Assembly (NCBI GenBank): GCA_026419575.1
Contig: JANZZC010000153.1
Span: 1-33,826 of the forward strand
Direction of reading: 5' to 3'
Length of the DNA: 33,826 nucleotides
Source of the DNA: Thermomicrobium sp.
GTDB lineage: Bacteria; Chloroflexota; Chloroflexia; Thermomicrobiales; Thermomicrobiaceae
The first letter of the stretch is position 1. Each line of letters begins with the position of its first letter. Below the pieces are notes generated by a model that saw nothing but the letters and a program-made list of their open reading frames with translations, was not told the origin of the DNA and made no database searches. This document shows positions 1 through 33,826 of the stretch, one piece after another. Position numbers and translations under genes: made by a program.

Positions 1-2
1 AC

Positions 3-596
3 GTGCGGGGCGAACGAGCTGTCGCGGTCGCGGTGCTGCTGGAGATCGTCGAGGAGCCGGCCGACGAGCAGGATATCCGGCCGCTGAGCGCTCGCCTGAT
101 CGAGCGGACGGAAGTACGTACGACGGTGGAATTCCCGTACATACCCGGATTCCTCAGTTTCCGCGAAGCACCGGCGATCATCGCTGCGGTCGGGGCACTC
201 GAGCGGCGACCCGATCTCCTCCTGATCGACGGGCAAGGCCGCGCTCACCCGCGGGGATGCGGCCTGGCGAGCCATGTCGGCGTGCTCCTGGACCTGCCGA
301 CGATCGGAGCAGCCAAGTCACGGCTCTACGGTCGCTACCGCGAGCCCCCCGACCAGCGAGGAGCTTGGACGCCGGTGTCGGCCGACGGCGCGGTCATCGG
401 CGCGGCGGTGCGGACGCGACCGAAGGCGAAGCTGTTGATCGTCTCGGTCGGGCATCGGATCACGCTGCCGGAGGCGATTCTCTGGACGTTACGACTGAGT
501 CGCTATCGTATCCCCGAACCGATCCGATGGGCGCACCGCTTCGCGCGGGAAGCCGCGCGTACCCTCGGAGCCGAGTCGGCCGACTCGACGTCCTAG
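3..596 (+). CDS. nfi: Endonuclease V, 5' end cut by the window
   Basis: Endonuclease V is a DNA repair nuclease that cuts the strand next to deaminated bases, chiefly inosine. The visible part matches the family from the central strand onward: [14 protein letters not shown] (substrate wedge and catalytic Glu), [13 protein letters not shown] (catalytic Asp), [32 protein letters not shown] (conserved His) and [10 protein letters not shown] near the C-terminus. Family members have about 45 more N-terminal residues, including the first catalytic Asp in a GVDxSF-type motif. These lie left of base 1, so the GTG at position 3 is an internal codon, not the start. The frame is intact to the TAG. The next gene on this strand is about 770 bases away, so no operon partner is visible downstream. 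Identification is secure; completeness cannot be judged. Confidence 0.9.
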
Positions 597-994
597 ACCG
601 GACGAGGCGCCAGTCGGGCGGCTCGGCGCTGCTGGCATCGCTCGGCGGAACGTCGCCATTCCCGCGTGACGGCTGTCGACGGAATCGCAGTACGACAGTC
701 GGATCGCCGCGGCGGTGTGCGCGCGTCGGCGCTGACGCCGAGCGGCTGGGCGCCGGCCGGCGTGCTGTGCCGGAACATCGTTCCACGACAAGCCGTGCGA
801 CCATGCACTGCGAGCATCGCGTTCGCGCCTGCGCTGACCGAACCGGCCCGCGCGGATGTGCGGCGCAGGCCGTCGCGGAAGCCGGATGGGGCCCGGCGAC
901 GCGCCGCCGGTCACGAGCCGTGCCCCGGTCGTGAGCACTCGAGCGGTACTCGCAGCGGCCGCAGCCAGGCGACGCGCGTCGCCCCGACTAAATA

Positions 995-1019
995 CGCATA
1001 AGAGTTCTTATGCGCATAA
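995..1019. repeat. AT-rich nested inverted repeat, possible operator
   Basis: CGCATAAGA (995-1003) and TCTTATGCG (1006-1014) form a perfect 9-base inverted repeat with a 2-base spacer. The right arm overlaps a second perfect palindrome, TTATGCGCATAA (1008-1019). The element therefore holds three copies of the half-site GCATAA: 996-1001, reversed at 1008-1013, and 1014-1019. It is an AT-rich island in very GC-rich surroundings. There is no following U-run, so a terminator is unlikely. A dimeric regulator site is the simplest reading, but no regulator gene is adjacent. Confidence 0.5.
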
Positions 1020-1037
1020 ACTGCGAGGGTGCGCGGC

Positions 1038-1051
1038 CGAGGCTAGCCTCG
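1038..1051. repeat. 14-base perfect palindrome
   Basis: CGAGGCTAGCCTCG reads the same on both strands. It lies 18 bases right of the AT-rich repeat cluster at 995-1019 in the same gene-free stretch. Function unknown; short GC-rich palindromes arise by chance in such DNA. Confidence 0.35.
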
Positions 1052-1261
1052 CGGGCGAGGTTCGACCTGACGAGTCCCGTGTCGGCGGTCGCTCCCGGAA
1101 CCGGTAGCGGCACCGGACCACTGGCGGTCGCTAGCGCCCCAACGGACCGCCCTCGCTGGTCGCGCGCCGCCGTGGGCCGGTTCCCAGGACGACGTCACCG
1201 CGACCATGGATGCCGATGGCCCGACCCGACCGCGCAGGGTTCGCTTGATGCCAGCACCCCG

Positions 1262-1291
1262 TTGCCGAGGGCCGCGATCGTGCGCTACGCT
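1262..1291 (+). promoter_or_regulatory. Possible sigma-A promoter for the YfiH-family gene
   Basis: TTGCCG (1262-1267) and TACGCT (1286-1291) are 18 bases apart and end about 77 bases before the start at 1369. Both boxes are weak matches, so this is only a candidate. Confidence 0.3.
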
Positions 1292-1368
1292 CCAGCCCGG
1301 TTCGGGAACACGGGGCGGCCGGGATCGCGTCGCCTCGATCGTGTCGCCACGAAAGGATGTCCACACCG

Positions 1369-2142
1369 GTGCAGCCGTACCAGAGCCGCACGCTCGCTGC
1401 TCTCCGCATTCCGCACGGCTTCACGCGCCGGGATCCTTCGTTGCCGGCCGATGGGGCGATCAGCTGGAACGTCGGGCGTGAGACGGCGCTCGCCAACCGG
1501 CGCGTTTGGTGGCGTCGCCTGGGGGTGCCGCTCGACTCGACGGTGTTTCCCCACCAAGTGCACGCCGATCGAGTCGCCAAGGTGACGCGGGCCGAACGGG
1601 GATGCGGAGCGGAACGACCGGAAAGCGCGATCCGCGAGACGGATGCGCTCGTCACCGCCGAATCCGGCCTCGCGCTCGCGGTCCAGTGCGCCGACTGCGT
1701 CCCGATCCTCATCTATGCCCCCGATATCCCGGCGGTAGCCGCCATTCACGCCGGTTGGCGGGGCACCGTGCAGCGGATCCTCGATCGGGTTCTCGACCTC
1801 CTGCTGGACGAGGGTCAGCGACCCGAAGCGCTCTGGGTGGTCTTCGGTCCGTCGATCGGGCCCTGCTGCTACGAGGTCGGCGAGGATGTGGCCGCTGCCT
1901 GGTTGGCAGCGACGTGCGGCACCGGAGCACCGGCGCTCAGCCGGCGATCCGGGCGATTGACCTTCGATCTCTGGCGAGCCAATCGTCTCCTTCTCGAACA
2001 GCGGGGAGTCCCGGCCGATCGCATTGAAGTCTCCGGCATCTGTACGCGCTGCCGTCCCGACGAGTGGTTCTCGTATCGTGCCTGTGGGCCGCGCGCCGGT
2101 GCGCAGGCCGCCGTGATCGCGCTACCGTGCGACACCGAATGA
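1369..2142 (+). CDS. pgeF: YfiH/PgeF-family laccase-domain protein (purine nucleoside phosphorylase)
   Basis: Family of copper/zinc-binding single-domain proteins once called polyphenol oxidases. Characterised members act as purine nucleoside phosphorylases and deaminases or trim wrong residues from peptidoglycan precursors. The family metal-site motifs are all present: QVHADRV (His65), CADCVP (Cys110) and HAGWRG (His127), followed by GPSIGPCCYEVG. Length of about 257 residues is normal. I prefer the GTG at 1369 because GAAAGGA (1351-1357) is correctly spaced for it; the in-frame ATG at 1357 directly abuts that site. The stop at 2140-2142 precedes the YggS-type gene by 12 bases, and this yfiH-yggS order is common in bacteria, so the two are probably co-transcribed. 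The family call is secure, the exact substrate is not. Confidence 0.88.
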   Translation: MQPYQSRTLAALRIPHGFTRRDPSLPADGAISWNVGRETALANRRVWWRRLGVPLDSTVFPHQVHADRVAKVTRAERGCGAERPESAIRETDALVTAESGLALAVQCADCVPILIYAPDIPAVAAIHAGWRGTVQRILDRVLDLLLDEGQRPEALWVVFGPSIGPCCYEVGEDVAAAWLAATCGTGAPALSRRSGRLTFDLWRANRLLLEQRGVPADRIEVSGICTRCRPDEWFSYRACGPRAGAQAAVIALPCDTE

Positions 2143-2154
2143 AAGGTGCGCCCG

Positions 2155-2853
2155 ATGCGGACGCTCACGGTCGAGGAACTCGCCCTCCGTATCGAACGAA
2201 TCGAACGCGCGATCGCTGCCGCAGCGGACCGGGCTGGACGAGACCCTGGAGAGGTCCGTCTCGTAGCCGTCACCAAGGGCGTCGATCGGAGGACGATCGA
2301 TCTCGCCTATCGACTGGGACTGCGCATCTTCGGCGAGAATCGAGTGCAGGAGGCAATGCAGAAGTTCGCGAGCGAGCCGTTGCCGCCTGACGCCTCCCTC
2401 CACCTGATCGGTCACCTGCAGAGCAACAAGGTTCGCACCGCTGTCCGCCTCTTCACGATGATCCACTCGGTCGATCGTTCGGCGCTCGTCACGGAACTGG
2501 AGCGTCGTGCTGCGCAACTGGGTCGCCGCGTCCCTATCCTCGTCCAGGTCAACGTCTCCCGCGAGCCGCAGAAGCACGGGTGCGCGCCCGAAGAGGCCGC
2601 CGAACTGGTGCAGCACGCGCTTGCTTCGTCCCACCTGGAGCTCCGCGGATTGATGACGATCGCTCCCTTGACGACGGACGAGGAGGAGCTCCGCGCGACC
2701 TTCCGTGGATTGCGGCGCTTGCGCGACGAACTGCGCGACCGGTTCGGCATCGCGCTCCCCGAACTCTCGATGGGGATGACGAACGATTTCGAGATCGCGA
2801 TCGAAGAGGGAGCCACGCTCGTCCGGATCGGCCGAGCGCTGTTCGGGGATTGA
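2155..2853 (+). CDS. YggS/PLPBP-family pyridoxal phosphate homeostasis protein
   Basis: Small PLP-binding barrel protein related to the N-terminal domain of alanine racemase. The family has no known catalytic activity and keeps free pyridoxal phosphate and amino/keto-acid pools balanced. PLP-lysine motif VAVTKG places the Schiff-base Lys at residue 41; [41 protein letters not shown] and [10 protein letters not shown] follow in the family order. The length, 232 residues, is typical. The ATG at 2155 is chosen because GAAAGG at 2141-2146 lies 8 bases upstream; the GTG at 2146 overlaps that site. It follows the YfiH-family gene by 12 bases and precedes the metallo-hydrolase by 6, so all three are likely one operon. 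Confidence 0.9.
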
Positions 2854-2859
2854 GCGTCC

Positions 2860-3636
2860 ATGGAAGTCGTGTGCTTCGGCAGCGGCAGCAAGGGAAACGC
2901 CTTCCTCGTCCGATCCCGGCGCGCTGCCGTTCTCGTCGATGCTGGATTCGGTCCGCGCGCGCTGCGCGACTCGCTGTTGCGCTGCGGGATCGGCGACCAT
3001 GAACTCGCCGCGATCCTGGTGACTCACGAGCACAGCGATCACGTCCGTGGACTGGTCGGCTTCCTGCGTCGGCAATCCTGCCCCGTACTCGCGACGAGCG
3101 GGACGCTGCAGGCGCTTCGCCTCGAGGGAGTGCGCCAGCTGCCGCTTCACCCCGGACGATGGGTCGAGATCGGCGACCTCGCGTTCCAGCCGGTTCCGGT
3201 GGCGCACGACGCGGCCGAGCCGATCGGCCTGACGATCGCTTCGGCGAGCGCCCGCGCCGCGTTGTTCACCGACCTCGGGTCGGTCAGCGACGCCGTGCGC
3301 GCGGAGCTTCGCGAGGCCCACCTGGTCATTCTGGAAGCGAACCACGACCGTGACCTGCTCGAGAACGGCCCCTACCCCAGCTGGCTCAAGCGGCGGATCG
3401 CTTCCCCGTACGGACATCTGAGCAACGACGACGCGGCCGAGGCGGCTCGATCGTGCGGCCCGCAGCTGCGGGCGCTGTGGCTCGCCCACCTGTCCGAGGA
3501 GAACAACCGGCCGCAGCTGGCGCGCAGCTGCGTGGCGCGGGAGCTCGGTCTGCATCGCGACGTCCGGCTGCTCACGTTGCCGCAGCGCGGCTTCTGCTCA
3601 TGGCCAGCGGATGAGCCGCGCTCTCCCCAAGGGTGA
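2860..3636 (+). CDS. MBL-fold metallo-hydrolase, WalJ/YycJ type
   Basis: Metallo-beta-lactamase-fold hydrolase of the YycJ/WalJ group, probable nuclease-like or phosphodiesterase-like enzymes, some linked to cell-wall and DNA-repair control. The zinc motif THEHSDH lies at residues 55-61, preceded by the family N-terminus with [12 protein letters not shown] and DAGFG. The second metal region includes [10 protein letters not shown], the DLG and EANHD motifs, and [19 protein letters not shown] toward the end. At 258 residues it has normal length. It starts 6 bases after the YggS-type gene. In Firmicutes this family sits beside walKR; no two-component genes are here, so that role cannot be transferred. 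The physiological substrate is unknown. Confidence 0.85.
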
Positions 3637-3741
3637 GAAACACTTGCGCATCCGTTGGACACTGGCGATCCCATTGTGCCCAGTAGGCACACCCCACAGA
3701 GTCGGAGAGTCCGCGAGAATACTCTCGGTTCGCAGTGTCAG
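3637..3741. other. Intergenic leader with small inverted repeats
   Basis: No gene. It contains GTGCC (3676-3680) facing GGCAC (3686-3690) and GAGAGT (3705-3710) facing ACTCTC (3721-3726). The second pair lies 15 bases upstream of the -35 box at 3742 and could be an operator or a weak terminator for the upstream operon. Neither is strong. Confidence 0.3.
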
Positions 3742-3770
3742 TTGACGCGCTCCGCCGGTCCTCGTACAAT
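3742..3770 (+). promoter_or_regulatory. Strong sigma-A promoter of the helix-turn-helix gene
   Basis: TTGACG (3742-3747) and TACAAT (3765-3770) are separated by exactly 17 bases, each one mismatch from consensus. Expected transcription start is near 3777, giving a leader of about 39 bases before the GTG at 3816, which has a good GAGAGGAGG ribosome site. Confidence 0.65.
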
Positions 3771-3815
3771 GGGTACGTACACCGGTAGTCCGTTCGCAGG
3801 GCGAGAGGAGGGCCC

Positions 3816-4355
3816 GTGGACTCCCAGACACTGGATTACCGACGGGTGATCGACGAGGCGCTCCGCCTTCTCTACACCCACCACTATCGCCTGATGTCGC
3901 GGCTGCTTCCCCGTCTGGTCGAACAGCTGCAGTTGAGCGACGAGGAACTCCTCGCCCAATTGCGGGCGAGCCCGTTGGGGCAGGTGCTCGAGCGCTTGGC
4001 CGCGGTCGCCCAAGGACGGCTCACCGAGCAACGCGAGCGGATCCTCGAGAACATCGAACTCGTGCTCCAGCTTCTCTTCTGGGCACCGGGCGCTGAGGAC
4101 TACACGGTTCCCCGGAGCTTCTGGGAGAGCGAACTCGGGCGGCTGCTCTCGCAGGCCAAGTACCGAGCCTACGAGCCGAGCGAACTGGTGAGCATCGGCA
4201 AGGCAGCGCAGGATCTGGGCGTCACCAGACCGACGATTTATCGCTGGATGGACGAGCGGAAGCTCGAGTACGTGCGCGACGAGCAGTCGGGCCGTACCTT
4301 CATCATCCGGCGGGACGTCGAGGCCCTGCGGCAGCAGCTGCGAACACCGGCGTGA
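3816..4355 (+). CDS. Helix-turn-helix (excisionase/MerR-like) DNA-binding protein
   Basis: 179-residue protein with two parts. Residues 1-125 are mostly helical and charged, with no family I recognise. Residues 130-179 form an excisionase/MerR-type winged helix-turn-helix: SIGKAAQDLGVTRPTIYRWMDER, then a wing with GRTFIIRRDVEALRQQL. Such domains bind DNA as regulators or architectural factors. The GTG start at 3816 follows GAGAGGAGG by 4 bases. It has its own near-consensus promoter and converges on the CBS-domain gene 7 bases downstream, so it is a single-gene transcript. There is no integrase or other phage gene nearby, so a phage excisionase is unlikely. DNA binding is well supported; the target is unknown. 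Confidence 0.75.
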   Translation: MDSQTLDYRRVIDEALRLLYTHHYRLMSRLLPRLVEQLQLSDEELLAQLRASPLGQVLERLAAVAQGRLTEQRERILENIELVLQLLFWAPGAEDYTVPRSFWESELGRLLSQAKYRAYEPSELVSIGKAAQDLGVTRPTIYRWMDERKLEYVRDEQSGRTFIIRRDVEALRQQLRTPA

Positions 4356-4362
4356 GATCCGC

Positions 4363-4869
4363 TCAGTCCTCGGATCGGCTCGCGAGGAGCTTGCCGAGTT
4401 CGCCGCGCTCTTCGAGCGTCATCAACCAGATCAGATCGGAGCGGGAGACGATCCCGAGGAGCTTTCCCTCTTCGTCGACGACCGGCACCGGGTTGACCCG
4501 ACGGCGGTACATCAACGTGGCGAGCGCTTCGATCGTCTCGTCCGGACCGATCGTGATGGCCGGAGACGACATGATCTCGGCTGCCGTCGTCGCCAGGATC
4601 TTGCGCAGCTGCGTTTCGTCCCCGGTACCCGGCAGCTTAAAGAACGCATCGAGGAAGGGCACGTAGAGCGGCGCGTTGAAACTCGCCTCGCGTGCGATGA
4701 GGTCGAACTCGGTCACGATGCCGATCACCCGCCGCTCCGCGTCGATCACCGGCATCCCCGAGATCGCGTGCTCCCAGAGCAGACGAGCGATCTCGCCGAC
4801 CGACGTCGTCGGCCCGATCGCGACGACGTCGCGCGTCATGAGAGCGCGTACCCGTAGCTCCTGCGCCAT
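4363..4869 (-). CDS. Tandem CBS-domain protein
   Basis: 168 residues made almost wholly of two CBS motifs. The first begins RVRALMTRDVVAIGP and continues through HAISGMPVIDAERRVIGIVTEFDLI; the second spans AAEIMSSPAITIGPDETIEALATLMYRRRVNPVPVVDEEGKLLGIVSRSDLI. About 35 residues separate them. CBS pairs bind adenine nucleotides (AMP, ATP, SAM or NAD) and usually act as sensors; no catalytic domain is attached. It is the last gene of the minus-strand operon that starts with tgt, 37 bases after the NAD(P)HX repair gene, with GGGAAGAG as ribosome site. A link to nucleotide status is plausible but unproven; the partner it regulates is not visible. Confidence 0.85.
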   Translation of the reverse strand: MAQELRVRALMTRDVVAIGPTTSVGEIARLLWEHAISGMPVIDAERRVIGIVTEFDLIAREASFNAPLYVPFLDAFFKLPGTGDETQLRKILATTAAEIMSSPAITIGPDETIEALATLMYRRRVNPVPVVDEEGKLLGIVSRSDLIWLMTLEERGELGKLLASRSED

Positions 4870-4906
4870 CCATCTCTTCCCTTCATGTCCGCATCGAGCA
4901 AACTCG

Positions 4907-6562
4907 TCACTCCCCGATCCCAGCGACGTGCGCAGCCACTACCCATCTCGGTTCGTAGCATGCACTGAGCACCGCCGGAACCTCTTCCACGATATCGGAC
5001 GCGAGCAGCGAGAGCGTCCCCTTGCGAGCGATCGCCCGTAGGGCTGCCCGATTGGCAACGTAGACACCGACGACGCTGGCCGGGAGCGGCTCCAGTCCCT
5101 GCGCAGCGAAACCAGCGATCAGGCCGGCGAGCACGTCACCGGTACCGGCCGTGGCCAGAGCGGGATGGACTTGCGGTGCCACGACAACCGTTCCATCGGG
5201 AGACGCGACAGCGGTATGCCCGACCTTGAGCACCACATGCTGACCGAACGTCCGGGCAGCGGTCGCCGCTGCCTGCCAAGGATCGCGCAGGATGTCACCG
5301 ATGTCGACGTCGAGGAGCCGTGCGAGCTCGCCAGGATGCGGCGTCAGAATCAACCGGGCCTCCCGGAGTTCCTCGTGCCAGGGGCCCAGCTTGGCCAGCC
5401 AATTGAGTCCGTCGGCATCGACGACCGCGTAGCCGGTGAAGCGCGCGAGCGCGTCGCTCGCCTCTCGCGTTTCGCTGATCGGCGCGAATCCGAGCGCAGC
5501 CCGACGCTGGGGCCCGAGGCCGAACAAGGTTCGCATCAGCTCTTCCGCCGGACGATCCTGGCCGAGTCCGGGTCCCACGAGCAGTGCCCGGTACCGCGGC
5601 AGCGCGTCGCGGACGAACTCGGCCCAACGCTGGCCCGCACCGACGTCGCCGTCCGGGGCAGGGACGTAGGTCACCTCCGGGAGTGCCGCTGCGATCGTCG
5701 GGACCAGAGATCGGGGGACAGCCAGCGTGACGAGCCCCGCACCGGCACGGAGGGCCGCCGCTGCAGCCAAGCGCGGTGCACCGTAGTAACCCGGCGCGCC
5801 GCCGACGATCAGGAGGGCACCGACCGCCCACTTGTGCGTGTCCGCGGTCCGCCGCGGTAACCAGCGACGGATCTCCACGTCGGTGGGGAGCACGATCGCT
5901 CCCGAGTCGACGGTCGGTGCCGGTAAGCCGATGTCGACCAGCTCGATGAGGCCGGTGTAGCGGAGGGCCGGTGACCGATACGCGCCGACCTTCGGGAGGC
6001 CGAGCATCACCGTCAGATCCGCACGGAACGCCCGTTCGTCCGCGGCTCCGGTATCGCTGTCGATCCCCGAAGGAACGTCCACAGCGACGAGCGTCGCCCC
6101 CCGCTCGACGCGCGCCCGATAGGCGGCGTCGAACGCCGCGGCCACGGCTTCCGGCAGGCTCGGCCGACTTCCGATGCCGAAGACCGCATCGACGATCACC
6201 TCGGCTTCCGCCAACGCGCTGTCCAGTTCAGCGGGAGAGAGCCATCGGCACCGCGCGAGATGCTCGCGTTCGGCCGGGATCTCTCCCGGTTCCGAGCGGT
6301 TCCATGCCCAGACGCGCACTTGCCAGCCCTGGGCCGCCAGAAGTCCTGCCGCGACGAGCCCGTCACCGCCGTTGTTGCCCGGGCCGACGAGGAAGAGCGC
6401 CCGACGCTCTGCCGAACTCCGGCTGGCCGACGGTACCGACCGCTCGATCGCAGTGGCGACAGCGCGGCCGGCACGCGCCATCAGCTCGGTCAGCGAGGTA
6501 CCGGCCGCGACGGCTGCCGCTTCGGCTCGTCGTACTTCGTCCACTGTGCACAGCTTGAGCAT
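4907..6562 (-). CDS. nnr: Bifunctional NAD(P)HX epimerase/dehydratase
   Basis: Repairs hydrated NADH and NADPH. The N-terminal YjeF_N domain (about residues 1-215) epimerises the R form; FLVGPGNNGGDGLVAAGLL and DAVFGIG are its motifs. The C-terminal ribokinase-like domain (about 225-551) is the ADP- or ATP-dependent dehydratase, with HKWAVGALLIVGGAPGYYGA, LTPHPGELARLL and TAGTGDVLAGLIAG. Length of 551 residues is typical of the fused enzyme. I choose the ATG at 6562 because GGAAGGA (complement of 6571-6578) is 8 bases upstream and the protein then begins MLKLCTVDEV like its relatives. An ATG at 6589 overlaps the acpS stop as ATGA but has no ribosome site. acpS just upstream with nnr is a common arrangement. 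Confidence 0.9.
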   Translation of the reverse strand: MLKLCTVDEVRRAEAAAVAAGTSLTELMARAGRAVATAIERSVPSASRSSAERRALFLVGPGNNGGDGLVAAGLLAAQGWQVRVWAWNRSEPGEIPAEREHLARCRWLSPAELDSALAEAEVIVDAVFGIGSRPSLPEAVAAAFDAAYRARVERGATLVAVDVPSGIDSDTGAADERAFRADLTVMLGLPKVGAYRSPALRYTGLIELVDIGLPAPTVDSGAIVLPTDVEIRRWLPRRTADTHKWAVGALLIVGGAPGYYGAPRLAAAAALRAGAGLVTLAVPRSLVPTIAAALPEVTYVPAPDGDVGAGQRWAEFVRDALPRYRALLVGPGLGQDRPAEELMRTLFGLGPQRRAALGFAPISETREASDALARFTGYAVVDADGLNWLAKLGPWHEELREARLILTPHPGELARLLDVDIGDILRDPWQAAATAARTFGQHVVLKVGHTAVASPDGTVVVAPQVHPALATAGTGDVLAGLIAGFAAQGLEPLPASVVGVYVANRAALRAIARKGTLSLLASDIVEEVPAVLSACYEPRWVVAAHVAGIGE

Positions 6563-6585
6563 CTCGGCGATTCCTTCCTGGTGCC

Positions 6586-7011
6586 TCATGGGCGGCCGGG
6601 CCCCGAGGCGTCGAAGGTGGCGACGACCACCGCGATCGCCAGTTCTCGCGCATGCGTCAACGAGACAGCGATGTGCCGCACGCCCAGGCGACGAGCCCGT
6701 TCGGCCGCCGTACCGTACAAGCGGATCAACGGTTTCCCGCGCGCGTTGGGTAGGACCTCGATGTCACGCCAGCGGATGCCGCGGATCCCGGTTCCCAGCG
6801 CTTTCATCACCGCCTCCTTCGCGGCGAACCTCGCTGCGAGTTCCGGGATGCGGCCGGCGTACCGGCTCCGCTCCGCTTCGGTGTAGATCCGCTCGAGGAA
6901 TCGCTGACCGAAGCGTTGGACGACGCGCTGGATGCGCTGGATCTCGATCGCGTCGACCCCGACTTCCACCGGACCGGCAGCGTCCGGGTCCCACAGCGGC
7001 TCAATGACCAC
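6586..7011 (-). CDS. acpS: Holo-[acyl-carrier-protein] synthase
   Basis: Transfers 4'-phosphopantetheine from CoA to the acyl carrier protein, needed for fatty acid synthesis. The core reads VEVGVDAIEIQRI (metal-binding Asp), FLERIYTEAERSRYAGR, LAARFAAKEAVMKALGTG (catalytic Glu and Lys), WRDIEVLPNARGKPLI and HIAVSLTHARELAIAVV. The GTG at 7011 overlaps the end of the UDP-glucose dehydrogenase gene and has a G-rich site upstream, giving 141 residues. A GTG at 6969 would give 127 residues beginning VEVGVDAIEI, closer to the usual family N-terminus. Either start is possible. It lies between ugd and nnr in the minus-strand operon. The acyl carrier protein gene is not in the window. Confidence 0.88.
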   Translation of the reverse strand: MVIEPLWDPDAAGPVEVGVDAIEIQRIQRVVQRFGQRFLERIYTEAERSRYAGRIPELAARFAAKEAVMKALGTGIRGIRWRDIEVLPNARGKPLIRLYGTAAERARRLGVRHIAVSLTHARELAIAVVVATFDASGPGRP

Positions 7012-8299
7012 GCCCGACCCCCACGTAGACGAAGCCGAGCGCCCGTACCTCGGCTGGCTCGTAGATATTCCGCCCGTCCAGAATGATCGGCGTCCGCATG
7101 AGCGCTCGTACGCGCTGGAGATCGGCTTGCTTGAACTCGTTCCACGGCGTCGCGATGAGCAAGGCATCGGCGCCCGCGACGGCGGAGTACGGATCGGGAG
7201 CGTACCGGGCTTCCGGGACTTCACGAGCCGCGTTGGCTATCGCAGCCGGATCGTACGCCGTCACGATCGCGCCGCGGTGGAGCAGCATGCGCAGGACGTC
7301 CAGCGCCGGCGATTCGCGGACATCGTCGGTATCCTGCTTGAACGCGAGTCCCCACAGGGCGATCGGCCGTCCGTGCAGGTCGCCGAGCAGGTCCTGCAGT
7401 TTGCGGACGAAGCGCCGTCGTTGATCCTGATTGATCTCCAGAACCGCGTGCAGGAGTTGGGGGTGACATCCGACTTCTTCGGCCATGTACGCCAAGGCAC
7501 GCACGTCCTTCGGAAAACAGCTGCCACCGAAACCCAGGCCGGCTTCGAGGAAAAGCGGGCCGATCCGTGGATCGTATCCCATCCCTTGGGCGACGATCTT
7601 GACGTCAGCCCCGACTTGCTCGCAGATCTGCGCGATCTCGTTGATGAAGCTGATGCGGGTCGCGAGAATCGCGTTGGAAGCGTACTTGATCATTTCGGCG
7701 CTGCGACGATCGGTGATGAGAATCGGCGCATTGAGGACGCGGTAGAGCTCAGCGACGCGCTCGGCTGCCTCCCGATCCTCGGCCCCCAGGACGATCCGAC
7801 TCGGATGGAAAACGTCGTGCACGGCCGAGCCCTCGCGCAGGAACTCGGGATTGCTGACGACAGCGAAGGTGGCTTCCGGAGGTTTCACCTGCTCGATCAA
7901 TGTCGAAACGAAGTCTCCCGAACCGATCGGCATCGTACTCTTGTTGACGATGATGGTGTGTCCGCGCAAGTGTCGACCGATCGTCTCGGCTGCTGCGCGG
8001 ACCGCGCGCATGTCGGCGTCCCCGTCGACGGTCGACGGTGTCCCGACGCAGATGAAGACGAACTCGGCATCGGGAATCGCCTCCTCGTACTCCGTGGTGA
8101 AGTGGAGACGCCCGGCATCCATGTTCCGGCGGATCAGCTCCTGGAGTCCCGGCTCGTAGATCGGGAGGATTCCCTGCCGGAGCTTCTCGACCTTCTCCCG
8201 ATCGATGTCGATGCCCCAGACGCAGTTGCCGAGGTCAGCAAAAGCGCCGCCGTACACGAGCCCGACGTACCCGAGGCCGACGATCACGATCCGCGCCAC
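7001..8299 (-). CDS. UDP-glucose/GDP-mannose dehydrogenase family, probable UDP-glucose 6-dehydrogenase
   Basis: NAD-dependent four-electron oxidation of a nucleotide sugar to its uronic acid, feeding polysaccharide or cell-wall synthesis. The Rossmann motif IVIVGLGYVGLVYGGAFADLG opens the protein; VFICVGTPST, VNKSTMPIGSGD, SNPEFLREGSAV, the SAEMIKYASNA helix and the catalytic GFGGSCFPKD (Cys261) follow, with the C-terminal ALWGLAFKQDTDDVRESPAL motif. At 432 residues it is standard. The GTG at 8299 is used because GAGAAGGGG lies 5 bases upstream and the Rossmann fold starts at once. It follows acylphosphatase by 20 bases. A UDP-glucose preference is the commonest reading, but UDP-mannosamine or GDP-mannose relatives share these motifs. 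Confidence 0.88.
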   Translation of the reverse strand: MARIVIVGLGYVGLVYGGAFADLGNCVWGIDIDREKVEKLRQGILPIYEPGLQELIRRNMDAGRLHFTTEYEEAIPDAEFVFICVGTPSTVDGDADMRAVRAAAETIGRHLRGHTIIVNKSTMPIGSGDFVSTLIEQVKPPEATFAVVSNPEFLREGSAVHDVFHPSRIVLGAEDREAAERVAELYRVLNAPILITDRRSAEMIKYASNAILATRISFINEIAQICEQVGADVKIVAQGMGYDPRIGPLFLEAGLGFGGSCFPKDVRALAYMAEEVGCHPQLLHAVLEINQDQRRRFVRKLQDLLGDLHGRPIALWGLAFKQDTDDVRESPALDVLRMLLHRGAIVTAYDPAAIANAAREVPEARYAPDPYSAVAGADALLIATPWNEFKQADLQRVRALMRTPIILDGRNIYEPAEVRALGFVYVGVGRGH

Positions 8300-8319
8300 G
8301 TTCGCCCCTTCTCGCGCTT

Positions 8320-8604
8320 CTACCGTCGAACACTGAAGTCGGTATACGTTCCGGTCGGTTCGACCCAGGTGCACTCGACGCGCTCGACCCAGGCCCCGGG
8401 CGGCCCGACCCGGACCCGCTCAGCGAGACGCTCGAGCGCAGGCCGCGGGCCCTCGGCCCAGAGCTCCACCGACCGGCCGTCCGGTCGATTGCGCACCCAG
8501 CCGACGACACCGAGACGTTCCGCCTCGTCGACGACGAAGAATCGGAAGCCGACGCCTTGGACGCGGCCGTAGACGATGCAGTGAAGCGCGCCCCGCTCGC
8601 TCAT
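8320..8604 (-). CDS. acyP: Acylphosphatase
   Basis: Small enzyme of 94 residues that hydrolyses acyl phosphates. The family signature is present: HCIVYGRVQGVGFRFFVVDEA with the phosphate-binding Arg, then GWVRNRPDGRSVELWAEGP with the catalytic Asn, and the closing TDFSVRR strand. The ATG at 8604 overlaps the tgt stop as ATGA, with AAGGAG 6 bases upstream inside tgt, so translation is probably coupled. It is embedded between tgt and ugd, and I see no functional link to either. Confidence 0.92.
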   Translation of the reverse strand: MSERGALHCIVYGRVQGVGFRFFVVDEAERLGVVGWVRNRPDGRSVELWAEGPRPALERLAERVRVGPPGAWVERVECTWVEPTGTYTDFSVRR

Positions 8605-9776
8605 GATGGCTCCTTCGGCGCCGCGACCGCGATCGAGAACGAGTCTCCGCTCCGGTATCGTGCGAAGAAGGCTTCCATCGCCCGTGCGAAGGTACCGGCG
8701 GCGATCGCCGCGCGCATCCTCGCCATCTGATTCTGGATGAAACGGATATTGTGGATCGAGGCGAGACGGTACGCGAGGAGCTCCTTCGCGCGGAACAGGT
8801 GATGGAGATACGCGGCACTGTACCGCTGGCAGGTATAACAATCGCAATGCGCGTCGACCGGTTCGCGCTGGAACTTGTACCGCCCGGAGGTGATATCGAT
8901 CCGACCCTCTTCCGTGAAGAGCGCCCCGTGCCGCGCGAGCCGCGTCGGGAGAACGCAGTCGAACAGATCGACACCGAGTCCGACGGCGTACCAGAGGTCC
9001 TCGGGAGCGCCCACTCCCATGAGGTAACGCGGCCGATCCTCGGGAAGCTCCGCGAGACTGGCGCGGAGCATCGCGGTGAGGAGGTCCTTCGGTTCCCCCA
9101 CGCTCAAACCGCCGATCGCGATGCCATCCACGGGCAAGGAGGCGATGAACGCAGCGCTTTCGCGCCGGCGCTGCTCCGCAAAACCGCCTTGTGCGATGCC
9201 GAACAGGAGCGGCCGTTCCTCCGCCCGGAGCTGCGCCGTGCGAGCAGCGAAACGAGCGATCGCTCGCTGGAGCCAGCAGTGCGTGCGTTCCATCGCCTCC
9301 CGTTGCCGATGCTCCGGTTCTCCGTAACCGACGACGTCGTCGAGCGGCATGATGATGTCGGACCCGAACAGCAGCTGAAGGTCGATCGCGCGTTCCGGCG
9401 TCAACTCATGGAGGGATCCATCGATGTGCGAACGGAACGTGACGCCGTTCTCGCTGACCGATCGGAGCTTAGCCAAGCTGTAGACTTGAAAGCCACCGGA
9501 GTCGGTGAGAATCGGACCGTCCCATCCCATGAACGAGTGGAGGTCACCGACGATCTCGAAAACGGTCGGACCCGGTCGTAGCAAGAGATGGTAGGTATTG
9601 GCCAGGATGATCTCGCTGCCGGTAGCGCGGATCTCTTCCGGCGCGAGCGACTTGACCGACGCTTGGGTACCGACCGGCATGAAGGCTGGGGTGCGCACGA
9701 TCCCGCGGCGTGTCCGGAGGAGCCCCGTCCGCGCCTTGGTCCCGGCATCACGTTCGAGAATCGCGAACGTGCGCAT
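8601..9776 (-). CDS. tgt: tRNA-guanine transglycosylase
   Basis: Exchanges guanine 34 in GUN-anticodon tRNAs for preQ1, a step to queuosine. Motifs are complete: PVGTQASVKSL, ANTYHLLLRPG, TDSGGFQV with catalytic Asp92, FGIAQGG, IGGLSVGEP, and VDLFDCVLPTR with nucleophile Asp263. Zinc ligands are Cys301, Cys303 and Cys306 in CDCYTC plus His332. The 391-residue length is normal. The open frame runs on far upstream of the gene (toward 12449), but that extension is antisense to other genes; the true ATG is at 9776 with GGGAGAGG upstream. It heads the minus-strand operon tgt-acyP-ugd-acpS-nnr-CBS. The tRNA-Asn (GTT) at 20878-20949 is a potential substrate class. No queA or preQ1 biosynthesis gene is in the window. 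Confidence 0.95.
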   Translation of the reverse strand: MRTFAILERDAGTKARTGLLRTRRGIVRTPAFMPVGTQASVKSLAPEEIRATGSEIILANTYHLLLRPGPTVFEIVGDLHSFMGWDGPILTDSGGFQVYSLAKLRSVSENGVTFRSHIDGSLHELTPERAIDLQLLFGSDIIMPLDDVVGYGEPEHRQREAMERTHCWLQRAIARFAARTAQLRAEERPLLFGIAQGGFAEQRRRESAAFIASLPVDGIAIGGLSVGEPKDLLTAMLRASLAELPEDRPRYLMGVGAPEDLWYAVGLGVDLFDCVLPTRLARHGALFTEEGRIDITSGRYKFQREPVDAHCDCYTCQRYSAAYLHHLFRAKELLAYRLASIHNIRFIQNQMARMRAAIAAGTFARAMEAFFARYRSGDSFSIAVAAPKEPS

Positions 9777-9824
9777 GCGCCAGCCTCTCCCGAGCCTCGT
9801 CCAGGGCTCGAGCATCGCGCATCG

Positions 9825-9854
9825 GGTATACCTTTTCGAGCGCCTGGGCGACAA
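9825..9854 (-). promoter_or_regulatory. Possible promoter of the tgt operon
   Basis: On the minus strand TTGTCG (9854-9849) and TATACC (9830-9825) are 18 bases apart, about 50 bases before the tgt ATG. GGTATACC at 9825-9832 is also a perfect palindrome. Moderate match only. Confidence 0.4.
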
Positions 9855-9911
9855 CGAGGAGATTCGTCGGGTGTCGGTCGAACCGTGATGGACCGGGGAC
9901 GGAGCGGTCGC

Positions 9912-10598
9912 GTGTCGAGTCCGGCTCGAATTGGTCGGCAGGCGGTGCTTCGGGCCATCGAGCTCTTCTATGGTCCGCTCGCTCCCCTCTACCCGCTGCT
10001 GACCCGGCTGTTGTTCGGCTCCGAGTGGCACGAGTGGAGACGGAGCGTCGAGCCGTGGATCGACGGAGCGGACCTCGTCGCGGACATCGGCTGCGGCCCC
10101 GCCGAACTCGCTGCCGAGCTCGCCGACGAGGGTCGACGCGTCATCGCGATCGATCGTTCTCCCGCGATGCTCCGTGTCGCACGTCGTCACACTGGTCGCC
10201 GCGCTCGCGGAGGGCGTCTCTGGCTGCTCTGCGCGGACGCCCGAGTTCTGCCGCTGCGCGATCGCACGCTCGACGCGGTCGTGATGACGTACCCGACAGC
10301 GGTGTTCCTCGACGCATCGACGCACAGCGAGATCGCGCGCGTCCTCCGGCCGGACGGCGTCTTCGTCGCCGTCGTCGGAGTCCGACCGAAACGATGGCCG
10401 CTCTGGCTGCGACCGTGCGTCCCGCTGCTGCGCCGCATCGTGTCGCTCGACCCCGCCGATCCCGCGAGCGCCTGGCTGGTCCCACCGACCCCAGGCTTCG
10501 TTTCCGGCGACTGGATCCGATACGAGCATCCGACGGGTACGCTGCTGCTCTGGCTGGCACGCGCAGCGGGAAGCTCGGGCGACGGTCACTCCCAGTGA
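9912..10598 (+). CDS. SAM-dependent methyltransferase (class I), function unknown
   Basis: About 228 residues with a Methyltransf_11/25-type Rossmann core: motif I LVADIGCGPAELAAELA, then VIAIDRSPAMLRVAR, the acidic LLCADARVLPLRDRTLDAVV and the motif-IV region ARVLRPDGVFVAVVG. The N-terminus has FYGPLAPLYPLLTRLLFG, similar to membrane-proximal or ubiquinone/menaquinone-type methyltransferases, but that is not decisive. The GTG at 9912 is chosen because GGAG lies 7 bases before it; an ATG at 9888 is possible. The gene diverges from tgt and its last 13 bases overlap the end of the convergent TatA-type gene. Substrate cannot be named. Confidence 0.75.
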   Translation: MSSPARIGRQAVLRAIELFYGPLAPLYPLLTRLLFGSEWHEWRRSVEPWIDGADLVADIGCGPAELAAELADEGRRVIAIDRSPAMLRVARRHTGRRARGGRLWLLCADARVLPLRDRTLDAVVMTYPTAVFLDASTHSEIARVLRPDGVFVAVVGVRPKRWPLWLRPCVPLLRRIVSLDPADPASAWLVPPTPGFVSGDWIRYEHPTGTLLLWLARAAGSSGDGHSQ

Positions 10599-11113
10599 CC
10601 GTCGCTGCTCGCCGGTGCGCTGGTCTTCGGGCTGCCCGGCGACTCGAGGAGATTCTCCAGATCGACGAGATCGGCGAGGGGATCGTCCTTCGTCGCCTCC
10701 CGCCTGCCGTTCCCGCTCGGAGACGTAACGGGCATCTCGGTCGCTACCGAGGTGGCCGCTCGCGTGGCGGCGGAGCTTGCGCCGGGATCCTTCGGCGTCG
10801 TCGCCGGTGCCAGGGCTTGATCGGCTCGTACCGTCTGCGCCACTTCCTGCGTCGCTGAGGCGATTTCCCCGAGCGCTGCACGCGTCTCGTCTTGAACCGC
10901 GAGCACGGACGCCGTCACTTCCGCTGTACTGGCCTGAACCTCGCGGAACGCCTGCTCGAACTCGCTCGTCAGCTCGCGGGTTGCGGCACGGAACTCGCGC
11001 ACCGCACGGCCGATACCCTGGGCGATTTCCGGGAGTTTGCCAGGGCCGAACAGAATGAGTGCGAGCATCATGATCACCAGGATCTCGGGGATGCCCATTC
11101 CGAAGAAGTCCAT
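10586..11113 (-). CDS. Twin-arginine translocase TatA/TatB-type protein with long C-terminal tail
   Basis: Sec-independent export component. Residues 1-25 hold the short N-terminal helix (MDFFGMGIPEILVIMMLALILFG), then the hinge FGPGKLPEIAQGIG and the amphipathic helix AVREFRAATRELTSEFEQAF. The FGPGKLPE hinge is TatA-like, while the 175-residue length and coiled, Ala/Thr/Glu-rich tail are more like TatB. The tail (about 60-175) has two parts: a helical stretch of ASTAEVTAS/ATQEVAQT type and a disordered Pro/Ser/Thr end. The ATG at 11113 has GGGAG 6 bases upstream. The glycosyltransferase gene diverges from it. A second, 60-residue TatA is at 28876-29058. tatC is not in the window. Confidence 0.85.
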   Translation of the reverse strand: MDFFGMGIPEILVIMMLALILFGPGKLPEIAQGIGRAVREFRAATRELTSEFEQAFREVQASTAEVTASVLAVQDETRAALGEIASATQEVAQTVRADQALAPATTPKDPGASSAATRAATSVATEMPVTSPSGNGRREATKDDPLADLVDLENLLESPGSPKTSAPASSDGHWE

Positions 11114-11184
11114 AGCGCTCCCTCGTCGTTCGGCGGTGCCGTCGAGCCGACCTTCCCGTCGGAAGCATCGAGCCTCGCCTAGCA

Positions 11185-11192
11185 AGTATAAC
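11185..11192. promoter_or_regulatory. Overlapping divergent -10 elements
   Basis: AGTATAAC reads TATAAC (11187-11192) on the plus strand toward the glycosyltransferase (ATG 11217) and TATACT (11190-11185) on the minus strand toward the TatA-type gene (ATG 11113). No strong -35 box is visible for either. Overlap means polymerase could use only one at a time. Confidence 0.45.
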
Positions 11193-11216
11193 CCTGTGAG
11201 TGACGAGGAGGGCGGC

Positions 11217-12344
11217 ATGCGGCCCACCACGATCGTGCTCGACGGCAGGATTCTCGCCTACCGGCGTGGCGGGATCGCTCGTTACGTCGAGTGCTTGGCT
11301 CGATCCATCGCCGAATGCCGTGATATCGATGGAGACGCACTGGAGTGCAAGCTTTTGACCAATCGTCCGCTCCCTTCGTCGCCTCTCCCGACGATCCGCT
11401 GCCTGACTCCCCCGCACCATCGTTTCGAGGTCTGGACGCTCGCTATCGAGCTCGCTCGGCGACGACCGTCGCTCTTCCACGCGACCGATTTCGTGCTTCC
11501 CGTACTGCCGCGTTCCGTGCGTGGTATCGTGACCATACACGATCTCGCTTTCCTCGATGCTCCGCACGAACTCGCGCCCGAGGCGTATCGCTACTACGTG
11601 AGGACCTTGTCGCGCGCTCGCAAGGCGGATCGGGTGATCGCGGATTCTCGGGCGACGGCAGCGAAGATCGTCGAGCGCTGCCCGGAACTCATGGACCGCG
11701 TGCGTGTGGTGCACCTCGGTGTCGATCGTCGATGGTTCGCTTTTCCTCCAGGGGCCGACGAGATACTGACGGAACGCCTCGGAGACCTCGCCACGCGTCC
11801 GCTCGTGCTCGCTGTCGGGACCGTCGAGCCACGCAAGCGCTACGATCTGCTTCTCGACACCTTCCGCTTGCTGCGCGAAGAGCTGGGTGGAGAACCGTTC
11901 TTGGTCGTCGTCGGGCAGCGCGGCTGGCGAGCGGAGGCGACCGCGGCGCGCCTTCGTCGGGAAGAGGCCAAAGGGACGCTGCGCTGGCTCGAGGACGCCG
12001 ACGATGCGGTGCTGCAAGCCCTGTATTCCCGCAGTTCGCTCCTGGTCGTCGCCAGCCGGGACGAGGGGTTCTGTCTCCCGGCGCTGGAGGCGCTCGCTGC
12101 TGGCCTGCCCGTGGTAGCCTTCGCGGTCGGGGCGCTGCCGGAAGTGCTCGGAGACGCGGCCCTCCTCGTGACCGAAGAAACACCGGAGGCGCTCGCGACG
12201 GCGTGCGTCCAGGTGCTTCGGGATGCGCACCTCCGGCAGCAGCTGAGTGCTCGGGGCAGGGTACGTGCGCAGCAGTTCTCGTGGGAGAAGACTGCCCGGG
12301 AGACGCTCCGCGTGTACCGGGAGGTACTGCAGGATGGCTTCTGA
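11217..12344 (+). CDS. GT4-family glycosyltransferase
   Basis: 375-residue GT-B fold enzyme of the family that uses nucleotide-sugar donors with retention of configuration. The N-terminal acceptor domain begins TTIVLDGRILAYRRGGIARYVE, a typical start for mannosyl/rhamnosyl transferases, with a conserved VTIHDLAFLDAP. The donor domain has LVLAVGTVEPRKRYDLLLDTF, LVVVGQRGW, and the EGFCLPALEALAAGLPVVAF segment carrying the E-x7-E pair. The ATG at 11217 follows GAGGAGG by 5 bases. It overlaps pth by 11 bases, so the two share a transcript. The sugar and acceptor are unknown. UDP-glucuronate from the dehydrogenase at 7001-8299 would be one possible donor, but that link is a guess. Confidence 0.85.
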   Translation: MRPTTIVLDGRILAYRRGGIARYVECLARSIAECRDIDGDALECKLLTNRPLPSSPLPTIRCLTPPHHRFEVWTLAIELARRRPSLFHATDFVLPVLPRSVRGIVTIHDLAFLDAPHELAPEAYRYYVRTLSRARKADRVIADSRATAAKIVERCPELMDRVRVVHLGVDRRWFAFPPGADEILTERLGDLATRPLVLAVGTVEPRKRYDLLLDTFRLLREELGGEPFLVVVGQRGWRAEATAARLRREEAKGTLRWLEDADDAVLQALYSRSSLLVVASRDEGFCLPALEALAAGLPVVAFAVGALPEVLGDAALLVTEETPEALATACVQVLRDAHLRQQLSARGRVRAQQFSWEKTARETLRVYREVLQDGF

Positions 12345-12942
12345 CCGTTGGATGATCGTCGGTCTGGGAAATCCCGGGCCACGGTATGCCGAAACGCGGC
12401 ACAACGTCGGCTTCTGGGTGGTCGATCGCGTCGCCGGTCGGCTCGGCATCCAGCGATTCGAACGCCGCTTCGATGGCGAGTTCGCGAGTTACGCCGAGGG
12501 AAGTCGGTCGCTCCTTTTGCTCAAGCCGCTCACCTACATGAACCTCAGCGGGCGGTCGGTGCGTCGAGCAGTGGACTGGTACAAGCTCCCGCTCGAGCGA
12601 CTCCTGGTGGTTCATGACGACATGGATCTCCCGCTCGGCACGCTGCGCTTGCGGCTGGGCGGGAGCTCCGCTGGACATCACGGCGTGGAGTCGATCATCG
12701 CCGAACTCGGAAGCGACCGCTTCGCGCGTCTGCGCATCGGCATCGGGCGACCGCCGGCGCGCGAGCGAGGGCGCTCGTACGTTCTGGAACCGTTTCCGCC
12801 GCACGAGCGTACGCTGGCTGAACGTGTCGCGGAAGTTGCCGCGGAGGCGGCGCTCGTCTGGTACCGTGACGGACTCACCGTCGCGATGAACCGTTTCAAT
12901 GGCATGCGCGTGGGCACGGAAGAGGAGACGCTTGCTCCGTGA
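12334..12942 (+). CDS. pth: Peptidyl-tRNA hydrolase
   Basis: Releases tRNA from peptidyl-tRNA dropped by ribosomes. Residues match bacterial Pth: IVGLGNPGPRYAETRHNVGF (Asn13, catalytic His23), LLKPLTYMNLSG (Asn70), VVHDDMDLPLG (catalytic-support Asp95) and RIGIGRP. At the site that carries Asn in E. coli (Asn114, GGHNG), this protein has His116 within AGHHG. The 202-residue length is normal. The ATG at 12334 has GGGAGG 9 bases upstream and overlaps the glycosyltransferase end; an ATG at 12352 is a fallback. The stop TGA overlaps a GTG that may begin a small ORF (12939-13088). Confidence 0.92.
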   Translation: MASDRWMIVGLGNPGPRYAETRHNVGFWVVDRVAGRLGIQRFERRFDGEFASYAEGSRSLLLLKPLTYMNLSGRSVRRAVDWYKLPLERLLVVHDDMDLPLGTLRLRLGGSSAGHHGVESIIAELGSDRFARLRIGIGRPPARERGRSYVLEPFPPHERTLAERVAEVAAEAALVWYRDGLTVAMNRFNGMRVGTEEETLAP

Positions 12943-13088
12943 CGGCTCCGCTAGGGACAATTGCGACGGAGTCCGAGATCCTGGCGCGTACCGGGAAGTT
13001 CCTGGCGTGGTGCCTGGAGCGGAGCGAGGCGAAAGTGGAGGAAATCGCATGGCGATCGATCAGGGACAGAATCAGCGCGGTTATTTGA
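12939..13088 (+). CDS. Possible 49-residue ORF coupled to pth
   Basis: A GTG at 12939 overlaps the pth stop as GTGA and opens a frame of 49 codons ending at TGA 13086-13088. AGGAG lies 11 bases upstream inside pth, which is a long but usable spacing. The product begins MTAPLGTIATESEILAR and continues with an amphipathic, Glu/Arg/Trp-containing helix such as EAKVEEIAWRSIRD. About three quarters of third codon positions are G or C, as expected for coding DNA here. It overlaps the start of the CobO-like gene by 40 bases in another frame, which counts against it. No family is recognised. Without it, 12943-13048 would be a 106-base gap inside a tight operon. Confidence 0.33.
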   Translation: MTAPLGTIATESEILARTGKFLAWCLERSEAKVEEIAWRSIRDRISAVI

Positions 13089-13594
13089 TGCTCCTCGTCG
13101 GCGACGAACGCCGGACCTCCGACGCCGCACTCGGTATCGCTTTGCGAGGAGCCGGGCACGGTTTGCGCGTGCACATCATCGAGTTCCTGAAGACGGGTCG
13201 TGAACGCGGAGAGGTCGCGGCCGTCTCCTTTCTGACCGGCGTCACGCTGTCTCAGTACGGGATGATCGACATCCGAACGCGTCCGGAAGAGTTGCGTGGC
13301 CCGGCGATCTCGCCGGAGCGGCTGCAGGCCGCTTTGCGCGAAGCGCGGCAACATGTCCAGTTCCGTGTCACCAACATCCTGATCTTGGACGGACTCCTGA
13401 CGCTCGTCGACGAAGGTATGGTCGAGGACCGCACGATCTTGGAAATCGTCGAAGGCGCAGCAGCCTGGACGGACATTGTGCTCACTGGACGCGCAGCGAC
13501 ACCGGCGTTGCAGGATGCCGCCGACAGCGTAACGCTCATGCAGACGATCAAGGTGCGGGAGCACGAACCGCTCCGGCGCGGGCTGCATTACTGA
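13049..13594 (+). CDS. CobO/BtuR-like protein lacking Walker motifs (probable pseudo-adenosyltransferase)
   Basis: 181 residues with the overall fold signature of CobO/BtuR corrinoid adenosyltransferases: AALGIALRGAGHGLRVHIIEFLK after the first strand, TNILILDGLLTLVDEGMV, the TDIVLTGRAATPALQDAADSVTLMQTIK segment and a terminal RRGLHY. The ATP-binding features are gone: the family GxGKGKT/S loop is replaced by VGDERRTSDA (residues 17-26), the Walker B LDE is LDG (113-115), and the GxGFTW corrinoid loop is not recognisable. Neighbouring motifs keep the frame and no frame change restores a P-loop, so this is divergence, not a sequencing slip. The ATG at 13049 has GGAGG 7 bases upstream. The next two genes encode a B12-binding mutase module and a MeaB-type GTPase, so a corrinoid-handling role is likely, but adenosyl transfer from ATP is not. 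Confidence 0.75.
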   Translation: MAIDQGQNQRGYLMLLVGDERRTSDAALGIALRGAGHGLRVHIIEFLKTGRERGEVAAVSFLTGVTLSQYGMIDIRTRPEELRGPAISPERLQAALREARQHVQFRVTNILILDGLLTLVDEGMVEDRTILEIVEGAAAWTDIVLTGRAATPALQDAADSVTLMQTIKVREHEPLRRGLHY

Positions 13595-13615
13595 TCGAGC
13601 GGAGGTGCGAGGCTC

Positions 13616-14035
13616 ATGGACGATCGACGGATCCGTGTACTGATCGCGAAGCCCGGGTTGGACGGTCACGATCGCGGGGCCAAGGTGCTCGCGAGGGCAT
13701 TGCGTGACGCGGGAATGGAGGTTATCTACACCGGGCTCTTCCAAACCCCCGAATCGATCGCCTGCACGGCTGCGGACGAAGACGTCGACGTCGTCGGACT
13801 CAGCATCCTTTCGGGCGCGCACAACCAGCTCGTGCCAGAGGTCATCGAAGCGCTCCGCGCTGTCGGAAAGGGCGATGTGTTGATTCTGGTCGGCGGGATC
13901 ATTCCGCAAGAAGATATTCCCTACCTCGAGCAACGCGGCGTCCATGCCGTGTTCGGCCCTGGGACCCCGCTCTCGACCATCGTCGACTACATCAGAACGA
14001 ACGTCGAACCCCGATTGTCGCAGGCGAGCCGGTGA
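13616..14035 (+). CDS. Stand-alone B12-binding subunit of a methylmalonyl-CoA-type mutase
   Basis: 139-residue cobalamin-binding Rossmann domain equivalent to the C-terminal part of methylmalonyl-CoA mutase. The base-off/His-on signature is intact: [20 protein letters not shown] with DxHxxG at residues 16-21 and cobalt ligand His18, then [12 protein letters not shown] and [20 protein letters not shown]. As a free subunit it should pair with a separate substrate-binding chain (McmA or HcmA type), which is not in the window. The ATG at 13616 is 10 bases after GGAGG. It lies 21 bases after the CobO-like gene and 1 base before the GTPase gene. Methylmalonyl-CoA, isobutyryl-CoA, ethylmalonyl-CoA and 2-hydroxyisobutyryl-CoA mutase small subunits look alike at this level, so the substrate is open. 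Confidence 0.88.
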
Positions 14036-14036
14036 G

Positions 14037-15002
14037 ATGCAGCAGGAGACGCTATTGGCCGATTTGCTCGAGCGCGTGCGCGCTGGCGATCGAGGCGCGC
14101 TGGCACGTGCTTTTTCGCTTCTGGAGCGCGCGCCGGAACTGTGGCGCTGGGAGAGCGAGGGTAATGCAGCCGGCTCTTTCGTGGTCGCGGTTGCGGGGCC
14201 GCCGGGAGCTGGGAAGAGTACGCTGCTCGGAGCGATCGCGCGCGCTTTGAGTTCCAGGGATATGTCGTGCGGGATCGTGGCGTTCGACCCCGCCAGCCCC
14301 AGGTCCGGCGGTGCCCTCCTCGGCGACCGCATCCGCATGCTCGATGCCGCTGCGCTTCCCAACGTCTTCGTCCGTTCTGTCGCTGCCCGCGATCCGGTCG
14401 GTCCCGGAACCGCGGCGCTTCCGGTGCTCCTCGCGCTCCTGGAGCTGTACGGCTTCGATTTCGTCTTTCTCGAATCGGTCGGGGCCGGGCAGGAGGCGAC
14501 GCCGCTCCTCGCTCTGGCGGATTCCGTCCTGCTGGTCTCGGCGCCCGGACTCGGGGACAGCGTCCAGATCCTCAAGGCCGGCGTTCTCGAGCTGGCCGAC
14601 ATCGTCATCGTGAACAAGGCCGACCGATCAGGTGCGGACGAACTCGCGCGCGAACTGACCGCCTACTTCCGCTTGGTAGCAGCCCCGACCGAGGAGCCCA
14701 CGACCGTCCTCCGTACGGTCGCGACCGAGGAGCGAGGAATCGAGGACGTGCTCGAGGCGCTCGCTGCGCGTCGCGAACGAGCGCTGCGAACACGCATGCT
14801 CCGAACTCGTCGACGGTCTCGGCTCGTCCGCTTTCTCCAGGCCCGACTGCGGGAACGCTGCCTTCGGGCCATCGACGACCTTGTGGCGGAACTCCTCCAC
14901 GACGATTCCGATGGCGTGGCAACTCCGGTCACCGAGGGAGCACTGCTCCGAATGGTCGTTCAGCGTCTCGCGTCCTGGCTCGACGACGAGGCGGCCCGCT
15001 GA
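14037..15002 (+). CDS. meaB: MeaB/ArgK-family GTPase, mutase chaperone
   Basis: G3E-family P-loop GTPase that loads adenosylcobalamin into acyl-CoA mutases and guards against inactivation. Visible motifs: GPPGAGKST at residues 54-62, the DPASPRSGGALLGDRIRM loop (84-101), LESVGAGQEA in the switch region (family: ETVGVGQSE), APGLGDSVQILKAGVLELADI and NKAD (183-186). Length of 321 residues is close to the usual 320-340. The switch differs by GAGQEA instead of GVGQSE. The ATG at 14037 lies 1 base after the stop of the B12-binding gene, so the two are translationally linked. The 3' end overlaps the convergent larB by 43 bases. The large mutase subunit must be encoded elsewhere. Confidence 0.88.
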   Translation: MQQETLLADLLERVRAGDRGALARAFSLLERAPELWRWESEGNAAGSFVVAVAGPPGAGKSTLLGAIARALSSRDMSCGIVAFDPASPRSGGALLGDRIRMLDAAALPNVFVRSVAARDPVGPGTAALPVLLALLELYGFDFVFLESVGAGQEATPLLALADSVLLVSAPGLGDSVQILKAGVLELADIVIVNKADRSGADELARELTAYFRLVAAPTEEPTTVLRTVATEERGIEDVLEALAARRERALRTRMLRTRRRSRLVRFLQARLRERCLRAIDDLVAELLHDDSDGVATPVTEGALLRMVVQRLASWLDDEAAR

Positions 15003-15751
15003 ATGGCGCAACGATTGGCGATCTTCGCGGCTGCGGCACCTGCCCCGATGCCGTTGTCGATGTTGACGACGACGAGCCCGGGTGCACAGCTCTGCAGCAT
15101 GCTCTGCAAGGCTGCGACACCGGCTCCAGCGAATCCGTAACCCACCGGGGTCGGCAATCCGATCACCGGCACCGGGACGAGGCCGGCCACGACGCTCGGC
15201 AAGACTCCGTCCATCCCAGCGGCCACGACGAGCACATCGGCATCCCATTCCTGGACGAGTTCGGACAGTGCCGGGACCAGACGGTGCAAGCCGGCGACCC
15301 CGACGTCGCACACGAGTCGAACCGCACACCCCAGTTCCTCAGCCACCAGCTGCGCCTCCTCCGCCGCGGGCAGATCGGCTGCCCCAGCGGTCAGGATGCC
15401 GACCCGACCTCCGGTCGCCGGCGGTGCCGTCCCCTCCTGCCAGAGGACAGCCGTCCGGTACGTCGCTGCCGCTCGACTCCGGACCCTCGGGAAAGCACGC
15501 TGGAGCAGGTCGTAACGCCGCGCGTCGAGTCGACTCACGAGGACTCTGCCACGCTGCTCCAGCAAGAGCGCCACGCTGGCACGGAGCTGCTCGTCGGTCT
15601 TCCCCTCGGCCAGGACCACTTCGGGAACCCCCGTCCGCTCCTCCCGGGACGGGTCGACCCAGACCCCAGGATTCGACCGTCCAGGCACTGGTCGTCCCTC
15701 CAGGGCAGCCCGCAGGGCAACGAACGGATCACCGATCGATCGGTCGTGCAT
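14960..15751 (-). CDS. larB: LarB, nickel-pincer cofactor biosynthesis carboxylase/hydrolase
   Basis: LarB carboxylates the pyridinium ring of nicotinic acid adenine dinucleotide and hydrolyses its phosphoanhydride, the first step to the nickel-pincer cofactor of lactate racemase and related LarA enzymes. The protein has the family start GVPEVVLAEGKTDEQL, a PurE-like domain with GRVGILTAGAADLPAAEEA, CDVGVAGLHRL, VVAAGMDGVLPSVVAGLV, IGLPTPVGYG and LQSCAPGLVVVNIDNGIGAG. The Cys222 of QSCAPG corresponds to the catalytic Cys. The 263-residue length is normal. The ATG at 15751 overlaps the end of tlyA by 23 bases and has GGGAG upstream. No larA, larC or larE is visible. It is last in ruvC-tlyA-larB. 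Confidence 0.9.
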   Translation of the reverse strand: MHDRSIGDPFVALRAALEGRPVPGRSNPGVWVDPSREERTGVPEVVLAEGKTDEQLRASVALLLEQRGRVLVSRLDARRYDLLQRAFPRVRSRAAATYRTAVLWQEGTAPPATGGRVGILTAGAADLPAAEEAQLVAEELGCAVRLVCDVGVAGLHRLVPALSELVQEWDADVLVVAAGMDGVLPSVVAGLVPVPVIGLPTPVGYGFAGAGVAALQSMLQSCAPGLVVVNIDNGIGAGAAAAKIANRCAIQRAASSSSQDARR

Positions 15752-16541
15752 CGCTCCCGTTCCTCGCAACGGCTCGTGCGATGAGTTCCTCCGGGTCCGC
15801 ACTCTCGGTCCCGTCCCGACGCAAGAGTAGCAGGAACTCGACGTTCCCCTCGGCCCCAGTGATCGGCGACGGCTCCAGTCCGAGCACCGCGAAGCCGAGA
15901 TCCAACGCAGCTGCGATGACGCGTTCCAGCACTTCCCGATGCACCGCCGGATCGCGCACGACTCCGCCCTTGCCGACCTTGTGCCGACCAGCCTCGAACT
16001 GCGGTTTCACGAGCGCGATCACGTACCCACCGGGGCGCAACACTCGCCACGCGGCCGGCAGGACGAGACGCAACGAAATGAAGGAAACGTCGATCGTGAC
16101 GAGATCGATCGCCTCCGGGAGCGCCTCGAGGTACCGGACATTCGTTCGCTCCATCACGACGACACGCGGATCGTTCCGCAACTTCAGATGCAGCTGGCCG
16201 TAGCCCACGTCGATGGCGTAGACGCGTCGCGCGCCGTGCTGGAGCAGCGCGTCGGTGAACCCGCCGGTCGACGCTCCGAAATCCGCGCAGACCCATCCCG
16301 AGACATCGATGCCGAAGGAACGGAGCGCGTGCTCCAGTTTCTCGCCACCGCGACTCACATAACGCGGTTCCTGGACGAGACGGAGCTCCGCGTCTTCCGG
16401 GACGAGTTCTCCCGCCTTCTCGATCCGTTGCTGACCCACCCACACCCGTCCGGCCATGATCAGCGCACGAGCTTGACTCCGCGTCGACGCCAGACCGCGC
16501 CGGACCAGCAACTCGTCCGCTCGGACACGCTTCTTCGTCAT
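15729..16541 (-). CDS. tlyA: TlyA-family rRNA 2'-O-methyltransferase
   Basis: 270-residue protein with an N-terminal S4 RNA-binding domain (RADELLVRRGLASTRSQARALIMAGRVWVG) and a FtsJ-like methyltransferase domain. The latter has FGASTGGFTDALLQHGARRVYAIDVGYGQL (SAM motif I), DLVTIDVSFISLRLVLPAAWRVLRPGGYVIALVKPQFEAG, and GAEGNVEFLLLLRR. TlyA methylates 16S C1409 and/or 23S C1920 in mycobacteria and confers capreomycin sensitivity; older annotations call it hemolysin A. The ATG at 16541 overlaps the ruvC stop as ATGA. It lies between ruvC and larB. Which rRNA sites are modified here is not known. Confidence 0.9.
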   Translation of the reverse strand: MTKKRVRADELLVRRGLASTRSQARALIMAGRVWVGQQRIEKAGELVPEDAELRLVQEPRYVSRGGEKLEHALRSFGIDVSGWVCADFGASTGGFTDALLQHGARRVYAIDVGYGQLHLKLRNDPRVVVMERTNVRYLEALPEAIDLVTIDVSFISLRLVLPAAWRVLRPGGYVIALVKPQFEAGRHKVGKGGVVRDPAVHREVLERVIAAALDLGFAVLGLEPSPITGAEGNVEFLLLLRRDGTESADPEELIARAVARNGSDARPIDR

Positions 16542-17041
16542 GGTGGTGAGTTTTCTGCGACCCGGAGCCAGGGAGGACGTTGGTTGTGCAGATGGCACAG
16601 CGCGATCGCCAGCGCATCGGCGGCATCGTCAGGTTGCGGGATGTCCGGGAGGCGGAGCAAGAGCTTGACCATTTCCTGCATCTGCCGTTTGGCGGCTTTC
16701 CCGTATCCGCCGATCGCTTGCTTCACCTGGGCGGGCGTGTACTCGACCACCGGCAGACCACGCTGACCGCAGAGCAGGAGCACCACGCCCCGCGCTTGTC
16801 CCACCGCCAGCGCCGTCGTGACGTTGCGCGCGAAGAAGAGCTGCTCGAGCGCCACGACATCCGGTCGCCAGGCGTCGAGAAGCCGGGATAGCTCCTCGTA
16901 CAGTCGAACGAGCCGCTGCTCGACCGAGGCCGTCGCCTCGGTGCGAACGACACCGTAGGTCAATGCTTCCGGCGGCTCCGTCGCGGCCACGAGGCCGTAG
17001 CCGAGAAGCGCTGTACCAGGATCGATGCCGAGAATGCGCAC
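16538..17041 (-). CDS. ruvC: Holliday junction endonuclease RuvC
   Basis: Resolves four-way DNA junctions in recombination, normally with RuvAB. The four catalytic acids are present: Asp7 in RILGIDPGTALLGYG, Glu66 in VVALEQLFFARN, and Asp139 and Asp142 in PDDAADALAIALCH. Length of 167 residues is standard. The GTG at 17041 is taken as start because the protein then begins MRILGIDPG like other RuvC; GGGGA is 11 bases upstream. An in-frame ATG at 17080 lacks a ribosome site. It is the first gene of ruvC-tlyA-larB and diverges from the sigma factor gene. ruvA and ruvB are not in the window. Confidence 0.93.
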   Translation of the reverse strand: MRILGIDPGTALLGYGLVAATEPPEALTYGVVRTEATASVEQRLVRLYEELSRLLDAWRPDVVALEQLFFARNVTTALAVGQARGVVLLLCGQRGLPVVEYTPAQVKQAIGGYGKAAKRQMQEMVKLLLRLPDIPQPDDAADALAIALCHLHNQRPPWLRVAENSPP

Positions 17042-17118
17042 CCGATGCTGTTCCCCGCACCTGCTGCCGTTTTCCGTCATTTCGAACAACACAGCGACCG
17101 CACTCCGTCGACAATCGC

Positions 17119-17147
17119 TTGAAATCATAACAAAATCGCTGTATACT
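17119..17147 (+). promoter_or_regulatory. Consensus-like promoter of the primary sigma factor gene
   Basis: TTGAAA (17119-17124) and TATACT (17142-17147) lie exactly 17 bases apart, within an AT-rich patch. The expected start near 17154 gives a leader of roughly 158 bases before the ATG at 17312. That leader contains a small hairpin, GTCGG (17164-17168) with CCGAC (17173-17177), and a possible upstream ORF at 17202-17297. Confidence 0.65.
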
Positions 17148-17201
17148 TTGAAGCAGAGCGCACGTCGGATCGCCGACTCCAAGCGACGGAAAGGATCGCG
17201 G

Positions 17202-17297
17202 GTGCAAGGCGAACGCGACTCGCCAGAACCGCTCGCCCGGAACGGTCAGCGTTTTTCCTTCGTCCGCAGTGCATGGTCCCGCGTTGCCGACCGGTGA
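17202..17297 (+). CDS. Possible leader peptide ORF upstream of the sigma factor gene
   Basis: A GTG at 17202, 6 bases after GGAAAGGA (17188-17195), opens a 31-codon frame ending at TGA 17295-17297, just before the G-rich ribosome site of the sigma factor gene (ATG 17312). The product (begins [10 protein letters not shown], ends WSRVADR) matches nothing I know. The position suits a leader that could couple or limit translation of the next gene. Evidence is only the ribosome site and placement. Confidence 0.28.
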
Positions 17298-17311
17298 GTG
17301 GGGGTCTGGCT

Positions 17312-18433
17312 ATGGATTCCATGGATCTGCATGCCTTGGGGGACATGACCGACGGTTTCCTGTCGTCCGATCAGCCGTTCTCCTCGCTCGCGGACTTCGA
17401 CGATGCTCATCACTTCGAACCCGATCTGGAGGATGACGACCTCGATCTCCCGGTCCGCCGCTCCCCGCTCCTGCAACGGAGACCGCGCGACTCCCACGAT
17501 CGCAGCGAACTCGACGACGGCCTCAGCGTCAGCGATACCGTTCGACTCTATCTCCACGAAATCGGTGAAACTGCGCTCCTCACGCCGCAGGAGGAGGTCT
17601 GGCTCGCCCAGCGGATCGAGCGCGGCAAGATCGCCCAGGCACGTTTGGAACGGGGTGAATACTCTTCCGAGGAAGAGCGACTCGCCCTGCTCGCCGACAA
17701 GGAAGACGGCGAGAAGGCTCGTGCCCACCTCATCCAAGCGAATCTCCGACTCGTCGTCAGCGTCGCCAAGAAGTACGTCGGCCGCGGCCTCTCCTTCCAG
17801 GACCTCATTCAGGAAGGCAACATCGGCCTGATGAAGGCGACCGAAAAATTCGATTACAAGCGCGGGTACAAATTCTCCACGTACGCGACGTGGTGGATTC
17901 GGCAAGCGATCACCCGCGCCATTTCCGATCAGTCGCGAACGATTCGTCTCCCAGTGCATGTCGGGGAAACGATCAACCGCATCAAGAAGATGAGTCACCG
18001 TCTCCAGCAGATCCTCGAGCGCGAGCCGACGCAACTCGAAGTCGCGAGGGCGCTCGACATGCCCGAGGAGAAGGTTCGGCAGATCCTCGAGGCCGCTCGG
18101 CTCCCCGTTTCGCTCGAGGCTCCGATCAGCCCGGACGGTGATGCCTTCCTCGGGGACTTCATCGAAGACGACACGCAGCCCTCGCCGATCGAGATCGCTG
18201 CCCAACAACTCTTGCGGCAGCAGATCCAGGAGGCATTGAGTCGTCTCACCGAGCGTGAACGACGGATCATCGTCCTTCGGTACGGTCTCGAGGATGGCCA
18301 GTTCCGGACGCTCGAAGAGGTCGGACGCGAGTTCGGAATCACGCGCGAGCGAATCCGTCAGATCGAGGCGAAAGCCCTGCGCAAACTCCGCCACCCGAGC
18401 TGCAGCCGCATGCTGCGCGGGTACCTCGATTGA
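17312..18433 (+). CDS. rpoD: Primary RNA polymerase sigma factor (RpoD/SigA type)
   Basis: 373-residue housekeeping sigma factor. Order of regions: an acidic N-terminus (about 1-75), region 1.2 [29 protein letters not shown], region 2 [53 protein letters not shown], region 3 [16 protein letters not shown], and region 4 [18 protein letters not shown] with helix-turn-helix [29 protein letters not shown]. It ends SRMLRGYLD, the usual RpoD C-terminus. The N-terminal extension is short compared with E. coli but like SigA of Firmicutes. The ATG at 17312 has GTGGGGG 7 bases upstream. It is transcribed from the promoter at 17119-17147. The boxes called in this window match its expected specificity. 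No sporulation or ECF features are seen. Confidence 0.93.
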
Positions 18434-18482
18434 CCGCTCCCGTCCCGAGCATCCACGCCGGGCCGCGAGCGTCGTGCCCGCC

Positions 18483-18505
18483 CCCGACCATGGGCTGCGG
18501 TCGGG
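18483..18505. terminator. Possible bidirectional terminator hairpin
   Basis: CCCGACC (18483-18489) pairs with GGTCGGG (18499-18505) across a 9-base loop between the convergent sigma factor and fabF genes. There is no U-run on either side, so factor-independent termination is uncertain. Confidence 0.35.
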
Positions 18506-18509
18506 TCGC

Positions 18510-19754
18510 TCACGTCGCCGGATAGCGCCCGAAAATGAGCACGGCGTTATGGCCGCCGAATCCGAACGCGTTGGTCATGACGTAGCGGAGCTCGGCCGGG
18601 CGAGGCTCGTTCGGAACGTAGTCGAGATCACACTCTGGGTCGGGCTCGCGCAAGTGCCAGGTCGGCGGGATCACCCGATGCTGCAACGCCAGCACGCAGA
18701 TCGCGGCTTCCAGGGCTCCAGCGGCACCCAAGAGGTGACCGGTCAAGGCCTTGGTCGAGCTTACCGGCGGGACGTTCCGCCGATCGCCGAACACACGCTT
18801 CAGCGCGATCGTTTCTGCGACATCGTTGAGCGGCGTACTCGTGCCGTGCGCGTTCACGTAGTCGATGTCGCCTGCCGAGAGCCCGGCATCCTCGAGCGCC
18901 TGGCGCATCGCTGCGACGGCTCCCGCACCATCCGCGCACGGCTGTACGATGTGATAGGCATCGGCCGTGGTCCCGTATCCGACCAGTTCGGCGAGGACCG
19001 GAGCTCCACGCTGGCGCGCCGAATCTTCTGCCTCCAGAACCAGAACCGCCGCCCCCTCGGCGATGACGAAGCCGTCGCGCGTCCGGTCGAACGGGCGACT
19101 CGCCGTTTCCGGCTCGTCGTTCCGCCGGGAGAGGGCCTGCAGCGCCGCGAAACCGGCCACCACGGTCCGCGTCAACGGAGCCTCCGAACCACCAGCCAGG
19201 ACGATGTCCGCGCGCCCTTCGCGGATCATCCGCAATCCCTCGCCGATCGCGTTCGCACCGCTCGCACACGCCGAGAGCGTCGCGAAGTTGGGCCCCTTCG
19301 CACCCGTCTCGATCGCCACGTAACCGCCGGCCATGTCGGCGAGGAACATCGGGATCAGGAACGGACTCACTTTCGCCGCCCCGCGCGTGCGCAGCGCCTC
19401 GACACCGGCTTCGAACGTCTCGACACCACCGAGCGCCGATCCGATCAGTACCCCCGTCCGCTCGGCACGATCGGCCGAAAGATCGAGACGCGCCGCCCGC
19501 AGCGCTTCTTTGGCAGCGGCGACCGCGAACTGAATGAAGCGGTCGGTACGCCGCGCTTCCTTCGGAGGCAGATACTGGCTCGGATCGAAGGACGGCACCT
19601 CGCCGGCGACACGACTCGGGAGGTCGTGCGCGTCGATCCGTTGCAGCGCACGCGTCCCCGACCTCCCTCGAAGCAAGGACTGCCAGACCTCCTGCGGATC
19701 GTTCCCGACCGGTGAAACGATGCCGAGGCCGGTGACGACGACACGGCGTCGCAC
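18510..19754 (-). CDS. fabF: Beta-ketoacyl-ACP synthase II
   Basis: Elongating condensing enzyme of type II fatty acid synthesis, joining malonyl-ACP to acyl-ACP. The Cys-His-His triad is present: Cys163 in SACASGANAIGEG, His303 in NAHGTSTPLND and His340 in TKALTGHLLGAAGALEA. The start RRRVVVTGLGIVSPVGND and the end NAFGFGGHNAVLIFG are classic. Length of 414 residues is standard. The GTG at 19754 has AAGGGAG upstream and lies 1 base after the stop of the hydroxyacid dehydrogenase gene, so the two are translationally linked. No other fab genes or acpP are near. Distinguishing FabF from FabB by eye rests on length and the HGTSTPLND context. Confidence 0.92.
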   Translation of the reverse strand: MRRRVVVTGLGIVSPVGNDPQEVWQSLLRGRSGTRALQRIDAHDLPSRVAGEVPSFDPSQYLPPKEARRTDRFIQFAVAAAKEALRAARLDLSADRAERTGVLIGSALGGVETFEAGVEALRTRGAAKVSPFLIPMFLADMAGGYVAIETGAKGPNFATLSACASGANAIGEGLRMIREGRADIVLAGGSEAPLTRTVVAGFAALQALSRRNDEPETASRPFDRTRDGFVIAEGAAVLVLEAEDSARQRGAPVLAELVGYGTTADAYHIVQPCADGAGAVAAMRQALEDAGLSAGDIDYVNAHGTSTPLNDVAETIALKRVFGDRRNVPPVSSTKALTGHLLGAAGALEAAICVLALQHRVIPPTWHLREPDPECDLDYVPNEPRPAELRYVMTNAFGFGGHNAVLIFGRYPAT

Positions 19755-19755
19755 C

Positions 19756-20742
19756 TCACGCTCCCTTCCGAGCGATCGTGTCCCAATTCAACGAGCGCGG
19801 TGGACGTTCCCCCCGCAGCGCGCTGATCAGGTTCTGTGCCGCCAGTTCGGCCATGCGTTGCCGCGTGACCTCGCTCGCACTCGCGATGTGCGGCGTGACG
19901 AGCACATTGGGAAATTCCAGCAACGGATGATCCGGCGGCAGCGGTTCCGGATCCGTCACGTCCAAGCCCACGCCCCAGAGCCTTTCGGCCGCCAGTGCTT
20001 CCACCAGCGCAGCTGTGTCGATCACCGGTCCACGCGCCGTATTGATCAGAATGGCCGTGGGCTTCATCGAACTCAGCTCGCGCGCGCCGATCAGTCGATA
20101 CGTTTCCCGAGTCAACGGTACGTGAAGCGTCACGATATCGCTCGCACCGAGGAGCTCGTCGAGAGAGACGAAGCGAGCACCGTACTTGTTCTCCAACGAT
20201 GCATCGACCGGCGTCCGATCGGTGTACAGCACACGCATGCCGAAACCGAGCGCCCGACGGGCGACGGCTTGGCCGATCCGACCGAATCCGACGACTCCGA
20301 GCGTCGCCCCATGCACGTCCTGGCCAAGGAAGCCGAGCGGTTCCCAGGTGCGCCATTCTCCCCGTCGGACGGTGGACGCGGCCTCGCACACGCGTCGGGC
20401 TACAGCCAGGATCAGGGCCCAGGTGAAGTCAGCTGTCGTCTCGGTGAGGACGTCCGGAGTGATGCACACGACGACGCCACGAGCCGTACAGGCGTCCACG
20501 TCGATATTGTCGTGCCCGACCGCCATGTTGCTGATCACCTTGAGATTCGGCAAGGCGTCGAGCAACTCGCCGTCGATACGATCGGTCAACAGAGTCAGCA
20601 ACCCATCGGCGTCGGCTGCCAGGCGCACGAGCTCCTCCCGGCTCGGCGGCAAGTCGCCGGGCCAGACGGAAACGGCGCAACCGGCTAGCTCGAGCACTTC
20701 GATCCCACGCGCTGGAATTCGCCTCGTCACCGCCACTCGCAC
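19756..20742 (-). CDS. D-2-hydroxyacid dehydrogenase, glyoxylate reductase-like
   Basis: About 328 residues of the NAD(P)-dependent D-isomer 2-hydroxyacid dehydrogenase family. Features: substrate domain with NMAVGHDNIDVDACTARGV, cofactor motif LGVVGFGRIGQAVARRAL, catalytic Arg in INTARGPVIDTAAL, Glu in DVTDPEPLP and His in VLVTPHIASAS. An aromatic/acidic pattern after the dinucleotide motif (LYTDRTPVD) has Arg, hinting at NADP use but not proving it. The best start is the GTG at 20742, after a GGGG site; an ATG at 20778 is further upstream. The likely substrate is glyoxylate or hydroxypyruvate, but 3-phosphoglycerate or lactate enzymes look similar. It is co-transcribed with fabF downstream, with no obvious metabolic link. 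Confidence 0.85.
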   Translation of the reverse strand: MRVAVTRRIPARGIEVLELAGCAVSVWPGDLPPSREELVRLAADADGLLTLLTDRIDGELLDALPNLKVISNMAVGHDNIDVDACTARGVVVCITPDVLTETTADFTWALILAVARRVCEAASTVRRGEWRTWEPLGFLGQDVHGATLGVVGFGRIGQAVARRALGFGMRVLYTDRTPVDASLENKYGARFVSLDELLGASDIVTLHVPLTRETYRLIGARELSSMKPTAILINTARGPVIDTAALVEALAAERLWGVGLDVTDPEPLPPDHPLLEFPNVLVTPHIASASEVTRQRMAELAAQNLISALRGERPPRSLNWDTIARKGA

Positions 20743-20840
20743 GCCTGCACCCCGTCCTCCGTACGAGCTTCCCGTCACCTATCGGTGTGCATTCTACCCG
20801 GGAGCAGCACCGGCGGAACCTCGAAACGGCTCGCGAAACA

Positions 20841-20872
20841 CGAAAAAGAAGAGCCACCGGTATCGGTGGCTC
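20841..20872 (-). terminator. Rho-independent terminator of tRNA-Asn
   Basis: A perfect 9-base stem, GAGCCACCG (20851-20859) with CGGTGGCTC (20864-20872) around a 4-base loop, is followed on the minus strand by TTCTTTTTCG. It starts 6 bases after the tRNA 3' end, so it ends the tRNA transcript. It also separates the tRNA from the hydroxyacid dehydrogenase gene. Confidence 0.85.
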
Positions 20873-20877
20873 GACCG

Positions 20878-20949
20878 CTCCCCGAGCAGGATTCGAACCT
20901 GCAACCTTGCGGTTAACAGCCGCCTGCTCTACCGTTGAGCTATCGGGGA
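20878..20949 (-). tRNA. tRNA-Asn (anticodon GTT)
   Basis: A 72-base cloverleaf on the minus strand. Acceptor arms TCCCCGA and TCGGGGA pair, with discriminator G. The D arm (AGCTCAACGGTAGAGC), the anticodon stem-loop GCGGCTGTTAACCGC with anticodon GTT, and the T arm GCAGGTTCGAATCCTGC are all in place. CCA is not encoded; the 3' end continues CGG, so it must be added by an enzyme. As a GUN-anticodon tRNA it is a possible queuosine substrate of the tgt product in this window. Confidence 0.95.
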
Positions 20950-20973
20950 CCGTTCTTCGTTTGTCACGCTGGG

Positions 20974-21003
20974 AGTTTGCCATACCGGAACGCACCTCGT
21001 CAA
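20974..21003 (-). promoter_or_regulatory. Possible promoter of tRNA-Asn
   Basis: On the minus strand TTGACG (21003-20998) is followed after 18 bases by CAAACT (20979-20974). The -35 box is good and the -10 box weak. Initiation would lie about 15-20 bases before the tRNA. Confidence 0.45.
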
Positions 21004-21044
21004 GGGGGAGGGGGTTGCCTGTGTTAGCCGCCCGTTCCGCTGCA

Positions 21045-21053
21045 TGATACACT
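21045..21053 (+). promoter_or_regulatory. Possible extended -10 promoter of the ornithine cyclodeaminase-family gene
   Basis: TGA followed by TACACT (21048-21053) fits the extended -10 pattern, with no good -35. The start would be near 21060, about 34 bases before the ATG, which has GAAAGGA 8 bases upstream. Confidence 0.38.
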
Positions 21054-21093
21054 GCCCGCGGCGAACGGGGAGTTCGATGAAAGGACTCGAACG

Positions 21094-22086
21094 ATGCTCG
21101 TCCTCACGCGACGCGACGTGTACGAGCTCGTGCCGATGGCCGATGCGATCGAACTCGTGAAACGAGCCTTCCGGGATCTCTGCCGCGGGGAGGCCCACGC
21201 GCCGCTCCGGACGCCGCTCGAAGTCCCGCAGGGACCCGGTACGACGCTTTTCATGCCGGCTTTCGTGCCATCGGTCGAAGGACTCGGCCTGAAAGTCGTC
21301 TCGGTCTTCCCCGAGAATCCGCGCCGCTTCGACAAACCAACGATCCATGCGGTCGTCCTCACCGTCTCGACGACCACCGGCGAACCGACCGCATTGCTCG
21401 ACGGAACCTACCTCACCGCGCTCAGGACCGGTGCGGCCTCCGGTGCAGCCACCGATCTCTTGGCACGGCCCGACGCGCGGAAGCTCCTGGTCATCGGTGC
21501 GGGCGCACAAGGTCCGACCCAGGCGTGGGCCGTGCTCTGCGTTCGACCGATCGATACCGTCTACGTCTACGACCGCGACCGCCGGGCCGGCGAGACGTTC
21601 GAGCGACGCCTGCGGGAGCTCGTTCCCGAGTTGGCAGCCACCGTGGTCGTCGTCGACGAACTCGGAACCGTGCTCCCGCAGGTCGACGTCATCTGCACAG
21701 CGACCACAGCGCGGGAACCGCTGTTCGATGACGCGCTCCTACCTCCGGGTGTCCACATCAACGCGATCGGAGCCTTCACTCCCGAGATGCAGGAGATCCC
21801 ACCGGAGACGATCGCCCGCGCCTACGTGGTCGTCGATTCCGTACCCGCGGCCCTCGCCGAGGCCGGCGACCTGATCAAGCCGCTGCGCGCCGGCGTCATC
21901 ACGGAAGAGCACATCCGCACGGAGATCGGCGAGATCGTCGACGGCCGAAAGCCCGGTCGAACCTCGAGCGACCAGGTCACGGTCTTCAAGTCGGTCGGCA
22001 ACGCCGTCCAGGATCTGGCCGTCGCATCCGAAGCGGTCCGCCGCGCACAGGCACGCGCACGGGGTCAGACCATCTCGCTCGCGTGA
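21094..22086 (+). CDS. Ornithine cyclodeaminase/mu-crystallin family protein
   Basis: 330 residues of the NAD(P)-dependent family that includes ornithine cyclodeaminase, archaeal alanine dehydrogenase, ketimine reductases and tauropine-type enzymes. Typical features are the N-terminal LVLTRRDVYELVPMADAIELVKRAF, substrate Lys67 in GLKVVSVFPENP, LDGTYLTALRTGAASGAATDLLAR, dinucleotide motif LLVIGAGAQGPTQAWAV, ICTATTAREPLFDD, HINAIGAF and the ending SDQVTVFKSVGNAVQDLAVA. The family name alone does not fix the reaction; the ADLLAR-type spacing is shared by many. It stands alone between a tRNA and the convergent nuoF-like gene, so context does not help. Confidence 0.88.
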   Translation: MLVLTRRDVYELVPMADAIELVKRAFRDLCRGEAHAPLRTPLEVPQGPGTTLFMPAFVPSVEGLGLKVVSVFPENPRRFDKPTIHAVVLTVSTTTGEPTALLDGTYLTALRTGAASGAATDLLARPDARKLLVIGAGAQGPTQAWAVLCVRPIDTVYVYDRDRRAGETFERRLRELVPELAATVVVVDELGTVLPQVDVICTATTAREPLFDDALLPPGVHINAIGAFTPEMQEIPPETIARAYVVVDSVPAALAEAGDLIKPLRAGVITEEHIRTEIGEIVDGRKPGRTSSDQVTVFKSVGNAVQDLAVASEAVRRAQARARGQTISLA

Positions 22087-22145
22087 CGCTTCCGTCTCTC
22101 GCCGTCGCTCCCCATGCCCGTCGACTGGATGGATCATTCGGGCGG

Positions 22146-23861
22146 TCAGCGAGCAGCGATGCCGGCCTCGATCGGGCAGACACCGGCCCGGCAACGACGC
22201 TCCGTCACGTGCTCGAGGAACTCTTCCTGGAACCGCTCCAACATACCCAGGAGCGGCATCGGCGCCACTTGCCCGAGACCACAGAGCGAGAGCTCGATGA
22301 TGTGCTTGCTCGCGTAGCGGATGATGTCCAGATCCTCCGGCCGCCCGTATCCGTAACGGATACGGTCCAGGATTTCGACCAGTGCCGGTGTCCCCAGTCG
22401 GCAGGGAGTGCACTTTCCGCACGACTCGTACCGACTGAAGCCGACCAGGTAGCGCGCGAAGTCGACGGCGCAGACCGACTCGTCGAAGACGACGAAGCCT
22501 CCCGACCCCAGCATCCCACCGAGCGGCGTGAGGGAGTCGAAGTCGACCGGGACGTCCAGCTCGTCTTCGCGCAGGGGACCGGCCGAGACGCCGCCGGTCT
22601 GCACCCCCTTGAACCGGTACCCAGGACGCATGCCACCGAACACATCGAAGATCAGGGAGCGCATCGAGATACCGAGCTCGACCTCGGCGACTCCGAGGTA
22701 CCGTACGGGGCCCTGCATCGTGATGAGCTTCGTACCGGTGCTTTCCTTCGTCCCGAGACTGGCGTACCAACTGCCGCCGTTGCGGATGATCGCTGGCACG
22801 GACGCGAAGGTTTCGGTGTTGTTCAGCACCGTCGGGCGACGCCAGAGTCCCTCTTCGACCGAGCGCGGAGGCTTCGTTCGCGGCTGTCCGCGCTGCCCCA
22901 TGATGGCGTACATGAGCGCCGAGCCTTCGCCGCAGATGTAGGCGCCCCCCCCTGTCCGCACGCGGACGTGGCAGGAAAAGCCACTGCCCAGGATGTCATC
23001 GCCCAAGAGCCCGAGCTCGTACGCCTGCTCGACCGCCCGTTGGAAGCGGCGGAGCGCCAGCGCATGTTCACCGCCGATGTAGTTGTAGCCGTACGGTGTT
23101 TCGAGCGCATAGCAGCCGATGAGCAAGCCCTCGAGGACCAGATGGGGATTCGTCTCGAGCAAGCGCCGGTCCTTGAAAACGTTCGGTTCCCCTTCGTGAC
23201 TGTTGACGACGACGTATTTGGGCCAGGCCGGCGTTCGCCGCCCGCTTTCCCATTTGATCCCCGCAGGGAAGCCGGCTCCACCGCGGCCGCGGAGATTCGA
23301 CGCTTTCACTTCCGCCACGACTTCGTCCGGCGTCATCTCGAAGAGCGCTCGCAGGAAGGCCCGGTACCCTCCCACGGCGATGTACTCTTCGATCGACTCC
23401 GGATCGATGACGCCGGCATGCTCGAACAGGATGCGGCGCTGCGCACGCAGGAACGGATGCGCCTGCAAGGGCGGAATCCCCTGCCAAGCCTCGGGGGCAC
23501 GCACCCCCAACACCCACTCGGGGCGCCATTCGCCTCGGCGCAAACTGTCGAGGAGCTCGGGAACCCGGTCGGTCGTCACCCAGCCGTAGACGATCGGCGG
23601 CGAGCCAGGCGGTTTGATCTCGATGAACGGCTCGGCGAAGCACCAACCGGCACAGCCGACGCGTCGGAGCACTGCCGGGATATGTCCCTCGGACAGGACC
23701 AGCTCGAGGTGCTTGTACGTCTCCAATGCACCCTTCGCGATGCTGCACTCGCTGATGCCCACCGAGATCACCCAGTGGTCGCCCGCCCAGAGTTCGTCCC
23801 ACTTCGCCCTAGCTGCCGCCGTAAACGCCTCGAACGCGGCCCGATCAGTGAGCACCGCCAT
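22146..23861 (-). CDS. NuoF/HoxF-like NADH-binding subunit with N-terminal thioredoxin-like ferredoxin domain
   Basis: 571-residue flavoprotein that oxidises NADH and passes electrons through FMN and iron-sulfur clusters. Residues 1-120 are a thioredoxin-like 2Fe-2S-type domain that keeps Cys39 (ISECSIAKGA), Cys70 and Cys74 (VGCAGWCFAEP). From about 130 on is the 51 kDa subunit: FMN motif LRGRGGAGFPAGIKW, NSHEGEPNVFKDRRLLE, CGEGSALMYAIMG, and the 4Fe-4S site SCGKCTPCRLGT plus SLCGLGQ. The fusion is typical of hydrogenase and formate dehydrogenase diaphorases, and of some complex I forms. Only three Cys are seen in the N-terminal domain, so a complete 2Fe-2S site is doubtful. The ATG at 23861 follows GGAGGAG and overlaps the nuoE-like end by 17 bases. 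No nuoG, hydrogenase or formate dehydrogenase genes adjoin it. Confidence 0.88.
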   Translation of the reverse strand: MAVLTDRAAFEAFTAAARAKWDELWAGDHWVISVGISECSIAKGALETYKHLELVLSEGHIPAVLRRVGCAGWCFAEPFIEIKPPGSPPIVYGWVTTDRVPELLDSLRRGEWRPEWVLGVRAPEAWQGIPPLQAHPFLRAQRRILFEHAGVIDPESIEEYIAVGGYRAFLRALFEMTPDEVVAEVKASNLRGRGGAGFPAGIKWESGRRTPAWPKYVVVNSHEGEPNVFKDRRLLETNPHLVLEGLLIGCYALETPYGYNYIGGEHALALRRFQRAVEQAYELGLLGDDILGSGFSCHVRVRTGGGAYICGEGSALMYAIMGQRGQPRTKPPRSVEEGLWRRPTVLNNTETFASVPAIIRNGGSWYASLGTKESTGTKLITMQGPVRYLGVAEVELGISMRSLIFDVFGGMRPGYRFKGVQTGGVSAGPLREDELDVPVDFDSLTPLGGMLGSGGFVVFDESVCAVDFARYLVGFSRYESCGKCTPCRLGTPALVEILDRIRYGYGRPEDLDIIRYASKHIIELSLCGLGQVAPMPLLGMLERFQEEFLEHVTERRCRAGVCPIEAGIAAR

Positions 23862-24384
23862 TGTTCTCCTCCGCTCCGCTTCTCAGCCGCTCGATCAACG
23901 CACGCATCCCCTCGACGTTCAGTCCACCGAGATACGCGCGGTGATCGAGCTGAGCAGCCGGTGCGAGATCGCAGACGCCGAGGCAACCGTTGAAGACGTG
24001 GACACTCAGGGTTCCGTCGGATGTATCCCCATGTTCGTCCATTCCGTACTCTTCGCGCAGGAGCTCGACCAGACGTCCCGCGCCAGCCACATAGCACGCA
24101 GCACCGTAGCACAGCCAGAGAAAGTGCCGTTGAGGCGGCCGAGTGCGGAAGTCCGCGTAGAAGGTGAGTAGACCGTACACCCGATTGATCGTCACTCCGA
24201 GGTGTTCCGCGATCGCCTCAGCTGCTTCCGGTGGAACCCAACCGTACAAACGCTGCGCTTCCTGGCATGCGCTCACGATCAGTTCCTGGGCCTCTTGGTG
24301 ATCGCGCGGTCGATAGCGCTCCTCGAGGATACGGCGCAATGGTTCGAGGTCGACCGTCGTCCGCCGCGGAACCTTGAGCTCCAT
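23845..24384 (-). CDS. NuoE-like 2Fe-2S subunit of an NADH diaphorase
   Basis: 179 residues of the complex I 24 kDa/HoxE family. The N-terminal helical part includes EAQELIVSACQEAQRLYGWVPPEAAEAIAEHLGV. The thioredoxin-like part has the four cluster ligands: Cys92 and Cys97 in LCYGAACYVAG and Cys134 and Cys138 in FNGCLGVCDLAPA, the standard x4 and x3 spacing. The ATG at 24384 has GGAAGGA upstream. It forms a two-gene unit with the nuoF-like gene and together they make an NADH-oxidising module. The acceptor complex is not encoded nearby, so complex I, hydrogenase or formate dehydrogenase association is undecided. Confidence 0.9.
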   Translation of the reverse strand: MELKVPRRTTVDLEPLRRILEERYRPRDHQEAQELIVSACQEAQRLYGWVPPEAAEAIAEHLGVTINRVYGLLTFYADFRTRPPQRHFLWLCYGAACYVAGAGRLVELLREEYGMDEHGDTSDGTLSVHVFNGCLGVCDLAPAAQLDHRAYLGGLNVEGMRALIERLRSGAEENNGGAH

Positions 24385-24419
24385 TCGCCTATCCTTCCAG
24401 CAGTGACGCCCCGCCGGCC

Positions 24420-24425
24420 AGTATA
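24420..24425 (-). promoter_or_regulatory. Possible -10 element of the nuoE-nuoF-like pair
   Basis: TATACT on the minus strand (24425-24420) lies about 36 bases before the ATG at 24384. No convincing -35 box is seen. Confidence 0.35.
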
Positions 24426-24508
24426 CCGCTGCGCCGCACCGCTCGCGGGCAGGCCTGCACGGTCGACGCGCCGTGCCGCCGGGTCGTCGATGCCGCTGTT
24501 CCCCGGGT

Positions 24509-24517
24509 TGCTATACT
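24509..24517 (+). promoter_or_regulatory. Extended -10 promoter of the DUF1992 gene
   Basis: TGC followed by TATACT (24512-24517) is a good extended -10 element, 26 bases before the ATG at 24544. The -35 region is weak, as is common for extended -10 promoters. Confidence 0.48.
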
Positions 24518-24543
24518 TGCGTCGAGCACACGGGAGTTCTTCG

Positions 24544-24990
24544 ATGTTCTGGTTGGATCGTCTCGTCGAGGAACGGATCCGTACCGCCCAGGAGCAAGGA
24601 GCGTTCCGTAACTTGCCCGGTGAAGGTCGCCCGCTTCCTCCCGACGACGAACCGCTCAGCGAAACTTGGGCGGCGCATCGGCTCCTCAAGAAGCACCAGC
24701 TGCTTCCCGATTGGTTGCAGCTCCGCAAGGAAATCTACGCAGAACGCCAGCTGGTGCGGCAGGCTTGGGAGGAATACTGGCGAGCCGCAGAGTCGGGCAC
24801 CCCTGACGATCCGGCTCACGCCGCCGTACTCCGCCGGTTGGCTTGGCGCTACCGGGAACTCGCTCGTGCCATCAACCGGAAGATCGACCAGCACAATCTC
24901 CGCTGCCCGTCGATGGCTCACGAACTCGTGCGGTTTCCCGAGGATATGATCGAGCGGGAGTGGCGACGACGCGGCGTCTCGCCGCCATGA
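24544..24990 (+). CDS. DUF1992 (DnaJ subfamily C member 28 conserved domain) protein
   Basis: 148 residues that start with the DUF1992 core: LVEERIRTAQEQGAFRNLPGEGRPLPPDDEP, then AHRLLKKHQLLPDWLQLRKEI. The rest is a charged helical tail with EREWRRRG at the end. In eukaryotes this domain follows a J domain in DNAJC28; bacterial copies stand alone, as here, with no J domain. Its role is not established. The ATG at 24544 has GGGAG 7 bases upstream. It is a single gene, with its own promoter, between the nuoE-like gene (divergent) and the zinc-ribbon gene (convergent, 13 bases). Confidence 0.85.
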   Translation: MFWLDRLVEERIRTAQEQGAFRNLPGEGRPLPPDDEPLSETWAAHRLLKKHQLLPDWLQLRKEIYAERQLVRQAWEEYWRAAESGTPDDPAHAAVLRRLAWRYRELARAINRKIDQHNLRCPSMAHELVRFPEDMIEREWRRRGVSPP

Positions 24991-25003
24991 GGGTGCTCAC
25001 GCA

Positions 25004-25333
25004 CTAATCGTTGGTCCGCAGTCCACCACGGTACCCGAAGAGTTGCTGGAAATCTCCATCGAAGTGTTCGAGGAACTCGCGGATTTCCTCGACATCGCGA
25101 TCCGTGACCGGCTCGTCCCGAACCGGCGCCGCACTTTCGAGCTGCTCCTCGTCGATGACCGCTGCGATGAGACTCGACGCTCCGCAATACTGGCAAGTCA
25201 AACGGAACGCCCAGGTCGACCGCGAGCGTCCCAGTGCCTGCAGATCCTCGATCGTGAAGCGTTGGCCGCACACGGCACACCGCTCGACCAGGTTGAGGAC
25301 GATCGCACGAACCTTTTCCCAACGCGGATCCAT
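25004..25333 (-). CDS. Small zinc-ribbon-like protein, function unknown
   Basis: 109 residues. Two CxxC pairs (Cys19/Cys22 in RCAVCGQ and Cys47/Cys50 in TCQYCGAS) are 24 residues apart, a zinc-ribbon pattern. The C-terminal half is acidic and helical (DVEEIREFLEHFDGDFQQLFG) and resembles proteins that bind a partner rather than an enzyme. I do not recognise a named family. It is 6 bases after the bifunctional-nuclease gene, so co-translation is likely. The reading frame, spacing and ribosome site (AGTAGG region) support a real gene. Confidence 0.75.
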   Translation of the reverse strand: MDPRWEKVRAIVLNLVERCAVCGQRFTIEDLQALGRSRSTWAFRLTCQYCGASSLIAAVIDEEQLESAAPVRDEPVTDRDVEEIREFLEHFDGDFQQLFGYRGGLRTND

Positions 25334-25339
25334 CGGTAC

Positions 25340-25879
25340 CTACTTCTTGTCGAGATCGTCGAGATCGAGCGACTCGATCACCTCTCGGAAGATCGAGAGA
25401 TCCGCCTCCGAGATCTGTTCCTCCGACTCCACGCGCTCGATCTCCGGGGGCTCGATCTCGGTCTCGTTCTCGGCTTCCTCTTCCAAGCGCACGCCGGCAC
25501 GCTCCATGACCGAATCGTCCACGTAGATCGGCACCTTGGCGCGTACCGCCAAAGCGATCGCGTCGCTCGGCCGGCTGTCGATCTCGATCGTCCGACCGTT
25601 CATCGTGAGAACGATCCGGGCGTAGAAAATCTCCTGAGATAGATCGGTCACCGCGACCTCGCGGATCTCGGCCCCGAGTTCGTCGATCACTGTCCGGAGC
25701 AGGTCGTACGGCAAGGGACGAGCCGGGGTCACGCCTTGGAGCGCCATCGCGATCGCTTCGGCCTCGAACGGCCCGATCCAAATCGGCAGATGCCGATCGC
25801 CGTGCACCTCCTTGAGCAGGACGACCCGATGTTGTGTCACGAGGCTGACACGAATGCTATCGACGACCGTTTCGATCAT
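25340..25879 (-). CDS. Bifunctional nuclease-family protein (DUF151/BFN)
   Basis: 179 residues of the BFN domain family. Plant BBD1 and Thermotoga TM0160-like relatives have nuclease activity or structural data, but a bacterial role is not settled. The motifs are VHGDRHLPIWIGPFEAEAIAMALQG, RPLPYDLLRTVIDELGAE, IFYARIVL and IDSRPSDAIALAVRAKVPIYVDDSVME. The C-terminal 45 residues are very acidic. The ATG at 25879 is chosen over the GTG at 25888 because AAGG of GGAGGAAGG lies 8 bases before it. A promoter at 25967-25995 sits at the end of lepB. The zinc-ribbon gene follows directly. Confidence 0.88.
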   Translation of the reverse strand: MIETVVDSIRVSLVTQHRVVLLKEVHGDRHLPIWIGPFEAEAIAMALQGVTPARPLPYDLLRTVIDELGAEIREVAVTDLSQEIFYARIVLTMNGRTIEIDSRPSDAIALAVRAKVPIYVDDSVMERAGVRLEEEAENETEIEPPEIERVESEEQISEADLSIFREVIESLDLDDLDKK

Positions 25880-25966
25880 ACCCTGCACCTTCCTCCGGCA
25901 CGATCAGAATTTCGTACAGGGCGTCCTCCGGCCCCACCGCCCGTTTGTCCCCGATGCGTCAACTCG

Positions 25967-25995
25967 ATTCTACACCCCGCACCGGTTCACTCCAA
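25967..25995 (-). promoter_or_regulatory. Promoter of the BFN/zinc-ribbon pair
   Basis: On the minus strand TTGGAG (25995-25990) and TAGAAT (25972-25967) are exactly 17 bases apart. The -35 box lies in the last codons of lepB. The predicted start near 25960 leaves an 80-base leader before the ATG at 25879. Confidence 0.52.
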
Positions 25996-26655
25996 GGCAT
26001 AGGCCGGCGTGGTCAAGATCTTCGCTTCCTCCGGTGGCCAGTACGTCAACCAGGCCTTACCGATGATCGACGAGAGCGGGATCGCGCCGAAGACCCGCGA
26101 GTCGCTCGAGTTGTTTCGGTTGTCGCCCATCACGAACACGTGCCCGGGTTCGACGACGTATTCGTGATCGAGGGTCATCCCCCGCCACACGGTGGGCTCG
26201 CTCAGATACGGCTCGACGAGGCGCTTGCCATCGATGTAGACAGATCCGTTCCGGATCTCGACATGCTCACCGGGTAAAGCGATGATACGCTTCACGTAGG
26301 GTTCGCTCCCGCCATTGGGAGGGTGGAAGACCACGATATCCCCCCGCCTCGGCTGCCCGAAGGGATACCAGGTCCAGGTCGGATCGACCGACAATCCGGG
26401 AACCCAGGCCAACCACTGGCCGAGCGGGATACCCATGTAGGCGCGGCGGTTCACGATGAGCATTTCGCCGTTGTGCAGTGTCGGCTCCATGCTCGATCCG
26501 TCGACACGGTAGTTGAGGATGACGCCGCGGATGGCCACGAACAGTACAAGCGCAATGAGCAGCGTTTCCGCGATGTCCCAGGCGAGCGAGCGCCGTCGTA
26601 CTGCCCGACCTTCGGCTGTCGACCACCGCTCCGATTCACCAGTAACCTGCGTCAT
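25987..26655 (-). CDS. lepB: Signal peptidase I
   Basis: Membrane protease that removes signal peptides from exported proteins. One N-terminal transmembrane segment lies at about residues 27-46 (DIAETLLIALVLFVAIRGVI). The catalytic Ser55 is in VDGSSMEPTLHNGEML and the general-base Lys122 in YVKRIIALPGEHVEI. The box E motif VMGDNRNNSSDSRVFG and the ending KAWLTYWPP follow. Length of 222 residues is normal. The ATG at 26655 has a weak GGGCGG site; the longer open frame upstream is antisense to the kinase gene. Its -10 box TATAAT (26700-26695) lies 40 bases upstream. It works downstream of both Sec (secG) and Tat (tatA) genes in this window. Confidence 0.93.
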   Translation of the reverse strand: MTQVTGESERWSTAEGRAVRRRSLAWDIAETLLIALVLFVAIRGVILNYRVDGSSMEPTLHNGEMLIVNRRAYMGIPLGQWLAWVPGLSVDPTWTWYPFGQPRRGDIVVFHPPNGGSEPYVKRIIALPGEHVEIRNGSVYIDGKRLVEPYLSEPTVWRGMTLDHEYVVEPGHVFVMGDNRNNSSDSRVFGAIPLSSIIGKAWLTYWPPEEAKILTTPAYALE

Positions 26656-26694
26656 CCGATGCCGCCCTACTTCATCGCGATCGTCCGGCCGCCG

Positions 26695-26700
26695 ATTATA
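26695..26700 (-). promoter_or_regulatory. Consensus -10 element of lepB
   Basis: TATAAT on the minus strand (26700-26695), 40 bases before the ATG at 26655, with no good -35. The plus strand reads TATATC at 26697-26702, which might serve the kinase gene, but that match is weak. Confidence 0.45.
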
Positions 26701-26742
26701 TCCTGCGGAATGCGTCTGGGCTGCGAACGACGGACCGGTGCC

Positions 26743-28614
26743 ATGGAACTTACGGAAGGAACCCGACTCGCCGGACGCTATCGGATTCTGCGCCCACTCG
26801 GGCATGGGGGCATGAGCACCGTCTTTCTCGCCGGCGACGAACACTTTCCGCACGTCGAGCGGCACTGCGCCATCAAGATCATGCGCGCCAGCGAGGACCC
26901 GACCCTCGCCGAGCTCCAGCGTGCCGCATTCGAGCGCGAAGCGAGCCTGCTGGCGACCCTCCGCCATCCGGCGATCCCCGAGGTGTACGATTATTTCGTC
27001 GGAGACAGTCGCTGTTGCCTCGTGCTCGAGTTCGTCGACGGTGAGGATCTCGAGCGCTTGCTCGAGCGAACGGGAAAGCCGGTTGCGGAATCCCTGCTGA
27101 TCGAGTGGACGCTTCAACTTCTCGACGTCCTCCACTTCCTGCACACGCAACGGCCGCACCCGATCGTCTTCCGGGACCTCAAACCGTCCAACATCATGCT
27201 CCGCGACGACGGGACGATCGTGTTGATCGACTTCGGTATCGCCCGACTGTTCCAGCCTGCTGCTCGCGGCACGACGATCGGCACCGAAGGCTATGCACCA
27301 CCGGAGCAGTACCGCGGCATCGCCGAGCCACGCGGCGATCTGTACGCCTTGGGCGCGACCCTCTACCACTTGGCGACCGGCATCGACCCGAGAACTCAGC
27401 CACCGTTCTCGCTCCCGGAGGTGCCTCCACGCAGCGTGAATCCGAACCTCTCGCCGGAATTTGAGCGCATCATCCTCTGTGCCCTCGCGTACGATCCGGC
27501 TGATCGCTTTCCGAGCGCCGAAGCGATGGCGCACGCCGTTCGCGCACTCGGCCATCGCTCGGATCCCGCCGCTCCCACGCCCCGACGAACCAGGGTCGTT
27601 CCGCACGACCATCACCCCACGCTCGGCGAGCGGCTGAGCATACGCTGGAGCTTCCAGACCGATGACGAGATCCGGGGTTCTCCGGCGCGAGCGGATCGAC
27701 TGATCGTCTTCGGCTCCTACGACGGCCGGATCTACGCGCTCGAGCGGGACAGCGGCCTCCTCCGCTGGCGTTTTTCCACCGGCCGAGGAATCGCCACTAC
27801 CCCCCTGTACGCCGACGGGTCGTTCGTCGTCGGCTCCGATGACGGAGCAGTTTATTGCCTCGCCGTCGAGGACGGGGCACTGCGTTGGCGCTACCGAACC
27901 GCGGGGCCGGTACGCTCCTCACCCGCGCTCGCCGGTCGCGTCGTCGTCTTCGGCAGCGACGACCGTTTTCTCTACGCCCTGGACCTGGAGACCGGTACCC
28001 CGCTCTGGCGCCGACCAGCGCGCGGCCCCGTCCGCGCGACGCCGCTCCCGCTCGGCGAGTTCGTCCTCTGCGCCGCCGACGACGGTACGGTGGCCCTCCG
28101 CTCCGCCCACGACGGACGAACGCTTTGGTGGTTGCGGCTGGACGCGCCCGTGTGGGGGAAACCGGCCCTCGTCGATGGGTGCGTCGTCGTCGCGACGATC
28201 AGCGGAACCGTCGCGAACCTCGATCTCACCGAAGGTGCGCCACGCTGGCAGCAGCAGCTACCTGACGCGTTCGTTGCAGCTCCCACGCTGGCGGCCAACA
28301 GCCTGCTCCTCGCAGGCAACGCTGGCACCGTCTTCGCTGTTCACCCGAAGACCGGCGACCGGCTCTGGGAGTTGCGGATCGGCGAACGAATCGCGAGCAC
28401 GCCGATGCCGTTCCAGAATGACCTGCTCCTCGCCACCGGCGGTGGCCGCTTGTACCGCATCGCGTTGACCGGCGAGATCGTGGCACGGAGCGAACTCGGC
28501 CCCGGTATCGTCGCGACTCCGCTCGTCGAGGCGACGACGATCTACGTCGGCATGCTTGACGGGAGCTTCCTGGCACTCGATGCAACGCTCTTGAAGGACG
28601 GAAATGCGCCATGA
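26743..28614 (+). CDS. Ser/Thr protein kinase with C-terminal PQQ-type beta-propeller
   Basis: 623-residue fusion. Residues 13-270 are a Hanks-type kinase: glycine loop LGHGGMSTVFLAG, ATP Lys45 in CAIKIM, catalytic loop VFRDLKPSNIML (Asp145, with Phe143 in place of the usual His), DFG at 163-165 and GTEGYAPPEQYRG. A Pro/Arg/His linker of about 25 residues leads to a propeller of PQQ/PknD-like blades (about 295-620), with repeated phrases such as LIVFGSYDGRIYALERDSGLLRW, VVGSDDGAVYCLAVEDGALRW and VVFGSDDRFLYALDLETGTPLW. No hydrophobic segment separates the two parts, so the protein looks cytosolic; better-known PknD proteins carry the propeller outside the membrane. Ligand and targets are unknown. 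The ATG at 26743 lacks a strong ribosome site; an ATG at 26710 is an alternative. Confidence 0.88.
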   Translation: MELTEGTRLAGRYRILRPLGHGGMSTVFLAGDEHFPHVERHCAIKIMRASEDPTLAELQRAAFEREASLLATLRHPAIPEVYDYFVGDSRCCLVLEFVDGEDLERLLERTGKPVAESLLIEWTLQLLDVLHFLHTQRPHPIVFRDLKPSNIMLRDDGTIVLIDFGIARLFQPAARGTTIGTEGYAPPEQYRGIAEPRGDLYALGATLYHLATGIDPRTQPPFSLPEVPPRSVNPNLSPEFERIILCALAYDPADRFPSAEAMAHAVRALGHRSDPAAPTPRRTRVVPHDHHPTLGERLSIRWSFQTDDEIRGSPARADRLIVFGSYDGRIYALERDSGLLRWRFSTGRGIATTPLYADGSFVVGSDDGAVYCLAVEDGALRWRYRTAGPVRSSPALAGRVVVFGSDDRFLYALDLETGTPLWRRPARGPVRATPLPLGEFVLCAADDGTVALRSAHDGRTLWWLRLDAPVWGKPALVDGCVVVATISGTVANLDLTEGAPRWQQQLPDAFVAAPTLAANSLLLAGNAGTVFAVHPKTGDRLWELRIGERIASTPMPFQNDLLLATGGGRLYRIALTGEIVARSELGPGIVATPLVEATTIYVGMLDGSFLALDATLLKDGNAP

Positions 28615-28874
28615 TCCGCGTCGTCGTGCATGTGCTGAACGAGGATCCGTTCGTCGCCGAGCTGGAAGGGCTCCCCGACCCCCGCGACCAGTACGTCGTC
28701 CTCAGGAACCCGCGGCGCCGTGACGGCAAGCGGTTGTCGACGCTCACCGACGGAGTCACAACCATTCTTTTCCCGTGGCATCGGGTGACCTTCATCGAGC
28801 TCCTCGACGACCCGTCGGGGAGGGCGGAACGGCTACTGACGATCTTCCGCGACGAACCGGGTAGCGAGGGCTGA
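28611..28874 (+). CDS. 87-residue protein coupled to the kinase gene
   Basis: Starts with an ATG that overlaps the kinase stop as ATGA. The sequence begins MIRVVVHVLNEDPFVAEL, then LPDPRDQYVVLRNPRRRDGKRL, TTILFPWHRVTFIELLDDP and a polar end. Composition and predicted strands look like a small beta-rich domain. I recognise no family. Coupling suggests it is made with the kinase, perhaps as regulator or substrate, but that is inference. It ends 1 base before the convergent tatA end. Confidence 0.7.
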   Translation: MIRVVVHVLNEDPFVAELEGLPDPRDQYVVLRNPRRRDGKRLSTLTDGVTTILFPWHRVTFIELLDDPSGRAERLLTIFRDEPGSEG

Positions 28875-28875
28875 A

Positions 28876-29058
28876 TCAACCTCGCTCCTCCGGGCGATCG
28901 GCCACCGGCTCCTTCGTCGCCGCACGGAACTCCTTGATGGTACGGCCGATCGCGCCGCCCAACTCGGGTAGGCGACTCGCACCGAAGAGGATTACGACAA
29001 TCAAGAGCACGATCGTTAGCTCTTGCCATCCGAACGAGGGGACGAGCAAAGGTACCAC
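28876..29058 (-). CDS. tatA: Twin-arginine translocase subunit TatA (short form)
   Basis: 60-residue TatA: N-terminal helix with SFGWQELTIVLLIVVILFG, hinge FGASRLPELGGAIGRTIKEFRAATKE, and a short charged tail. The GTG at 29058 is chosen because GGAAGGAG lies 8 bases upstream and it gives the typical short N-terminus; an ATG at 29094 would add an odd leader. It is the last gene of the minus-strand run from gap, 63 bases after the peptide-binding protein gene. The FGxxRLPE hinge is TatA-type. A longer paralog is at 10586-11113. Confidence 0.88.
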   Translation of the reverse strand: MVPLLVPSFGWQELTIVLLIVVILFGASRLPELGGAIGRTIKEFRAATKEPVADRPEERG

Positions 29059-29121
29059 GCCACTGACTCCTTCCAGAGGACGAGCACGTTCCATCGAGTG
29101 TACCTCAGACGGTGCACGATC

Positions 29122-30873
29122 TCACCCTTCGATCCGGTACCAACGCGGCAAGTCACGGAGATGATCTTCCGGTTTGACGAGCGGCGTCGCCTCGACACCG
29201 CCGATGCGATCGCTCACGACGAAGCAATATCGCGGGTAGTAGAGGACGACCGCTGGTACGTTCTCCGCGAACAGCCGTTGGAACTCCACGTAGAGCGATC
29301 GACGCTGTGCCATGTCCGTCGAGCGACGGGCCTCCTCCAAGAGGATATCGACGGTCCGATTGCGGAAGCCGGTCACGTTCGTGCCGACATCCGCCTGCGA
29401 CGAATGCCACAGCTCGAACGCGTCCGGATCGCCGGTACTCGACATCCAACCGAAGATCGCCGCGGTGTATTCACGGTTGAGCAGCTGCCGCTGCAGCGTC
29501 TCGGCCGGAACGGGCTGCACCGTGACAGCGATGCCGACGCCGGCCAGTTGCTCCGCTACCGCTTGCGCGACCGCCACACGGATCGCATCGTCGGCGTTGA
29601 CCAACAGGGTGAACCGAAAACTCAACCCTTGCTGATCGAGCACACCGTCACCGTTGCGATCCTCCCAGCCGGCATCGCGCAGGAGCTGTCGGGCCGCATC
29701 GGGGTCGTACCGATACTCCTGCGCCTGGAATGCCCACGAGCCGGGCGGAATCGGCCCGTTCCCGGGCTCGCCCTGCCCGGCCAACGCATCGCGCACCAGC
29801 CGTTCCCGGTCTATCGCCAGCGAGACGGCTTGCCGCACTCGCACGTCAGCGAAGAACTGAGCTTGATTGTTCAGGAACAATGCCGTGTAACCCGCCATGA
29901 TCGGCGCATAGACGCGCGCGTGATCGCCGACGAGCCGTTTGTCCAGTGCCGCGACCCAGGGAACCAGCTCCAGGGAGTCGACCTCGCGCGCACGGAACGA
30001 GGCCAGCGCTTCCTCCACGTCGTCGAACGTCTTGACCACGACACGATCGACCACAGGAGTCGGTCGATCGAATCCGGGAACACGTACCAATTCCAGCACG
30101 CCGTTCCGGGTATCGAACTTCTCGACCCGATACGGCCCGGTACCGATCGGTGCGTGCGAGAACGGATGGGACGGGAGGTCCGGCGGATAGGTTCCGGCCA
30201 ACGCGTGCTCAGGCAGAATCGGCAACATGAGGTGCGTCAGGAAGGGCGCGTACGGCTCCGTCAGCCGGAACCGCACCGTGTCAGCATCGACGACCTCGAC
30301 TTGCACGCTCCGCCAGAAGGCCGCGATCGATTCGTCCCCCGGAAACGAAGGATCTTGGACGAGTCGGATGGTGAAGAGCACATCTCGCGCCGTGAAGGGC
30401 TGTCCGTCGTGCCAGTCGACATCCGTTCGCAGGTGCAGGGTATAGACGAGCCCATCGTCGCTCGTCTCCCATGTCGTCGCCAGCGCCGGCTGCGGCTGCC
30501 CGCTCCCGTCGACCCGAACGAGCCCCTCGAAGAGGAGCTGGCTCACGGCAGCCTCGGCGGTCGACCGCGCGAGGAGCGGATCGAGCGTCTCGATCCGCCC
30601 GACGATACCGAGTCGGAACGTCCCACCGGCCACCTTCGCGGATACCGTCGGCGAAGCGACCGCTGTCTCGACGGCGACCGTCTCGGCGCCGCGGGACGAG
30701 GGAACGCTGCCCACTCGCTCGTTCGGCCGCCCGAAGTGCAGCGCAGCGAGTGCCCCGCTCGCCGCCACCACGATGACCGACGTGACCAACCAGAGCATCC
30801 ACCAGCGCGTACCGGAACGCCGCTCGGCTCCGGGCCTCCCTGCGTTCGCCGGAGGACGCATCGACCGCCGCAC
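29122..30873 (-). CDS. Peptide ABC transporter substrate-binding protein (SBP_bac_5)
   Basis: 583 residues. After a basic N-terminus comes a single hydrophobic segment (about residues 24-45, WWMLWLVTSVIVVAASGALAA) with no Cys lipobox, so it is probably membrane-anchored. The rest is an OppA/DppA-type fold: FRLGIVGRIETLDPLLA, LFEGLVRVDGSGQPQPALATTWE, LHLRTDVDWHDGQPFTARDVLF, APIGTGPYRVEKFD, LFLNNQAQFFADVRVRQAVSLAIDRERLV and AEQLAGVGIAVTVQPV. No permease or ATPase gene is adjacent, so its transporter is elsewhere or it acts in another way. The GTG at 30873 follows AAGGGA; secG ends 9 bases upstream. Confidence 0.88.
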   Translation of the reverse strand: MRRSMRPPANAGRPGAERRSGTRWWMLWLVTSVIVVAASGALAALHFGRPNERVGSVPSSRGAETVAVETAVASPTVSAKVAGGTFRLGIVGRIETLDPLLARSTAEAAVSQLLFEGLVRVDGSGQPQPALATTWETSDDGLVYTLHLRTDVDWHDGQPFTARDVLFTIRLVQDPSFPGDESIAAFWRSVQVEVVDADTVRFRLTEPYAPFLTHLMLPILPEHALAGTYPPDLPSHPFSHAPIGTGPYRVEKFDTRNGVLELVRVPGFDRPTPVVDRVVVKTFDDVEEALASFRAREVDSLELVPWVAALDKRLVGDHARVYAPIMAGYTALFLNNQAQFFADVRVRQAVSLAIDRERLVRDALAGQGEPGNGPIPPGSWAFQAQEYRYDPDAARQLLRDAGWEDRNGDGVLDQQGLSFRFTLLVNADDAIRVAVAQAVAEQLAGVGIAVTVQPVPAETLQRQLLNREYTAAIFGWMSSTGDPDAFELWHSSQADVGTNVTGFRNRTVDILLEEARRSTDMAQRRSLYVEFQRLFAENVPAVVLYYPRYCFVVSDRIGGVEATPLVKPEDHLRDLPRWYRIEG

Positions 30874-30882
30874 CGCTGTCCC

Positions 30883-31104
30883 TTAGAGGAGCCACTGCCC
30901 GAGGATCGACAACAGGACGAAGATCGCCGCGATGCCGATCGTCAACTGAAAGAGCGTCCGCTCCAATCCGCGCCGCGTGCGGTAGATGGCCGAGGTATCG
31001 CCACCGAATGCGCCGCTGAACCCTGAGGCCTTGGACTGCAACAAGATCACGGCCATCAGAAGGAGCGACAAGAGGATCATCGCGAGGTAGAACGCCGTTT
31101 CCAT
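30883..31104 (-). CDS. secG: Protein translocase subunit SecG
   Basis: 73-residue membrane protein with two hydrophobic segments (about residues 2-21 and 53-71). The SecG signature is VILLQSKASGFSGAFGGD followed by RTRRGLERTLFQLTI. SecG assists SecYEG-SecA export. It lies 6 bases after tpiA and 9 bases before the peptide-binding protein gene. The tpiA-secG neighbourhood is widespread in bacteria. Confidence 0.92.
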   Translation of the reverse strand: METAFYLAMILLSLLLMAVILLQSKASGFSGAFGGDTSAIYRTRRGLERTLFQLTIGIAAIFVLLSILGQWLL

Positions 31105-31110
31105 GTTCCC

Positions 31111-31905
31111 TCACGCCTCCTTCGTGCGCCGAGTGACCGCCACCCGTGCCGCTTCGACGATGCCACAGAACTGCTCGGCATCCAAACTCGCACCGCCGAC
31201 CAGCGCGCCGTCGATGTCGCGCTCCGCAAAAAACGTTCCGGCGTTGCCGGCCGTCACGCTCCCGCCATAGAGAATCCGCAACGCCCGGCTGGCTCCCTCG
31301 TCGAAACGCCGACCGAGCCAGGTGCGGACGAACGCGGCCACTTCCTGAGCATCCTGTGGAGTCGCCGGTCGCCCGGTCCCGATCGCCCACACCGGCTCGT
31401 AGGCGACGACGAGCTGCCCGAGTCGATGCGCGGGAAGATCTTGGCAGGCGCGCGAGAGCTGCCGCTCGATCACCTCGAGCGTTCGCCCTGCTTCGCGCTC
31501 CTCCAACCGTTCCCCTACGCACAGGATCGCCGTCATTCCGTGCTCCACGACTCGGATGAGCTTCGCGGCGACCACCGCATCGTCTTCACCGAAGAGCGCT
31601 CGGCGCTCGCTGTGACCGACGATGACGTAGCGGCAAAAGGGCGTCAGCATGAACGCGGCGACCTCCCCCGTAAAGGCACCGCGCTCGAACTGACTGCAGT
31701 TCTGCGCCCCCAACGCGATACCGCTCCCCTCCAGCCGTTCCGCCAGCGGTACCAGCCACGGAAACGGCGGGGCGAGAGCGACTTCGACCTCGGTGACCGT
31801 GCGGCAGCGACCAGCCACCGTCGAGGCGAGTGCGAGCGCCTCCTCGAGCGTGGTGTGCATCTTCCAGTTACCGGCCACCAGCGGGCGACGACTCGCCAGT
31901 GTCAC
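31111..31905 (-). CDS. tpiA: Triosephosphate isomerase
   Basis: Interconverts glyceraldehyde 3-phosphate and dihydroxyacetone phosphate. Active-site residues are present: Lys in AGNWKMHTTLEEA (Lys15), His in VIVGHSERRALFGE, Glu in VVAYEPVWAIGTGRPATP, and the phosphate loop ILYGGSVTAGN plus DGALVGGASL. 264 residues is a little long but usual. The start GTG at 31905 overlaps the pgk stop as GTGA, with a GAGGAAGAGG site in pgk; translation is coupled. Confidence 0.95.
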   Translation of the reverse strand: MTLASRRPLVAGNWKMHTTLEEALALASTVAGRCRTVTEVEVALAPPFPWLVPLAERLEGSGIALGAQNCSQFERGAFTGEVAAFMLTPFCRYVIVGHSERRALFGEDDAVVAAKLIRVVEHGMTAILCVGERLEEREAGRTLEVIERQLSRACQDLPAHRLGQLVVAYEPVWAIGTGRPATPQDAQEVAAFVRTWLGRRFDEGASRALRILYGGSVTAGNAGTFFAERDIDGALVGGASLDAEQFCGIVEAARVAVTRRTKEA

Positions 31906-33095
31906 GCCTCTTCCTCCATCAGAACCGCGATCCCGGGCAACTCGCGCCCTTCCAGGTACTCCAGCGTCGCCCCACCTCCCGTGGAGAGATGGCCCACGCG
32001 ATCGGCCAATCCGAGTTCCTTGAGCGCAGCCGCCGAGTCTCCGCCGCCGACGAGCGTGAAGCCCGGACAGGCAGCGACGGCCTCGGCGACTCCTCGCGTC
32101 CCTTCCCGGAACTCCTCGATTTCGTAGACCCCCATCGGTCCGTTCCACACGAGCAACGCGGCCGTCCGGATGACATCGCTGAAACGCTTCACTGTCTCCG
32201 GACCGATATCGTAGATCGCTCGGTCGGGCGGAACCCGCTCCACCGGAACCACCTGCCGTTCCTGGGGTGCGTCCAACGATGGTGCCACGACGACATCGAC
32301 TGGAAGTTCGACGCGAACCCCGCGTTGCTCAGCGAGATCGAGCAGACGTTGCGCCTCGCCGATCTTCTCCGTTTCCACCAAGGAACGACCGAGCTCGTAC
32401 CCGCGCGCCTTCAGGAACGTATTCGCCATGCCTCCGCCGAGGAGGACCGCATCGGCACGCGGCAACAGGTTCTCGATGACGCCGATCTTGTCGGAGATCT
32501 TGGCACCGCCGAGCACCAGCACGAACGGCCGCTCGGTACTGCGGAGTACGCGTTCGAGTGCCTGTACCTCCCGCTCGAGCAGGAGTCCTGCGGCGCTCGG
32601 CAACAGCTTCGCCACGCCGACCACCGAAGCGTGGGCACGATGCGCAGCACCGAAGGCGTCGTTCACGTAGCGCTCCGCCAAATCGGCGAGCGCCCGGGCG
32701 AACTCGGGATCGTCCGCTTCTTCGCGCGGATCGAATCGCAGGTTCTCCAGGAGACCGAGTTCGCCAGGCTTCAGACGCTCGGCCATCGCTCTGGCATCGG
32801 GACCGACGATGTCGCGCACGTACTGCACCGGCCGCCCCACCAAACGCTCCAGAACCTCCGCGACCGGTGCGAGACGGAGCTCCTCGCGCACTTGTCCCCT
32901 CGGCCGTCCGAGATGCGAGCACAGGATCACCTTCGCGCGGCGCTCGAGGAGCCACTGGAGCGTCGGGAGCGTCTCGCGGACCCGGGTGTCGTCGACGACA
33001 CGCCCACCTTCCAGCGGCACGTTGTAGTCGACACGTACCAGGACGCGACGTTCCGTCACGTCGAGTTCTCGGATCGTCCGCAACCGTCTAGCCAT
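31902..33095 (-). CDS. pgk: Phosphoglycerate kinase
   Basis: Transfers the acyl phosphate of 1,3-bisphosphoglycerate to ADP. Motifs: VRVDYNVPL, LCSHLGRPRG, LLENLRFDPREEADDPEFARALA, NDAFGAAHRAHASVVG, LGGAKISDKIGVIENLL, LLGGGMANTFL, NGPMGVYEIEEF and the C-terminal GGGDSAAALKELGLADRVGHLSTGGGATLEYLEG. 397 residues is normal. It starts 35 bases after gap, with GAGGAGA upstream of the ATG at 33095, and overlaps tpiA. Confidence 0.96.
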   Translation of the reverse strand: MARRLRTIRELDVTERRVLVRVDYNVPLEGGRVVDDTRVRETLPTLQWLLERRAKVILCSHLGRPRGQVREELRLAPVAEVLERLVGRPVQYVRDIVGPDARAMAERLKPGELGLLENLRFDPREEADDPEFARALADLAERYVNDAFGAAHRAHASVVGVAKLLPSAAGLLLEREVQALERVLRSTERPFVLVLGGAKISDKIGVIENLLPRADAVLLGGGMANTFLKARGYELGRSLVETEKIGEAQRLLDLAEQRGVRVELPVDVVVAPSLDAPQERQVVPVERVPPDRAIYDIGPETVKRFSDVIRTAALLVWNGPMGVYEIEEFREGTRGVAEAVAACPGFTLVGGGDSAAALKELGLADRVGHLSTGGGATLEYLEGRELPGIAVLMEEEA

Positions 33096-33129
33096 CGCGC
33101 CGATCTCCTCGTCAGCTGAGCGCGACCGG

Positions 33130-33825
<696 letters not shown>

Positions 33826-33826
33826 C

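Follow-up and report, generated by a model that had tools for sequence, protein, structure and literature searches.

Getting a 1.6 kDa cofactor into B12-dependent mutases without losing it, and telling its delivery apart from its synthesis, are problems for which most work has been done with the human and Methylorubrum proteins. The human adenosyltransferase (ATR) MMAB makes adenosylcobalamin (AdoCbl) and hands it to a mutase that is held open by MMAA/MeaB, and cob(II)alamin returns for repair (PMC10356863, PMC9974510). Human ATR is both a catalyst and an AdoCbl escort, and patient mutations of MMAB can affect the two roles separately (PMC8633584). The mutase is opened by MeaB, which does not itself bind cobalamin (PMC9974510).

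CobO, PduO and MeaB are already known. The protein described here, which we call pseudo-CobO, is encoded in a window of 33,826 nucleotides from Thermomicrobium sp. (the whole stretch of DNA that was analyzed), and its features and neighbors are listed in Table 1. PduO-type ATRs such as human MMAB (PF01923) offer a parallel in role, being partners of MeaB/MMAA and the mutase with a separable AdoCbl escort function, but they are catalytically active, their fold is unrelated to that of pseudo-CobO, and the family that carries pseudo-CobO has its own separate PduO. MeaB/MMAA, encoded directly downstream together with mcmB, would belong to the same cofactor-loading system and, unlike pseudo-CobO, is a GTPase with intact motifs. 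Salmonella CobA (PF02572; 1g64, 4hut) is alike in length and in fold (TM-score 0.73 to 1g64 chain B), while pseudo-CobO differs from it in having no P-loop, LDG in place of LDE, no GFTW motif and 19-20% identity in the structural match. The core motifs common to CobO, CobA, BtuR and pseudo-CobO are GE, the Asp of LDE, GR...AD.VT.M...K and the C-terminal RRG(I/L)xY, but unlike the other three, pseudo-CobO sits in the mutase operon of genomes without CobQ.

Table 1. Features of the pseudo-CobO locus in the window.
Feature	Position	Strand	Basis or remarks
pth (peptidyl-tRNA hydrolase), conserved upstream flank, outside the function	12247..12942	+	precedes mcmB-meaB at almost every locus examined in the order
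Ribosome binding site GGAGG	13037..13041	+	upstream sequence; 7 nt before ATG 13049
Pseudo-CobO, CobO/BtuR-family protein without P-loop	13049..13594	+	181 aa; PF02572, orthologs, CobA fold matches
Former P-loop, residues 18-27, GDERRTSDAA for GxGKGKTTAA	13100..13129	+	family alignments
Former LDE site, residues 113-115, LDG	13385..13393	+	Asp114 kept, Glu replaced by Gly115
C-terminal RRGLHY, counterpart of CobO tail ARRGIEY/AQRGIEF	13574..13591	+	R176, R177, G178, H180 and Y181 family-invariant
mcmB, separate cobalamin-binding subunit of split acyl-CoA/methylmalonyl-CoA mutase, DGHDRG	13616..14035	+	TIGR00640 187 bits, PF02310
meaB, mutase G-protein chaperone	14037..15002	+	PF03308 186 bits; GTPase motifs kept

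The translated frame of pseudo-CobO holds zero internal stops, and every motif quoted for it in the initial annotation (VGDERRTSDA, HGLRVHIIEFLK, LDG, DIVLTGR, DAADSVTLM and RRGLHY) was found in the 181-aa translation. Its membership in the CobO/BtuR fold is far above chance. The PF02572 (CobA_CobO_BtuR) profile scores 106 bits over residues 10-170 (cut-off 25.7, E 3e-30), among PDB sequences Salmonella CobA alone gives matches with meaningful E-values, and the top four PDB fold matches of the AlphaFold2 model (pLDDT 82) are all CobA (1g64/1g5r/4hut; TM-score ~0.73, best E 2.6e-10). The scaffold is therefore kept, as had been proposed. The former P-loop is helical in the model; we draw no conclusion from this, since in a control prediction an intact CobO, modeled on the same shallow alignment, also came out helical there. 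Against the NCBIfam CobO models, pseudo-CobO stays below the cut-off, with 81.1 vs. 185 for NF004637 and 73.9 vs. 167.75 for TIGR00708. By the defining features tested, i.e., P-loop, LDE and NCBIfam score, it fails as a functional CobO, and it is a probable pseudoenzyme.

Among the residues that define the loop, only the first Gly is kept in GDERRTSDAA, and no nucleotide site is recognizable in the protein. The pattern G-x-E-R-x-T-[SA]-[DE]-A-A is found in 14/14 aligned family members. At the second site, D114 and G115 are invariant across the family, which reads LDG or MDG where intact CobOs read LDE or MDE. The earlier claim that both Walker motifs are lost thus stands for Walker A, but not in full for the second site, where the Asp is invariant and just the Glu has become Gly. 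Outside the ATP site, CobO-like invariant residues are retained (G54-E55, D114, A158-D159, K168 and the RRG.HY tail). The claim that the protein cannot transfer adenosyl from ATP is upheld in a softer form, namely that use of MgATP in the manner of CobO is unlikely. The GFTW motif of CobA, with Phe91 and Trp93, which we take to be the aromatic residues that displace the lower ligand, has no counterpart in pseudo-CobO, and the region is variable. However, the intact mutase-operon CobOs of loci L104-L107 are likewise without GFTW, so its absence is weak evidence on adenosyltransferase status.

Pseudo-CobO was found in 17 of the 21 genomes of the family that were sampled, the window's own included, with one copy in each and across five genera (Thermomicrobium, Thermalbibacter, Sphaerobacter and others). 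The copy in the window shares 57-97% identity with the others. The alignment of these orthologs shows that the P-loop loss is conserved and fixed in the whole family, and not private to one genome. Pairwise dN/dS among near relatives is ~0.02-0.09, a rough estimate as many dS values exceed 1, and together with the lack of internal stops this confirms an intact gene under strong purifying constraint. A pseudogene or sequencing error as the origin of pseudo-CobO is ruled out by its presence in 17 genomes and by the dN/dS. When the family's most distant genera are compared, identity is 87% in the former P-loop, 92% in the next helix, 90% in residues 51-71 and 83% in residues 107-120, whereas it is 25% in residues 72-88, which align with the GFTW (Phe91/Trp93) segment of CobA. 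Because the former P-loop and its helix rank among the best conserved segments, a site is being maintained, which makes decay unlikely. Such conservation is not what a decaying site would show, and the former P-loop probably serves as a new functional surface. The loss of the P-loop is old and selected.

The stop codon of pseudo-CobO lies 21 bp from the start of mcmB, a gap which suggests that the two genes are on one transcript. The following meaB carries GPPGAGKS, DPAS, GGALLGD, ESVGAGQ, PGLGDSVQILK and NKAD. Both mcmB and meaB occur in 18 family genomes, and in 17 of these pseudo-CobO immediately precedes mcmB or mcmA; the contig of the eighteenth (G015) starts within mcmA. The remaining three genomes, 62-78% complete, have neither mcmB nor meaB. 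The position beside mutase cofactor genes that had been pointed out for the window therefore recurs, as an mcmB-meaB cluster, in all 17 genomes carrying pseudo-CobO. The gene order in Sphaerobacter is pseudo-CobO/mcmA/mcmB/meaB, while mcmA of the window's genome is elsewhere (contig C170) and keeps RQYAG and PSMR, the usual methylmalonyl-CoA mutase motifs. Sister families of the order have pth/3-hydroxyacyl-CoA dehydrogenase/(mcmA)/mcmB/meaB in the same region, where the dehydrogenase is named from sequence without a profile; this gene is missing in the Thermomicrobium region. No CobO-like gene was found between pth and the mutase genes in the sister-family loci. A hidden, diverged CobO in this gap was considered and rejected, as the readable gaps hold the dehydrogenase and nothing in them scores CobO-like. 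Since the sister families have both the mutase and MeaB without a pseudo-CobO gene, pseudo-CobO is not essential to the mutase/MeaB system as such.

Further observations concern the surrounding genes. MeaB of the window's genus (14037-15002 in the window) is more divergent than in most relatives, with 186-217 bits to PF03308 vs. 260-302, and its GTPase motifs are kept. The mutase large subunit beside pseudo-CobO in Sphaerobacter (L028 10093-11639, L027 4591-6138) has RMFSG for RQYAG and PSMS or PSMK for PSMR, and because these substrate-site motifs differ, the mutase of that cluster may isomerize another acyl-CoA. A second, ordinary mcmA is found elsewhere in that Sphaerobacter genome. In one genome of a sister family, the meaB match (G028:C16:32264-32836, in L149) has an in-frame TGA, possibly a frameshift or an assembly error. 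Upstream in the window, positions 10586-11230 encode a TatA-like protein (FGMGIPEILVIMMLALILFGPGKLPEIAQGIG) whose C-terminal extension is long.

With a profile of the family we searched 400 genomes of the phylum as well as the GTDB contig collection, and 60 neighborhoods were fetched and read with the other loci. Apart from those of the family, 73 distinct CobO proteins were sampled in the phylum, and the P-loop is intact in every one. Five other Chloroflexota loci (L104, L106, L107, L163 and L205) have an intact CobO adjoining mutase genes; in four its neighbor is mcmA or mcmB, and in one the order is CobO-mcmB-meaB. The latter, L163 (1697-7909), reads biotin carboxylase/biotin carrier/mcmA/methylmalonyl-CoA epimerase/CobO/mcmB/meaB, with the carboxylase, carrier and epimerase named from sequence without a profile. 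The mutase-operon CobOs resemble pseudo-CobO in family and gene neighborhood, and those of L104, L106, L107 and L163 have GLRVHI after helix 1 as pseudo-CobO does, but they differ in their intact GxGKGKT and LDE and in that PduO is absent from four of the five genomes. The L163 genome is among these four, two of which have a second CobO elsewhere. Because PduO is absent there, the mutase-linked intact CobO is presumably the working AdoCbl source in these genomes. The initial annotation had named orthologs at this gene position whose P-loop is whole as a finding that would speak against its reading. The outcome is mixed: no ortholog within the family has a P-loop, and a CobO that has one occupies the corresponding local order outside it, in the distant family of L163. 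This intact CobO in the same gene order points to pseudo-CobO as a former adenosyltransferase of a mutase operon that lost catalysis, and does not rescue catalysis in the Thermomicrobium protein.

A tree of 86 proteins groups the degenerate CobOs in a single clade (100/100), whose stem measures 2.31 changes per column. Descent of pseudo-CobO from a CobO-type ATP:corrinoid adenosyltransferase is part of the explanation we prefer. No single lineage of intact CobOs stands out as its source, as the stem is long, the bootstrap trees split the attachment of the clade between single relatives (L181, L108/L109), and an AU test did not reject its grouping with L163 (p 0.284).

The source of AdoCbl in these bacteria is likely independent of pseudo-CobO. 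A second PF02572 protein was not found in the genomes carrying pseudo-CobO. A PduO-type enzyme is present in 29 of the 31 genomes of the order that were searched, and that of the window's genome keeps its LPG and RRAER motifs; the adenosyl chemistry is thus likely left to this separate enzyme. CobQ was not found over its cut-off in the family genomes, and the bacteria therefore probably salvage corrinoids, which makes a role for pseudo-CobO in de novo B12 synthesis unlikely. CobQ and an intact CobO occur together in 2/2 genomes searched of another family (f4).

The retained fold and most of the core, together with a new loop that is conserved and has two arginines in most members, could be read as an adenosyltransferase that is still active and holds ATP or another adenosyl donor via the remodeled loop. 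We consider this improbable. The P-loop has lost its lysine, its Thr/Ser and every glycine but the first, position 25 is acidic, and all members have Gly for the Glu of LDE. The NCBIfam CobO models score the protein far under their cut-offs (81 vs. 185 and 74 vs. 168 bits), and a PduO with its active-site motifs is present. There is similarly little probability that pseudo-CobO serves another pathway and is found in the mutase cluster through inherited gene order alone. Although the region also carries pth and the 3-hydroxyacyl-CoA dehydrogenase, neither of which belongs to the mutase, pseudo-CobO stays beside mcmB or mcmA even where its neighbors change, with mcmA in the cluster in Sphaerobacter and the dehydrogenase out of it in Thermomicrobium, and the short gap to mcmB in the window suggests one transcript.

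The main rival is a protein-only adaptor or regulator that binds mcmB and/or MeaB without any corrinoid, e.g., tuning the GTPase or joining the split mutase subunits. The linkage of pseudo-CobO to mcmB-meaB is stricter than to mcmA, which is elsewhere in the window's genome, the segment facing the corrinoid in CobA is not conserved, and the divergent MeaB of the window's genus (186-217 vs. 260-302 bits) would fit co-adaptation. However, the invariant CobO-like residues (G54-E55, D114, A158-D159, K168, RRG.HY) exceed what a bare docking surface would seem to need, and we regard this explanation as possible but rather unlikely.

The reading we prefer, and to which we would give about an even chance, is that pseudo-CobO is a former adenosyltransferase kept as a non-catalytic partner of mcmB and MeaB, in cofactor handling or scaffolding. 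It is favored by the fixed loss of the P-loop, purifying selection, gene linkage, the intact counterpart in the same position and the separate PduO. Against it are the escort precedent, which comes from PduO-type enzymes that are not homologous to CobO, the sister families, whose mutase and MeaB go without this gene, and the source CobO, which is not settled by the tree. The variability of residues 72-88 also speaks somewhat against corrinoid binding, and a simple argument from the corrinoid pocket is weakened because the Phe91/Trp93 segment is among the most variable. In the simplest story, a mutase-linked CobO, perhaps like those that certain Chloroflexota have within the methylmalonyl-CoA mutase operon, would have entered or been kept in the family. 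The ATP site would then have been lost and catalysis left to the PduO-type enzyme, while the CobO scaffold was presumably retained for a second, non-catalytic role with the split-mutase mcmB and MeaB. Pseudo-CobO may bind cobalamin or another corrinoid and may contact mcmB/MeaB directly; the corrinoid escort or MeaB partner of the initial annotation is likewise a putative role, and that interpretation is supported in part. By analogy with MMAB, pseudo-CobO most likely acts at the cofactor loading or repair step, a placement to which we give about an even chance; it would hold cobalamin, or dock the exposed B12 domain, while MeaB wedges the mutase open. This would be the chaperone half of the work of human MMAB, minus the chemistry. 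More tentatively, and with a chance we put a little short of even, the degenerate CobOs may be a dedicated family of cobalamin chaperones of a split B12 mutase, in which the escort role, joined to catalysis in human MMAB, has been split from the chemistry and rests on a pseudoenzyme of an unrelated adenosyltransferase fold.

In the open full texts that were searched, we found no description of a conserved CobO without ATP site in a mutase operon. The Pfam score of pseudo-CobO clears the cut-off by a wide margin, and annotation pipelines would list the gene as an ATP:corrinoid adenosyltransferase, although the likely adenosyltransferase of the genome is PduO; annotations should be read with this in mind. 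A natural, conserved adenosyltransferase without its ATP site, encoded with its presumed partners in a compact operon of a thermophile, would make it possible to test the non-catalytic role alone. A family of hot-spring bacteria keeps a B12-activating enzyme minus its ATP-binding site, clustered with a B12-dependent enzyme and its cofactor-loading helper. This arrangement suggests that the present work of the protein is to assist in cofactor handling, or in assembly of the machinery, without making the cofactor.
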